Positions 1 to 64,000 of a stretch of 64,000 nt of DNA are shown here, one piece after another. The translations under genes were made by a program, and so were the position numbers. The notes below the pieces were generated by a model. It searched no databases. It had not been told where the DNA came from and was given only the letters and a program-made list of their open reading frames with translations. This DNA is from Armatimonadota bacterium (GTDB lineage Bacteria > Bacteroidota > Ignavibacteria > OLB7): positions 1-64,000 of the forward strand of contig JADZEY010000060.1 in NCBI GenBank assembly GCA_020850315.1, read 5' to 3'. How positions within the stretch are numbered: the first letter of the stretch is position 1; each line of letters starts with the position of its first letter.

Positions 1-53
1 GCTCAGTGGTAACTCCATGACGCTAATCTATGGTGAATATCCCTACCTTCGTA

Positions 54-644
54 CTACCTCTTCCGTCTCAAATATTTTCTCCCCAAACCACTCCCAGTTT
101 CGCATTCCAATTTATTTGGAGTATAAATCAAAGTTCCCCTTGTATCTTCAAAGCCTTTCATCTTTCCTGAAATACTAAAAGGTTGGCATGGGAAGCCAGC
201 TGTTAAAACATCATGAGGTGGAATTGTTGATAGATCAATGTTTGTTATATCCCCAAATGGAATTTCTCCAAAATTTAATTCATAAGTTTTTTGAGCATGT
301 TTGTTGAATTCGGAGCTAAAAACACATTTCCCCCCCAATTCTTGTAGTGGAATCCGAAAACCACCAATTCCTGCAAATAAGTCTATGAATGTGAAGCTGC
401 TGTTCTTAGGGGGAGGAAATGGGATGTCGAAACTGATTGGCAACAGCTCTTGGATATAGGGTTCGCGAATCAAACCCAGCTCGCCAGTTATGCGGCAAAA
501 ATAGTTCGCTGCTTCTTGTTTATAATGGCGAGAAACACCATTAGTGTGATTGTGAAGGTAATGAGTAAAATATGCTAAGTCATTATTAGCATTATTCTCT
601 ACATCAATTGCGAACTTCTGTTTTATGGTAGAGTATTTAGCCAT
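54..644 (-). pseudogene. Truncated C5 cytosine-specific DNA methyltransferase (N-terminal part only)
   Basis: Translation has FIDLFAGIGGFR (motif I) and GFPCQPFSISGKMKGFEDTRGTL (motif IV region), then diverges into ~22 unrelated residues and stops at 196 aa. Motifs VI-X are missing. Local sequence is AT-rich compared with the rest of the window. Confidence 0.75.
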
Positions 645-708
645 AACACTCCATGATTCTGCTTTAGTTCTGTTTTGTTATCACTGGCGTGCTTCAGTGA
701 TTGAATAC

Positions 709-2865
709 CTAAAATTTCATCACCTTCTCAATTCGCTCTTTTATTGTTTCTACCGTTGGAACAACTGCTTCCATTAATGTAAGGTTGTACGGGATTGGAA
801 TATCGGGCGTTGTTAGCCGCTCCACTGGGGCATCAAGGTATGCGAAGGCTTCTTGCGCTATTGTTGCGGCAATCTCGGCACCGAAACCGCAGGTTAGATT
901 GTCTTCATGCACAACAATGCAGCGGCTGGTTTTACGCACCGAACGCAGCACCGCTTCGCGATCCCACGGCATCACCGTCCGAAGGTCCAGAACCTCCACG
1001 CTGGCCTCTACGTTTGCGGCGGCCTCCAATGCCCGATGCACCATTTCGCCCCACGTCACTATCGTCACGTCGGTTCCTTCTTTCACCATGTTGGCAACGC
1101 CAAACGGGATCATGTAGTCATCGCCAGGATACGGGCGGCGAGCCTCTTTGGTATCCAGAAGTGCGCGATGCTCAAAAAAGAAGGTGGGGTCGTTGCTGCG
1201 AAGCGCGGTCCGCAATAAACCCACAGCGTCGGCAGCGTTGGAAGGGAACGCAACACACCACCCAATCAAATGTGCGTAGATAGATTCGCCGCTGACGGAG
1301 TGCCACGGATCCCCAGTCTTTTTTCCGAATCCAACCGGAATGCGCACCACCATCGGCGCGGCAAAATTGTTGGCGGTGCGCCAACGCATGGTTCCGCAAT
1401 CATTAATCTGCTCGTGGGCGGGATCGGCATACTTCCGGAACTGAATCTCCGGAACTGGCATCAGCCCCGCGATTGCCATGCCGACGGCACGGCCAATAAT
1501 CCCCTCTTCGTTCAGCGAAGTATCGAACACTCGCGACTCCCCAAACCGCACCTGCATATCTACCGTCGCGCCATGCACCCCCCCCTTTTTTCCCACATCC
1601 TCGCCAAACACCAGCAGACGGTTGTTCGCCTCCAGCTCCTGCATCAGCGTGCGGCGGACGGCATCAATCAAATTCATCCGCGGGCCGCTGGGCGCGGGCT
1701 GGTCGCTTCCGCGAAGCCGTGCGGCGTAGTTCTCAGCCCCTATCTCTGGAAGCTCACCTCCGGTTTTTTGCGCCTCTCCTTCGGTGTAATAGACGTTATC
1801 CTGCGCGGTGGCAATCGCTGGTTCGGGGGCAGCCGTGGCGCGCTCGGCAGCGGCGGCAACTTCGGCGGTGGCTTCGGCTTCCAATGCCTGCCACTGTTCG
1901 GGGGTCAGTATCCCGTTAGTAATCAGGTAATCATGCAGTTTCGGGAGCGGGTCGTTGGCGCGTTCATCGTGCAGAAGTTCGGGGGACTTGTAGGCCTGGG
2001 TGTCAACAAAGGAGTGGCCGCTTAAGCGTGGAACTTTTAGATGCAGCAGCACAGGGCCGTTCCCGGCGCGGATGTGCGCAACAGCATCGGCGATCAGTTT
2101 GGAGGTTTCTTCAGGGTCGGTTCCGCTTCCGCTTATCACCCGCAGGTCACGGAAGGAGCGCAGATTTTCGGCGATGTTCGCGCCGGGCGTTTGGTACGTA
2201 CCGGGAACAGAAATCCCGAAGCCGTTGTCTTCAATAAAAAACAGATAGGGGAGGCGGTTGACGGTGACGATGTTCAACGCTGCCCAAAATCCGTTGGTGG
2301 CGCAGGAACCATCCCCCCCCAGCGCGGCAGCGATTGCTCCATTCCATTCCTTCTGCTGCAACACCTCGGCACGGTAGCGGATTGCTTGCGCCCAGCCGGC
2401 AGCGGGTGAGTACTGCGCGCCAACATCGCCACTGGTTGGAAGCACCGTGGCCTTCCCGCGCGACGGCAGGTTATGCACCACCCCGATGTCGCGCCCTTCG
2501 CTGATTCCTCCGCTGCGCCCCATTGTGCTGCGCAATGCTTCCTCCGGCGTAAGCCCCTGCGCCAGCACAAACGGGCGGGAGCGGTAATAGACGGTGGCGG
2601 CATCGTGCGGATGATCCATCAGCACCCCAAGCAAAATCTGCGCAAGGTCATGCCCACGCGAAGAGAATTGGTAGGTGATAAGCCCGCCAGGAACCAGCTT
2701 CGATTCCTCAATATGATCCAGCGCACGGCTAACCAGTAGCTGGCGTGCAACCGCCGGCCAATCTATTGGCAATCCGGCTGTGGCTGCCGTGCCGTTGGTA
2801 GCCGTTGCCTTCGGTTTGCTGTTGGATGCTTTTGTTGTTGCCGCTGTGGTTGAACGTTTCGCCAT
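709..2865 (-). CDS. Fused E1 alpha/beta component of a 2-oxoacid (2-oxoisovalerate/pyruvate-type) dehydrogenase
   Basis: N-terminal half has the TPP-binding E1-alpha pattern (GGDGSCATNGFWAALNIVTVNRLPYLFFIEDN). C-terminal half has the E1-beta pattern (NLIDAVRRTLMQELEANNRLLVFGEDVGKKGGVHGAT ... VVHEDNLTCGFGAEIAATI). Start assigned at MAKRSTTAATT rather than the upstream in-frame start. Confidence 0.9.
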   Translation of the reverse strand: MAKRSTTAATTKASNSKPKATATNGTAATAGLPIDWPAVARQLLVSRALDHIEESKLVPGGLITYQFSSRGHDLAQILLGVLMDHPHDAATVYYRSRPFVLAQGLTPEEALRSTMGRSGGISEGRDIGVVHNLPSRGKATVLPTSGDVGAQYSPAAGWAQAIRYRAEVLQQKEWNGAIAAALGGDGSCATNGFWAALNIVTVNRLPYLFFIEDNGFGISVPGTYQTPGANIAENLRSFRDLRVISGSGTDPEETSKLIADAVAHIRAGNGPVLLHLKVPRLSGHSFVDTQAYKSPELLHDERANDPLPKLHDYLITNGILTPEQWQALEAEATAEVAAAAERATAAPEPAIATAQDNVYYTEGEAQKTGGELPEIGAENYAARLRGSDQPAPSGPRMNLIDAVRRTLMQELEANNRLLVFGEDVGKKGGVHGATVDMQVRFGESRVFDTSLNEEGIIGRAVGMAIAGLMPVPEIQFRKYADPAHEQINDCGTMRWRTANNFAAPMVVRIPVGFGKKTGDPWHSVSGESIYAHLIGWCVAFPSNAADAVGLLRTALRSNDPTFFFEHRALLDTKEARRPYPGDDYMIPFGVANMVKEGTDVTIVTWGEMVHRALEAAANVEASVEVLDLRTVMPWDREAVLRSVRKTSRCIVVHEDNLTCGFGAEIAATIAQEAFAYLDAPVERLTTPDIPIPYNLTLMEAVVPTVETIKERIEKVMKF

Positions 2866-3149
2866 TGTGAATATGCTTCGGAAATGGGTTGGTTGATGGA
2901 GAAGTGCAAAGATAGCCCAGCAGCGAAACCAGCGAAGAATGGACTGCCCCAAAATGTGTTACATGATGCGGTGGGCGCGGTAAATTTTGCTGTATCCTGA
3001 ATAGGATACTTGGTGATCGGGTGGCAATCTCAACTTTTTTTTTTCACCCTTTTCCCAACTGTGGCCGATTCCATCCGGTGGTGTGGCCGGCTGCCGATAC
3101 CTTAGTCCATGTGCGCTGCACTCGGCACCGCACAACTCACTAAGGTGTT

Positions 3150-4817
3150 ATGATGAAGACCAGTTTCCATGCAATAACCATCGGCCAAGCTCTGCTTCTT
3201 TTGTTGCTGCTGACCACCGCCGCCCGGACCCAAGACTTGGAGAAAGTCGGAACAGAAAGCCCGATAAAAGTTAGCGGTTCGGTTGGCGCGCGCGGCGTGG
3301 CCTACGGCGCGGAAGGGATTGCCGAACGCCGCAAGCCGTTCGGCTACACCCTTACCGGGAACCTCAACTTCAATTTCTACGACCTTGAACTCCCCTTCTC
3401 CTTTGTCTATGGCGACCAGGAGCGGGGCTTCAGCCAGCCGTTCAACCAGTTTGGCGTTAGCCCCCGCTACGGGTGGGCAACCGCTCACCTTGGATACCGG
3501 AGCATGACCCTAAGCCAGTACACGCTGGCCGGACATCAGTTTTTGGGAGCGGGGATTGAGCTGAATCCAGGGAAATTCCGCTTGGCGTTTATGAACGGGC
3601 GGTTCAATCGGGCAGTGGAAGAGGATACGGCGGAAATTGGTGTTCAGGAGCCGGCCTACGAGCGGACGGGGTTTGCGGGAAAAATCGGGTTCGGCAGCGA
3701 TGAAAACTTCGTTGACCTGATTGCACTTAAAGCAAAAGATGACCCCGCCTCGCTGAAAAATCAGCCGATTGGCTCGGAAACACTCCCCGGCGAAAACCTT
3801 GTGCTTGGCGCGGCGGCCCGCATCACCCCGGCATCGGGACTGAGCTTCGATCTGGATTTTGGGGTGAGCGACTACACCAGGGATGTTCGTGCGGACACCA
3901 TTGAGGTGGCCAGCGAGATCAGCCAGCTGGGCGGCGTAATCCAGCCGCGCACCTCCACCGCGGTGTACACCGCCATGACGCTTGCGGCCAACTACAGCTT
4001 CAGCGGCGGCGGCGTGCGCGCAAGCTACAGCCGGGTTGCCCCCGACTACCGCTCGATGGGGGCCTACTACATGAGCAACGATCTGGAGAGCTTCACCATC
4101 GCCCCGAACTTCAGCGCGTTCGATAGCAAGCTGAACGTGAACGCCAGCTTCGGCTGGAGCCACGACAACGTGCAGGGGAAGAAGAACGCCACCACCACAC
4201 GGCTGACCCCAAGCCTTGATCTGAACTGGAGCCCCTCGGCGGAGTTCGGGGTGTTTGCGCAGATCAGCAGTTTGATAACCAGCCAAGCCGCCGGCAATCT
4301 TCCGCTGAACGACACCACCCTCATGGATCAGCAAACTCCATCGCTGATGATTAGCCCGCGCTACTCCACCGGCGACAGCACCATCGGCCACAGCATCACC
4401 CTGACGGCATTGCACACCCTGCTGAGCGATGCCAACAGCTTCACCAAAACGTTCACCGAATACACCACCACCAGTGCCGATGCCGCCTACACCCTGGCCT
4501 TCCCCGCCAACGGGCTTAGCCTAACCGCCACAATCGGGACCAGCCGGTTGCAGAACGTTGGCGGCGAATTCTACACCAGCGGAGCATCGCTAAGTGGATC
4601 GAAAGAAATGGGGACCACGCTGAACATGAGCGGGTCGGTGGGGTTGGCATTCCAGCCCGCCGGAACCGCCGCCAACGCCACGCTTGGCACAAACTGGCGG
4701 CCAGCCGAAGGGCACAACGTCGGGCTGAACATCGCCGTCGGCAACGCCCCAGCCGGAACCAACAACAACAGCTTTACCGAATACACAGGAACCCTCAGCT
4801 ATGGCTACAATTTCTGA
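3150..4817 (+). CDS. Secreted/outer-membrane beta-barrel protein of unknown function
   Basis: N-terminal signal peptide (ITIGQALLLLLLLTTAARTQ), alternating amphipathic strands, C-terminal aromatic residue (SYGYNF). Confidence 0.75.
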   Translation: MMKTSFHAITIGQALLLLLLLTTAARTQDLEKVGTESPIKVSGSVGARGVAYGAEGIAERRKPFGYTLTGNLNFNFYDLELPFSFVYGDQERGFSQPFNQFGVSPRYGWATAHLGYRSMTLSQYTLAGHQFLGAGIELNPGKFRLAFMNGRFNRAVEEDTAEIGVQEPAYERTGFAGKIGFGSDENFVDLIALKAKDDPASLKNQPIGSETLPGENLVLGAAARITPASGLSFDLDFGVSDYTRDVRADTIEVASEISQLGGVIQPRTSTAVYTAMTLAANYSFSGGGVRASYSRVAPDYRSMGAYYMSNDLESFTIAPNFSAFDSKLNVNASFGWSHDNVQGKKNATTTRLTPSLDLNWSPSAEFGVFAQISSLITSQAAGNLPLNDTTLMDQQTPSLMISPRYSTGDSTIGHSITLTALHTLLSDANSFTKTFTEYTTTSADAAYTLAFPANGLSLTATIGTSRLQNVGGEFYTSGASLSGSKEMGTTLNMSGSVGLAFQPAGTAANATLGTNWRPAEGHNVGLNIAVGNAPAGTNNNSFTEYTGTLSYGYNF

Positions 4818-4818
4818 G

Positions 4819-7800
4819 ATGATGAACACCAACTACTCAGCCCAGAATGCGAAAAGAATGGCTGCGTTGGCTTCTTCGCCAATCGCTCTTTTTCTCCTTC
4901 TGCTTTGCCTGCTTCCCGTTGCTGCCGTTGCCCAAAACGACGTGCAGGTGGCAACCCTTGTGAAGCCCCCGTACTCACCCTACTTGTCGGACTACGTCGG
5001 CTTCGACAACAAAATTGTGATTACCCTAACCAACACCACCAACGTTGCGCAGAACGTCCGGCTGGTGGGGCAGGTAAAGGGGAAAGGGATCACCGTCACC
5101 ATCCCGAACAGCTTCATCCCAGCCGTGCCAATCGCGCTTGGCCCCAAAGCGGTGAAGGTGCTGATGGGTTCGCAACTGAAGGAGTATCTGAACCCCGACG
5201 TGCTGCAATTCAGCGGCATCAGCAAGCAGGAAGTGGTGCAGGGGAACGGCTTGCCGGAAGGGGATTACTCCATCTGCATCCAAGCATTGGACTTCAACAG
5301 CGGCGCGGCAAAATCGCTTGCGGCCCCGTCCGGTTGCGCCAATTTCAAGATCACCCACTACGAGCCGCCAACGCTGCAACAACCGGCCTGCAACAGCAAC
5401 GTGATCCCCAAAAATCCACAAAGCCAGCTGTTCAGTTGGACCGCCCCGGCCGGCGCGCCAGCGTTCAACATGGAGTACGTTCTGAAGATTGTGGAGGTGA
5501 TCCCCGCCAACACCAACCCCAATCAAGCAATGAACGCGGCCCCCAATCCCCCCTTCTTCGAGAAAGTGGTTCAGGGGACCTCCTACCTGTACGGCCCCAA
5601 CGATCCCGCATTGCAGAACGGCACCAAGTACGCCGTTCGGGTGACAGCGCGGAACAAAGGGGAGAGCAAGGAACTCAACTTCAAGAACAACGGCCACAGC
5701 GTTGTCTGCGCGTTCACCTACGGCCAAGCCCAGGCCGACAACCAACAGCAGAATGATCCCAACAACGACCAGCCCAACGACGACCCAAACAATGACCCCA
5801 ACGACGTTGACGAAAACTACGCCCCCCCGTGCGCCACACTGAACTGCGCACCGCAACCGCTTGCGGCTTCCACACCAAGCAACAAGGTCTATCAGGTTGG
5901 TGATGAAATCCAGATTGGATACTTCACGCTGAAGCTGACAAGCCTGAGTTCGGCCAGCGCGGGGAACTTGAGCGGCGAGGGAACCATTGACGCGCCGATC
6001 TTCCGGGTGAAGCTGAAAGCAACCTTCACCGGGCTGAAAGTCAACCCCAGCAACAAGGTCTATTCCGGCAAAGCGATTGGGAGCTACGACCCCGGCGCGC
6101 AGGTGGATGAAGCGATGAAAAACTTCACGAACAACCTGGGGAACATCGCTGCCGAGAAAGTGAAAACCGTCAGCGACTTCGTGAAGAGCAACCAGAAATA
6201 CATCGAGAACTTCGCGAACGTTGACGCGCAAGGGCTGCCGTTTGGCTGGAAGAAGATGGTGAACAGCAACATCCAACTGGTGAACGTGGCATCGGTGGAG
6301 TTCGCCCCCGACGGCGCGCGGATGAACGCATTCATGGAGGTCCCAATCCCCGAAGCACAGAACAAAATCCTGGCGTTTGGGCAAAAAAATATCTGCTTCC
6401 ACCCCACCGGGCTTTCGGTGGATGGATTGCAGAAACTGACGATGCTTGGCAACGATTACACCTTCCCCTGGGGCGACAAAATCACCCTGACGCTGAAGGC
6501 CGCAAACGGCGACAAAGGGACCTTTGTGAAGTGGGATTGCGAAGGCTACAAGGCAATGCAGGTGGATGGATTCTTCACCATCAAAAGCCAACTGATTGAG
6601 AAAGCCAACGGCGGCGGCGACGTGAAAGCCAGCTTCCTGTTCAGCAACGTGGGGGCGTGGGGCGATCTGTTGGGCGAGGTGGCGATGGACTCCTTTGTGG
6701 TGAAAGGGACCAAGGGCCTCACCTTCAGCTTCAACAAAGTGGTGCTGGATTTCAGCGACACCCGCAACGCCCAGGGGATGGCCTTCCCCGCCAACTACGC
6801 CGGCGGAACCGGAAACGACTGGCGCGGATTCTACTTCAAGGAGATCAAAGCACGCCTGCCGAAATTCTTGAAGAAGGATGCGAAGCAGGTGGAGATAGCA
6901 CTTGCCAACACCCTTATCAACAAAACCGGGTTCACCGGAACGGCAACCGTCCAACCGGTGTTCGATATCAACAAGGGGAGCGTTGGCGGGTGGGGATTTT
7001 CGATGGAGAAATTCGAGCTGGCGTTCCTGAATAACGGCCTGACAAAAGGTGAATTCATCGGGAAGATCAAGCTCCCCATTGCCGAGACAGGAATCGGCTA
7101 CAAGTGCCTTCTTTCCTCCAACGGCCCCAACCTAAAAACCGACTTCCAAGTCACCACGCTCGACACGATTAACGTCGCCATGTGGGGTGCCAAGCTGAAG
7201 TTGCTGGACGGCTCGAACATCAGCATCACCGCCGTGAACGACGACGTTACCGTGAAAGCCGTGATGAGCGGAAGCCTGACGTTGGACAAAAAATTTGTGG
7301 AGTTGAAATCGGTCAGCATCAAGATTCCTGGGGTGCAGTTCGAAAATCTGACGGTCCAGAACAAACCGCCGTACATCACCGCAACGCTGTTCAAGTTTGC
7401 CAGCCCGCAGAAGTGGTTTGCTGGGTTTCCGGTCTCGATCAACCCGCAGGACGGCATCCAGCTGAAGACGCAGGGGGATCAAGTTGGGCTGCGGCTGTCG
7501 TTCCACATCGGTTTGGACGGCAACAACCAAAGCGCGATCAGCGGCGGAACCGCCTTCACCATTTGGGGAAAGAAGACCGAGCAGCAAGGGAAGCAAACAT
7601 GGATACCGGCAATGCCGACGCTGGAGGAGATCAGCATCAACGCCGACGTTGCTGCGGTTCACATGGATGGGAAGATCAATCTGTACAACGGGGATCCAAC
7701 GTTTGGCGAAGGGTTTCGCGGGGCAATCAACGTGGAGTTCAAGCCGCTGCTGAAGCTGTCGGCCACGGTGCAGTTCGGCAGCACAGCATACCAGAACAAC

Positions 7801-10770
7801 AACACCAGCTACCGCTACTGGTACGTTGACGCAATGGCTGTGATGGGCACGGGCATTCCGGTGTTCCCTGGCTTCGGCATCTACGGCTTTGGCGGCGGGG
7901 CCTACTACCACATGAAGCCGGAAGCCGCAACGCCAACGGCCGCAACGCTGGATGGCAACCCGAACCAGGCAAAAAATTTCGACCAAAACAGTGCGGGCAA
8001 AACCAGCAGCGGCGTGGTGTATAAACCCGACCCAAACATTGCGTTTGGATTCAAGGCAACGTTGGTGATGGGGACCATGCCGAAGCCGAACGCCTTCAAC
8101 GGCGATGTCACCATCGAAGCCAGCTTCTTCAACGGCGGCGGATTGAACGAGATAAGCCTGAGCGGCAACGGATATTTCTTCACCCCGCCAAACCCAAAAT
8201 CGCGCCCAGCGAAGGAGGCCGCAATGGTCTATGCTGGCGTATCGTTCAAGTACAGCAATGCCAAGAAGACATTCGATGGATTGTTGGAGTTAGCGATCAA
8301 CTTAAAGGCTGGGAACAAGAGCTTAATCAGCGGCGGCGGCCAGGCGGCAATGCACTTCAGTGCCGACAAATGGTTCATTAAAATCGGCGAGCCATCCAAC
8401 CGGATTAAGCTAAAAGTGCTGAATCTGTTGGAGGTGAACAGCTACCTGATGGTTGGCAAAAACAGCCTTCCGGGAATGCCGCCGTTGCCAACATCCCCCA
8501 TAAATTTCCAGCAGAAATTGCCCAGCTTCAACAGCAAGAACCCACGCAGCCCAAGCACCGAAACCGGAAGCGGGTTTGCCTTTGGCCAGCAGATCAGCGT
8601 CAACACCGGCAAGCTGAAGTTCCTGATCTTCTACGCCCAAATCGCCATTGATTTCGGCTACGACATCTCCATCCTGAACTACGACCAGGAGTGTGAGTAC
8701 AGCGATGGCAAAATGGGCTTCAACGGATGGTACGCCAACGGCCAGGTCTATGCCGGATTGGAGGCCTCGGTGGGGATTGACATCAACCTGTGGTTCATCA
8801 AGGCCCAGCTGGAAATCCTGAACGTTGGGGTCTATGCCGGCCTGAAAGCTGGGTTGCCAAACCCAACATGGCTGCAAGGGGAAGTCAGCGGCCACTACAG
8901 CCTGCTGAACGGATTGCTGAGCGGCCAATGCAACTTCAAATTCAAGTACGGCAACAAGTGCGACCTAAACCAGGGCGACCCGTTCGGCGGGGTGAAAGTG
9001 ATTAGCGAGGTGAACCCAAGCGGCAGCGATGTGAACGTCTTCAGCTATCCGGAAGCGGTCTATAACCTTCCGCTTGGCAAAGCAATGTCCATCCAAACAC
9101 CGGACCCCGACGACGACGAGAAGGTTATCACCACCACCTTCCGCTTTGGCCTGCGGAGCTTCGACGTGGTGAACACCAAGAACGGCGCGAAGGTGGCCGG
9201 CAGCACCTCGTTGCACAACAACGGCCTAACCACGCTCTTCTCCCCCGACGAGATGTTCAACGAGAAGACCAAGTACGAGGCCACCGTGAAGGTGTATGGT
9301 GAGAAGAAGATCAACGGCCAGTGGAAGATCATCGGGAAGAAGAACAACCCGAACCAGGAGCACAACGAAGTAGAGGAGCAGACCTTCACCACAGGTGAAG
9401 CACCGGAGACGTTTGTCAACAGCAACATCATCGCCAGCCGCCCGGGGCGGATGCACCGCTACTTTATGAAAGGGGAAACCAACGACGGGGTGATTGTCTT
9501 CAATCAATACCCCAGCAACATCCCGAACGCCAAGCCAAAGGAGGGGAACAAGAAGTACATCTTCCGCGCACGGTTCCAGGAAGTTGGCGGCGGAAGCACC
9601 GTGGTGGGGGAAACCGCGTTGCAGTGGAACCCCGGAGGGAAGCGCGTGGAGTTCGACCTCCCGAACACCTTGAAGAACGAGAAGATTTACATCATCCAGT
9701 TTATCCGCAAAAAAGTAAGCAACGGCGGCGGGGGATCGGAAAGCGACGCGGGCGAGGTAGCCAGCAGCAGCGAATCGAAGTACCTGGGGCAAGGGCAAAA
9801 GATTGACGTGCGGCGCAACCGGTTGCAGTCCATCAGGCTTGGGGATGATGAGTTCCTGGTCTATCAGCTTGCCTTCCGCACCAGCAGATTCAGCACGTTG
9901 GATGCCAAGATCAAAGATTACGTGATGCTTGGCCCGCCGCTAAATGCCACACGCCACGGCGGGAACTACAACAACACGTTGTACCAGAAATATGAGGGGA
10001 AGGAGGCGATGGACTGGTACGACCTGCACCAGATTGAGTACACGCAGGCTTCGGTCACCAAGTACATCGAGCCACCCGTGACGGTGAAGGCCGTGGATCG
10101 CGGCAAGGTTGGCAACAGCTACTACTGGATCAACATCCACGACCACTATCTGGATTTGATTTCCGGCAAACTGAAGGACCGGATCAAGTACGACTGGAAC
10201 AACCAGATTGACAACAAGGCCGTGCGTTCCTATCCCGCCACAGGGGCCTACCAGCCCGGAAGCCGGCTGACCAACGGGACCATCGTCACCGACCAAGCGT
10301 TCCCGGTTCGCGCGGCGGCCATCTACTACGACGGCACCGGCAACACCAGCAAGCTGACCAACGAGGAAATCAACGCCAGCTACTGGAAAGGGTTACCGCC
10401 CGAAAACAGCGGGCCGAACAACATGGTGAAAACCGGGCTGCAGAACACCCCCAACGCCGGGAAAAACGTGCAGCCGCCTGCCGACAAAAACTACTTGGTG
10501 GTCTGCTACGATGCCGCAACGGTGATGCAGATTGACCGCAAAAAAGTGGCCGAGGCACTGATGAACAAGTTCGGGCCAATCCTATCGGGGATGCCGGAGT
10601 ACGCAACGTTTGCCAAGTACAACAACCCGACCAACTGGTACTACGACGACAACGGCCCGAACCCGAACCTTGACAGCATGAACCTGAACAAAGGGACCGA
10701 TGTGAAAGTGGTCATCAGCTACGGCTACACAACCAAGAAGGATTTGGAGGACACGATCTCGCCGCCATAA
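4819..10770 (+). CDS. Giant (~1980 aa) secreted protein of unknown function
   Basis: Single uninterrupted ORF with signal peptide (ASSPIALFLLLLCLLPVAAVAQ), an Ig/FN3-like N-terminal region, an Asn/Asp-rich linker and a long beta-rich body. The likely start (4819 or 4822) overlaps or abuts the upstream stop (TGAGATGATG), suggesting translational coupling. Confidence 0.85.
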   Translation: MMNTNYSAQNAKRMAALASSPIALFLLLLCLLPVAAVAQNDVQVATLVKPPYSPYLSDYVGFDNKIVITLTNTTNVAQNVRLVGQVKGKGITVTIPNSFIPAVPIALGPKAVKVLMGSQLKEYLNPDVLQFSGISKQEVVQGNGLPEGDYSICIQALDFNSGAAKSLAAPSGCANFKITHYEPPTLQQPACNSNVIPKNPQSQLFSWTAPAGAPAFNMEYVLKIVEVIPANTNPNQAMNAAPNPPFFEKVVQGTSYLYGPNDPALQNGTKYAVRVTARNKGESKELNFKNNGHSVVCAFTYGQAQADNQQQNDPNNDQPNDDPNNDPNDVDENYAPPCATLNCAPQPLAASTPSNKVYQVGDEIQIGYFTLKLTSLSSASAGNLSGEGTIDAPIFRVKLKATFTGLKVNPSNKVYSGKAIGSYDPGAQVDEAMKNFTNNLGNIAAEKVKTVSDFVKSNQKYIENFANVDAQGLPFGWKKMVNSNIQLVNVASVEFAPDGARMNAFMEVPIPEAQNKILAFGQKNICFHPTGLSVDGLQKLTMLGNDYTFPWGDKITLTLKAANGDKGTFVKWDCEGYKAMQVDGFFTIKSQLIEKANGGGDVKASFLFSNVGAWGDLLGEVAMDSFVVKGTKGLTFSFNKVVLDFSDTRNAQGMAFPANYAGGTGNDWRGFYFKEIKARLPKFLKKDAKQVEIALANTLINKTGFTGTATVQPVFDINKGSVGGWGFSMEKFELAFLNNGLTKGEFIGKIKLPIAETGIGYKCLLSSNGPNLKTDFQVTTLDTINVAMWGAKLKLLDGSNISITAVNDDVTVKAVMSGSLTLDKKFVELKSVSIKIPGVQFENLTVQNKPPYITATLFKFASPQKWFAGFPVSINPQDGIQLKTQGDQVGLRLSFHIGLDGNNQSAISGGTAFTIWGKKTEQQGKQTWIPAMPTLEEISINADVAAVHMDGKINLYNGDPTFGEGFRGAINVEFKPLLKLSATVQFGSTAYQNNNTSYRYWYVDAMAVMGTGIPVFPGFGIYGFGGGAYYHMKPEAATPTAATLDGNPNQAKNFDQNSAGKTSSGVVYKPDPNIAFGFKATLVMGTMPKPNAFNGDVTIEASFFNGGGLNEISLSGNGYFFTPPNPKSRPAKEAAMVYAGVSFKYSNAKKTFDGLLELAINLKAGNKSLISGGGQAAMHFSADKWFIKIGEPSNRIKLKVLNLLEVNSYLMVGKNSLPGMPPLPTSPINFQQKLPSFNSKNPRSPSTETGSGFAFGQQISVNTGKLKFLIFYAQIAIDFGYDISILNYDQECEYSDGKMGFNGWYANGQVYAGLEASVGIDINLWFIKAQLEILNVGVYAGLKAGLPNPTWLQGEVSGHYSLLNGLLSGQCNFKFKYGNKCDLNQGDPFGGVKVISEVNPSGSDVNVFSYPEAVYNLPLGKAMSIQTPDPDDDEKVITTTFRFGLRSFDVVNTKNGAKVAGSTSLHNNGLTTLFSPDEMFNEKTKYEATVKVYGEKKINGQWKIIGKKNNPNQEHNEVEEQTFTTGEAPETFVNSNIIASRPGRMHRYFMKGETNDGVIVFNQYPSNIPNAKPKEGNKKYIFRARFQEVGGGSTVVGETALQWNPGGKRVEFDLPNTLKNEKIYIIQFIRKKVSNGGGGSESDAGEVASSSESKYLGQGQKIDVRRNRLQSIRLGDDEFLVYQLAFRTSRFSTLDAKIKDYVMLGPPLNATRHGGNYNNTLYQKYEGKEAMDWYDLHQIEYTQASVTKYIEPPVTVKAVDRGKVGNSYYWINIHDHYLDLISGKLKDRIKYDWNNQIDNKAVRSYPATGAYQPGSRLTNGTIVTDQAFPVRAAAIYYDGTGNTSKLTNEEINASYWKGLPPENSGPNNMVKTGLQNTPNAGKNVQPPADKNYLVVCYDAATVMQIDRKKVAEALMNKFGPILSGMPEYATFAKYNNPTNWYYDDNGPNPNLDSMNLNKGTDVKVVISYGYTTKKDLEDTISPP

Positions 10771-10781
10771 GCTGCACCGAT

Positions 10782-10812
10782 GCCGGGGCGTGGGATTCCG
10801 CCATGCCCCGGC
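10782..10812 (+). other. Intra-operon hairpin between the giant-protein and FN3-protein genes
   Basis: GCCGGGGCGTGG-GATTCCG-CCATGCCCCGGC: 12-bp stem (one G.T) with no T-tract, so probably not a classical terminator. Confidence 0.6.
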
Positions 10813-10896
10813 GATTGCAGCAGAACGAGAGAACGGGTGAGCAAGCATCATCGAAGCAACGCACAACAATCTTCCAAACAACCGTCCGAACAACCA

Positions 10897-13002
10897 ATGA
10901 AACGCCTGATTTATACACTTGCCATGCTGCTGCTTGCGGCAATCCCCACAGTATCGCAAACCACCGAAGGGAGCGATGCCAGCGAACCCCGCCCGAACCT
11001 GCGGCTGATTGCCCGCAGCTACGGCGATTCCGTTGTGTTGCGCTGGGGGACCACCAGCCACACCGCCTGGAAAGTTGCCGGGAACGCTGGCTACATCATC
11101 GAACGCTACGAATACGGCCCGCAGGGGAAGCTCACCAAAACGGTGCTGACCCCGCAACCGCTGAAGCCGCTGACGATTGACGAATGGAAGGCCCGCTACC
11201 AACCGGAAGACACGATTGCCGGCGCGGCGGTGCAGGCGCTGTACGGCAAGGCAATCCCGACATCGGAAGACCCGTTCGGCAGCATCTACGAAATCTACCT
11301 TCAGCAACGGAGCATGCACGGCATTGCACTGCTGCTTGCCGACATCGCGCCACGCCTTGCCGATGGGCTTGGACTGCGGTTTGTTGACCGCACGGTTGAT
11401 CCCCAAAAGACTTATCGCTACCGCATCTACTCCCTTGCCAACGACCCAGACCAACCGGTTGACACTGCCGACGTTGCCATCAGCGTAAGCCAGCGCGACG
11501 AACCAAAAAACGTCACCACGCTGACCGCCGAAGAGGGGGAGCAACTGGTGGTGCTGAAGTGGAATCGGCTGGAGCATCCAGAGCCGTTCAGCGGCTACTA
11601 TATCGAGCGTTCCACCGACGGCGGGCGCAGCTTCAGCCGCATCAACCGGATGCCGTTCACGCCGCTGCAGAAGGATGATTCATCACAAACATCGGATCGG
11701 CCAAACGAGGATATGACCGAGTACAAAGTGCGCTTGGAAGCGAACTACCAGCCGGTTGGATACCGTGTGGTTGGTGTTGATCCGTTTGGCGAGGTATCGC
11801 CGAACAGCAGTGTCATCACGGCAATGGGGCGCGACCGCACGCCGCCAAGCGCGCCGCAGATTCTGCCGCTGGAAATCGTTGACGGGCGTTCGATGAAAGT
11901 GGCGTGGCGGATGGATACGTTGGAGGGAGACCTGAAAGGCTTCGTGGTTGGGAAAAGCGAAGGGCCGGATGGTGAGTTCGAGGAGATCAGCGGATTGCTG
12001 GGAAGCGATGCCCGCAGCTACACCGACCTTGACGTTCGGGATCTTCCGCAACACTACTACGCAGTGGTGGCGATTGACACCGCCGGCAACCGCGTCAGTT
12101 CCGTTCCGCTGCTTGGCATTTTCCCCGACTCCACCGCCCCCGCAACGCCGCGCGGCCTTGCCGGAACGGTGGATAGCAACGGCGTTGTGCGGCTGCATTG
12201 GGATGCCAACCCCGAAAGCGACCTGAAAGGATACCGCGTGTTCTACGCCAACCAAGATGACCACGAGTACCAGCAACTGACTGGCGACCTCAGCGAGGAC
12301 ACCACCTTCACCGACACACTGACGTTGCAGACTTTGAGCGAGGAGATTTACTACAAGATCACCGCGTTGGATCAGAACTACAACCACTCAGAGTTCACCG
12401 CAACGCTCACGCTGAAGAAGCCCGATGTTGTTGCTCCATTTCCGCCATTTGTTAGCAACATCACGCCAACGGAGCGAAGCATCACCATCCAGTGGGCCGC
12501 CAGCATGACCGACGATGTGGTGGAGCACACGCTGTACCGCCGCGCCGAAGGTGAAAGCGATTGGAAGGCCATTGCCAGCACGAAGGATCGGGCAATCAAC
12601 AGCTTCAGCGATTCCACGGCAATTGCGGGAACGCTGTACGAGTACAGCCTTCAGGCAAGCGACGATGCGGGGCTGCGTTCGGAGCGTTCCAATGTTGTTA
12701 GCGGGCAATTGGTGGGGGCTTCGGGGCGCAGCGCGGTGCAGGGGGTGGTGGGCCAGTTCGACAAAGCGGGCAATCGGGTGGTGGTGCGGTGGGATGCGGC
12801 TGGCGAGGATACCGAGTACTACCTCTACAAAGCCATTGGCGATGCCCAGCCAGCACTGTACCGCTCGGTTGCTGGTGCAAGGGAGTTTGTTGATACGGAA
12901 GTGTTCCCCGGCAACACCTACCAGTATGCCGTCAAGGTTGTTGGCAGTGATGGAACGGAATCGGCGTTAGCCAGCACCGGAAAAATTGTGATCGGGAAGT
13001 AG
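10897..13002 (+). CDS. Fibronectin type III repeat protein, secreted
   Basis: Signal peptide MKRLIYTLAMLLLAAIPTVSQ. Repeated FN3-like modules (e.g. LKWNRLEHPEPFSGYYIERSTDGGRSFSRIN, LHWDANPESDLKGYRVFYANQDDHEYQQL). Confidence 0.8.
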   Translation: MKRLIYTLAMLLLAAIPTVSQTTEGSDASEPRPNLRLIARSYGDSVVLRWGTTSHTAWKVAGNAGYIIERYEYGPQGKLTKTVLTPQPLKPLTIDEWKARYQPEDTIAGAAVQALYGKAIPTSEDPFGSIYEIYLQQRSMHGIALLLADIAPRLADGLGLRFVDRTVDPQKTYRYRIYSLANDPDQPVDTADVAISVSQRDEPKNVTTLTAEEGEQLVVLKWNRLEHPEPFSGYYIERSTDGGRSFSRINRMPFTPLQKDDSSQTSDRPNEDMTEYKVRLEANYQPVGYRVVGVDPFGEVSPNSSVITAMGRDRTPPSAPQILPLEIVDGRSMKVAWRMDTLEGDLKGFVVGKSEGPDGEFEEISGLLGSDARSYTDLDVRDLPQHYYAVVAIDTAGNRVSSVPLLGIFPDSTAPATPRGLAGTVDSNGVVRLHWDANPESDLKGYRVFYANQDDHEYQQLTGDLSEDTTFTDTLTLQTLSEEIYYKITALDQNYNHSEFTATLTLKKPDVVAPFPPFVSNITPTERSITIQWAASMTDDVVEHTLYRRAEGESDWKAIASTKDRAINSFSDSTAIAGTLYEYSLQASDDAGLRSERSNVVSGQLVGASGRSAVQGVVGQFDKAGNRVVVRWDAAGEDTEYYLYKAIGDAQPALYRSVAGAREFVDTEVFPGNTYQYAVKVVGSDGTESALASTGKIVIGK

Positions 13003-13100
13003 CCGCGGAACACAGATGCTTCGGCCAGCTGCCGGAGGTTGTTGGAATAGCGATGCTCATTTCACGATGCAGGGATTCTACACCCTCTCTTCTTCCCTAC

Positions 13101-13250
13101 CTCTGTGTCCTCTGTGCCTCTGTGTTTTTTTCCCTACCACGAAGAGAATGAACCACAGAGACACAGAGAGCACAGAGGGGAGAAAGAGAGGGAGTATTGG
13201 CTATCCGAGGGGGTGCACATTCCCCATTGCTCGCTAATTGCAGATGAATC
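13101..13250. repeat. Composite dispersed repeat, copy A (CACAGAG inverted repeat plus 3' tail)
   Basis: CTCTGTGTCCTCTGTGCCTCTGTGTTTTTTTCC ... AACCACAGAGACACAGAGAGCACAGAG, followed by CTATCCGAGGGGGTGCACATTCCCCATTGCTCGCTAATTGCAGATGA. Confidence 0.85.
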
Positions 13251-13302
13251 AAAAGCGATTTAAGAAGACGGTAATTCCTGAACATCGGTTATTAATCCCC
13301 TG

Positions 13303-13668
13303 ATGAATTTTTCAACATATCATCTTGCTGCCCACGCGGCCTACGAACACGTGCAGATTGATATGCGCTCCGGCGCGTATCCCGATGGAGTTCATCCTAT
13401 CCATCGCTACCCCGACCCTGGGATTAGCGTTAGCGCGGTGGTGAGCAATGGGGGCGTTGTGGATTTGCAGGCCTGCGATGCCGAAGGGGGGCTGCTGGAA
13501 ACCATTTCCCCCGATGATCCCGACGACGACGACGGCAACGGCGGCACGCCCCATGCAATGCTACGGCGTGCTTGGCTGCTGCCGCATCGCCGCCAGACGC
13601 TTCATGCCGAATCGTGGGTGAACGACCGTGGGGAAGGGTTTGTTGATCTGTTTCTACGAGCGAGGTAG
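13303..13668 (+). CDS. Hypothetical small protein with an acidic DPDDDDGNGG stretch
   Basis: 121-aa ORF starting in an otherwise free interval. Its stop lies inside the left arm of a perfect hairpin (13660-13696). Confidence 0.45.
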   Translation: MNFSTYHLAAHAAYEHVQIDMRSGAYPDGVHPIHRYPDPGISVSAVVSNGGVVDLQACDAEGGLLETISPDDPDDDDGNGGTPHAMLRRAWLLPHRRQTLHAESWVNDRGEGFVDLFLRAR

Positions 13669-13696
13669 CCACAACGGTCTATTCTGGCTACCTCGC
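13660..13696. terminator. Terminator-like hairpin between convergent genes
   Basis: GCGAGGTAGCCA-13 nt-TGGCTACCTCGC, perfect 12-bp stem. No strong T-tract on either side. Confidence 0.5.
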
Positions 13697-13732
13697 GTCA
13701 ACGATGCACGATTGTTGTCGGTCGGGTGATGT

Positions 13733-15058
13733 TTAATCGCGCGTTTTCACTTTCCCCAGCAGATACTCGGCAATCTGTACTCCGTTTTTTGTCCCTGCGG
13801 TATTGGAGGAGCGGATGTGAATCCCGCCGTACAGGCGGCTCATGGCGGCTTCGTGGGCGGCGGCCATAAAATTGGGGAAGGTGCGTACTGGCATATTCAA
13901 GTACTCCTCGGTGTCGTCATCGAACGGGACAGCACCAAGCTGCTTTGTTAGCACCACCGCTGCCGCTGCCGAGATGGTGCTGTGCCCGCTGGAGTGGTCT
14001 GGGAAGGGGGGCGTTTGAATCAGCGGAGTCCATGTGGAATCCATGTAGCGGTTGATGTAGGTGATGGGCCGAATGGTGTTATGCGTGTACTTCTCCGTCC
14101 AGCAGCTAAGGAAGCCATCGGCGATTGCTAACGAGGCAAGGGCGTATGTTTCCAGCACCTCCATCATCCCACGCTGCTGTTTCACACAGACGATTTTGGC
14201 GATGTTCATCCAATGCCCAGCGGGGCTAATCTGGCGGGTCTTGAACGCCATGTGGCCAAAATGGAAGGAGTGGATCGGGTTGCAATCCCAGAATTTTGCG
14301 ATAAGGATCTGTTCTTCGGTAAGATTTTTCCCGATTTCCCACACCTCTTTCTCATCCTTATAAAACGCTGAGGCAGGATCCTTGCTGAAGGGGATTGGCG
14401 CATCGGGTGGCAGCTGGCGTGCGCTGGTCAGCACAAACGGGCGCACACGATTCCAGTATGGATCAACTGGGCGAAGAAAATCTGGAGGGGTTGGCTGCCA
14501 ATGCTCTTCCCCTTTGGGGAACTCATAATCGCCCATCGCTTGCACTTCACGGAAGCCATCTTTCCCAGACCATGCGATGATATGATCCCCAACTTTTTCG
14601 CCATACTTTACCGAAGCTGCAATCACTTCCTTGCTTACTCCCGCCTGCTTCAGATTCTCCAGATCGCCTTCATACCGGGCATCGCTGCGGTCGTAGAAAT
14701 AGAGCAATTTGCCAGCCACCCGATGGTAGGCTGCAATGGCCGCAACCCGCCAATCAATCTGCATTTTGGGTGCTTTTGGGGTGGCCGTTAATCCGTTCAG
14801 TTGGCCAGCAAAGGAGCGGAAGCCTGGATAGCCGGGCCGGGCGGCTTCGTAGGCAGCGATATTGCAGTAGGTATAGACCCGGCTGATGGTGCAGGGGGTG
14901 CGGATTTCATCCACCATTGCATCGGTCAAAGTCCAGATCCATTGGTGGATAAAACGGGCACCGTCCTTATCGTACGATGGCACCGAGGCATTGGCAGCAA
15001 CAGTCCAGCAGCTGATACACAGCGCAATGGCGGGCAGAAGAAGGGAAACTCGTCTCAT
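13733..15058 (-). CDS. Vanadium-dependent haloperoxidase / PAP2-superfamily protein, secreted
   Basis: Signal peptide MRRVSLLLPAIALCISCWTVAANA. PAP2/haloperoxidase-like motif PPFPDHSSGHSTISAAAAVVL, plus a downstream histidine region (AAAHEAAMSRLYGGIH). Confidence 0.85.
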   Translation of the reverse strand: MRRVSLLLPAIALCISCWTVAANASVPSYDKDGARFIHQWIWTLTDAMVDEIRTPCTISRVYTYCNIAAYEAARPGYPGFRSFAGQLNGLTATPKAPKMQIDWRVAAIAAYHRVAGKLLYFYDRSDARYEGDLENLKQAGVSKEVIAASVKYGEKVGDHIIAWSGKDGFREVQAMGDYEFPKGEEHWQPTPPDFLRPVDPYWNRVRPFVLTSARQLPPDAPIPFSKDPASAFYKDEKEVWEIGKNLTEEQILIAKFWDCNPIHSFHFGHMAFKTRQISPAGHWMNIAKIVCVKQQRGMMEVLETYALASLAIADGFLSCWTEKYTHNTIRPITYINRYMDSTWTPLIQTPPFPDHSSGHSTISAAAAVVLTKQLGAVPFDDDTEEYLNMPVRTFPNFMAAAHEAAMSRLYGGIHIRSSNTAGTKNGVQIAEYLLGKVKTRD

Positions 15059-15104
15059 GGCTCTACGTGGTTATGTGATACTGAGTTTTTTTGAAGGTGC
15101 GGGT

Positions 15105-15137
15105 AAAAATATAGTCCGTAGCTCGGCTACGGACTAT
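15105..15137 (-). terminator. Rho-independent terminator for the RodZ-like gene
   Basis: On the minus strand: ATAGTCCGTAGC-CGA-GCTACGGACTAT-ATTTTT. Perfect 12-bp stem followed by a T-run, just after the stop at 15159. Confidence 0.7.
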
Positions 15138-15158
15138 GATATTTCTCAGTGTTATGCC

Positions 15159-16337
15159 TTACGGATTCGATTGCGGGTCACGCGGGACGCGGCGCGGCTC
15201 GGTGGGCTCAATCTGGCGCACGGTTGGTGTGCGCGATGTTGTTGAGCGACGCGGAGCCGAGGTCGTTTGCCGGTTCGGTTGCGGGGTTGCTGTTTGCCGG
15301 TTTGGTTGCGTTGTCCCCCCCTGCCGATTGGTGGTGGCAGGGCGGCTGGCCGGCGGACGCGCAGTAGAAGATGACGACGATGGAGTTGTGGATGTGCGCG
15401 ATGGAGCCGAGGTTGCCGTTGACGCTGCCGGGCGCGTTGCAGGGGTTGCGGATGGTGATGTTGCGGCTGCGGTTGCGGGCCGCACCCCACCCGGGCGGCG
15501 CACCCCAGCCGAGTCAATAATCTGGTTGCGGACAGCGGTGCGCAGCGGCCCAAGCGTGCCGATGCTTTGATCGTTCAGCGTCAGGTGCAATCCGCCAGCG
15601 TTCCCCAGCGACACCTTGAAGGTTTTCAGTGCACGCCATGTTTTCACCACACCACTATCCAACGTTCCGGTAGAGCTGCGCTGCCCGTCGGAGACGACAT
15701 CGAACCAGACGCGGGCGGTGGCGCGCCCAACCAGTGTCATGCTATCCCCGGGTTGCCACGAAGATTCCGACACCGGAGTTGCCGAGGCTTCGGGTGAGTT
15801 GATGATCTGCGCCGGGGAATCGGCATCGCTTGCTGGCGGTGGTTGTTGTTCGGCCTGCTGGGTTGGTTTCCCGCCGCCAAACAGCCCACTGCTCCAGGCC
15901 AGATATCCCCCAACGCCGATCAGCAGGCCCAACGCCGCAGCAATCACCCAATTTGCCATGTTGGTGTTGCGCCGCCGCTGTTCGCCAAAGGCCATTGGTT
16001 TGAACTTGGGGAATTTTCCCCTGCGCTCGGTATCGGCAGAATCGAACCGGATTGGGGTTCTCGATTCCGGCGCGATAGCCACTGGTGTTGGTGGCGGGGT
16101 GTCGGGAAGCAGTGCAAGCAACGCATCGGGGTCCACCCCAACGGTGCGGGCGTAGTCGCGCACAAAAAACCGGCGTTGTGGGTTTGGGATTGCAGCGATG
16201 TTCTCCTCCTCAATCGCCTGAAGGAATTTCGGCTGGATATACGTCCGGCGCGAAACATCGCCGATGCTCATCCCTTGCGCTTCGCGCGCTTCGCGTAGTT
16301 GCTGGCCAATGGTCATGGGGAAGCTGTTCCTATTCAA
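15159..16337 (-). CDS. RodZ-like HTH (Xre-type) membrane protein with C-terminal Thr/Pro/Arg/Ser-rich tail
   Basis: N-terminal GQQLREAREAQGMSIGDVSRRTYIQPKFLQAIEEENIAAIPNPQRRFFVRDYAR is typical of RodZ/HTH_25. It is followed by one TM (MANWVIAAALGLLIGVGGYLAW), a DUF4115-like domain (VGRATARVWFDVVSDGQ...) and a low-complexity tail. Confidence 0.8.
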   Translation of the reverse strand: MNRNSFPMTIGQQLREAREAQGMSIGDVSRRTYIQPKFLQAIEEENIAAIPNPQRRFFVRDYARTVGVDPDALLALLPDTPPPTPVAIAPESRTPIRFDSADTERRGKFPKFKPMAFGEQRRRNTNMANWVIAAALGLLIGVGGYLAWSSGLFGGGKPTQQAEQQPPPASDADSPAQIINSPEASATPVSESSWQPGDSMTLVGRATARVWFDVVSDGQRSSTGTLDSGVVKTWRALKTFKVSLGNAGGLHLTLNDQSIGTLGPLRTAVRNQIIDSAGVRRPGGVRPATAAATSPSATPATRPAASTATSAPSRTSTTPSSSSSTARPPASRPATTNRQGGTTQPNRQTATPQPNRQTTSAPRRSTTSRTPTVRQIEPTEPRRVPRDPQSNP

Positions 16338-16494
16338 GTATGGAGAGAGTGAGAGAGAATGCAGTCACGTCCGACAGGAGGTTTGTACAAGTACCGGGAA
16401 GCGGAACCGCCGCAAATATAGGGGATGAGCAAGGAGTGAGGAAGAGGCGCGAACGTTCCGTCAGGCATTATTCTTGATCGTGATGGCGGGGGGA

Positions 16495-16601
16495 AGTCAT
16501 TAGTCCTCAGTCATTAGTCACTCACCTTACGCAAAGCCAAGGTCAGTGGTCAGTGGTCAGTTGCAAAGAGGGTCATTGGTCATTAGTCACTCACCTTACG
16601 C
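16495..16601. repeat. Heptanucleotide tandem-repeat arrays (AGTCAYT / GGTCAGT / GGTCATT)
   Basis: AGTCATT-AGTCCTC-AGTCATT-AGTCACT-CACCTTACGC, then (GGTCAGT)x3, then (GGTCATT)x2-AGTCACT-CACCTTACGC. Confidence 0.85.
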
Positions 16602-16615
16602 ACACTCCCATTCCA

Positions 16616-16649
16616 CCGTCATTGCCCCGAAGGGTCGGGGCAATGACGG
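16616..16649. other. Perfect 15-bp hairpin downstream of the TPR-LuxR gene
   Basis: CCGTCATTGCCCCGA-AGGG-TCGGGGCAATGACGG. No T-tract on either strand. Confidence 0.7.
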
Positions 16650-16676
16650 GCAAGCGATTACGGGCAGAGCTTGCCG

Positions 16677-18335
16677 CTACAAACCTGCCAGAAATGTTCC
16701 CAAATTATCGGCCACCTCCAACTCCAATTTGCTGCGGACCTTGTAGCGGTGATGTTCCACCGTGCGGGCCGAACAACAAAGGATGTTAGCAATCTCCTTG
16801 GTAGAAAGGTTGATTTTCATCATCGCACAAACCTTCAGCTCGGCAGGAGATAGCATTGGTGCGCGCGCCAGCAAACGCTCAATAAATCCTTGATGTGTGG
16901 AACGGAATTGCGCCTCGAACAGTTCCCAATCGTTCGATTGGTTGCGCGTTGCCTCCACTTGCCGAATGATGTTGCCAACATTGCTTCCCGCTCCCGATTG
17001 AGTACTCTGCAGATCCCGCATCTGGTGGCTTAACGTCTCCAAAAACTCATTTTTCTGCACAAGCTGCATTGCCAGCGATGTCAGTTCGCGGTTTTTTAGC
17101 TCCATCTCCCGCTCCAACGTTTCGGCGCGCAGGCGTAGTAACTCGCGTTCGCGGTTCGCGGCTTCAATGGCGGCGCGTATCTCCACGTTCGCAATCTGGC
17201 GCTGTTTCTCGTGTCCTTCCACCTCCATAAACAGGGCATGATATTTCCGGTAGTAGTGTAATGCCTCGCTAACATCGCCGGTGGCTTCCAGCGTCTCGGC
17301 AATGGATTCGCAGGCACTCATCGCAAAGTAGCTGTCGCCGATGGTGGTAGCGATGGTTTCCGCTTCTTGCAGCACAGCAAGGGCTTGTTGGTGTTCCCCC
17401 AACGTATGCCACAATACTCCCAGTTTGTTCAAGGTTGCCACAAGGTGGGGGGTGGCATGGATCTGGCGCGCCAATGCCTCCGAACGTTGGTAGCACTCCA
17501 CTGCCCTCGGGTAGTCTTGCTCCATCTCATGCAATTCCCCGATTGCCCGCAGCGTGAAGGCGATCCCTCCGTCGTTCCCTAATTCTTGATGCAGCAGCAT
17601 TGCTTGGTTCCAATGCTGGATGCTGGTTTCGGTGTCGTTCAGGTGGTGGTGCAGCGATGCCAAATTCCCTAAGCAAGCGGCTTCGTTGCGGCGGTCGCCA
17701 CTGGCGCGCAGCAGTTCCAGCACTTGCACCATCATCTCTAACGACTTCTCATACTCCTCCTGCATGTAGTAGATGATGGCGATATTCCCCATCGGCAACT
17801 CTGTCTCGCTTCCCAACTGTTCGGCCATTGCAAGGCTTTGGTGAAATTCCTGCAATGCACGGGGGTAATCGGTAAGCTGGCGATAGGTGCTTCCAACTGC
17901 ATTGCGCGCCAGCATTATCGTCCGAAGCTCACCGGCGCGTTCGGCAAGCTCAAGGCTTTCTTGCAGATATTCTAACGAGCGGACATACTCACCAGTGAAG
18001 TAACACGTCAGCCCCAATCCAAGCAAGGTTGCCGATAATCCTTCGGGGCTGGCAACGTGGCGGAGCAAGCGTTCCGAACGCTGAAAGTTGATTTCTGCAC
18101 GTGCGTAATTCCCCATCACATTCCAACAATTCCCAATCACCCGGTAGCTTTCTGCTTCCCCCCGCTTATCCCCTTCGCGTGCCGATAGCGTTAGGGCTTG
18201 CTTGGCAAGATTGCGCGCTTCGGTCGGGTCTGTGTGGTGCAGCGCGTAAGCAAGGCGATTCAGCCACAGCGCACGTTCGGCGGGGGTGGCCGCAGCGGCA
18301 AGATGCTGGCGAAGCGATTCGATTGGTTCGTTCAT
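16677..18335 (-). CDS. TPR-repeat LuxR-type transcriptional regulator
   Basis: Multiple TPR motifs (e.g. ALWLNRLAYALHHTDPTEARNLAKQAL), coiled coil, and C-terminal LuxR HTH (LSPAELKVCAMMKINLSTKEIANILCCSARTVEHHRYKVRSKL). Confidence 0.88.
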   Translation of the reverse strand: MNEPIESLRQHLAAAATPAERALWLNRLAYALHHTDPTEARNLAKQALTLSAREGDKRGEAESYRVIGNCWNVMGNYARAEINFQRSERLLRHVASPEGLSATLLGLGLTCYFTGEYVRSLEYLQESLELAERAGELRTIMLARNAVGSTYRQLTDYPRALQEFHQSLAMAEQLGSETELPMGNIAIIYYMQEEYEKSLEMMVQVLELLRASGDRRNEAACLGNLASLHHHLNDTETSIQHWNQAMLLHQELGNDGGIAFTLRAIGELHEMEQDYPRAVECYQRSEALARQIHATPHLVATLNKLGVLWHTLGEHQQALAVLQEAETIATTIGDSYFAMSACESIAETLEATGDVSEALHYYRKYHALFMEVEGHEKQRQIANVEIRAAIEAANRERELLRLRAETLEREMELKNRELTSLAMQLVQKNEFLETLSHQMRDLQSTQSGAGSNVGNIIRQVEATRNQSNDWELFEAQFRSTHQGFIERLLARAPMLSPAELKVCAMMKINLSTKEIANILCCSARTVEHHRYKVRSKLELEVADNLGTFLAGL

Positions 18336-18427
18336 GGAGAATCCATTTGAAAACTAATAACGGCAGGAATCGGAAATAAAAATACGAGAGGAGAGAAGTG
18401 GAAAGAAAGGAAAGCGCGGAGGGGGCG

Positions 18428-18462
18428 GAAAATTAACTGGGGCATGGTCTCCCATGCCCCAG
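18428..18462 (-). terminator. Rho-independent terminator of the VOC-MmcQ operon
   Basis: Minus strand: CTGGGGCATGG-GAGA-CCATGCCCCAG-TTAATTTTCC. Perfect 11-bp stem with a GNRA-type loop, downstream of the stop at 18470. Confidence 0.65.
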
Positions 18463-18469
18463 CGTACTC

Positions 18470-18823
18470 TCAGTTCATTGTGTTCAGTTGATCCTGAATT
18501 TTTTTTGGCAGTCGCGAACGAACAAGCTGGTAGGATTGAGCAACCCGTTCTTGCCACTCCTGCTGGCGTAGCAAACGAATATCCTCCACCGCTACCCATT
18601 GGTACCGAGCAAGGTAGGGGGCAGGCCGGAAGCCTTCGCGCTCCAGAAGCTCCTCGAACTCCTCATCGGCAACCTTGAACGATGCTGGCGTGGGGGTGAG
18701 TTCAAGGGGAACCATCAGGAAAATTTTTCCGCCAACGCAGAAGCAGAGATCATGCTCCCATTTTACTTCTTCGGTGACGGAGGGGAGATCGGCGCAAAGC
18801 CGTTGAAGCCCTTCGATGGTCAT
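18470..18823 (-). CDS. MmcQ/YjbR family protein
   Basis: MTIEGLQRLCADLPSVTEEVKWEHDLCFCVGGKIFLMVPLE ... is the MmcQ/YjbR pattern. ATGA overlap with the upstream VOC gene. Confidence 0.8.
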   Translation of the reverse strand: MTIEGLQRLCADLPSVTEEVKWEHDLCFCVGGKIFLMVPLELTPTPASFKVADEEFEELLEREGFRPAPYLARYQWVAVEDIRLLRQQEWQERVAQSYQLVRSRLPKKIQDQLNTMN

Positions 18824-19239
18824 GCGTCTTGTTTTGGCTGATCGCAATTCAGCATCCAGTTGATTCCGTAGCGGTCGGTCACCATCCCGAACCGCGCTCC
18901 CCAGAAGGTATCAGCCAACGCCATTTCCACATTGCCACCATCGGACAATGCGTTGAATATCCGTTCTTGTTCGGCAAGGTCATCCACCGCAATGCTCAGG
19001 CGGACGTTGGCCCCTACTGGGTCTGGGTTTTCCGGCATTGAGTCGGAAGCCATAAAATAGATGTCGCCACAGCGGAACTCCGCGTGCATCACCCGTTGGG
19101 CGTTCTCCTCGGTAACAGGCATTGGGGCATCGCTAAACCGCATCAAGCTCGGTATCTCACCACCGATGCTGTTCTGGTAAAAATTCAGTGCTTCCTCGCA
19201 AGTTCCTGGAAAAAGCAGATAGGCGTTCATGGTCTTCAT
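18820..19239 (-). CDS. VOC family (PhnB/glyoxalase-like) protein
   Basis: MNAYLLFPGTCEEALNFYQNSIGGEI ... MHAEFRCGDIYFMASDSMP ... FWGARFGMVTDRYGINWMLNC. Confidence 0.85.
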   Translation of the reverse strand: MKTMNAYLLFPGTCEEALNFYQNSIGGEIPSLMRFSDAPMPVTEENAQRVMHAEFRCGDIYFMASDSMPENPDPVGANVRLSIAVDDLAEQERIFNALSDGGNVEMALADTFWGARFGMVTDRYGINWMLNCDQPKQDA

Positions 19240-19429
19240 GGAAGGATTCTCCTTGTGTGATTTTGGAAGGTTATAGCTGAGTTGCAGACCAATGCAAAGA
19301 TAGTGTTCATGCGAACACTATTCAACAAAAATTTGCGTTTTCCCGAGAATAATTTTGGCTCGCCTAACATTTAGAGACTCACCCTGCGCAGAATGTGAAG
19401 AGTGAGCACTTGCCTGTCCGGTGGCCCCA

Positions 19430-19492
19430 CCCATACCCTTCGGCAAAGCTCAGGGCAGGCTTCGACGGGGTTCAGCATGAGCGGAGGGCGGT
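19430..19492. repeat. CTTCGRCAAGCTCAGG-type dispersed element
   Basis: ATACCCTTCGGCAAAGCTCAGGGCAGGCTTCGACGGGGTTCAGCATGAGCGGAG matches a short intergenic repeat I recognise from many environmental genomes. Confidence 0.6.
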
Positions 19493-19534
19493 TTCTGGTG
19501 GAACGACAAGGCACGGAATCCAGCAATTCTTCCG

Positions 19535-19562
19535 TCGGTAGGCGCGGGTCTTCAGCCAGCGC
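19535..19562. repeat. GTAGGCGCGGG-type short dyad repeat (degenerate copy)
   Basis: TCGGTAGGCGCGGGTCTTCAGCCAGCGC. Related to elements at 38117-38147 and 62788-62820. Confidence 0.5.
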
Positions 19563-19674
19563 ATCCGCTGCCGATGCACAATGATTCATAATCCCCACCC
19601 CTTCCATTCGTCAGGAAAGCAGCATATCAATCGCGCAATTCCTGCGCAGCCTCTCCACTGGTATCTATTTTTCC

Positions 19675-20796
19675 ATGACCAAACTGACAAAGCGAATAGT
19701 TATTGGAGCAATCGTTCTTGCTGGCATTGCCGCTGTAGCCATCCCCAAAATCATCTCCATGCAGGAGGAGCAGACTGGCCCAAAAGGGGGCGCAACCGGC
19801 GGCGGTGGGCGGGGCGGTTCTGGCAGCCCGCAGGCCGTTAGCGTAAAAGGGTTTGTGGCTTCCCAGCAAATCCTTGATGGTGGGATGATGGTCCCAGGAA
19901 CAATCATTGCGAACGAGTCGGTGGAGCTTCGCAGCGAGGCATCGGGGCGGGTGGTGAGTTTGAATTTTAGCGAGGGAAAATCCGTTGGGAACGGCGCGTT
20001 ACTGGTGAAAATCAACGACCAAGAACTGCAAGCCCAGCTGAAGCAAGCAACCTACCGCCAACAACTGTCGGAAGCCAAAGAACGCCGCCAACACCAGCTG
20101 CTGCAAAAAGAGGCAGTTAGCCAAGCGGAGTACGACGTGGCATTAAGCGAGCTGAACACCGCAACCGCCCAGATAGATCTAATCCGCGCCCAAATCGCAA
20201 AAACGGAGGTGCGCGCACCTTTTGCCGGGCGCGTTGGGTTGCGCTCGATTAGCCAGGGAAGCTACATCTCCCCCACCACCCCAATCGCAACGCTGTACAG
20301 CATTGACCCCATCAAAGTGGAGTTCTCCATTCCCGAAAAATATGCGGGGATGATGGAGCCTGGCACCGAAGTTGCGTTCACGGTGCAGGGGAGCGATCGC
20401 CGATTTCACGCACGGGTGTTTGCCACCGAGCCGATGATTGACCCCGCCACGCGAACCTTGCTGGTGCGGGCGCAATCCCCCAATGCCGATGGTGAAGTTC
20501 AGCCGGGAGCATTTGCCCAGATTTCCCTTCCGGTTGGGAATGATGCCGCCGCATTGCTGATCCCCGCCGAAGCGGTGATACCGGAGGCAGATGGGCAGAA
20601 AGTGTTTGTGGCCAAGGATGGAAAGGCCGTCCCTAAGCCAATCAAAGCTGGAGTTCGTACCGAGACGATGGTGCAGGTTCTGGGGGGATTGCAGCCTGGT
20701 GATACCGTTATCACCAGCGGCGTTCTATCCGTTCGCCCCGGCGCGGGGCTGAAGTTCATCGAAGTAGCCAACGCAACGAACGGAGGGAAGCCATGA
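19675..20796 (+). CDS. RND efflux periplasmic adaptor (membrane fusion protein)
   Basis: HlyD/MFP pattern: GMMVPGTIIANESVELRSEASGRVVSLNFSEGKSVGNGALLVKINDQELQAQL ... VRAPFAGRVGLRSISQGSYISPTTPIATLYSIDPIKVEFSIPE. Confidence 0.95.
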   Translation: MTKLTKRIVIGAIVLAGIAAVAIPKIISMQEEQTGPKGGATGGGGRGGSGSPQAVSVKGFVASQQILDGGMMVPGTIIANESVELRSEASGRVVSLNFSEGKSVGNGALLVKINDQELQAQLKQATYRQQLSEAKERRQHQLLQKEAVSQAEYDVALSELNTATAQIDLIRAQIAKTEVRAPFAGRVGLRSISQGSYISPTTPIATLYSIDPIKVEFSIPEKYAGMMEPGTEVAFTVQGSDRRFHARVFATEPMIDPATRTLLVRAQSPNADGEVQPGAFAQISLPVGNDAAALLIPAEAVIPEADGQKVFVAKDGKAVPKPIKAGVRTETMVQVLGGLQPGDTVITSGVLSVRPGAGLKFIEVANATNGGKP

Positions 20797-23700
20797 GTCT
20801 TGCCACCGTCAGTATTCGCCGCCCGGTTCTCTCTATCGTTCTTTCCATCGTCATCATTCTGTTTGGTGGGATCGGTTTCTTTCAGCTTGGGGTGCGGGAG
20901 TATCCGGCGGTTGACCCCCCAATTGTTACCGTCAACACCAGCTACGCAGGGGCCAATGCCGATGTGATTGAATCGCAAATCACCGAGCCACTCGAGGCCT
21001 CCATCAACGGTATTTCCGGCGTGCGAACCATCACCAGCACCAGCCGCGACAGCCGCAGCCAGATCACGGTGGAGTTCAACATTGACCAAGATCTTGAGGC
21101 CGCCGCCAACGATGTCCGCGACCGTGTTTCGCGTGCGGTTCGCAACCTTCCCCCCGATGCCGACCCACCAGTGGTAGCCAAAGCCGATGCCGACCAGAAC
21201 CCGATTCTGTTTATCACTGTCGAGAGTACCACGCGCACCCCGTTAGAGATCAACGATATTGTCAGCAACGTCTTCAAGGAGCGATTGCAGACGATTGATG
21301 GAGTGAGTGAGATCAATATCTGGGGGGAAAAGAAGTATGCCATGCGTATCTCGTTGGACCCCGCCAGGCTTGCCGCCTACGGCCTAACGCCCCAGGATAT
21401 CCGTTCGGCAATCACCGCCGAAAACGTGGAGCTTCCCAGCGGTAAAGTGGAAGGAAGCAGCATGGAGCTTTCGGTCCGCACGCAAGGGCGGATTGAAACG
21501 CCCGCGCAGTTCAACAACCTGATCCTCCGTTCGGCTAACGATAGGAACGTCCGCCTGGGCGATGTTGGATATGCCGAACTTTCTGCCGAGAATATCCGCA
21601 CCAGTTTGCGGCGCAACGGCGTGCCGTTGGTTGGGGTAGCGGTGTTCCCCCAGCCGGGGGCCAACAACGTGGCCATTGCCGACGAGGTGTATCGTCGGTT
21701 AGAAAAAATCAAAGCTGATGTTCCCGCCGATATTCAGGTTGGTATCGGGTTCGACACCACTGAGTATATCAATCAATCCATCGCCGAAGTTGTTGAAACC
21801 GTCGGCATTGCTTTTGTGTTGGTGGCGCTCATCATCTTCCTGTTTTTGCGCGATTGGCGAACCACTATTATTCCGGTGCTGGCAATTCCGGTGTCGCTGA
21901 TCGGCACCTTCTTCATCATGTCGGTTGCTGGCTTCTCCATCAATGTGCTGACGATGTTGGGGATTGTTCTGGCCATTGGCCTTGTGGTGGACGATGCGAT
22001 TGTGGTGCTGGAAAATATCTACGCCAAAATTGAGCAGGGAATGCCACCAATGCAGGCGGGGATTGCTGGAGCCAAGGAGATTTTCCTGGCGGTGATTGCC
22101 ACCACCATCTCGCTTGCGGCGGTGTTTATGCCGTTGCTGTTTCTGCAGGGATTAACCGGGCGGCTGTTCACCGAGTTCGGTGTGGTGATTGCCGGCTCGG
22201 TGATCATCAGCGCGTTTGTGGCCCTGACGCTGACCCCGATGCTGAGCACACGGATCATCAAGTCGGGAGCACACAACCGATTCTACAGCGCAACCGAACC
22301 GTTCTTCCAGAACCTCACAACTGGCTACCGCACCAGCCTTGAAACATTCATGCGCCACCGCTGGCTTTCTGTGCCGATTATCCTTGCGGTTGCCGGGGTT
22401 ATCTGGTGGCTGGGAAGCGGGCTGAAATCGGAGCTTGCGCCGATGGAAGACCGCAGCCGAATGCGGATTAGTGCCACCGCACAAGAAGGGGCGACCTACA
22501 CCTACATGGAAGGCTACATGAAGGAGCTGGAGAAGCTGATTGCCGACAGCATTCCGGAACGTGCCGCAGCAATCACCGTCACCTCCCCTGGGTTTCTCGG
22601 ATCCAACAACACTGGATTTGTCAATCTTATCCTAACATCCCCCGACCAGCGCAAACGAAGCCAGCAGCAGGTTGCGGATTTTTTGAGCCGGAGCCTTTCC
22701 TCGCTTAGTGGTGCGCGTGCGTTTGCCTCGCAGGAACCAACCATTGGCGACCGCCGTTCGGGGCTTCCGGTGCAGTTTGTGATTCAGGCATCAACGCTTC
22801 AGAAACTGCGCGAAGCGTTGCCCAAATTTCTGGAAGAAGCCCGCAAGAATCCGGCCTTCCGCTTTGTGGATGTCAATCTAAAATTCAACAAGCCGGAATT
22901 GCGGATCGAGATCAATCGGGAGAAAGCGCGCAGCTTGGGGGTGTCGGTGATGGATGTTGCCCAAACGTTGCAGTTGGCCCTAAGCGAGCAGCGGATTGGG
23001 TACTTCATCAAGGAAGGGAAGCAGTACCAAGTGATCGGCCAGCTTACCCCGGAAAGCCGGATGAAACCGATAGACCTCCGCTCGCTTGGGGTGCGCTCCA
23101 GCCGCGGCCAGCTTGTTCAGCTGGATAACGTGGTGACGATGACCGAGCAAAGTAGCCCGCCACAACTGTTCCGCTACAACCGCTACGTTTCGGCAACGGT
23201 ATCGGCCGATCCCGCACCGGGAAAAACCATTGCCGACGGGATTGAAGCAATGCGTGCGATTGCCGCGCGAACCTTGGATCCATCGTTCACCACCGACCTT
23301 GCCGGAAGCAGCCGCGACTTTGCCGACAGTTCATCCACCATCCTGTTTGCCTTCTTGTTGGCGTTGGTGTTGGTCTATCTGACGCTGGCCGCGCAGTTCG
23401 AAAGTTTCCGCGACCCGTTTATTATTCTGTTGACGGTTCCGCTGGCGTTGGCCGGGGCGGTGATCTCGCTGTGGTACTTCGGCCAAACGCTGAACATCTT
23501 CAGCCAGATCGGCATTATCATGTTGGTTGGACTGGTGACAAAAAATGGAATCCTGATTGTGGAGTTTGCCAACCAACGGAAGGAGGACGGGCTGACGGTG
23601 ATGGAGGCGATTGTTGATGCCTCGGCAGCGCGGTTCCGCCCGATTCTGATGACCAGCTTCTCCACCATTCTGGGCACTTTGCCGATTGCGCTTGCGCTGG

Positions 23701-23930
23701 GCGGCGGTGCCGAAAGCCGTGTCTCGATGGGCATTGCCGTTGTTGGCGGGCTGATCTTCAGCAGCTTCCTGACGCTGTATGTGATCCCGGCAATCTACTC
23801 CTACCTCACCCGTAAACACGTTCAACCTCACCTTCGCGACGATGCAACAACCGATGCCATGCTGCCGCCACCACCACACAACGGCGTGGCGGCCATTCCA
23901 CACCCAGCGCTTGCACGGGAGGGGAACTAA
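20793..23930 (+). CDS. RND efflux transporter permease (AcrB/MexB-like)
   Basis: 1045 aa starting with SIRRPVLSIVLSIVIILFGGIGFFQLGVREYPAVDPPIVTV. TM4 GLVVDDAIVVLENI. 4-nt ATGA overlap with the MFP gene. Confidence 0.97.
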   Translation: MSLATVSIRRPVLSIVLSIVIILFGGIGFFQLGVREYPAVDPPIVTVNTSYAGANADVIESQITEPLEASINGISGVRTITSTSRDSRSQITVEFNIDQDLEAAANDVRDRVSRAVRNLPPDADPPVVAKADADQNPILFITVESTTRTPLEINDIVSNVFKERLQTIDGVSEINIWGEKKYAMRISLDPARLAAYGLTPQDIRSAITAENVELPSGKVEGSSMELSVRTQGRIETPAQFNNLILRSANDRNVRLGDVGYAELSAENIRTSLRRNGVPLVGVAVFPQPGANNVAIADEVYRRLEKIKADVPADIQVGIGFDTTEYINQSIAEVVETVGIAFVLVALIIFLFLRDWRTTIIPVLAIPVSLIGTFFIMSVAGFSINVLTMLGIVLAIGLVVDDAIVVLENIYAKIEQGMPPMQAGIAGAKEIFLAVIATTISLAAVFMPLLFLQGLTGRLFTEFGVVIAGSVIISAFVALTLTPMLSTRIIKSGAHNRFYSATEPFFQNLTTGYRTSLETFMRHRWLSVPIILAVAGVIWWLGSGLKSELAPMEDRSRMRISATAQEGATYTYMEGYMKELEKLIADSIPERAAAITVTSPGFLGSNNTGFVNLILTSPDQRKRSQQQVADFLSRSLSSLSGARAFASQEPTIGDRRSGLPVQFVIQASTLQKLREALPKFLEEARKNPAFRFVDVNLKFNKPELRIEINREKARSLGVSVMDVAQTLQLALSEQRIGYFIKEGKQYQVIGQLTPESRMKPIDLRSLGVRSSRGQLVQLDNVVTMTEQSSPPQLFRYNRYVSATVSADPAPGKTIADGIEAMRAIAARTLDPSFTTDLAGSSRDFADSSSTILFAFLLALVLVYLTLAAQFESFRDPFIILLTVPLALAGAVISLWYFGQTLNIFSQIGIIMLVGLVTKNGILIVEFANQRKEDGLTVMEAIVDASAARFRPILMTSFSTILGTLPIALALGGGAESRVSMGIAVVGGLIFSSFLTLYVIPAIYSYLTRKHVQPHLRDDATTDAMLPPPPHNGVAAIPHPALAREGN

Positions 23931-23931
23931 G

Positions 23932-25230
23932 ATGCGTTGGGGATATCACCTTTTTGTGGCGATGATTGCTGCCACCAGCGTGGCACGCTCGCAAGGGATT
24001 TTGACGCTGGAGCAAGCGCAACAGATAGCGCGCCAGAACAACGCAGCAATCCGCCTTGCTGAATCGGATCTTCAGATTGCCCGGAACAACACCACCCGTG
24101 GCAACGCAGGGTTCCTTCCAAAAATTGATGCCACAGCTGGCTTCACCGGAAGCGTTACCAACACCAACCAGGAATACCGCAGCGGCGAAATCGTGAACCG
24201 TAACGGAGCCACCGCCACCAACTACAACGCAGGGGTTGGGGTGAACTGGACTGCCTTCGATGGCTTCCGAATGTTCAACGCCTACGACCAACTGCAGAAA
24301 CGTGAGGAGCTTGCCAGTGCTGATGTGGAATCGGCAGCCGAGGAGGTTGCTTGGCGGGTGGCCGTGGCTTGGTACGACGTGGTTCGGCAGCAGCAGCAGC
24401 TTCGGGTTCTGCGCCAGTCCATCGCCATGTCGGAAGGAAGGCTGCGGTTGGTGGAGATGAAATATGAGGTTGGCGAGAACTCCAAACGTGAGCTTCTTCC
24501 GGCAAAGGTGGATCTGAACAGCGACCGCTCGGCAGCCTTGCGCCAGGAAGCCACACTCCGCAATGCAAAGGCCGCGCTGAACCTTCTGCTGGTTCGCGAT
24601 GCAGCAACCGAGTTCGCCGTTCCCGACACCGTTCTTCTTGATGAATCGCTTGATGAAGCGGTGCTTCGCCAGGCGGCCATTGCCGCAAACCGCCAGCTTC
24701 GTGCGGCGCGAATTGCACGCCAACTTGCAGGATTGGGAATCGAGGAAGCGCGTTCCGGCTACTACCCACGGTTAGGGTTGAATCTGGGCTACAATTTCAA
24801 CGGCAGCAGTGCCGAAGCCAGCTTCATCACCACCAACACCAGCAACGGGCTAACCTACGGCGCAACCGCATCGCTGAACTTGTTCGATGGCTTCAACACA
24901 AGCCGCCAAATGGAGAATGCGCAGATCGCAGTCCAAGCTGCCGAACTGCAATATCAGGATGCCGAACGTGCCGTTACGTCCCAGCTTGCCCAAGCCTTCA
25001 CCACATGGCGCAGCCGGTTGGAGTTGGTGAAACTGGAGCGGGAAAATGTGGAAATAGCCGAGCAGAGTTTGGGCATTGCACAGGAGCGATTCAACGTTGG
25101 AACCATTATCCCGCTGGAGCTGCGCGAAGCCCAAACCGCACTGACCGAGGCACGCTCGCGCTTGCTTACCGCGCTGTACGATGCCTACCGCAGCCAAGTT
25201 GAGTTGATGCGATTGAGCGGGAAGTTGTAA
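23932..25230 (+). CDS. TolC-family outer-membrane efflux protein
   Basis: Signal peptide, LTLEQAQQIARQNNAAIRLAESDLQIARNN, coiled-coil OEP pattern. Follows the RND permease directly. Confidence 0.93.
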   Translation: MRWGYHLFVAMIAATSVARSQGILTLEQAQQIARQNNAAIRLAESDLQIARNNTTRGNAGFLPKIDATAGFTGSVTNTNQEYRSGEIVNRNGATATNYNAGVGVNWTAFDGFRMFNAYDQLQKREELASADVESAAEEVAWRVAVAWYDVVRQQQQLRVLRQSIAMSEGRLRLVEMKYEVGENSKRELLPAKVDLNSDRSAALRQEATLRNAKAALNLLLVRDAATEFAVPDTVLLDESLDEAVLRQAAIAANRQLRAARIARQLAGLGIEEARSGYYPRLGLNLGYNFNGSSAEASFITTNTSNGLTYGATASLNLFDGFNTSRQMENAQIAVQAAELQYQDAERAVTSQLAQAFTTWRSRLELVKLERENVEIAEQSLGIAQERFNVGTIIPLELREAQTALTEARSRLLTALYDAYRSQVELMRLSGKL

Positions 25231-25290
25231 CCTCAGTAATTCCGCCCGGGGTTTGGCATTCTTTTCTCTGTGGAAGGAGGGGGGGGGGGG

Positions 25291-25405
25291 GAACCACAGA
25301 GGCACAGAGGACACAGAGATAGGAAGAGAGAGAGCGTAGAATGCTGACATCAGTCAAGCACTCTGCGCTCTCTCTGCTACTCATTGCTCGGTAACTCAAG
25401 ATGAG
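25291..25405. repeat. Composite dispersed repeat, copy B (right half plus tail)
   Basis: AACCACAGAGGCACAGAGGACACAGAG ... ATTGCTCGGTAACTCAAGATGAGCT, preceded by a G13 homopolymer (25279-25291). Confidence 0.75.
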
Positions 25406-25415
25406 CTGGAAGAAC

Positions 25416-26573
25416 TTAGCCTCCGAACTCCTTCTGCAGCTCGCGGGCAATCACGATATGCTGGATTTCGGAAGTCCCTTCGTAGATCTCGGTGATCTTT
25501 GCATCGCGCAGATACCGCTCCACTTTGTACTCCCGCACGTAGCCATATCCGCCGTGAACTTGCACAGCTTCCAGGGCAACCTCAACCGCAGTTTTGGATG
25601 CGAACAGTTTGGCCATGGAGGCTTCTTTCACAAACCGCTCATGCTTATCCTTCTTGCTTGCTGCCTGATAGACCAGCGCGCGTGCCGCAGCAATTTTGGT
25701 TGCCATATCGGCCAGCTTAAACTGGATTGCTTGCAGGTCGGCAATCGGCTTGCCCAGCACCTTCCGCTCCTTGGAGTAGGCCACGGCTGCCTCGAACGCA
25801 CCCTGCGCAATCCCCAAGGCTTGCGAGGCAATGCCGATGCGCCCGCCGTTCAAGGTTTCCATTGCCAAATTGAATCCGCGACCAACTTCCCCCAACACAT
25901 TTTCGGCAGGAACGCGCACATCCTGGAACTGAAGCGAGCAGGTGTCGCTGCTGCGGATTCCCAGCTTGTCCTCCTTCACCCCATGCGTGAACCCGGGCAC
26001 GCCTTTCTCAACGATAAACGCGCTGATCCCTTTGTGGCCAAGCTCACGGTTGGTTTGGGCATACACCAGATAGACATCGGCACTGGTTCCGTTGGTGATC
26101 CAGTTTTTGGTGCCGTTCAGCGTCCATGAACCGTCCTCGTTCTGGGTTGCGGCGGTGTTCTGGTTGCGGGCATCGCTTCCGGCTTCCGGCTCGGAAAGGC
26201 AGTACGCACCTAACTTCTGCCCGCTTGCCAGTGGGCGCAGGAATCGCTCCTTCTGGTCATTGGTTCCGAACGTCTCCAACGCCCAGCAGACCAGTGAGTT
26301 GTTCACCGACATGATAACGCCAACGGAGGCATCAACTTTGGAGATTTCCTCCATTGCCACCACGTAGCTTACTGCGTCAAGCCCTGCGCCCCCCCATTCC
26401 GGGGAAACCATCATCCCCAAGAAGCCAAGCTCGCCAAGTTTGGCCACAATCTCGGCGGGGAACTCCCCTTTGATGTCCCGTTCGATAGCACTGGGTGCTA
26501 CTTCGTTCTGTGCAAATTCGCGAGCGGTGTCGCGGATCATCTCCTGCATTTCGGTTAATTCCAACTGAAGCAT
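25416..26573 (-). CDS. Acyl-CoA dehydrogenase
   Basis: MLQLELTEMQEMIRDTAREFAQNEVAPSAIERD ... AYCLSEPEAGSDA ... VQVHGGYGYVREYKVERYLRDAKITEIYEGTSEIQHIVIARELQ. Confidence 0.96.
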   Translation of the reverse strand: MLQLELTEMQEMIRDTAREFAQNEVAPSAIERDIKGEFPAEIVAKLGELGFLGMMVSPEWGGAGLDAVSYVVAMEEISKVDASVGVIMSVNNSLVCWALETFGTNDQKERFLRPLASGQKLGAYCLSEPEAGSDARNQNTAATQNEDGSWTLNGTKNWITNGTSADVYLVYAQTNRELGHKGISAFIVEKGVPGFTHGVKEDKLGIRSSDTCSLQFQDVRVPAENVLGEVGRGFNLAMETLNGGRIGIASQALGIAQGAFEAAVAYSKERKVLGKPIADLQAIQFKLADMATKIAAARALVYQAASKKDKHERFVKEASMAKLFASKTAVEVALEAVQVHGGYGYVREYKVERYLRDAKITEIYEGTSEIQHIVIARELQKEFGG

Positions 26574-26859
26574 CGTGAAGGTTCCTTGCTGTGCGGTTAC
26601 AAACGTGCGTGATAAGTGCTGGTGCGGCGCGCCCCCCAACCACTGGATGGATGGGAAACAGCCCAATAGTAGGTTCTTTCTTGCAGCGGACAAAATTACG
26701 CGAGTAGAGAAGGAGAGCCAACCGCTCTAACCGTTCGATACTGAATGCCCAGACGGCCACTTTTTTTCTCTGTTTCCTCTTCTCCCCTTCTTCATAGGCT
26801 ACAATAGAACTTCGCAAACTCCTTTTATTTGATCGGCAACACGTTCAATTTCAATCACA

Positions 26860-27429
26860 ATGCCCAATCAAACTGTCCGCTCGTACTCTATCCGCCTGGC
26901 CACTGCGGAGGATGCCGCCGGTTGCGCAGCCGTCAATATCGCCACGTGGCACAGCACGTATCGGGGGCTGATTGATGATGCCGCGCTGGACAACATGAAC
27001 TCTGAGATGTTCGTTGAACGTTGGCGCAATCGGCTTTCGCCAGCCAACAGCGCGCTGTTCTGTTTTGTGGCCGAGCTTCACCCCAAGCCCCCGGCGCATC
27101 CGCCGCACATCGTGGGCTACGTGTTGGGAGGATTAAGCCGCCGCAGCGACCTCCCATTCACTGGCGAGCTTGTGGCGATTTACCTCCTTCCCGAGCATCA
27201 AGGTGGCGGGCTTGGGCGCAAGCTCTTCTTGCAGTGTGTGCAGCAGTTTCGGCAGCGCGGGATTGATTCGTTCGTCCTGTTTGTGCTGAAAGAAAATCAC
27301 GCTGCCCGAACATTCTACTCCACCTTCAATCCCGATTTTGAGGATGAGGGGGATGTGACGATTGACGGATTCACCTACCGCGACGTGGGGTATGGATGGA
27401 GTACGCTTGAGCACTTCCCAGCGGGGTAA
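26860..27429 (+). CDS. GNAT-family N-acetyltransferase
   Basis: IRLATAEDAAGCAAVNIATWHSTYRGLIDDAALD ... GELVAIYLLPEHQGGGLGRKLFLQCVQQFRQRGIDSFVLFVLKENHAARTFY. Confidence 0.92.
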   Translation: MPNQTVRSYSIRLATAEDAAGCAAVNIATWHSTYRGLIDDAALDNMNSEMFVERWRNRLSPANSALFCFVAELHPKPPAHPPHIVGYVLGGLSRRSDLPFTGELVAIYLLPEHQGGGLGRKLFLQCVQQFRQRGIDSFVLFVLKENHAARTFYSTFNPDFEDEGDVTIDGFTYRDVGYGWSTLEHFPAG

Positions 27430-27449
27430 TTTTCACTCTCCCCTCTTTC

Positions 27450-27572
27450 CTCTGTGCCCTCTGTGTCTCTGTGGTTTCCTCTCTTCACCAGCTAAGAAGG
27501 GAATGAACCACAGAGGCACAGAGGGAAGAAAGAGAAGAAAAAGAGGCCGATTGCTATCTCTATGATGAGCTA
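27450..27572. repeat. Composite dispersed repeat, copy C
   Basis: CTCTGTGCCCTCTGTGTCTCTGTGGTTTCC ... AACCACAGAGGCACAGAGGG ... GATTGCTATCTCTATGATGAGCT. Confidence 0.8.
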
Positions 27573-27658
27573 ATCTTTCTGTCCGCTCCATTCTTGTAAC
27601 CGCTTTTTCCCCTTCCCGTCTCTTCTTGTGCAACATCATCCAAAAGGAAATCGCCAAC

Positions 27659-28210
27659 ATGGAACTTGACGCTATCGCACAGATGCTGGTTAACGGACGC
27701 GCCGCAACGTTGCGCTACATCCGCAGCAAAATCAACGACCCCGAGATGGCCGAAGATATCTTGCAAGACAGCTTGGTGAAAGTGCTCCGCACGCTCCCTG
27801 ATTTGCGCGATGAAGAGCGGCTGATCCCCTGGTTCCACCGGATTATCAACAACGCAATTATTGACCACTACCGCCACAAGGCTGTTCAGGGGAAGTACAT
27901 CGAGCAAGGGCGCGAAGACTTGGATGACCTGCGTGCCGACACCCAACTGCGGCCCGATGAGCAAGGGGTTATTTGCGCCTGCATTTCCGACATCCTGCCA
28001 ACCCTTCGGCCAGAGCAAGCGGAGGTGATCCGGCTGTTGGAGTTGGAAGATGGCGACCCTGAGTTTGTGGCCAAGCAGTTGGGGATCACCCGCAACAATC
28101 TGAAGGTTCGCCGCCACCGCGCACGAACTCAGCTGCGTGAACGTCTTCAAGAGACCTGCCGTGTTTGCGCCCAGCATGGGTGCCTGGATTGCAGTTGCCG
28201 CCGCCCATAG
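27659..28210 (+). CDS. ECF-type sigma-70 factor with cysteine-rich C-terminal tail
   Basis: Sigma-70 region 2 (RYIRSKINDPEMAEDILQDSLVKVLRTLPDLRDEERLIPWFHRIINNAIIDHYRH) and region 4. Ends TCRVCAQHGCLDCSCRRP (Cx2Cx4Cx2CxC). Confidence 0.9.
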   Translation: MELDAIAQMLVNGRAATLRYIRSKINDPEMAEDILQDSLVKVLRTLPDLRDEERLIPWFHRIINNAIIDHYRHKAVQGKYIEQGREDLDDLRADTQLRPDEQGVICACISDILPTLRPEQAEVIRLLELEDGDPEFVAKQLGITRNNLKVRRHRARTQLRERLQETCRVCAQHGCLDCSCRRP

Positions 28211-28277
28211 TTTTCCACCGGAACGGAAGGCTGCATACCGGAACAACCTCCAACTATCAAATCAAAAAACTATCACT

Positions 28278-28517
28278 ATGAACAGCACGCCAATCGCTAC
28301 CGAAATCATCACCATCAGCGGCATGAGCTGCGGCCATTGCGTTGTTGCAGTGCGGCAAGCCTTGCAAGAAATCGCTGGGCTTGATCTGCAAGAAGTTGCC
28401 ATTGGAAGCGCCCGCATCCAACGCGATCCAGAGCAAGTAAGCGATCAACAAATCGTTGATGCAATCGAGGATGCTGGCTACACCGTCAGCGGCATCAACC
28501 AAGAAGCAGCACACTGA
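28278..28517 (+). CDS. HMA-domain heavy-metal (copper) chaperone, CopZ-like
   Basis: MNSTPIATEIITISGMSCGHCVVAVRQALQEI: GMxCxxC motif, ferredoxin-like HMA domain, 79 aa. Confidence 0.9.
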   Translation: MNSTPIATEIITISGMSCGHCVVAVRQALQEIAGLDLQEVAIGSARIQRDPEQVSDQQIVDAIEDAGYTVSGINQEAAH

Positions 28518-28550
28518 AGTTTTTAGCAAAAGCCTTTTTTAGGAACAGCC

Positions 28551-30815
28551 ATGACTGCAACAGAATCACCGCAAACAACAACTCCAGCAACTCAGCCGGG
28601 GCCAGCAACGCCAAGCACCGAAATCGTTGACCTTGATGTGCAAGGGATGACCTGCGCAAGCTGCGTTGTGCGGGTGGAACGCTCGCTTCGAAAAGTGGAG
28701 GGGGTGCAGGAAGTTGCCGTAAACCTTGCCACCAATCGCGCCCGCATCAAGATGGCCGCTGGCGTTCCGGTTGCCGCCTTGCAGGAGCGCGTTGAACGCG
28801 CTGGCTACACCGCTACCCCAGCAACCGATGCCGCGTTGCACAATCACCAACAGGAAGAGACCGCTGCCTACCGCCGCAACTTCCTATTGGCCGCGCCCGC
28901 CGCCGCTGTGGTGATGCTGGTTTCGATGCTGCCGATGGTTATCACCAGTCTTGGGCCGCTGGCAATGCGTTGGATGGCGGAGCTGAACATCCTTCAGTTC
29001 CTCCTCACCACACTAATCCTTGCGTTCCCCGGGCAGAGCTTCTTCCGGCTGGCGTTCCGCAACGCACGCCACCTTGTTGCCGACATGAACACACTGGTTG
29101 CCGTTGGGACCGGCGCGGCGTGGCTGTTCAGCAGTGTGCTGACGTTTTTCCCCAGCGCGTTGCCCGGCATCAGCCAACATGAGGTCTATTTCGACACGGC
29201 TGCGGTGGTGGTGGCGTTGGTACTGCTGGGGCGGTGGCTGGAGTTGCGTGCGAAATCGGAAGCGACCGAGGCGATCCACAGCCTGATGCGGCTTGCGCCA
29301 AAAATTGCCCACCGCCGCGCCAGCGATGGAACCGTGAGCGATGTTGAAGCTGAGTTCATCCGCCACGGCGACCTTCTGCTGGTGCGCCCCGGCGAGCAAA
29401 TCCCCACCGATGGAGTAGTAGTGGAAGGGGCCACCGCAGTGGATGAATCCATGATGACCGGCGAATCAATCCCAGTGGAAAAAACTGTGGACTCCAAGGT
29501 GGTGGGCGGGACGCTGAACGCTTCCGGCGCGTTCACCATGCGGGCCGAAGGGGTGGGCGAGGAAACGGTGCTGGCGCAGATTATCCGCACGGTGGAGGAA
29601 GCGCAAAGCTCCAAAGCCCCGGTGCAACGGCTGGCCGACTCTATCGCCGGGGTGTTTGTGCCAGTGGTGATCGGCATCGCCCTTCTCACCTTCTTGGGGT
29701 GGCTGATTGTTGGCAATGCTGGGTTGGCGCACGCGCTGATTAACGCCGTTGCCGTGCTGGTGATTGCTTGCCCCTGCGCCATGGGCCTTGCGGTCCCGAC
29801 GGCGGTGATTGCTGGGTCGGGGAGCGGCGCAAAGCGGGGGATTTTGATCCGCAATGCCGAGTCGCTGGAGCGCGCCGGAACCACCAACGTGGTGGTGTTC
29901 GATAAAACCGGAACGCTGACGCATGGCCGCCCAGAAGTGGTGGCAGTGCAGGGGTTCAACGGCCACGCTCCGGCAGCGGTGCTGCAGCTGGTGGCGGCGG
30001 TGGAATCCCACAGCGAGCATCCATTGGCCGCAGGAATTGTTCGCCATGCGGCCCAACAGGGGATGGAGTTGGGCGGGGTGCAAGTAGAAGAATTTAGATC
30101 TGCAGCGGGGATGGGGGTGTATGCGGTTGCCAACGGGCAGACCTTGTTCGCAGGGCGCGCCAGCACCATCCCCGGGGTGGCGGCCTCACGGGAAGCCTCG
30201 GCTTGGATCCCCCCCGCCGGAAGCAGTGTGGTGTGGGTGGAGCTTGGCGGAAATTTAGCTGGCGCAATCGCCCTTGCCGACACCCTGAAGCCGAACGCCA
30301 ATCAAGCGGTTGCCGCGCTTCACCGGATGGGAATCCAGACGGTGATGCTAACCGGCGACAACCGCGCCGCCGCCGAAGCAATCGCCAACCAGCTTGGAAT
30401 ATCCCACGTGATTGCCGAAGTAATGCCCGGGGAAAAAGGGGAGAAAGTGAAAGAATTACAGGCCAATGGAACCGTGGTGGCAATGGTGGGGGATGGCGTG
30501 AACGACGCGCCCGCGCTGGCCGCCGCCGATGTTGGAATTGCAATGGCCACCGGAACCGATGTGGCGATCTCCGCCAGCGACATCACCCTTGTTGGTGGCC
30601 ATGTGGAACGTATCCCCGATGCGGTGTCGCTCTCGCGCCGGACGATGCGGGTCATTCGGCAGAATCTGTTTTGGGCGTTTATCTACAACGTCATCGGCAT
30701 TCCGCTTGCCGCGTTTGGATTGCTTAGCCCCATTGTTGCCGGCGCGGCAATGGCCATGAGTTCGGTCAGCGTCGTCACCAACTCGCTGCGGCTGAAACGG
30801 CAACGCACTGCGTAA
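28551..30815 (+). CDS. copA: Copper-translocating P1B-type ATPase
   Basis: N-terminal HMA (GMTCASC), [64 protein letters not shown]. Confidence 0.95.
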
Positions 30816-30879
30816 CCCTCTTCCCGTCATTGATGGGATTGGAACGATTGAAGTGAACCATTGAACTGGAGGCCACATT

Positions 30880-32133
30880 CTACGCCTCCCGCAACCACCA
30901 TAGCACCTCGCGGAATGTTGGGCGTTTTCCGTACATCAGGATGGCTGTGCGGAAAATTTTTCCCGAGGCCCAAATCACAACGCTGATAGCCGCCACCATC
31001 ACCGCAATCGTTCCGGCAATCTCGGCTGGCGAAGGCATTTTTGTCACCAGCCGAATCATCATCAGCGTTGGCGTTAACAGCGGGACGTAGCTAAGCGCGG
31101 CAACGGAAAAGGAATCGGGATCCTGCATCACCACAAACGCAAACGCCATTGGCGCAACCAACACCATCGTGAGATAGCCGGTGATGACCTGCGACTCCTG
31201 CTCGGTTGTCACCAGCGATCCGATGCCGATAAACAGCGAAGCGTAGAAGGCATATCCTAACAGTAGATAGAGCAGAATGAGCGGGAAGGAAGTAAGAATA
31301 TCGGGCGAGATAACAACAGCGAAATATCCAACCGCGGCCATTCCAATAATCACCCACGCAACAACCTGCGTTGCCCCCAACGCGCTTAGCCCCAACAGCT
31401 TCCCCCACATCAGTTCCTGCGGCGTTCCACTGCTCACCAGAAGCTCCATGATTCTGTTCGACTTCTCCTCCACAAGGCTCCGCACCAGCGATTGCCCCGT
31501 GGTTAGCACCAGAATCATAAACAGGATGATGCCGATGTACGCCGCAAAAAATGTCTGCAAAAATCCCTCCGATTTCTCCCCCCCTTTCTCTGTCACCTTC
31601 ACCGTCTCCATCTCCAGCGGTTGGTTGGCGCGGCTCCATGCGGCGGTGTCAATCCCGGCGGCAATCATCCGTTCGGTGTTCAGGATTTTTTCGATGCGAC
31701 GCTGGAAACTGCTTACCAGGCTGATGTTGCTTGGGTTTGTTGAGCGATAGCTGGCAACCACTGTTCCGGCACTATCGCGAATCACCACCGCCCCCTCCAT
31801 TGTTTCGGCAAGGATTGCGCGGTCGGCAGCGGCGATTGCTGAATCAATTGGGGTGCTTGCTGTGGGGTAACTCTGCAGCACAAACGCCGGCTGGCCGTTG
31901 GGAAGCGTGTCCAATTTCAACCGTTGGGAAAGCGGAGCCATGACGGTTCCGGTGCTGTCAACCAGCCCAATCACTTTGGTGCTGCTTTTCCCTTTGTCGG
32001 CCAGCATGGAAGGGAGAAGGCCGAACAGAAGCATCATGACCGGGGTCAGAATCAGCGAAATAATGAACGACTTCGCTTTGGCTTTTTGCGTGAACTCCCA
32101 GCGGGCAATCTGCAGAATGCGTTTCCAGTTCAT
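30880..32133 (-). CDS. ABC-2 type transporter permease (NatB-like)
   Basis: MNWKRILQIARWEFTQKAKAKSFIISLILTPVMMLLFGLLPSML ... MELLVSSGTPQELMWGKLLGLSALGATQVVAW. Confidence 0.92.
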   Translation of the reverse strand: MNWKRILQIARWEFTQKAKAKSFIISLILTPVMMLLFGLLPSMLADKGKSSTKVIGLVDSTGTVMAPLSQRLKLDTLPNGQPAFVLQSYPTASTPIDSAIAAADRAILAETMEGAVVIRDSAGTVVASYRSTNPSNISLVSSFQRRIEKILNTERMIAAGIDTAAWSRANQPLEMETVKVTEKGGEKSEGFLQTFFAAYIGIILFMILVLTTGQSLVRSLVEEKSNRIMELLVSSGTPQELMWGKLLGLSALGATQVVAWVIIGMAAVGYFAVVISPDILTSFPLILLYLLLGYAFYASLFIGIGSLVTTEQESQVITGYLTMVLVAPMAFAFVVMQDPDSFSVAALSYVPLLTPTLMMIRLVTKMPSPAEIAGTIAVMVAAISVVIWASGKIFRTAILMYGKRPTFREVLWWLREA

Positions 32134-32139
32134 GGTGGT

Positions 32140-33066
32140 TTAGGGGGTGGGGTTGGTGGTAGTGATCGCTTCGCCGGTGGTGCGGCGGACGGTGTTGATG
32201 AAAATGCTGTTCAGCGATGGCCGCACCCGCTCTATCCGTGTGATCCTGAGTTGCTGGCTGATGTGCGGAAGCAGGTCGTTCAGTGTGGCGTTGGGCTGCA
32301 ACGCAAGCTCGGCTCCGTTCGGGTAGATGTTGGCTTCCATCACCATTGGAAGTTGGCGCAAAAACCGCCCATCCCCTTCGAACTCCATCGCCACGTTGTT
32401 CCCGCCATGCTCCTCCTTCACCTGCTGCACGGTTCCGGCCAGCATCACTTCCCCTTTGTTGATAAGCACAATCCGGTTGCACAGCCGTTCGGCTTGCTCC
32501 ATTTGGTGGGTGGAGTACAGGATGGTTCGCCCTTCGTCGCGAAGTTGATCCAAGATTGCGCGAAGCAACTCCTGGTTGACAGGATCAAGCCCGCTGGATG
32601 GCTCATCAAGGATGATATACTGCGGCTGGTGAATCAGCGCGATGATCAGCTGCACCTTCTGCTGGTTCCCTTTGGAAAGCTCCTCCACGCGGCGGCTTTC
32701 GCTTCCGGCAAGCTCAAACCGGCCAAGCCAGTCGGTGGCGTGGCGGTGTGCGGTTTTGGGGGACATTCCACGCAGTCCGGCAAAGTGGAGAATCGTTTCG
32801 AGGATGCGAGATTTTTGGTACAGCCCCCGCTCCTCGGCAAGGTAGCCGATGGAGGAACGGATGGAGTCGGAGAAGGGCACGCCGGAATAGCTGATGGTGC
32901 CGGAATCGGGGCGGATGATGTTGGTAATCATCCTGATGGTTGTTGATTTGCCAGCCCCGTTGGGACCAAGCAAGCCAAAAATTTCACCCGGCTGTGCTTG
33001 GATCGTAACCCCGTTCACCGCGTGGATGGTTGCAAACTGCTTGTGCAATCCTTCGGCGTGGATCAT
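32140..33066 (-). CDS. ABC transporter ATP-binding protein (NatA-like)
   Basis: Walker A GLLGPNGAGKSTTIRMI, signature LSKGNQQKVQLI, Walker B YIILDEPSSGLDP. Start at MIHAEGLHKQF. Confidence 0.95.
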   Translation of the reverse strand: MIHAEGLHKQFATIHAVNGVTIQAQPGEIFGLLGPNGAGKSTTIRMITNIIRPDSGTISYSGVPFSDSIRSSIGYLAEERGLYQKSRILETILHFAGLRGMSPKTAHRHATDWLGRFELAGSESRRVEELSKGNQQKVQLIIALIHQPQYIILDEPSSGLDPVNQELLRAILDQLRDEGRTILYSTHQMEQAERLCNRIVLINKGEVMLAGTVQQVKEEHGGNNVAMEFEGDGRFLRQLPMVMEANIYPNGAELALQPNATLNDLLPHISQQLRITRIERVRPSLNSIFINTVRRTTGEAITTTNPTP

Positions 33067-33183
33067 CTGTTTCCCTACAATTAGTGGGTTGAAGCGAATC
33101 TGCGATTGCAGAAGGGGGGCCGCTACGGCAGCGGCAGAACGAAGGTTGCGGAACACATGACGCTGCCAAGCCCGTGCAATCGG

Positions 33184-33237
33184 GATTGTTCTGGTCAAGA
33201 TTGTTCTGGTCAAAATTGTTCTATCGGAATTGTTCCG
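33184..33237. repeat. 15-bp tandem repeat upstream of the ABC exporter genes
   Basis: GATTGTTCTGGTCAA x2 (identical), then AATTGTTCTATCGGA and ATTGTTCCGTCGG (degenerate). Confidence 0.8.
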
Positions 33238-33270
33238 TCGGCAGGCACAGAAGCCTGCGCACCGCTACAG

Positions 33271-33510
33271 TTACCGCACCCGCTCCACGCGGCGGATTTC
33301 CGGGACGTGGTGGATTAACGCTTTTTCCACGCCGGCCCGCAGTGTCAGCAGCGCAAGGGCGCAATGCTCGCAGCTTCCCACCATCCGGATTTCGCAGGTG
33401 CGGGTCTCCTCCTCAAATCGAACAAACTCCAAATCCCCCCCATCCTTCTGCAAGTAGGGGCGGATGATGATAATTGCTTGCGCGATTCGTTCGCTGATGG
33501 AAGCAGACAT
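33271..33510 (-). CDS. Stand-alone NifU C-terminal (Fe-S scaffold) domain protein
   Basis: MSASISERIAQAIIIIRPYLQKDGGDLEFVRFEEETRTCEIRMVGSCEHCALALLTLRAGVEKAL: NifU-like domain with CxxC. Confidence 0.88.
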   Translation of the reverse strand: MSASISERIAQAIIIIRPYLQKDGGDLEFVRFEEETRTCEIRMVGSCEHCALALLTLRAGVEKALIHHVPEIRRVERVR

Positions 33511-33748
33511 TCTTCTGTGAGTAGGCGTGCAAGGAACTCCGCCCCAAATTAACCACCCGCCCCGTACCAGCCACGCTCGGTTGCGACTCATGCTTCCAGA
33601 ATGGAGGTTCATTCCAAAAAATTTGGAACGGAAGAGGGGATAGATTTTTTTTGAGGTGGATGCCAGCCGCATCACAGGCCATCCACTTGTTGCTCGCGTA
33701 ACTGACTCGCCGTTGCAGAACCAATTTCCAACAACTGATTCCCAATCC

Positions 33749-34576
33749 ATGACCTCACATCTTGATCGCTTGCTTGCGTTGGCGCGGCGGAATGCCGCAA
33801 CCTACAGTGCTAACCCGAACGTGGCCGCAGTGCTGCTGGTTGGTTCCGTTGCGCGTGGCAATCCCGACCACTGGTCCGATATTGATTGCACCGTGCTGTG
33901 CCACGCAATGCTTACCCCGCAGGAACGTGAGGAACTGATGCTGGCCAACGGCGGAACCAATCGCTTCACGTTGGGGGATGAAACTGGCGGGATGGATCAG
34001 TACATGGTGGAGGGCGTGACATGCCAATTTGGGATTGCAACGATTGAGCAGACCCACGAGATCATCAACAGTGTGGTGGCCGAACTGGACACAAACCCCG
34101 ACAACCATTGCATCATGGGTGGCTTGCGCGAGGCGTTGCCGCTGTACGGGAATGAGATTGTGGAGCAGTTGCGCTTGGCAGCATCAGTCTATCCAGATGA
34201 ACTTGCGAGGGCAATGGTGAAGGCGCATCTGAACTTCCGTCCTACCTCCTTCTTCCAGCATCGCCTTGCTGGGCGCGATGACATTTTTCTGCTGCACGAA
34301 TTGCTGACCGTTGCTTGCCGAAACATCATGGGGGTGCTGGCGGGGCTGAACCGTTTGTACCCGGAACACAACTACAAACGTGCCGACCGTTTCATCAGCC
34401 GGATGGAGATTGCCCCACCACACCTTGCCGAACGGCTTCGGCATATTCTGGGAGCCGAGGCGTTTGGGCCGTTCACAACGTTGGGTGAAGTTATCGAGGA
34501 GCTGTTCCAGATAGTTCGCCAGCAGATGCCTGAGGTAGATACCCAGCAGGCATATCTGCGATTCAGTGGCGAGTAG
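33749..34576 (+). CDS. Nucleotidyltransferase-domain protein (MNT/ANT-like)
   Basis: VAAVLLVGSVARGNPDHWSDIDCTV (GS-x-ARG ... DxD motif). Confidence 0.85.
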   Translation: MTSHLDRLLALARRNAATYSANPNVAAVLLVGSVARGNPDHWSDIDCTVLCHAMLTPQEREELMLANGGTNRFTLGDETGGMDQYMVEGVTCQFGIATIEQTHEIINSVVAELDTNPDNHCIMGGLREALPLYGNEIVEQLRLAASVYPDELARAMVKAHLNFRPTSFFQHRLAGRDDIFLLHELLTVACRNIMGVLAGLNRLYPEHNYKRADRFISRMEIAPPHLAERLRHILGAEAFGPFTTLGEVIEELFQIVRQQMPEVDTQQAYLRFSGE

Positions 34577-34685
34577 AATGGGGGGGGAGAGAGAGAATTG
34601 CGCTGATCTTCTTCCCTACTGTGGCTGCCCTGTTCAGCTGAAAAGAGCTAAGTTTCGCCCCCTGAATCACACATCTTCAAGCTCA

Positions 34686-35105
34686 ATGAACGGAACGGCT
34701 TATATCGTTGGCGACCGCGCACAAGCACTGGCCAACTACCCACATGCACGCAAAGTTGGCCAATTCATTTATGTCTCCGGCGTTTCCTCGCGCCGATTTG
34801 ATAACACCCATGCTGGCGTGCACATCAACGAAGACGGCAGCGTGACGTTGGACATCCGCGAGCAGACCCGCGCAGTGATCGAGAACATCAGCCAGATACT
34901 GCAAACCGCCGGTGCTACGCTGGCAAACGTGGTGGATATTCTTGTGATGCTGGTGGATATGAACGACTACGCCGGGATGAACGAAATCTACAATCACTAT
35001 TTCCAAGCAGAAACCGGGCCAGTGCGGACCACCTGCGCTGTTCACCAGCTTCCCCACCCAAACCTGTTGATTGAGATGAAAGTTGTGGCTTGGGTGGAGG
35101 AATAG
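34686..35105 (+). CDS. RidA (YjgF/YER057c/UK114) family protein, 2-aminomuconate deaminase-like
   Basis: YPHARKVGQFIYVSGVSSRR ... IREQTRAVIENISQILQTAGATLANVVDILVMLVDMNDYAGMNEIYNHYF ... PVRTTCAVHQLPHPNLLIEMKVVAWV. Confidence 0.93.
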   Translation: MNGTAYIVGDRAQALANYPHARKVGQFIYVSGVSSRRFDNTHAGVHINEDGSVTLDIREQTRAVIENISQILQTAGATLANVVDILVMLVDMNDYAGMNEIYNHYFQAETGPVRTTCAVHQLPHPNLLIEMKVVAWVEE

Positions 35106-35132
35106 ACTGCGGAATGCGGGAAGCTATCCCAA

Positions 35133-36365
35133 TTATCCAAGCAGATACAACGGTGCTTCGCGAGGGCAGCCAAGGCGGAACGGGAGCCAGTGGCCGGCCC
35201 CGGCTGAGGTATAAAGCTGGGAGTTCCCCCGCTGGTAATGCCCCCAGATGTAGTTGTTTGGGGTAAGCGGCTCAATCACTCCGTGGCCACCAAATCCAAT
35301 CTGAATTCCCCCGTGATAATGCCCAGAAACCGTTAGCTCAATCCCTTCCTCCGCCGCCCGATCCCACCCTTCGGGGCGGTGGCTCATCAGGATGTGGAAG
35401 GCATCCGACGGCGCGCCATCCAATGTGGCATCCACGGTGCGTTGCAAAAACTGCCGACGGTTCTTCTCACCTCCGCTTCGTGCGGGGTCGTCGGCTCCAC
35501 CAATAAACAGATGGCTTCCCCCTACCTTCACGGCTACCCCTTCCTCGCGCAGCAATGGTATCGGGCTGCGGTCGAACGATTTTTGCACTGTTTCAATCCC
35601 ACGGTAGTACTCGTGATTTCCCAGCGAAGCAAAGGCCCCGTAGCGTGGCCGCAGCTGGGCAATCATCCGCAGCGCGTCGGGCAGATGCTGAAGTTCATCG
35701 GCAACATCACCGCTAACTAACACAAGGTCGGGGCGGGCGCGCTCGGCAGCAATCAAGCAATCCTCAAGGTCCTTCATAAAAATGAACGACCCCAGATGGA
35801 TGTCGCTAAAATGCAGTATCCGAAGCCCGCGAAGCTCCGGCGGCAGCGTTGAATAGTGCAAGGGGATGGTGGGAATCTGCACCGCCCCCCAAGCACTTGC
35901 AAGCCCCCACGCATTGGCCGCCAGCAATGTGCCGGGAATCACCACAGCCCCTTTGGTAAGAAGCGAACGCCGTGATTCCGATGGGACCGTTTCTGCAGAA
36001 ACAGCAGCCGCAGCTTCAGGTAGATTTTTTGGCGAAGAGCGTTTTGCCAGAATCCACTTCACCAACCGCTCGGCCGAAAGCAGAACCCCGCTGAACGGCA
36101 GCGACAGCAGCAACGCCAAGCCAGTGGTGATAACAGCAATGCTTCCGATTGCGGCGCCCACCGACAACGCAGCCACATCAAGCACATGCCCCAGATACCA
36201 CAAGCCCACAAACAGCAATCCAGCCAGCGGGAACTGCCACGATAGCCGCCGCACCCAACGCAACCCCCACCACTGCCGATGCAACGCCCACAACAAAAAC
36301 ACCGACAGTCCCCACGACCCCACCACCAACACCGCGCTACCAATTTGAAGAAAGTAGTTTCTCAT
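35133..36365 (-). CDS. Membrane-anchored calcineurin-like metallophosphoesterase
   Basis: N-terminal TM helices, then LRILHFSDIHLGSF ... VSGDVAD ... SLGNHEYYRG ... ILMSHRPEGWDRA ... SGHYHGGQ-like motif. Confidence 0.93.
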   Translation of the reverse strand: MRNYFLQIGSAVLVVGSWGLSVFLLWALHRQWWGLRWVRRLSWQFPLAGLLFVGLWYLGHVLDVAALSVGAAIGSIAVITTGLALLLSLPFSGVLLSAERLVKWILAKRSSPKNLPEAAAAVSAETVPSESRRSLLTKGAVVIPGTLLAANAWGLASAWGAVQIPTIPLHYSTLPPELRGLRILHFSDIHLGSFIFMKDLEDCLIAAERARPDLVLVSGDVADELQHLPDALRMIAQLRPRYGAFASLGNHEYYRGIETVQKSFDRSPIPLLREEGVAVKVGGSHLFIGGADDPARSGGEKNRRQFLQRTVDATLDGAPSDAFHILMSHRPEGWDRAAEEGIELTVSGHYHGGIQIGFGGHGVIEPLTPNNYIWGHYQRGNSQLYTSAGAGHWLPFRLGCPREAPLYLLG

Positions 36366-36388
36366 TCGCCCTGAAGAACATGCTCTGG

Positions 36389-38083
36389 TTACTCTGTTTG
36401 GCGCGGCTCCGTTGTTGGTTGTGCTTGCCAGCTGCGGCGCACCAGTATTCCAATCAACCCGTTGGTAGATCCATCGTGGGCCGTAACCGGAGCGGCGGCT
36501 TGCAGTTCGCGCAGGATGTTCCCGGCAAGCTGCTTCCCAAGCTCCACCCCCCATTGGTCGAACGAGTTAATGTTCCAGACGATTCCCTGCGTGAAAATCT
36601 TGTGTTCGTACATGGCAATCAGCATCCCCAATGTGTGGGGGGTTAGGCGGCGAATCAGGATGCTGTTGGTGGGGCGATTCCCCGGGAACACTTTGTGCGG
36701 CAGCAACGCTGCAATCTGTTCGGGGGCGGCTCCGCTGGCTTCCAACTCTGCGCGTGCTTCTTCGGCTGTTTTGCCCCGCATCAGCGCCTCGGTCTGTGCC
36801 AAAAAATTGGCCATCAGCATCTGGTGATGTTCGCCGATTGGGTTCAGCGTTTCAATCGGGGCAATGAAGTCTGCCGGAATCAGCTTGGTCCCCTGGTGAA
36901 TCAGCTGGTAGAAGGCGTGCTGGCCGTTGGTCCCTGGCTCGCCCCAGATAATCGGGCCGGTGGAGTATTCAACGCGGTTTCCATCTCTATCCACCCCCTT
37001 CCCGTTGCTCTCCATATCCCCCTGCTGGAAGTATGCGGGGAAGCGATGCAGATACTGATCGTAGGGGAGAATCGCGTGCGACTGGGCACCAAAAAAGTTG
37101 TTGTACCACACCCCCAGCAACCCCATCACCACCGGGATATTCTGGTGAAGTGGCGCAGTCCGGAAATGCTGATCCATCTGGTGGGCTCCTTCAAGAAGCT
37201 GGATGAACCGATCCATCCCAACCGCTATCGCAATGGATAGCCCAATGGCCGACCACAACGAGTACCGCCCGCCAACCCAATCCCAAAACTCGAACATATT
37301 GGCGGTGTCAATCCCGAATTTGGCAACCTGGGGCGCGTTGGTGGAAAGGGCCACAAAGTGCCGCGCCACCGCCGCCGGGTCCCCTGCCGATTGCAAAAAC
37401 CAATCGCGGGCGGTGTGGGCATTGGCAAGCGTCTCCTGCGTGGTGAATGTTTTGCTGGCGATGATGAACAACGTCCGCTGTGGGTCCAGCCGATTCAAGG
37501 TTTCGGCCATGTGAGTCCCGTCCACATTGCTGACGAAATGGAGGCGAAGGTGTGGCGCGGCGTAATGCTTCAGTGCCTCCGTCACCATCACCGGCCCCAA
37601 ATCCGATCCCCCAATTCCGATATTCACCACGTCGGTGATGCTCTCCCCAGTCCACCCTTTCCACTCCCCGCTCCGCACCGATTCAGTGAATCGGCGCATC
37701 TGCTCCAGCACGCGATTCACCTGCGGCATCACGTCGGCTCCATCCACTATCACTGGGTAATCCGAGCGGTTCCGCAGCGCGGTGTGAAGCACGGCGCGCC
37801 CTTCGGTGTTGTTGATTTTTTCGCCAGCGAACATCCGCTCGATCCATGCCGGAAGATCACGCTGGCGAGCAAGCTCCAGCAGCAGATCCATTGTTTGCTG
37901 GGTGATGCGATTTTTGGAGTAATCCAGAAACAGGTCGCCGTGGGAAAGGGTGAAACGGTGGAAACGCTCAGGGTCATCGGCAAACAGTTGGCGCATCGGA
38001 AGGTCACGAACTTCGGCATGGTGCTGGGCCAATGCTTGCCACGCAGCGGAAGCTGGTAGGGAGGTAGTGTTGTGTGAGTCCAT
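36389..38083 (-). CDS. pgi: Glucose-6-phosphate isomerase
   Basis: [18 protein letters not shown] ... [13 protein letters not shown] ... [23 protein letters not shown] ... [13 protein letters not shown]. Confidence 0.97.
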
Positions 38084-38116
38084 GGTTGGAGAAAGATGAG
38101 CAGGAAGTAGCAGGGA

Positions 38117-38147
38117 GCGCAGGCTCGCAAAGCCCGCGCCTACCGAT
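38117..38147. repeat. GTAGGCGCGGG...GAGCCTGCGC dyad repeat
   Basis: GCGCAGGCTCGCAAAGCCCGCGCCTACCGATA (reverse complement GGTAGGCGCGGGCTTTGCGAGCCTGCGC). Confidence 0.65.
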
Positions 38148-38238
38148 AGTGAACTTGGAAGAAGATGCGCGAGAGGGAGAGTTGCCTATCCGAGGGGACG
38201 CATCCCCTTTGCCTGATCCGGGGATTGTCCCCCCTCTC

Positions 38239-38385
38239 TTTCTTCCCTCTGTGTCCTCTGTGCCTCTGTGTTTTTTTTCCCTCTTTCCCAGAGAATGAAC
38301 CACAGAGACACAGAGAGCACAGAGGGAAGAAGATGCGAGGGAGGGGGGCGCATCCCCGGTTGCTCTCTAACTGCCGATGAGCTAC
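38239..38385. repeat. Composite dispersed repeat, copy D
   Basis: CTCTGTGTCCTCTGTGCCTCTGTGTTTTTTTTCC ... AACCACAGAGACACAGAGAGCACAGAGG ... GGGGGGCGCATCCCCGGTTGCTCTCTAACTGCCGATGAGCT. Confidence 0.85.
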
Positions 38386-38387
38386 AT

Positions 38388-39104
38388 CTATTTATCGCCA
38401 CCACCACCACCATCCACCGAGCGGCTGCCGAACAATACGGCTGCACCAACCTGAAGGTAGCGCATCCCTTTCTCATCATCATCTTGAGTGAGAAGGTTGG
38501 AAAGGTTGTAGCGTGCGCCAACATCAATCGTCACCTCACCCAGCGCAATATCAACGCCAGCACTCAGCGCCACGCCAAACTCATTCTCCCCCGCCGAAGC
38601 ATTGTTGATGGTGACGTTGTTCAGCTGATCGGAGCCACGGACGAAGGCGTAGGTGCGGTTGACAAAGGTGTAGGAAAGCTGCGCCCCGGCGTAGGGGATA
38701 ATCACATTGGAAGGGAGCGAGAGTTGAATGCCAAGATTCAGTGGGATCAGTGAGGTTCCAACCTCGAACGTTGCCTGTGCGGTGCTGTCGGGATTGATCG
38801 CCAGATCAGTCAGCACCATCTCCTCCTTTTGGAAATAGATGTAGTTCGCATCGCCAGTGATGGCCAGAACTTTGGCAACCGGCAGCCGGCCACGGACAGT
38901 GAAATAGCCACCGATTGTCCCGGTAACGTCGCCGTAGCGGATGCTATCCTTGGCAAACAGATCCGACAATGCCCCGCCAGCTTGTTGGATGTTATCGCCG
39001 GCAGCGGCCAGCCCCGCACCAACTCCAATCTGTGAGTATGCTGCCGAAGCAACGATTGCCAGCCCAGCGGCGGCAGTGGTGATCGTGCGCGTGATGATGT
39101 TCAT
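38388..39104 (-). CDS. Small outer-membrane beta-barrel (OmpA/OmpW-like) protein
   Basis: Signal peptide, then beta-rich 238 aa (GTIGGYFTVRGRLPVAKVLAITGDANYIYFQ ... PYAGAQLSYTFVNRTYAFV ... GVDIALGEVTIDVGARYNLSNLL). Confidence 0.75.
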   Translation of the reverse strand: MNIITRTITTAAAGLAIVASAAYSQIGVGAGLAAAGDNIQQAGGALSDLFAKDSIRYGDVTGTIGGYFTVRGRLPVAKVLAITGDANYIYFQKEEMVLTDLAINPDSTAQATFEVGTSLIPLNLGIQLSLPSNVIIPYAGAQLSYTFVNRTYAFVRGSDQLNNVTINNASAGENEFGVALSAGVDIALGEVTIDVGARYNLSNLLTQDDDEKGMRYLQVGAAVLFGSRSVDGGGGGDK

Positions 39105-39197
39105 AAGTAAACGCTCGGTTTTGTGATAGTTGATTCACGGGGAATCTACCGTATTGACGGCAATCTACCGCCCCCGATAGCATCACAAAATTTTCCG

Positions 39198-41348
39198 CTA
39201 CGGCTGCTGCTGCAACACCATTTGTATGGAGGGGCGAAGGTCCACCACGTTGGCCATTGCACGGGCGCGTTTCAGAATTTCCATCGCCCGTTGCTGCTGG
39301 TATTCCTGCCGATAATTTTCGGCGAACTGTGCTGCGTCGCGGCGGTAATCAGCTTCGCTGGGGGAGCTTTTGTACTCGGCACGGACGAAGTAGTAGCCCC
39401 ACTTTCCGCGAACCGGGCCCGTTACGCCACCACCCTGCACCGTTGCAATCAAGGAGTCCAGAATTGTTGGATTTTCATCCGGCGGGGCATCTACGGTTTT
39501 ATCTTGAACAAGGAAAATTTCCGCCATTGGCGCAATCTGGCGCATGGGGCCAATCAGCATATTCCATTTCAGCGAATCTTTCAGCTGCTCCACACGCGGC
39601 TTCAGCATCTCCATTTTTTTATCCAGCTTGGCGAACGCCGTCACGTAGCGGGGGAATTTCTCGAACGGTGGCAATCCGGCCTCGCGTGCCTCAATCATCT
39701 GCACCACGGCGATGCGGTCGAACGGCAACGTAAACAACCGAACATCGCCTGGCGCAGCGTTGAACGCGAACTCGCCAACGGCCAAGACATCCCCATATTT
39801 CTGCATCCGTTCGATGGTGGAGGTATCGGTAACAGTGCCACGGTAGCGGGATTTCAGCTCCAACTGAAGCGAGTCAACACCGCTGCCGGAACGGAGCGCG
39901 TCGGCGTAGCGGCGTGCATCGGCAAGAACCGATTGCACAGCTTCGGGAGAAATCGGCAACGGGAATCGCAACTCGCGGATTCGGTAGCCCTTGTTTGAGC
40001 GTTCGGAAACACGAAGCAAGTGGTAGCCAAACGATGTTCGCACCGGCCCCACCACACTCCCCGGCTTTGTCAGGAAGCTCACACTGTCGAACTCGTGAAT
40101 CATTTTCCCCCTTCCGAACCACCCCAAGTTGCCACCGATTTTCGCGCTTCCATCTTGGCTGTAGATTTGGGCGGCTTGGGCAAACACGGTGTCTTCGGTG
40201 ATCTTTTCTTTCAGCTTCAGCATCAGCTCCATCACCTCGCTGGTTCCAGTGGTGTCCGTTCCGGAGTTGGCACGGAACAGGATGTGGCGGGCTTTCACAA
40301 CGGTGTCGCGCTGCGGCTCAACTCCCTCAATAAACAGCATCACAATCTCCCCATCCCGCTCGAACGGCCCAAGCAGACTGCCAGCCGACGAACGTGCAAC
40401 GGTATCGGCAAACTCGGGGGGAATCTGCGCAAGGCTTATGGCCTTATCGGGATAACGCCCCGGCGGCAGCCCTGCAGCAATGGCACGCACCACCGCCGAA
40501 CGGCGCGAAGCCGTTGCCTTGCGGATTGCCTGCAACACCGAATCCACCCGCTTGCGGCGCACCACCGTGTCGGCAGCCAGCGGCGCAACCGGAAGGATAA
40601 TCGTTCCGATCGAGCGGACAGCAGGAAAGGTGAGTTCCGGCTTGTGCGATTCATACCAGGCACGCGCTTCGGCCTCGGTAAGGGACACCGCGCTGTCGGG
40701 GATGGTGGAGTGATAGACCCGAACGAACGACCCGTTCAGCAGCGTCTTGCTGGCGAAGTAACGGTTCTTGATCTGCGATTCGGTGAGTGGTTGCTCCTTG
40801 TAGATGGCATCAACCAGAAGCTCGCGGGTGCGGCTGTTCTGCACGTAGCGGATCACCTTCTCAAGATCCCGTTTCCAATTTTCCACCATCTGCTGGCGGT
40901 TCTGGCCTGGCTGCGCAAACTCGGTGATCTTCTGTGGGTTCATCGCCACCTTGCGGAACTGCTCCTTCTGATAGACCCCTTCGGCATTGGTGAAGGTGTT
41001 GCGGATAAAATCGGGGGGGGATTCGATCATCACGCGGATTGCTTCATCGCGGGTGACAACCACACCCCGTTTCTCGGCCTCTTGCCGAACAAGTTCTTCA
41101 TCAATCAGGGTGCTGAAATACTCATCGTCGGTCACTTGGTCGATGTTTTCTGGCTGCCCTTGCTGGCGTTGGGCCATTGCGTGGTCGTTCAGCAGATCAA
41201 TGTACCAGTCGGCAGGTATCTTCTGCCCGTTGACGGTTGCGATGTGGCGATCGGTCTGCGGCGCGGGCGTGCCAGCGCCCCGATTCTGCGCTGATACTGA
41301 ACCCGCAAGAAGAATTGCGAACAAGAAGCTGAAAGAAGAACGCACCAT
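39198..41348 (-). CDS. Periplasmic peptidylprolyl isomerase (SurA/PpiC parvulin-type)
   Basis: Signal peptide MVRSSFSFLFAILLAGSVSAQ, SurA-N-like region, and parvulin pattern VKARHILFRANSGTD ... VFAQAAQIYSQDGSAKIGGNLGWFGRGKMIHEFDSVSFLTKPGSVVGPVRTSFGYHLLRVSER. Confidence 0.9.
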   Translation of the reverse strand: MVRSSFSFLFAILLAGSVSAQNRGAGTPAPQTDRHIATVNGQKIPADWYIDLLNDHAMAQRQQGQPENIDQVTDDEYFSTLIDEELVRQEAEKRGVVVTRDEAIRVMIESPPDFIRNTFTNAEGVYQKEQFRKVAMNPQKITEFAQPGQNRQQMVENWKRDLEKVIRYVQNSRTRELLVDAIYKEQPLTESQIKNRYFASKTLLNGSFVRVYHSTIPDSAVSLTEAEARAWYESHKPELTFPAVRSIGTIILPVAPLAADTVVRRKRVDSVLQAIRKATASRRSAVVRAIAAGLPPGRYPDKAISLAQIPPEFADTVARSSAGSLLGPFERDGEIVMLFIEGVEPQRDTVVKARHILFRANSGTDTTGTSEVMELMLKLKEKITEDTVFAQAAQIYSQDGSAKIGGNLGWFGRGKMIHEFDSVSFLTKPGSVVGPVRTSFGYHLLRVSERSNKGYRIRELRFPLPISPEAVQSVLADARRYADALRSGSGVDSLQLELKSRYRGTVTDTSTIERMQKYGDVLAVGEFAFNAAPGDVRLFTLPFDRIAVVQMIEAREAGLPPFEKFPRYVTAFAKLDKKMEMLKPRVEQLKDSLKWNMLIGPMRQIAPMAEIFLVQDKTVDAPPDENPTILDSLIATVQGGGVTGPVRGKWGYYFVRAEYKSSPSEADYRRDAAQFAENYRQEYQQQRAMEILKRARAMANVVDLRPSIQMVLQQQP

Positions 41349-41471
41349 TGAGCTGCTGTTGAAAGGAAGGTTAGTTATACCACACGCCAAAACTGCCACC
41401 ATACTAACACAGGAAGCAAGGGGAAAGTTAGTGGGGATCGGAAACAGGAAGTATAGCAGTGGGTTCCCCCC

Positions 41472-41515
41472 AAAAAACAAACCGCCGCTGCAATGGAGAT
41501 TACAGTGGCGGTTTG
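41472..41515 (-). terminator. Rho-independent terminator for the T9SS-cargo gene
   Basis: Minus strand: CAAACCGCCACTG-loop-CAGCGGCGGTTTG-TTTTTTGG. 13-bp stem (one G.T) with T-run, downstream of the stop at 41566. Confidence 0.75.
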
Positions 41516-41565
41516 CTGATTGGTTGTTTGCCTCTCTTCTGTTTGCCTCCAATGTCCCAGCGTTG

Positions 41566-43164
41566 CTACCGGGCCACAGTAAACATCATCCGCCGTGGTT
41601 GGCCGCCGCTGTGGATTTCGCAGATGTAGATTCCGTTTGGCAGGCTACCAACGGCAATGGATTGTTCGGCAACGTCGGCAAGCTGCGGCTGCGCTGGCAC
41701 TGCCATTACCTCGGTTCCATCAATCGCAGCAATGCGAATCGTTGCCAGCAGCAAGGCAGTCCCTTTCCAGCGAACGGTGATCGCTTGGCTTGCAGGGTTC
41801 GGGAAGATTCCGCCAACAATCACTCCATCGGCAAGTTCCACGCCAAGCGTTGGGTTCACTGGTGGCTTGGGAAGGATTGTGAAAGAGCCGTTGGATTGAT
41901 CGGCAAGATCGGGCTGGGAAGCCACGGACACTTTAATCCGCGCCACGCTGATTGTGCTGTCGGCAAGGCGCGGCACACGCCACTGGAATGCCCCGGTTGC
42001 GGCGGTCTGGCGCGCAATCTGGGTCCAGGTGTTGCCGCCATCGGTGGAGATGTCAACCACCACTTCGGTGGCCTCCTTCGGGGTTTGCCATGCTATCTGC
42101 TGAACCTCACCTTCGCGCCATGTTTCGCCACCGTTGGGCGTTAGCACCCGCGTGGTAATGGTCGTGTCTGGTGGAGTGATTGGCGTGGTGACAACGGAGA
42201 ACTGGGCATCGGAGGTATCGCCAACGGTGCGCCCTTCGTTCATCACCCGCACCAAGTATTGGCTGCCGGAGTTGTTCGGAACACGCCACAGGAACGCCCC
42301 GGTTGCCGCATCCACGCTGCCAATGCCGCTCCACTGTCCGCCACCATTTGCCGAGTATTCCAGCACCGCTTTCCCCGCCACGTTCGTTGCTTGCCACGTC
42401 ACTACAACGGAGGTGTCGGCGGCAAACCGTTCGCCACCATTTGGGAACCTCACGGTGATGCTTCCCGCTGGTGGCGGCGGGTTCTGTTGCTTGGGTGAGA
42501 TAGTGAACGGCGCGTCGGAAACATCAACATGGTCAGGCTCCTGGGCAACCGAAACACGCATCAGGCAGGCGGCCATGGGGAAGTCGGAAAGGTGCGGAAT
42601 CGCCCATGAATAGGTTGCTGGGGTTGCGGGTTGGGTGGCAATGGTTTGCCACGTTGCCCCGTTGTTTGTGGAAAGCTCAATCAACGCCTCCACAGCATCC
42701 GGCGGGACTTGCCATTGGATGGTGCGGGTTTCCCCTTCGGTCCATTGCTCGCCACCGTTTGGGGCAATCATGATGGTAGCATCCAACGGGTCGGGGATGA
42801 TTGCGAATGTTCCATCGGACTGGTCGCTTGCGCTCCCTTTCCGTTCGCTAACCCGCACCCGCACAATGGCACTTTCCTTGTTCGGAATCTTCCACTCAAT
42901 GCTTCCCTGGGCGGCGTTGGTTTTGCCGATGCTGCGCCACTGCGCCCCATCCACGGTGTACTCCACCTCTACCTCGCCAGTAATTCCCGAAGCTGTCCAG
43001 GTCACTTGCGTCTCGGTGCCAATCATTAGCTCTTCCCCGCCGTTCGGGTAGGTGACAGTGATTGTCCCTTGTGCCGAAAGCTGCTGCACGGCGGCCAGCA
43101 GCAGCACCCACACCAGCCACCGCACTGGAGGGCTGGATAGGGGAAATGGTTGTGTAGGTTGCAT
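41566..43164 (-). CDS. Secreted repeat protein with T9SS type A C-terminal sorting domain
   Basis: Four 'PNGGE' beta-sandwich repeats (TYPNGGEELMIGTETQVTW; APNGGEQWTEGETRTIQW; RFPNGGERFAADTSVVVTW; TPNGGETWREGEVQQIAW). C-terminal GIFPNPASQAITVRW ... LPNGIYICEIHSGGQPRRMMFTV. Confidence 0.88.
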   Translation of the reverse strand: MQPTQPFPLSSPPVRWLVWVLLLAAVQQLSAQGTITVTYPNGGEELMIGTETQVTWTASGITGEVEVEYTVDGAQWRSIGKTNAAQGSIEWKIPNKESAIVRVRVSERKGSASDQSDGTFAIIPDPLDATIMIAPNGGEQWTEGETRTIQWQVPPDAVEALIELSTNNGATWQTIATQPATPATYSWAIPHLSDFPMAACLMRVSVAQEPDHVDVSDAPFTISPKQQNPPPPAGSITVRFPNGGERFAADTSVVVTWQATNVAGKAVLEYSANGGGQWSGIGSVDAATGAFLWRVPNNSGSQYLVRVMNEGRTVGDTSDAQFSVVTTPITPPDTTITTRVLTPNGGETWREGEVQQIAWQTPKEATEVVVDISTDGGNTWTQIARQTAATGAFQWRVPRLADSTISVARIKVSVASQPDLADQSNGSFTILPKPPVNPTLGVELADGVIVGGIFPNPASQAITVRWKGTALLLATIRIAAIDGTEVMAVPAQPQLADVAEQSIAVGSLPNGIYICEIHSGGQPRRMMFTVAR

Positions 43165-43202
43165 AGCCTGTGTTGGTTGAATTGGTTGTGATTGTTCGGT
43201 TG

Positions 43203-43478
43203 TCAGGCTATCACAGCCTGCGGCTTCATCTGGATGCGGCGGCGTTTCCAGAACAGAAATCCCCCCACAACAAGCAGTGTTGCCGCAACCGGCCCCACGG
43301 CCGGCAGCAAGCCAACGCGGAATTCCTCGCGCCACTCAATGGATTCGGTTCCAAACAACGGGTCGGTAACGGTGTAGGCTACCTTGTCCAGCGTCCACAG
43401 TTCGCCGCTGGTTACACCCCACCAAGCGATCAAGCCAGCAGCGGCAATGATGCACAGGATTGCAATGGTTTTGGTCAT
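43203..43478 (-). CDS. Small two-TM membrane protein of unknown function
   Basis: MTKTIAILCIIAAAGLIAWWG ... VGPVAATLLVVGGFLFWKRRRIQMK. Confidence 0.6.
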   Translation of the reverse strand: MTKTIAILCIIAAAGLIAWWGVTSGELWTLDKVAYTVTDPLFGTESIEWREEFRVGLLPAVGPVAATLLVVGGFLFWKRRRIQMKPQAVIA

Positions 43479-43483
43479 GGTTG

Positions 43484-43504
43484 TTGATAATTGATAGTTG
43501 ATAA
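43484..43504. repeat. Heptanucleotide tandem repeat in a 5' leader (TTGATAA/TTGATAG/TTGATAA)
   Basis: Three consecutive 7-mers ending 5 nt before the ATG of the 43478 gene. Confidence 0.7.
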
Positions 43505-43556
43505 TTAAGGATTGGCGCGCAGAGGTTGATTGGCCTTTTGACATTCGCCATTCCCC

Positions 43557-44210
43557 TCACAGCCCTGTCGCGCCGAACAGTTGTGCTTTCACCACAATTG
43601 TTTCCCCAACTTTGCTGCCGATAGTTCCGCGCGAACCAGCAACGTTGAAGTCTTTTAGCGAAATGGAGAATTGGGCGGTAAGCATCACCAAATCGCCCGG
43701 GGCGCGTTCGCGGGTTTTGGCGGACTCCTCGATATACTTCAGCGTGAAGGGGACGGCCACACTTTTGGTGATGCCGTGCATGGTGAAGTTGCCGATTGCT
43801 GTCCCGGTTGCGCTGGCTCCGGTGATGCTCACATCCTTCACAGAAGTGACCGTGAAGCTGATGGTTGGATATTTGGCGGCATCCAACCATTGGTCGCTCC
43901 GCAAGTGTCCATCACGAGTTCCGTTGCCGGTCTTCATGGTGGCAACTTGCGCGCTGATTGTCCCGCGGATTCCCGCAACGTTCTTCGGATCAAGCGTTAG
44001 CGTGCCGCTGATCCCTTCAGCAGTCCCGTTGATTTTTTCCAGTGGAGCATCGCTTACCCAGGTGAATTGGTTCTTCCCAACCTTATCGCTTAGCGTCACC
44101 TTCTTTTGCCCGATTGCGTTTACCACCAGCGGCTGCGTGGTGGCTTGGTTGACGGCAATCCCCGCAAGAAGTAGTGTTGTTGCCAGCAGTTTTTTCATCA
44201 TGGTGTTCAT
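43557..44210 (-). CDS. YceI-family protein, secreted
   Basis: Signal peptide MKKLLATTLLLAGIAVNQATTQ. YceI pattern: TWVSDAPLEKINGTAEGISGTLTLDPKNVAGIRGTISAQVATMKTGNGTRDGHLRSDQWLDAAKYPTISFTVTSV. Confidence 0.9.
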   Translation of the reverse strand: MNTMMKKLLATTLLLAGIAVNQATTQPLVVNAIGQKKVTLSDKVGKNQFTWVSDAPLEKINGTAEGISGTLTLDPKNVAGIRGTISAQVATMKTGNGTRDGHLRSDQWLDAAKYPTISFTVTSVKDVSITGASATGTAIGNFTMHGITKSVAVPFTLKYIEESAKTRERAPGDLVMLTAQFSISLKDFNVAGSRGTIGSKVGETIVVKAQLFGATGL

Positions 44211-44368
44211 CGTTCTTGTTTGGTGTTAGTTGTTGGTTTGGTTGTTATGATGCTGTTCGGCATGGCTGGGCAATGCGGTGGCTTCTTAAATCATCGGTTG
44301 CTATGTCACAATGCCTCAGCATGGTGTTGATTGTTGTTGGTGTTGTTCTACGCTCTGTTGTTGCTCTC

Positions 44369-45454
44369 TCACTCCTTTGCCCCCTGGCTTACCCAGGCTT
44401 TGATTGTGGCAATCCGGCAGTCGTCCAATTTGTTGCCGTTGTAGGGCATTTTGGGATAGCCGGCGGAATGGCTCACCACGCCGTACAGCCGGCCGCTTAC
44501 CCCAGCAGCACGAACGTCGCTGAAGTTGTCCAGCCGTTGGCCTGCCGATGGGTTTGGCCCGCTGTGGCACCCCAAGCAATAGGTTTGCAGAATCGGTTTG
44601 ATGTTGCGGGTGTAGGTCATGTTCAGCGTGTCGCAGCCACCGGTTGGCGGTGGGCAGTCGGTGTTCTTGGCTCCTTCGGCAATCCAGCGGCGTATCAGCT
44701 CGATTTGCTGGGGTGTCAGCGGGTTTCGCGGCGTTGGGGGCATCCGTTTGTCAAGGCGGTCTTCGGTGATTTTCTCGAAGATTTCGCTGCCAAAAGGATC
44801 GCCAGCCACAACCCCTTTCCGCATGATTGTCTGGTAGCTGGTGAACACGTATCCATCCTGGCCCGGCGCGGCGTGGCAACCGCTTAGGGCACAGCTTGAT
44901 TGGAACATCGGGAGCACGTCGCGTTGGAAGCAGACTTCGTTGCTTGTCGGGTTGCCAGTGGTGTCGCTGGTGGTGTCGGGGGGGATTGCAGCACGAACCA
45001 CCGTGATAAACCCTGCCCCAAACGCGCGCCTATCGGCCACCGAAATTGCGCGAACCACCACGGTGATGGAGTCGGCAGGAATCAGCAACGGGGCAATGTA
45101 GATGCCATTGGTGGTAATCGAACCAATTCCCGAAGCAATCGCCCAGCTTACCGCTCCATCGCTTGCCCCTGTGACGGTTGCCCGCAACGATGTGCTGCTT
45201 CCGGTTAGCACGATTGTGTCTGCCGGGGCCACGGCTACTTTCACCGTTGTGGTGTCGTTCCCGTTGTTCCCTCCGGTTCCGGTTGTGTCGGTTGGTGGGT
45301 TGGTGATCCCCAGATCTTTGGTCAGCGTGTAGTCGCAGCCGGAAAACATCGCCACCGCAAGCAGTATCAGCCACACGGCGATTGCGTGAAGCACGTAATG
45401 CCCGGTAATCATTGGCAGGGCGTAGCCAGGTTTCGGTGATCTGTGTGTTGCCAT
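44369..45454 (-). CDS. Lipoprotein with Ig-like domain and planctomycete-type cytochrome c (PSCyt1-like) domain
   Basis: Lipobox-like AVAMFSGC, then Big-type segment, then CALSGCHAAPGQDGYVFTSYQTIMRKGVVAGDPFGSEIFEKITEDRLDKRMPP...LIRRWIAEGA and CLGCHSGPNPSAG. Confidence 0.8.
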   Translation of the reverse strand: MATHRSPKPGYALPMITGHYVLHAIAVWLILLAVAMFSGCDYTLTKDLGITNPPTDTTGTGGNNGNDTTTVKVAVAPADTIVLTGSSTSLRATVTGASDGAVSWAIASGIGSITTNGIYIAPLLIPADSITVVVRAISVADRRAFGAGFITVVRAAIPPDTTSDTTGNPTSNEVCFQRDVLPMFQSSCALSGCHAAPGQDGYVFTSYQTIMRKGVVAGDPFGSEIFEKITEDRLDKRMPPTPRNPLTPQQIELIRRWIAEGAKNTDCPPPTGGCDTLNMTYTRNIKPILQTYCLGCHSGPNPSAGQRLDNFSDVRAAGVSGRLYGVVSHSAGYPKMPYNGNKLDDCRIATIKAWVSQGAKE

Positions 45455-45482
45455 GTGAGGTTTGTGCTCCCTAATTATCACA

Positions 45483-46619
45483 TCAGTAAAACAGGTGAAG
45501 TTGAATAGCCCACTGCCCCATGCGGTAGTCGTCGTTCTCGAAGTAGCGATACTCAGGGCGTAGCTCAAGCATTGGGAAGGGGAATATCTGCACGCCAGCA
45601 ACCAGTGCGTTAGCATGGAATAATCCTTGCACGGGGTCTTCGGTTTGCGCCCATTCGTACCTCCATTCCAGCGCAAGCCAGTCGCGCAGCTGGAAGGTGG
45701 ATTGCACCATCCAGTTGCGGATTTGCCGTCCGGTTGCGTTGCGGCTGTAGGTCGCTTCGGCAAAGAATGTGGCACGGTCGGCAACGCCAAACCCACCAAA
45801 CCCTGTGGCCATTTGGAACTGGTCGTTCCCGTACCACGATCCCCCGATCTGTGTGTTGATCCCTTCCTCAAAAAACTGGGGCCACAGTTGCACCCGCCAC
45901 AAATAGGAAGGCTGAGAAGCGTCCACCGCTGGCTCCGATTCGGCAAGGTTGCTGGCACTGTAGGCCCCGGCATTCAGCGTCAGCCAGCGCAACCCTTCGT
46001 AGGTGATCTCGGCCCCCCATTCGTTGTAGTTGGGCGCAAGCAACGGCGTGGCGTTCATTGCCACTTCGCGGCGGGAAAACATTGTGTGGTCGTCGTGGCG
46101 CATCCCAACGCTGGGTTGGATATGGCCAACCTTCAGCGATGGCGCGGTGATCCCCGGCTGAATTACCGCTGCAACATCAAACGTGGTTTGCCCGGGGTAG
46201 CGGGCCTTCCCAACATTGTAGCTTCCAAACAAGGTCAGCCAATCGGTTGGCATCAGCGCGGCAGCGGGGGCAAGCTGCATCGGGATCACCTTCCGTTGCT
46301 CCGATGGCGGCCTTCCGATTTTGGCAACCTGAAGCCGTGCATCGAATCCGAAGGCAAGCAGCCCTTCCCAAAACGTGTTCGACTCGCTGCTCAGGGCCGA
46401 CAGCCCCAAACTGTCGGGCTGCATCATCCCCACCGTGTTCATTGCCATGAACCCAAGCTCGTTGCGGATCCCCCCCCCCGTTGGATTGACGTGGCACGCC
46501 GAGCAGCGCGTCCCGGATAGCAGTGCAAACCGTGGCAAGGCAGTAGCGGTGTTGGCCGCAGCCGCCACCAACAGAACCACCGCAGCCAGCAAACGGGAAT
46601 TGGCCAGATCACACATCAT
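45483..46619 (-). CDS. Outer-membrane porin-like beta-barrel with N-terminal CxxCH haem motif
   Basis: Signal peptide, then PRFALLSGTRCSACHVNPTGGGIRNELG, followed by a beta-barrel ending in ...YRMGQWAIQLHLFY. Confidence 0.8.
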   Translation of the reverse strand: MMCDLANSRLLAAVVLLVAAAANTATALPRFALLSGTRCSACHVNPTGGGIRNELGFMAMNTVGMMQPDSLGLSALSSESNTFWEGLLAFGFDARLQVAKIGRPPSEQRKVIPMQLAPAAALMPTDWLTLFGSYNVGKARYPGQTTFDVAAVIQPGITAPSLKVGHIQPSVGMRHDDHTMFSRREVAMNATPLLAPNYNEWGAEITYEGLRWLTLNAGAYSASNLAESEPAVDASQPSYLWRVQLWPQFFEEGINTQIGGSWYGNDQFQMATGFGGFGVADRATFFAEATYSRNATGRQIRNWMVQSTFQLRDWLALEWRYEWAQTEDPVQGLFHANALVAGVQIFPFPMLELRPEYRYFENDDYRMGQWAIQLHLFY

Positions 46620-47188
46620 GCCACCACCACCTTCACGCTGTTCGATGCCGCATCGAACGTTGTGGCGTAGGATTTCAGCGGCTGCGTTGCCGGGCCACGT
46701 TTCACCGCACCGCTTAACTCAAATTGCGACCCGTGGCAACCGCAGGTGATGGTTCCGGATTGCGGGGGATTCACGCCGCACCCTTCGTGGGTGCAACGCA
46801 TCGAAAGCGATTTGAACTCGGTTGCGGAAATCCGCACAATCATTATTCGGTAGCCATCGGGGCCTTTGGTTTGCGTCACCAATGCTTGGCCATCGGCAGT
46901 TAATGCAGCAACGCTGAAGCTGGTTCCGGAGCCGCCGCTGTTGTTGCCACCGTTTCCGCCGCCCCCGGGTGTGCCGTTGTTGGTGGCGGCAGTGGGGTAG
47001 TTGGATGGCTCGCAGCCTTGCAGCAACGGGGCAATAATCCCAACCACTGCCACCCCCGCAACGGAGCTGAGGCACTGGGCAAGAAACGCACGGCGTGGGG
47101 TGCATTGTGCGGCGCATTGCTTCGGGTTGGAAGCCACTTGCGGCGTGCTGTCTATCTCTATCGCCGATGGCGGATGATCCTGTTTCAT
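46616..47188 (-). CDS. Rieske [2Fe-2S] lipoprotein, probably Tat-exported
   Basis: RRAFLAQCLSSVAGVAVVGIIAPLLQGCEP (twin-Arg plus lipobox). Rieske motifs CTHEGC and CGCHGSQFELSGAVKRGPATQPLKSY. Confidence 0.93.
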   Translation of the reverse strand: MKQDHPPSAIEIDSTPQVASNPKQCAAQCTPRRAFLAQCLSSVAGVAVVGIIAPLLQGCEPSNYPTAATNNGTPGGGGNGGNNSGGSGTSFSVAALTADGQALVTQTKGPDGYRIMIVRISATEFKSLSMRCTHEGCGVNPPQSGTITCGCHGSQFELSGAVKRGPATQPLKSYATTFDAASNSVKVVVA

Positions 47189-47239
47189 GCTACGTTATTT
47201 CTAAAAAAGGTGAAGGATTTTTCCGGGCATAGCTGCGGG

Positions 47240-47506
47240 TTACACCAACCGAAGCACGGCAACTCCAGCAGGGGTTGCCAGTTGTGGTGCGTCATCGCCC
47301 CGCCGAAGCTCGGCCCCACACTTGCTGCAGTAATTTGCCAGCGGCTGCATGATTTGGCTGCCACAGCTTCGGCACAAGTTGGCCATAGCGGTTCCGCAGC
47401 AAGCGCAATAGTTATCGTGTTCATAGCCAACCGTGCCACAGTTTGGGCATCGGACGGGGAAGCCTGGGGTAGCAGCAGACGATGGAGTAGAAGTTGATGG
47501 ATTCAT
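47240..47506 (-). CDS. Double zinc-ribbon protein
   Basis: CPNCGTVGYEHDNYCACCG ... CRSCGSQIMQPLANYCSKCGAELRRG. Confidence 0.8.
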   Translation of the reverse strand: MNPSTSTPSSAATPGFPVRCPNCGTVGYEHDNYCACCGTAMANLCRSCGSQIMQPLANYCSKCGAELRRGDDAPQLATPAGVAVLRLV

Positions 47507-47657
47507 GGTTCAGTTTGCCCCGTTGGGAAGTACAGCGTTCAAGGTACAGGCCAGCCGTCACGATTGCCCCAGCCAACCGTCACGATTGCCAGAAAAAACG
47601 TCACGGATGAAAAAAAGAGGAGCCGGAAGCGGGGGCAGAGACGGTAGCAAGAGAGCT

Positions 47658-47727
47658 ATTCTCCATTCTCCATTCTCCATTCTCCATTCTCCATTCTCCA
47701 TTCTCCATTCTCCATTCTCCATTCTCC
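47658..47727. repeat. Perfect heptanucleotide microsatellite (ATTCTCC)x10
   Basis: Direct reading: 70 bp of exact ATTCTCC units, then ATTCCC. Confidence 0.97.
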
Positions 47728-47907
47728 ATTCCCTTCCGCAGTTACTTTCCCCCGTTCGGCTGGCTCACCCCCTATGCAATGATTTCTCCACTTTCTACCT
47801 CCGAACAACACAGCAACCTGCAGAGATACCCACTAACTGTGCTGAAAGGTCGGCATGATATATTCGCCACAGCTTCCCCGTTCTTTACTGAGAAGCAGCC
47901 GACCATC

Positions 47908-50900
47908 ATGCGCCATCTTGTCGATTTTTTCAATCATGGAATCCTCCCTTTTACTGGCCGTAGCCAGGAATTGGAGCGGGTGTTGGCGTTTTGGCAAGCG
48001 GCTTCCGAAGGGTATGGGCTTCGTGCGATGATGGTGTTAGGCCAAGCCGGTTCTGGCAAAAGCCGATTGTTGGAGGAGGCCATTCCGGCAGTGGCGGCAC
48101 GCGGCGGGGTGGTGATCCATTGGAAACTCTATCCTGGCACTTCCACTTCACTGCTTTCCATTGCTGCGCGTGCGTTGCGCCACCTTCCGGCGGTGCGTGC
48201 GTTGCTGAAATCTGATCCGGAGGAGAAGGTGGAATCGGTGATGGATGCGTTGCGGCGGATTGCCCGGCTTCGCCCGCTGCTTGTGGTAATCGAGGATGCA
48301 CACCTTCTTGCTGGCGACTCCATCAACGACCTGTCCACCATGCTTTATGGCCTTGCCGATGATGCAATCCCACTGCTGTGCCTTGCCCGCCCCCAGCAAT
48401 TGCCGGTCCGCCCCGCGATAGAGCGTTTCCTTGTGGATGAGTTTTTGCTGGATGGTTTCACTGCCGCCACGCTTGCTGGGTTGTGGGAAGCCCTCTTCCA
48501 ATCCCCTCCCGATCATCGTTTTTTGCAACTGCTGTTGCAGGCAACGCATGGCAACCCGTTGGCAGTGCGTTCGGCAATCCGTGGTGCGTTAAGCAGTGGC
48601 GCCCTTGCCCGAACAGCGGCAGCGGATCGGTGGGCGTCAACAATACCGACCCCGCAGCTTTTGGCAACGCTGCACCAAAGCGTTGGACTTCTTTCCGAAG
48701 GGATGACTGCGCACCTGAGCCAGCAGGAACGCCACGCTGCCGAACGGCTTGCGTTGCTGGGCGAAGTCTTCTCGCGCGAGGCTGCGTGCCATTTGATTGG
48801 CGATGAGCGGATGTTGAGTTTCCTGAGTTTCAAAGGGATTATCACGCAGGTTGCAACCATGCCGGGGCCAATCAACGGCAGCTTCAGTTCGACAACACCA
48901 TTAACGTTCACCCATACTTTACTTCACACACATCTTGCTTCCCCCCCCAGCGGCTCCGATCTTCAGGCGATTGCTACGATTGTCCAGCTTGGGGTTCCAC
49001 TCTATTCGGTTCACCCGTTTCATTGCATCGCCAAGCACGCTTCGCAGCTGCGATTGGGGGGGGCGCAAGCCGCTGCCACCGTAATCCGGATGCTTGCCGA
49101 TGCCGAAGCGTTAAATACCACCAGCGATTGGGAGCTTGGAGCAACATTGATTGCCGCAGCCAGAGAAACCCACACATCAGTGGGGGCTGGGGAATGGAGT
49201 GCCGAAGAAAAACGGGAGTTCCAGATACGCGAACTTGACACCCAGCTACTGCTGTTACGGAACAACTACAGCCCAGAATTTTTGCAGGCCGCTGCACAAC
49301 TTATGCAGCTAACCAGCGGAACGCTTCCCGACCATTTGATGGGGTTCCGAATCCAAGCGCTGGGGCATCACCTTCGCTCCCATCCCGCCCCGGCAACCAG
49401 CATCAGCACGTTGGAAGGAATTGATCGGATTGTTGCTGCCCGCCCTGAGCTGCGGCTTACGCTCCCGTATGTGCGGTTCCTTGGCATTGCGGCAACAATC
49501 CTGAACCAGGACGGGGTGACGGTGCAGGGCATTGAAGACCGTTTGACCCCTGTGCTTGCCGCGCCGCAGCTTCCGGACGAAGTGCGGCGGCACGCGATGC
49601 GGGATGTTGTGCCACGTTTCATCTGGTCCTTTCATTCCCCACAACAGCTTGCGCAACGGATAACGCAGTTGGAAGAAGTGGAGCGTTACGGTGGCGGCGA
49701 CGACATCACCATCCGCACGCGGAAAATTGCACTGTTTGTTGGGCTTGGCCGCGCCCAAGAAGCCATTGCATTGGTGGACGCGCTGATGCCCCAGTTACAC
49801 GACCGCGGGCTGCGCGGGCATATCCTGCAATGCCGTTTGCAACAACTGTACGCGCTGGGTGGATTGGGGATGGATCTAACAGCCATTGCCACGGAAATTG
49901 AGCAGATGGAGGTGGAGATGCCCCAGCAAGCCCGGCCACGATTCCGGGCCAGCGTGGGGTTGCGGCTTTCGTACACGGGGATGCTACGCGGGGAAATCGA
50001 ATGGGCCCGGCACATCCGCCAACGCTACGGCGGGGTCCAGCAAATCGCCTACTCCGCACACGAGCAGATACTGATAGCGATCACAACCGAGGAACTGAAG
50101 GATACGCTTCGGGCGATGCTGGAAGAAGCAGAGGGAGCGCAACAGCTGCCCGACCTTCCGCCAGCGGTGGCCAGCTACATCCTGAACCACGATCAATCGC
50201 TACGCGCCGAAGCGATTGCGGCATTGCGGGAACTGTTTGCAGCCCAGATTTATATGCTTACTGGGTTGCGGCATCTTCATGCGTATCTGAAACTGGTGGA
50301 TCATCTATCAACAGTTGATCCCGATATGGTGATTGCGATTCAGAAGGATATCCAAGCTGCGTTGCAACAAGCAATGGAATGGCTTCACGAGCGGCAGTTG
50401 AACGGCTACATGGATGGATTGCTGAATCTTCATCCCAACCAGTTTGCCCCCAACCAGCTACGCCAGTGGCAACAGGCAACCGATCAGATCGCTGCCGAAC
50501 GGAACAGTGCAATCACAGCCCCGCAAACCAGCCCTGAACAACTTCATGTGCGAATGTTGGGGAATATCAGCCTTCAGAAACCAGGGGAAAAACCAACCCC
50601 AGTCAGGGGCGCACGGCTGCGGACGTTATTGGGCTTGCTGGTGATGGATCAGATGCTGCAACAGCCGCTAACCTACCGTGAATTCTGCCGCATTGCGGCC
50701 GATGGCGAAGACGACCCCGAACGCTCGCGAAAAATGATGAGCATGGGGTTGCTGCGGCTGCGGGAAGGGATTGGCGACGATGCAGTAATCACCAACGGCA
50801 GCACCCCGCAACTGAACCGTTCGATAGTGCAAGTGGATCTGCTGGAAGCAAACGCGCTGATTCAGGAAGCCAACGCCGCGCTGCGATCCGACACGCTATC

Positions 50901-51210
50901 CCGAGCATCCCTGCTGCTTGGTCGCGCCCTTGATATCAGCCGTGGTGAAGTCCCGTTTCCGGGGCTGTACCAAAATTTCTTCGAGGCTGCCCGCGATGAG
51001 TTCGAGCTTCGGCTCCGTTCGGCATTGCTTGCGGTTTCCAACCGATTGCTGCAAGAAGGCGACCCCGCCACTGCCGAGCGACTGCTACAACGTGGCCACC
51101 AGATGCTGGCCGATGATGATGAAATCAGTGAGCTACTCTGCGCCGCACTTGAAGCACAAGGGAAAAAAGTGGAAGCCGAGCGGGTGCGCGTGGGGCTGGC
51201 TGACCCGTAG
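47908..51210 (+). CDS. Large AAA-ATPase regulator with C-terminal winged-helix/BTAD-like region
   Basis: P-loop MMVLGQAGSGKSRLLEEAI and Walker B LVVIEDAHLL. C-terminal segment VRMLGNISLQKPGEKPTPVRGARLRTLLGLLVM ... EARDEFELRLRSALLAVSNRLLQEGDPATAERLLQRGHQML resembles SARP/BTAD modules. Confidence 0.75.
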   Translation: MRHLVDFFNHGILPFTGRSQELERVLAFWQAASEGYGLRAMMVLGQAGSGKSRLLEEAIPAVAARGGVVIHWKLYPGTSTSLLSIAARALRHLPAVRALLKSDPEEKVESVMDALRRIARLRPLLVVIEDAHLLAGDSINDLSTMLYGLADDAIPLLCLARPQQLPVRPAIERFLVDEFLLDGFTAATLAGLWEALFQSPPDHRFLQLLLQATHGNPLAVRSAIRGALSSGALARTAAADRWASTIPTPQLLATLHQSVGLLSEGMTAHLSQQERHAAERLALLGEVFSREAACHLIGDERMLSFLSFKGIITQVATMPGPINGSFSSTTPLTFTHTLLHTHLASPPSGSDLQAIATIVQLGVPLYSVHPFHCIAKHASQLRLGGAQAAATVIRMLADAEALNTTSDWELGATLIAAARETHTSVGAGEWSAEEKREFQIRELDTQLLLLRNNYSPEFLQAAAQLMQLTSGTLPDHLMGFRIQALGHHLRSHPAPATSISTLEGIDRIVAARPELRLTLPYVRFLGIAATILNQDGVTVQGIEDRLTPVLAAPQLPDEVRRHAMRDVVPRFIWSFHSPQQLAQRITQLEEVERYGGGDDITIRTRKIALFVGLGRAQEAIALVDALMPQLHDRGLRGHILQCRLQQLYALGGLGMDLTAIATEIEQMEVEMPQQARPRFRASVGLRLSYTGMLRGEIEWARHIRQRYGGVQQIAYSAHEQILIAITTEELKDTLRAMLEEAEGAQQLPDLPPAVASYILNHDQSLRAEAIAALRELFAAQIYMLTGLRHLHAYLKLVDHLSTVDPDMVIAIQKDIQAALQQAMEWLHERQLNGYMDGLLNLHPNQFAPNQLRQWQQATDQIAAERNSAITAPQTSPEQLHVRMLGNISLQKPGEKPTPVRGARLRTLLGLLVMDQMLQQPLTYREFCRIAADGEDDPERSRKMMSMGLLRLREGIGDDAVITNGSTPQLNRSIVQVDLLEANALIQEANAALRSDTLSRASLLLGRALDISRGEVPFPGLYQNFFEAARDEFELRLRSALLAVSNRLLQEGDPATAERLLQRGHQMLADDDEISELLCAALEAQGKKVEAERVRVGLADP

Positions 51211-51542
51211 CCAGTCGGCACTGATGTTGCGTGGATTCCTCATTCCATCCCCCTCTTTCCCGAACGCTTTAACTGCCGTTATCACCACACAAAAATTCTT
51301 CGGTATCGGGCTTGGAGGTGCTGTATATTCGCACCACAACTCAGCCGGATCAGCTGGCAGCAGTTCTTTTCAACCCACACACTATTCATCAGTTTCCGCA
51401 CAACGTGAAGCGTGATTGGTGGCATCATGGCCACACATCACGCCGGACGCTGTGCGCCCTTAGCCGATGGTAGCCACGGGCGGAAACCAACAGCTGCAAG
51501 CCCGCCGATAAACCTTCATTTTTCCGCAAAAAGAACCTTTCC

Positions 51543-54500
51543 ATGCAGATTACTCGCCGATTCACACAGGCAGGCCAGAACGTGTACGACCAGTTCGAGT
51601 ACACCCTTCGTTCCTCCGTTCTTCGCAATCCCGACGGCTCGGTCGTCTTCGAAATGCACGACATAGAAGTGCCCAAAGGGTGGTCGCAGGTGGCCACCGA
51701 CATCATGGCACAGAAGTACTTCCGCAAAGCAGGGGTGCCGCAGCTGGGGCCCAACGGCAACTCACTTCTGGACGAATCGGGCAACCCAGTGATGGGGGGA
51801 GAACGGAGCGCGAAGCAAGTGGTGCATCGGCTTGCCGGATGCTGGATGCAGTGGGGGAAGGATCATGGATATTTCGATACTGATGAGGACGCGCAAGCCT
51901 TCTACGATGAGAACGCCTACATCCTGCTGGCGCAAATGGCAGCGCCGAACTCGCCACAATGGTTCAACACAGGGCTGAACTACGCGTACGGGATCACCGG
52001 CCCATCGCAGGGGCATCATTACGTGGACCCCGTGACCGGAAAACTGACGAAATCCAAGGATGCTTACACGCATCCGACCCCCCATGCGTGTTTCATCCAA
52101 TCCGTCAACGATGACCTTGTGAACGAAGGGGGGATTTTTGATTTAATCACCCGCGAGGCACGCATTTTTAAGTACGGCAGCGGATGCACCTCGGGCGATA
52201 GCCGTATCTATGTTTCTGGTAGCGGCTTCCTTCCCATTCGCGACCTGTTCCAACGCTTCAGTGCCGAAGGGCGCACTATTGAAGAGTTCGACGGCAAAGG
52301 GCGATTTATAGATATTGCCGATGCCGGTTTGGATACCCTTTCGATTGACGAACAAACCGGAGCTTACTCCCGCAACCGCATCGTTCGTGTGTGGGAATAT
52401 GACGTTCGCTCCCAAGACAAAATCACCGTCAAATTCGATTCTGGCGCACGTGCCACTGTCTCGGCATGGCATCCGTTTTTGGTGTGGGATGGTTCGCAGA
52501 TTGTTGAGCGTCGCGCCGACCAGTTGCAGCGCGGCGATAGCATCATTGGCCCCAACAACACAGCCCCCGACGCGCTTCCGTCCACCCCGTACACCGTTAG
52601 CTACCAAACCACTCACTACGGTAAACAGCAGCAACACACCATAGCGGTTGATGCCGACATTGCATGGTTGTGTGGGTACTTCATGGGGGATGGCAGCCTA
52701 GGTTTGGCGAACCGCTCAACCACCAACGCCCGCGAAGTACGGTACGATTACCAACGGCCACGCCTTCGTTTCCATGATGAAACAGTGGAGACGTTGCAGC
52801 GGGTCCAAGCAATCATCGAACGGACGTTTGGGGCGCAATCAACAATCCAACAGGATGGGCGTGGCAGCAAGGGCAAAACCCTTTGCTACACCAGCAGCAG
52901 TGTCACCGGGTTCTTTGCCGAACTGTTCGGCATCGGAGAAAAAACCTTCAGCCTGCGGATGCCAGCGTTTGTTTGGGAATCAGGCCGCGATGTTGCCATC
53001 GGATTCCTTGCCGGGCTGATTGACTCCGACGGTTGGGCGGCCAATGGCCGTGCGATGTACGGCTCGGCAAGCCAGCAGTTTGTTCAAGAAGTAGCAACCC
53101 TTGCTTCGCTGTATGGGTTCGGCGGCGGTGTGGTAACCGACCGCTCAACGGCACGCACCACAATCTTGCATCGTTCGGCACTTCCTCAGCTTCGCCAGGA
53201 ATTGGCAGTGCGGCTTGCCCACCCGGAACGCCGCCGCCGATTGCTGGAGTACAACGTCCCTCACGAACGGAAATTCTGCATGAAATTGGATGCCGAATGG
53301 AGTGCTGAACTGTTTGGCAACGAACATCCCGAAGCTGAGTGGCTGAAGATGCCTGTCGGGGCCGAAACAATGCACCTGGGGCGGCTACACTACAACGGTA
53401 TCGTCAACCCGCTGAAGCTGCAACGGGCAATTACGTTGTTGGAAACAGAACAAGGGGAGAAGACCGAACGGCAGAAGTATCTGGAGCTGATCGCCCGCTC
53501 GGTAGTGTTTGTCACAGCAGTAGAACCTTGCACGCAAAACCCTGATTTCTACGACCTAACGGTTGCGCGCCATGCCAACTATTTGGCGGGGGAGAACGGG
53601 CTGGTTGCTATCCACAACACCGGATCGAATTTCTCCGCCATTCGTGCCGAAGGCGAACCGCTTTCTGGTGGCGGTGTTTCCAGCGGGTTGATGTCCTTCC
53701 TGAAAGTTGCCGACCGCGCTGCCGGCGCGGTGAAATCCGGCGGCACAACGCGCCGCGCTGCCAAAATGGTGATACTGAACGCCGACCACCCAGACATCGA
53801 AAACTTCATTGCTTGGAAGATGCTGGAGGAGCAGAAAGTTGCCGATCTGGTGGCTGGCTCCAAAATGAACCAACTGTTCCTGAACGAGATTATGGCCGTT
53901 GCCAACCGCGATGGCGACGACTACACCGAGGTAGGAACCGAGCTTCACGACCTTGTTCAGCGGGCGCTGAACCGTGGGATTCCGATGAGCCAAATCGTGC
54001 GGGCGTTGGCACTGATGAAGCAGGGCCACACCACATCCGACGTGCCGATCTACAACACCCACTACGAAGGGGAAGCCTACATCACCGTCAGCGGGCAGAA
54101 CTCCAACAACTCCGTCCGCGTCACCAATAGCTTCATGGATGCTGTGGAGCAGGACACCCCGTGGAATCTGGTCCGACGCACCGATGGCAAGACGGTGAAG
54201 ACCATTGGCGCGCGCCAGCTGTGGCAGAAAATCAACTACGCAGCATGGAGCTGTGCGGACCCCGGACTTCAGTTCCACACCACCGTCAACGAGTGGCACA
54301 CCAGCCCGAAGGATGGCGAAATCAACGGCAGCAACCCGTGCAGCGAGTACATGTTTTTGGATGACACGGCGTGCAACCTAGCTAGCATCAACCTTGCCAA
54401 ATTCTACGATGCCGAAACCCGTGTTTTCGATGTAGAAGGCTACAAGCACGCCTGCCGGATTCTGACGATTGTCCTGGAAGTATCGGTGCTGATGGCGCAG

Positions 54501-56525
54501 TTCCCCTCCAAAACAATCGCCCAAAAAAGCTACGACTTCCGGACGCTTGGGCTTGGCTACGCCAACATCGGCACGGTGCTGATGACCGCCGGAATCCCCT
54601 ACGACAGCGACGAAGGGCGCGCATGGGCCGGCGCGCTATCGGCCATTATGACCGGCGAATCCTACGCCACCAGCGCGGAAATGGCTCAACAGCTTGGCTC
54701 CTTCCCCAACTACAAACGGAACGAAAAAGATATGCTGCGGGTGATCCGCAATCACCGCCGCGCAGCCTACAACGCGCCCGCCTACGAGTACGAAGGGCTG
54801 ACCATCAAGCCGGTGGGGATCAACCATTCCTTGTGCCCAACCAACCTTTCCGAATCGGCGAAGGAGGTCTGGGATCGTGCGCTTGCGCTGGGGGAACAAC
54901 ACGGCTACCGCAACGCACAGGTCACGGTGATTGCTCCGACCGGGACTATAGCGCTTATCATGGATTGCGACACCACCGGCATCGAGCCGGACTTCGCGAT
55001 GGTGAAGTTCAAGAAGCTGGCCGGTGGCGGATATTTCAAGATTGTCAACAGTTCGGTTCCGGCGGCACTGCGGGCGTTGGGATACTCGGAAGCCGAAATC
55101 ATCGAGATTGAACGCTACATCAAAGGCCACGGCACGCTTAGCGGATGCCCGCATATCAACAAGCAAAGCCTGAAGGAGAAAGGGTTCAGCGACGAAAGCA
55201 TCCAAACAATCGAGAACCAACTGGACAGCGTGTTCGATGTAAAGTTCGCGTTCAATAAATGGACGTTGGGGGAGGAGGCATTGCGGGGTATGGGCTTTGC
55301 GCAATCCGAACTTGACGACCCATCGCTGAACATCCTTGCGCGGCTTGGGTTCACCGCGCAGCAGCTTGAGGAAGCCAACAAGTTCATCTGCGGAACCATG
55401 ACGATCGAGGGTGCGCCGGGGCTGAACCCCGAACACTTGCCGGTGTTCGACTGCGCCAACAAGTGCGGCAAGTACGGCCAACGCTACATCCAACACATGG
55501 GCCACGTGAAGATGATGGCCGCCGCCCAGCCGTTCATCAGCGGGGCAATCAGCAAAACCATCAATATGCCCAACCACGCAACCATTGATGAAGTTGCCCA
55601 TGTGTATCTGGAGTCGTGGAAGCTGATGCTGAAGGCAATCGCGCTCTACCGCGACGGCAGCAAGCTCTCCCAACCGCTGAACGCCACCGCCGACACCGAT
55701 CTGGTGGAAGAGGTGACACTGCACGACGCGAACGTTGAGCCAACCCAGATGATTGGCGATGAAAACACGTGGGATGAGAACGTCGGCGCGGCCCAAGTTC
55801 ACGAGCGGATTGTGGAGAAGGTCTATCACCGCGCCGACCGCCGCCGGCTGCCGAAGCGCCGCCACGGGTTCGTGCGTGAGGCCACCGTTGGCGGCCACAA
55901 GGTCTTTATCCGCACCGGTGAGTACGAGGACGGAACGCTTGGCGAAATCTTCATTGATATGTACAAAGAAGGGGCCAGCTTCAAGGGGCTGCTGAACTGC
56001 TTTGCGGTGCTTGCCAGCAAGGCATTGCAGTACGGAATGCCGCTGGAAAAAATGGTGGATACCTTCACCTTCACCCGGTTCGAGCCGTCGGGTCCGGTGT
56101 TCGGGCATGAGGCCATCAAGTCCTCCACCTCCATCATTGATTATGTGTTCCGGGCGTTGGGGTATGAGTATCTGGGGCGCGAGGATTTTATCCACGTGAA
56201 GGCGATTGACGAAGCGGGAAGCAATGCCGAAACCAAACCGAACGGCAACGGTGCTGGCCACGGCAACGGAACTGGAAACGGGCATGGAAACGGCTCGAAA
56301 CTCTCACCAGGGCAATCGCTGTACGCCCGCCAAACCCGTGCGATTGATACGCCAACGGTTGCCCCGCCAATAAAGCCAATGGGGGAAAGCCAGAAGAAAG
56401 TGCAGACCGCCAAAGCACAAGGCTACACCGGCGAGCAGTGCGGCAACTGCGGCTCGATGCGAGTCCGCCAAAACGGAACCTGCCACGTCTGCGAGGATTG
56501 CGGAACAACAAGCGGATGCTCGTAA
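51543..56525 (+). CDS. nrdJ: Vitamin B12-dependent (class II) ribonucleotide reductase, intein-containing precursor
   Basis: [15 protein letters not shown] ... [26 protein letters not shown] ... [43 protein letters not shown] ... C-terminal zinc ribbon [28 protein letters not shown]. Confidence 0.96.
   Translation: [1660 protein letters not shown]
52185..53618 (+). mobile_element. In-frame intein (~478 aa) with LAGLIDADG homing endonuclease, inserted in NrdJ
   Basis: Extein junction KYGSG | [15 protein letters not shown] ... [12 protein letters not shown] | [13 protein letters not shown]. Cys1, terminal His-Asn, +1 Thr, block B AWHPFLV, dodecapeptides LCGYFMGDG and [11 protein letters not shown]. 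Confidence 0.95.
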
Positions 56526-56537
56526 AAACCACTTCAG

Positions 56538-56578
56538 CAAGGGGTGCATGAAGCGATTCATGCACCCCTTGTTTTTTT
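56538..56578 (+). terminator. Strong rho-independent terminator of nrdJ
   Basis: CAAGGGGTGCATGAA-GCGA-TTCATGCACCCCTTG-TTTTTTT: perfect 15-bp stem, GNRA tetraloop, T7. Confidence 0.95.
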
Positions 56579-56628
56579 GCGCACCAACACGTTATCTCAA
56601 CCTCACCTCCATTCTCTATTTTGCGGCC

Positions 56629-57225
56629 ATGAACCGATTTGCATGGATTCTTCTGGCACTGCTTGCGGCCTGTGGCGGCCAGCGTGCGGCCAATCATCCA
56701 GCCGACACTGTTGTGCAAGGGGTAAAGGACACCCTTTCTCCTGCTGGCGCACCCACCGCTGCACAACCACCACCACCTCCCGCTGCCGATACCGCCGCGC
56801 CGCCTGGGAGTGATACCACCACCACCACCACTGCGCCCGTTTCGCTTCCCAGCAATCAATCATGCAGCGCAATGGTGGATGGGATGGAGTGGGGCGGAAT
56901 ACAAGTGATTGCCTCGCGGATTGACAGCGCGATTGCCGTCACCGCGATTGGCCCGAACGGAACCAGCTTAATACTAAACCTTGGGGAACATCACACCCCC
57001 GGCCATTTGAAATTTGGCGCGGCCAACCCCGGCCCATTTGCCACCTGGATCAGCCCTCAAGGACTCAGTTTCAGCACCGAACCCGCCGGATCCGGAAGCG
57101 TCCGCATCACCCGGCTTGACAGCAAACGGGTGGCCGGAACGTTCAACTTCACGGCCACCGAGCAAGGGGGAAGCGGCAAAGTTCAGATTGGCAATGGAAA
57201 GTTCGATGTGATATTTGGGAAGTGA
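56629..57225 (+). CDS. Lipoprotein (DUF6252-like)
   Basis: MNRFAWILLALLAACGG lipobox, Pro/Thr-rich linker, C-terminal domain ...GSVRITRLDSKRVAGTFNFTATEQGGSGKVQIGNGKFDVIF. Confidence 0.75.
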   Translation: MNRFAWILLALLAACGGQRAANHPADTVVQGVKDTLSPAGAPTAAQPPPPPAADTAAPPGSDTTTTTTAPVSLPSNQSCSAMVDGMEWGGIQVIASRIDSAIAVTAIGPNGTSLILNLGEHHTPGHLKFGAANPGPFATWISPQGLSFSTEPAGSGSVRITRLDSKRVAGTFNFTATEQGGSGKVQIGNGKFDVIFGK

Positions 57226-57275
57226 TGGCCTAATAGTGATGAAGGGAGAAACCAGAACAACTACAGGTGATATTC

Positions 57276-60200
57276 ATGCCGTTTTCAGAAGCCTATTATG
57301 ACGATTTCGATAGCGTCATCCGCAAGCGTGGCGAGGACTATTTCATCCGTGGGAAAGTTCGCTTCCGAACGCTGGCATCAGACTCTGTGATTGCAGTGGT
57401 GTATGGCTCGCAACCATACACCGTTGCCTTGCACCTCACCACCACCACCCTCAACGCTTCCTGCGATTGCCCGCATTACGACGACGGCAATTTGTGCAAG
57501 CATCTGTGGGCGGTAATGCTCGCTCTGAATTTCAAACAATGGCCCCAGCCTGGGATTGAGCTTCCCCCACTCTCCTCCGGCTATGCTGACGACGATTCTT
57601 ATAACACTACAAGCACTGGTAGAAAGCCATTCCAAACTTCCTCGCCATCCAAGCGCGGCAGGCCAGGCTCCTCTGCTGGTGCGCCGCCGCCAAAAAAAAC
57701 TTGGCGCAATGATGTTGCCGCTATTCGCACAGGCATGGCGAACTCCACCAACTTGTCAGAGCGAGAGGTGTTGGATTCGCCGCCGATTATCTACGCCATT
57801 GATCTGGATCGCTCTTCAGCCGAAAACAAACTGCACCTTCAGTTTGCCAAGCAGGGATACCACAAGAATGGCACGGTATCATCACTGAAGCCGTTGGCAA
57901 TCAGCCATGGGGATATTCCGCTGCTGCCCGATGCCACCGACCAGCAAATTGTATTGATGCTGCTTGGCAGTCAATCCCAGTTCAACAACTCCTACTACTG
58001 GAATGATCGGACACAGCCGCAGAGGTTGATACCAGAACAAATCCCACTGCTGATGCCGTTGATTGCATCCACCGGGCGGTGCGTTGTGCAGGCAAAAAAC
58101 CAGGGGGTTCTGCACGGAATTACGTGGCAAGCGGATGCCCCCATAGAAGCACGGATTCAGCTTGTGGCCACACCGAACGGAAACTACTCGGTGACAGCAA
58201 ACCTATTCGGCAGCAACGGGAAGATCATACCGTTCGGGCAGGTTCAGCTGATGATCCCGGGCGTAGTACTGATACACACCAAGCTGCATCCACTGCACGA
58301 TAATGGTGCGTTACCCTGGGTCCGGTACACCCATACCGTTGGGGCAGTGACTATCCCCGCTGCCGATATTCATGAGTTTCTTGAGAATCACTACAGCAGC
58401 CCCACCGCGCTGCCGATTGAGCTTCCCAGCCAACTTGGCATCACGGAAGTTTCTGTTGCCCCAACGCCGATTTTGCGGCTATCCTCCTACAAGGATTCCT
58501 ATCGCGACACCTCCTCCCAGCTTCAAGCGGACATATTTTTTGGGTACAACGGCCTGGAGGTCCCCGCAACGGCTTCAACCCGCTGCTTGTATAACAGGGC
58601 CGAACAGCAACTGCTGCACCGTGACCGCGCCGCCGAGCAAGCCGCAATGAGTTTTCTGGTGAGCCTTAATGTGCGCCACCGTGACTCATCGTCCTGGCAA
58701 AAGACTTGGACGGTTGCAACCAACAAACTTTCGTTTATTGTTCGGACCCTAAGCCAAGCTGGGTGGGTTGTGGAAGCCGAAGGAAAAATCTACCGCACCA
58801 GCAGCCACATCAGCATTGCGGTGCAATCGGGGATTGATTGGTTCGAGGTGCATGGGACTGCCACGTTCGGCGATACCTCCGCTGGATTGCCGCAGATTGT
58901 GGCGGCTTTGCTCAAAGGAAATGGGATGGTTCTGTTGGATGATGGCAGCTACGGATTGCTTCCGGAAGAATGGCTGAAAAAGTATGAAGTGTTGGGGCAG
59001 TTGGGGGAGCCATCGGGCGACCATATCCGGTTTCAGCGTTCCCAAACGGGAATGCTTGATGCGTTGCTTCTTGCACAACCGGAAATCACTTTCGACAAAG
59101 GGTTCCGGCAAGCACGCCAGCAGCTGCAACGCTTCAAATCTATCAAACCCGCAAAAGCCCCCAAGACCTTTGTTGGCACATTGCGCCAGTACCAGAAGGA
59201 GGGGCTGGGATGGATACAGTTCTTGCAAAAATTTCGGTTTGGCGGATGCCTTGCCGACGACATGGGGCTGGGAAAAACCGTGCAGGTGCTGGCACTTCTG
59301 GAAAGCCGACGACTACTGCGCCAGAAGGGAGAGCAAGCCGCAAGCAAAGGGGCAGCAAGCTCCACAACAGAACCGATCCCACCATCGTTAGTCGTGGTCC
59401 CGAAATCGTTGATTTTTAACTGGATGAAGGAGGCCGCACATTTTGCCCCGAAGCTGCAACTGCTGAACAACACCGGGCTGGCACGCCGCGCCGTGAAAGT
59501 GGAGCAGCTCCACCAGTACGACGTTATCCTGACCACCTACGGGACACTACGGAACGATGTCCAATTCCTAAAAGATTTCCGATTCGACTACCTGATTCTG
59601 GACGAAGCCCAGGCAATCAAGAATGCTTCCACCGAATCGGCGAAGGCGGTCCGGTTGCTGCAAGGGAATCACCGTTTGGCGATGAGCGGAACCCCAATCG
59701 AAAATCACGTGGGCGAGCTCTGGAGCCTGTTCGAGTTTTTGAACCCAGGGATGTTGGGCGGGGCCTCCTTTTTCCGGACGATGGACACCACCGCAAACCC
59801 CAACGATGAGTCGCGGAAGATGCTTGCGCACACGCTTCGGCCATTTATCCTGCGCCGGACCAAGGAGCAGGTGGCACCGGAGCTTCCGGCAAAAACCGAG
59901 CAGACGGTGTACTGCGAACTTGAGCCAGCACAACGGAAGCTCTACAATGAACTCCGTTCCTACTATCGCAACACACTTCTGGGATTGATTGATGAACGGG
60001 GATTGGGCCGCTCGAAGATGCAGGTTCTGGAGGCATTGTTGCGGCTGCGGCAGCTTGCCTGCCACCCCGGATTGGTTGACAAGAAGAAGCTGGACGCGGG
60101 ATCGGCAAAGCTGGATATGTTGATTCCGCAACTTGTTGAAGTGGTGGAAGAAGGGCACAAGGTGTTGGTCTTCTCGCAGTTCACCAGCTTCCTTGCCATC

Positions 60201-60608
60201 GTAAAAAAACGGTTGGATGCAAAAAAAATCAACTACGAATATCTTGACGGAAAAACAACCAAGCGGCAAGCAGTGGTGGAGCGGTTCCAAAACGACCCCG
60301 ACTGCAAGCTTTTTCTGATTAGCCTGAAAGCTGGCGGGTTAGGGCTGAACCTGACCGCTGCCGACTACGTGTTCCTGCTGGACCCCTGGTGGAACCCCGC
60401 CGTGGAAGCCCAAGCGATTGACCGCGCACACCGTATTGGCCAACAACAAACAGTGTTCGCCTACCGGCTGATTGCCCGCGACACCGTGGAGGAGAAAGTC
60501 CTGAAACTTCAGGAGAGCAAACGCCAGCTGGCCGATGCCATTATCAATGCCGACAACGCATTAATTCGTGATCTCACCAAAGAAGATTTGGAGCTTCTGC
60601 TTTCGTAG
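57276..60608 (+). CDS. SNF2-family DEAD/DEAH helicase with N-terminal SWIM zinc finger
   Basis: SWIM: CDCPHYDDGNLCKHLWAVMLAL. Helicase motifs: ADDMGLGKTVQVLALL, LILDEAQAIKN, SGTPIENHVGELWSLFEFL, VFSQFTSF, SLKAGGLGLNLTAADYVFLLDPWWNPAVEAQAIDRAHRIGQ. Confidence 0.96.
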   Translation: MPFSEAYYDDFDSVIRKRGEDYFIRGKVRFRTLASDSVIAVVYGSQPYTVALHLTTTTLNASCDCPHYDDGNLCKHLWAVMLALNFKQWPQPGIELPPLSSGYADDDSYNTTSTGRKPFQTSSPSKRGRPGSSAGAPPPKKTWRNDVAAIRTGMANSTNLSEREVLDSPPIIYAIDLDRSSAENKLHLQFAKQGYHKNGTVSSLKPLAISHGDIPLLPDATDQQIVLMLLGSQSQFNNSYYWNDRTQPQRLIPEQIPLLMPLIASTGRCVVQAKNQGVLHGITWQADAPIEARIQLVATPNGNYSVTANLFGSNGKIIPFGQVQLMIPGVVLIHTKLHPLHDNGALPWVRYTHTVGAVTIPAADIHEFLENHYSSPTALPIELPSQLGITEVSVAPTPILRLSSYKDSYRDTSSQLQADIFFGYNGLEVPATASTRCLYNRAEQQLLHRDRAAEQAAMSFLVSLNVRHRDSSSWQKTWTVATNKLSFIVRTLSQAGWVVEAEGKIYRTSSHISIAVQSGIDWFEVHGTATFGDTSAGLPQIVAALLKGNGMVLLDDGSYGLLPEEWLKKYEVLGQLGEPSGDHIRFQRSQTGMLDALLLAQPEITFDKGFRQARQQLQRFKSIKPAKAPKTFVGTLRQYQKEGLGWIQFLQKFRFGGCLADDMGLGKTVQVLALLESRRLLRQKGEQAASKGAASSTTEPIPPSLVVVPKSLIFNWMKEAAHFAPKLQLLNNTGLARRAVKVEQLHQYDVILTTYGTLRNDVQFLKDFRFDYLILDEAQAIKNASTESAKAVRLLQGNHRLAMSGTPIENHVGELWSLFEFLNPGMLGGASFFRTMDTTANPNDESRKMLAHTLRPFILRRTKEQVAPELPAKTEQTVYCELEPAQRKLYNELRSYYRNTLLGLIDERGLGRSKMQVLEALLRLRQLACHPGLVDKKKLDAGSAKLDMLIPQLVEVVEEGHKVLVFSQFTSFLAIVKKRLDAKKINYEYLDGKTTKRQAVVERFQNDPDCKLFLISLKAGGLGLNLTAADYVFLLDPWWNPAVEAQAIDRAHRIGQQQTVFAYRLIARDTVEEKVLKLQESKRQLADAIINADNALIRDLTKEDLELLLS

Positions 60609-60624
60609 TCTCCTGCCTTGCAGG

Positions 60625-61362
60625 TTATCGCGAGCAGATACCCACGGTAACTGGCAGTATCAGTTCGGTCCAAGCGGTGTACATCGTGCCAGAAGGGTGA
60701 AGGTTGTCGGGAGCAGTTAGCGTGGGGTCGGTTGCGGCCTTACGGGATTCGGGGGTGATGTCCACAAAGTGCGCTCCGGCGGCCTCGGTTTCTTCCTGAG
60801 CAATCTGGTTGAAGAGGTCAATCTCTTGGGCAATCCGCGCACGGTCGCGCCCTTCGGCAAATGGAGTAACGCCCCAATCGGGGATGGAGACCACAATCAC
60901 CCGCGATTGATCGCCGCCGGCAAACCGGATAGCACGTTTCAGCAGCCCCACAAACTCACCTCGGTACTCATCCGCTGCTCTTCCACGGTACTGGTTGTTC
61001 ACCCCAATCAGCAGCGTCACCATCCGGAATGGGCCTTGCGGGTTTGCGGCATCAATGGCGGCGTTCAGTTCATCGGTAGTCCAGCCGGTGCGGGCGATAA
61101 TCTGTGGGTCGCTCATCGGAATTTCTTGCTTGCGTAGCAATGCGGCAAGCTGCATGGGCCAGCGTTCGGCAGCGGCCACACTTTCGCCAATCGTGTAGGA
61201 ATCACCCAGGGCAAGAAATGGAAGTTCGGCAGCGGTTTGCTCGGGAGCGGTAGAAGAAGAGTTCATGGCGTTTGGTAATTGGCAGCAGGCCAACAGCAGA
61301 AGCTGGCCAGCGATAAGTAGCTTCAGGAAAAGATGGTGGCAAGTGGCAAGCATGGCTATCAT
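60625..61362 (-). CDS. SGNH/GDSL-family hydrolase (lipoprotein)
   Basis: LALGDSYTIGESV (block I), TLLIGVNNQYRG (block III), DNLHPSGTMYTAW (block V). LLLACCQ lipobox-like. Confidence 0.9.
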   Translation of the reverse strand: MIAMLATCHHLFLKLLIAGQLLLLACCQLPNAMNSSSTAPEQTAAELPFLALGDSYTIGESVAAAERWPMQLAALLRKQEIPMSDPQIIARTGWTTDELNAAIDAANPQGPFRMVTLLIGVNNQYRGRAADEYRGEFVGLLKRAIRFAGGDQSRVIVVSIPDWGVTPFAEGRDRARIAQEIDLFNQIAQEETEAAGAHFVDITPESRKAATDPTLTAPDNLHPSGTMYTAWTELILPVTVGICSR

Positions 61363-61374
61363 CCCGTTGGGTTG

Positions 61375-62757
61375 TTACTGCGCCCTTTTCTCCACCATCA
61401 TCGTCATCATCTGCTGGGCGGCGGCAGTCCCGATGGTGTGCGCCCGCTGGCGCGTGGCAGCTTCCCCCATTTCGTAGGTGACGGCTGGCGCGCCGAACTG
61501 GCGAACAAACCAGCTTTTGAAAATCGGCGACTCCAAATCAGAAGGCTCAATGCGGGCGGTGAATCCGGGAACGGATTCTTCAATCCGCCCAATCCAACGC
61601 TCGGTAAACAGCGGGTCTCGCACGGTCACGGTGCTGTCCAGCGTGTAGAAAATATCACCCCAAGTTGAGTGAAAGTCCAACCCAAACAGAACGTTGTTTG
61701 GGTTGCTGATCGAGCCAAGAAAGGCATCACGAACGGCGCGGGTTTCTGGTTGGTTGAAGGCAAACCAATCGCGGTTCAGGTCTACCCCGCCGGCGTTGTG
61801 CCGCCAATGCCCGCCATCAACTCCATCCGGATTCACCAACGCCACAACTTGCACGGTAAACCGCTGGCGGAATGCTTGGGCAAGCGGAGTTTGTGCCGTC
61901 AATGCTTCCACAAAATTTTCCAACGCCCACGCGCCTGTCACTTCGGGGGGATGCTGGCGGCCAATAATCAACACCTCCCCTTCTTTCCCTTCCCCTATCG
62001 TAAGCCGCCGCAGCGGGCGGCCTTGTGTGGATGTGCCGATTACATCCAACCTCACAAACGGAAGGCGCGATAGGGAATCTTCCCAGCTTCGTACCGCATC
62101 GGTGGTGTAGGGTTGGCGTGCAGAAACCCAGAGGGTGTCGCGGCTAACATCCAACCAGATGGTTGCGGTTCCGGTGGTGCGTTCCCGTTGCACTCGGCTG
62201 GATTCCAACTGCCGCCAATGCACGCCGTCGTTGCTGATTGCGGGGGTGTAGCGGTGGCTTCCGCCATCGTAGGTTAGGTGAAGCCGGATGGTGCGGCGCG
62301 CCCGCGACCAAACCTTGAACGCATACCACGGGCTGTTGTTGATCGGCGCATTTTCCGGCTTCACCACTGCCACAAAATCGCTGTCGCTGGTGCTGAACAC
62401 GGGACCCAACCGCGCCCCCGCAAAATTGCTTCCGAACCAAACACCAGCATCAGTAAAATCCCGCACGGTGTGGCTTACGGGCTGGATTGCACGGCTGGTG
62501 GTGATGGTTGAACCGGGAGGATCGTACGGTTGCGGCTGGCCATAGGACGGGAGCGTTGCGGCAGCAGTTCCGCCAGTTTCCAACGCCACCGTGTCGTGGG
62601 GTTGGGGGGTGGATGTGTTTTTTGTTGGGGTGGAGGAGCAAGCCGCCATTATCGCAGCCAGCATCACAGCGGCAACAGCCAGCAACGCCGAAATGCGTTG
62701 CTGGCTGTTGGTATTTCCTGAAAGGTGTTGGATAGGAGCGATTGTTGGAAGCATCAT
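61375..62757 (-). CDS. M14-family zinc carboxypeptidase (lipoprotein)
   Basis: IIGRQHPPEVTGAWALENFVEAL (HxxE), VNPDGVDGGHWRHNAGGVDLNRDW, FGLDFHSTWGD. Lipobox AAIMAACSS. Confidence 0.9.
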   Translation of the reverse strand: MMLPTIAPIQHLSGNTNSQQRISALLAVAAVMLAAIMAACSSTPTKNTSTPQPHDTVALETGGTAAATLPSYGQPQPYDPPGSTITTSRAIQPVSHTVRDFTDAGVWFGSNFAGARLGPVFSTSDSDFVAVVKPENAPINNSPWYAFKVWSRARRTIRLHLTYDGGSHRYTPAISNDGVHWRQLESSRVQRERTTGTATIWLDVSRDTLWVSARQPYTTDAVRSWEDSLSRLPFVRLDVIGTSTQGRPLRRLTIGEGKEGEVLIIGRQHPPEVTGAWALENFVEALTAQTPLAQAFRQRFTVQVVALVNPDGVDGGHWRHNAGGVDLNRDWFAFNQPETRAVRDAFLGSISNPNNVLFGLDFHSTWGDIFYTLDSTVTVRDPLFTERWIGRIEESVPGFTARIEPSDLESPIFKSWFVRQFGAPAVTYEMGEAATRQRAHTIGTAAAQQMMTMMVEKRAQ

Positions 62758-62787
62758 CCTGTAGTGTTTTTCTGGTACGGCAGCCGT

Positions 62788-62820
62788 GCGCAGGCTCGCA
62801 ATCCCGCGCCCACCAATTTA
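62788..62820. repeat. GTGGGCGCGGG...GAGCCTGCGC dyad repeat
   Basis: GCGCAGGCTCGCAATCCCGCGCCCACCAATTTA. Nearly matches the 38117 copy. Confidence 0.65.
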
Positions 62821-64000
62821 CCGACCGGGCGGCGGTGGTGGCGGCGCATCGCCACCGGAAGGGGGAGCGGACCAATTCATGCCGCCAAAATTACGGATGC
62901 TGTAGGTGAACGTCAGCAGCGCGTAACGCCCCAGCACGGTTGACTTCACATCCTCGATGTAGGCATCGTTCACCGTGCGGGAGACACTGGTGTTCTGGTT
63001 CAGAATGTCGTTGACCGACAGCCGCAACTCACCCCGATTTTCCGGCAAAAATTTCACCCCCATGCTGGCATTCCAGAGCAGGTAGTCGCCGTTGTTTCCT
63101 TCGGCCAGGCCGTTGTTCAGTTGGTGGGTGATGTCGCTTCCTATCACCAAATTCTCGAACAGCGTCCAGCTTAGCCGCGCCCGGGCGATGTTGTTGGTGT
63201 ACTCGGTGTTCTGATCCTGGCGAACTGAGTTGCGAACAAGATTTCCGGTGAAATTATTGGAGATAGTGAAGTCCAAATCCTCGCTGATATTGCTGCTGAG
63301 CACCACACCAAATCCTGCCGTTGGCGCGTGGGCATCGTTCTGGACGTTGTTGATAATGCCAGGGGTGCGGGTGTAGTTGGCCGAGAGGAACAAGTTAAGA
63401 TTCGATTTTAGGAAGCCCAGGGGGAAGCCGTAGCTAACAAACGACCGTGCGCTGATATATCCATCCAGATTCACTGGCTGGGTTAGCTGGGCCCCGCGCT
63501 GCACCAACACACCATTTGCCAGCGTTGTGTCCTGGGCTGGGATAATCGTTTGGTTGCCGATGTAGCTGCTGGTAATGCTTCCCCCCAACATTGCAAAGAA
63601 GTTGCTGGCCGATGGGATGTTGGTGGAGGAGTAGCGCATGAACAAGTTGTGCTGGTAACTTTCCTGAAGCAATGAGTTCCCAGTGCTGAGAAGCAACGGG
63701 TTCGTGTTGTTCAGCACCGTTTGCAGCTGATCCACCGCCGGGGTGTTGACCGAAGTGCGGTAGCTTAACCGAAGGCTTGCATCGCGCGAGAAGCTGTACC
63801 GAACCGAGGCGGTGGGAAGCAAATCGCCATAGGTGCGCTCAACCGTTGATGGCAGCGGAAACCGGTCATCGTACGTGAAGCCAGACCACTGGTAGGAAGC
63901 ACCTGTGCTGAGCTCCCACACCGAGTCGCGATACTGATATGTCACCCCCGCAGTGTGGGCGGTTGTGCGTGATTCGGAGCGGCTGCTTAGGCTGGAGTCA
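62818..64000 (-). CDS. Outer-membrane beta-barrel protein, TonB-dependent-receptor-like (partial, continues past window end)
   Basis: Long barrel sequence (RYSFSRDASLRLSYRTSVNTPAVDQLQTVLNNTNPLLLSTGNSLLQESYQHNLFMRY ... FLPENRGELRLSVNDILNQNTSVSRTVNDAYIEDVKSTVLGRYALLTFTYSIRNF). No in-frame stop before the window edge. Confidence 0.85.
   Translation of the reverse strand, partial: DSSLSSRSESRTTAHTAGVTYQYRDSVWELSTGASYQWSGFTYDDRFPLPSTVERTYGDLLPTASVRYSFSRDASLRLSYRTSVNTPAVDQLQTVLNNTNPLLLSTGNSLLQESYQHNLFMRYSSTNIPSASNFFAMLGGSITSSYIGNQTIIPAQDTTLANGVLVQRGAQLTQPVNLDGYISARSFVSYGFPLGFLKSNLNLFLSANYTRTPGIINNVQNDAHAPTAGFGVVLSSNISEDLDFTISNNFTGNLVRNSVRQDQNTEYTNNIARARLSWTLFENLVIGSDITHQLNNGLAEGNNGDYLLWNASMGVKFLPENRGELRLSVNDILNQNTSVSRTVNDAYIEDVKSTVLGRYALLTFTYSIRNFGGMNWSAPPSGGDAPPPPPPGR

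Follow-up and report, generated by a model that had tools for sequence, protein, structure and literature searches.

A barrel, giant-protein and FN3-protein operon of the Bacteroidota TANFOR class as a candidate outer-membrane display or delivery apparatus

In 2020, Jana, Salomon and Bosis (PMC7073777) described TANFOR as the N-terminus of polymorphic toxins of Bacteroidota. FN3-domain and T9SS-CTD genes are already reported there as enriched among the neighbours of these toxins, and their export is left open, with the T9SS proposed as the route. A giant substrate encoded next to its cognate outer-membrane barrel is known from SprB-SprF, among the T9SS type B substrate-shuttle pairs (PMC12618676). 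Large barrels of the MtrB and usher type, in which a wide barrel passes or sheathes a protein, offer a further comparison.

The locus analyzed here lies in a 64,000-nt stretch of contig JADZEY010000060.1 (GCA_020850315.1), hereafter the window, and consists of three neighbouring open frames on the + strand within 3150-13002. Their features are as follows:

3150-4817, + strand: frame 1, outer-membrane beta-barrel with putative signal peptide, 555 aa (AlphaFold2 model of ~25 strands; family found in the phylum)
4801-10770, + strand: frame 2, giant, whole open frame, 1989 aa
4819-10770, + strand: predicted giant secreted protein, ~1983 aa, in the order signal peptide, TANFOR, FN3, linker, body, variable C-tail
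4942-5298, + strand: TANFOR domain (TIGR02542), residues 48-166 counted from 4801
5392-5673, + strand: FN3-like domain after TANFOR, residues 198-291 (PF00041 E 0.03, sub-threshold)
5836-9480, + strand: conserved all-beta body, residues ~346-1560, ~1200 residues (homology and AlphaFold2)
9481-10767, + strand: C-tail, residues ~1561-1989, the least conserved part of the giant among orthologues
10780-13002, + strand: frame 3, FN3 protein, whole open frame, 740 aa
10897-13002, + strand: FN3-repeat partner, 701 aa, with its own conserved N-terminal region (FN3 and family profile)

The first-pass annotation had placed three same-strand genes with signal peptides at 3150-13002 and had regarded the barrel and giant genes as coupled. 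Both descriptions agree with our analysis: the frames are present, the N-termini of all three proteins look signal-peptide-like by eye, and a single base separates the barrel stop (TGA, 4815-4817) from the start codons ATG 4819 and ATG 4822 (TGA-G-ATG-ATG). This one-base spacing makes 4819 or 4822 the most likely start of the giant; its open frame stands, and its length is reduced from the 1989 aa first given to ~1983 aa. The FN3 frame is likewise present (10780-13002, 740 aa), with its start most likely at ATG 10897, ~126 bp past the giant stop, where homology in alignment A3 also begins; the resulting 701-aa protein would begin MKRLIYTLAMLLLAAIPTVSQ. All three frames are retained in a sister MAG (L092), whose giant is 91% identical, at dN/dS values of 0.13 for the barrel, 0.11 for the giant (0.05-0.16 throughout when taken segment by segment) and 0.14 for the FN3 protein. 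This rules out chance open frames and indicates that the three genes are real, constrained and under purifying selection.

The N-terminus of the giant matched TIGR02542 of NCBIfam with an E-value of 1.2e-7 and 31.8 bits over profile positions 4-129 of 145, below the curated cut-off of 67, and on this sub-cut-off score we assign it to TANFOR. The earlier statement that no function was recognisable is thereby superseded, as the class has been described (PMC7073777). Like the TANFOR polymorphic toxins as portrayed there, the giant is a large, apparently secreted protein of Bacteroidota in which TANFOR is followed by FN3. At the residues corresponding to the FN3-like domain, paralogue C138 has above-threshold fn3-type matches, unlike the window giant itself. 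Another paralogous giant (L026:6890-17131; 3413 aa) contains at least six tandem FN3-like units, compared to one in the window giant.

The resemblance ends further along the protein, where the all-beta body and the tail occupy the place of a toxin domain. The tail is homologous among orthologues, at 25-49% identity in L093-L098 versus 50-76% for TANFOR, FN3 and body, and past residue ~1560 BLAST returned no match to own-genome paralogues. Neither Pfam nor NCBIfam revealed a toxin model in the giant, its C-terminal tip included, or in the FN3 protein. A recognised toxin domain thus appears to be absent from the giant, and its tail could still adopt an unfamiliar toxin fold. There is no immunity gene downstream either, the giant being followed by the FN3 partner and then by a 121-aa frame. 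Since TANFOR is found and the toxin and immunity features are not, we dropped the option of filing the window giant as a TANFOR toxin. In the sections consulted, the account of these toxins (PMC7073777) mentions neither the dedicated barrel nor the body protein.

Toxins were encountered in relatives of the locus. In Parachryseolinea silvisoli and Ohtaekwangia koreensis, a TANFOR gene lies between the barrel and body genes and ends, respectively, in a C-terminal AHH nuclease (E 2.9e-6) and in an NS_2 endonuclease (Endonuclea_NS_2, E 2.6e-12). These nuclease-bearing proteins, with 39.7 and 44.7 bits, also fall under the TIGR02542 cut-off. After each of them comes a small gene with no family matches, placed where an immunity gene would lie. 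Marivirga sericea has the same layout, with a TANFOR tip of no recognised family. The body of the two nuclease-bearing loci is a separate gene, split off at a residue matching the window giant. More generally, the window giant and its relatives combine TANFOR and body in a single protein, the TANFOR and body genes are separate in Cytophagales and Chitinophaga, and the body homologue is a gene of its own (~1500 aa) in Flavobacterium, Chitinophaga and Cytophagales. TANFOR-only frames hold body-profile positions 5-97 and body-only frames mostly start at 87-114, which indicates that the split falls at a matching place across loci. Because Cytophagales relatives encode the TANFOR module on its own, with a nuclease toxin at its end, the genes for barrel, body and FN3 protein probably encode an apparatus for TANFOR proteins that holds or delivers nuclease toxins at the cell surface; this apparatus would be undescribed, and no paper on the barrel/body/FN3 set was found in open-access PMC. 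The window giant itself most likely works as the structural side of such an apparatus.

Gene-order co-conservation across Bacteroidota was analyzed in 148 other genomes (149 with the genome of the window). The TANFOR module, searched with a profile from own-genome paralogues (A2), was detected in 35 of the 149, own genome included. When strong matches only are counted, the barrel and TANFOR share an identical set of 31 of the 148 other genomes, and all 25 genomes with the FN3 partner also have the barrel, these being raw genome counts, with hypergeometric values, which ignore relatedness, not used as probabilities. A same-strand TANFOR gene lies within 20 kb of 42 of 46 barrels (37 within 5 kb), and in barrel-TANFOR pairs within 2 kb TANFOR is downstream in 32 of 34. 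The similarity among FN3 partners could partly reflect common FN3 repeats; their family profile takes in the N-terminal non-repeat region.

A contig scan was run with the body as query, the barrel alignment (A5) being too diverse, and yielded 80 named loci spanning Ignavibacteria, Kryptonium, Lewinella, Flavobacterium, Chitinophaga and Cytophagales. In 64 of these the body gene is followed downstream by the FN3 partner; in 11 of the other 16 the body frame is truncated at a contig end. A same-strand barrel is present in 47, many of the rest being contig ends. Within the stretch examined, about a dozen Flavobacterium-type loci have body and FN3 genes with no barrel, and some of the Flavobacterium loci have neither barrel nor TANFOR. 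The barrel comes first in some loci and last in others, and this variation in gene order favours a functional link rather than simple inertia. Distribution of the operon is patchy (31 of 148 genomes), and it occurs in multiple copies; the own genome contains several paralogous modules, with counterparts in the genome of a sister species of the same genus. The check for co-conserved neighbours proposed with the first-pass annotation was thus strongly positive, and the genes for barrel, giant and FN3 protein are best read as a single conserved operon belonging to the TANFOR class of Bacteroidota.

Weak barrel matches of 745-915 aa represent a separate family and were left out of the member counts. 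Larger barrels of 794-915 aa, with weak but clear matches to the barrel profile and ~300 N-terminal residues preceding the barrel part, were found at L081, L082, L083, L084, L086 and L087. They belong to a repeated cassette made up, in this order, of a 356-399-aa secreted protein, a FecR-like protein of ~240 aa, the barrel and a CHASE2-like membrane protein of ~720-920 aa. FecR and CHASE2 were assigned by eye; the cassette may be a module for envelope sensing.

The window barrel matched no family in Pfam or NCBIfam at E-values up to 1, and its profile found no relative among PDB sequences. This supports the earlier view of a dedicated family, one with no Pfam or NCBIfam model; the segment singled out at the time is among its best-conserved stretches. 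The AlphaFold2 model is confident (mean pLDDT 88.9, pTM 0.78). Its best PDB match by Foldseek was MtrB (6r2q_B, E 5e-10, TMq 0.52), followed by weaker matches to TonB receptors and by FimD/PapC and LptD. With TMq at most 0.52, we read these matches as indicating a wide barrel rather than homology. The window barrel thus resembles the MtrB and usher-type barrels in predicted shape; it differs from them in that no PDB chain is similar to it in sequence and that we found no usher or cytochrome partner. The combination of a barrel and a secreted, FN3-rich partner in Bacteroidota might also suggest a SusC/SusD-like pair for nutrient uptake, as might the fact that the weaker fold matches include TonB receptors. 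However, TonB-dependent receptor, plug and SusD models of Pfam and NCBIfam were all unmatched, and the relatives are linked to toxins; we consider this reading very improbable and dropped it for want of a TonB or SusD match.

The N-terminus of an outer-membrane barrel lies on the periplasmic side. In genome G141, TANFOR and the barrel form one frame of 947 aa, and an order-wide search found this arrangement in about ten genomes of the same order. These natural fusions, which place TANFOR at the barrel N-terminus, point to direct contact between the two. They would also suit a periplasmic giant that joins the barrel in bridging the envelope or in forming a lipid or glycan conduit, LptD- or TamB-like in use. 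The AlphaFold2 model of the body is all beta (pLDDT 82.8, pTM 0.52), and its Foldseek matches were to the long beta-sheet proteins LptD and apolipoprotein B, as such a conduit would have it. However, the TM-scores to these two were about 0.1, which means no shared fold, and the likeness was set aside as uninformative. Among the listed PDB matches of E <= 0.001 none had a TM-score above 0.2, and neither the giant sequence nor its body profile found a match among PDB sequences, so that the body appears to have no match to a known fold. Further, TANFOR relatives that carry toxin tips within these operons are ill-suited to a housekeeping conduit, as is the patchy, multicopy occurrence of the operon, and we judge the conduit improbable.

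The genome of the window is that of a heavy T9SS user, with SprA (909.8 bits) and about 150 T9SS CTD matches in 4.2 Mb (e.g., G000:C26:4364-4591 and G000:C60:41599-41808). SprA is also present in all 31 operon-bearing genomes, and for this reason transport through the barrel is indistinguishable from T9SS export. The giant might accordingly leave the cell through SprA, with the barrel acting as a PorP/SprF- or PorV-like shuttle that collects the exported protein and keeps it at the surface, as for type B substrates. In line with this, CTD-like protein ends were seen by eye beside body and FN3 genes in Cytophagales relatives, TANFOR toxins have been proposed as T9SS substrates (PMC7073777), and the window shares with SprB-SprF the giant surface-protein gene adjoining a cognate barrel gene (PMC12618676). 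Nevertheless, the three window proteins gave no match to the CTD models TIGR04183 and TIGR04131 at E-values up to 1, none of the own-genome TIGR04183 matches falls within 3150-13002, and the barrel, with ~25 strands, matched neither PorP/SprF nor PorV families (Pfam and NCBIfam, E up to 1 for PorP/SprF). The barrel gene also comes first, which differs from the SprB-SprF-type pairs. Moreover, the SprA-less genomes among those listed nearly all belong to one family, which makes the nesting of operon genomes among SprA-bearing ones weak evidence. We regard the SprA route as possible yet rather unlikely. Similarly doubtful is an undescribed secretion or display system of barrel, body and FN3 protein that would recognise the N-terminal TANFOR rather than a C-terminal T9SS signal and would serve both structural giants and interbacterial nuclease toxins.

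We give an even chance to the broader reading, in which a conserved TANFOR-class apparatus of the outer membrane would serve display or delivery, with a toxin-less version in the window; co-inheritance and fusions are observed, and transport is inferred from them. Under this display or delivery model, Sec would export the barrel, the giant and the FN3 protein, and the barrel would insert into the outer membrane. The giant would dock onto it through its N-terminal TANFOR-FN3 module, the all-beta body and variable tail would be exposed as a surface scaffold or tip, and the FN3 protein would have an accessory role. Given its TANFOR-body fusion, the copy in the window may be a structural version, such as a surface scaffold, an adhesin or a base platform, and we infer, as had been proposed at first pass, a co-exported surface assembly of all three proteins. 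In relatives, barrel, body and FN3 proteins would display or deliver TANFOR cargo. Barrel, body and FN3 protein are hereby named as a specific, phylum-wide partner set for TANFOR; if the model is correct, TANFOR toxins, whose export route was left open in 2020 (PMC7073777), would gain the partner in the outer membrane that they have lacked so far, and perhaps an export signal of a new kind.

Two further genes, on the - strand outside the module, were named by eye. The 196-aa frame at 54-644 resembles the N-terminal half of a DNA cytosine methyltransferase (FTFIDLFAGIGGFR, GFPCQPFS) and is perhaps truncated. The gene at 13733-15058 encodes a secreted phosphatase-like protein (PAP2/haloperoxidase-like), and a similar gene is found elsewhere in the genome (L034:12754-14268).
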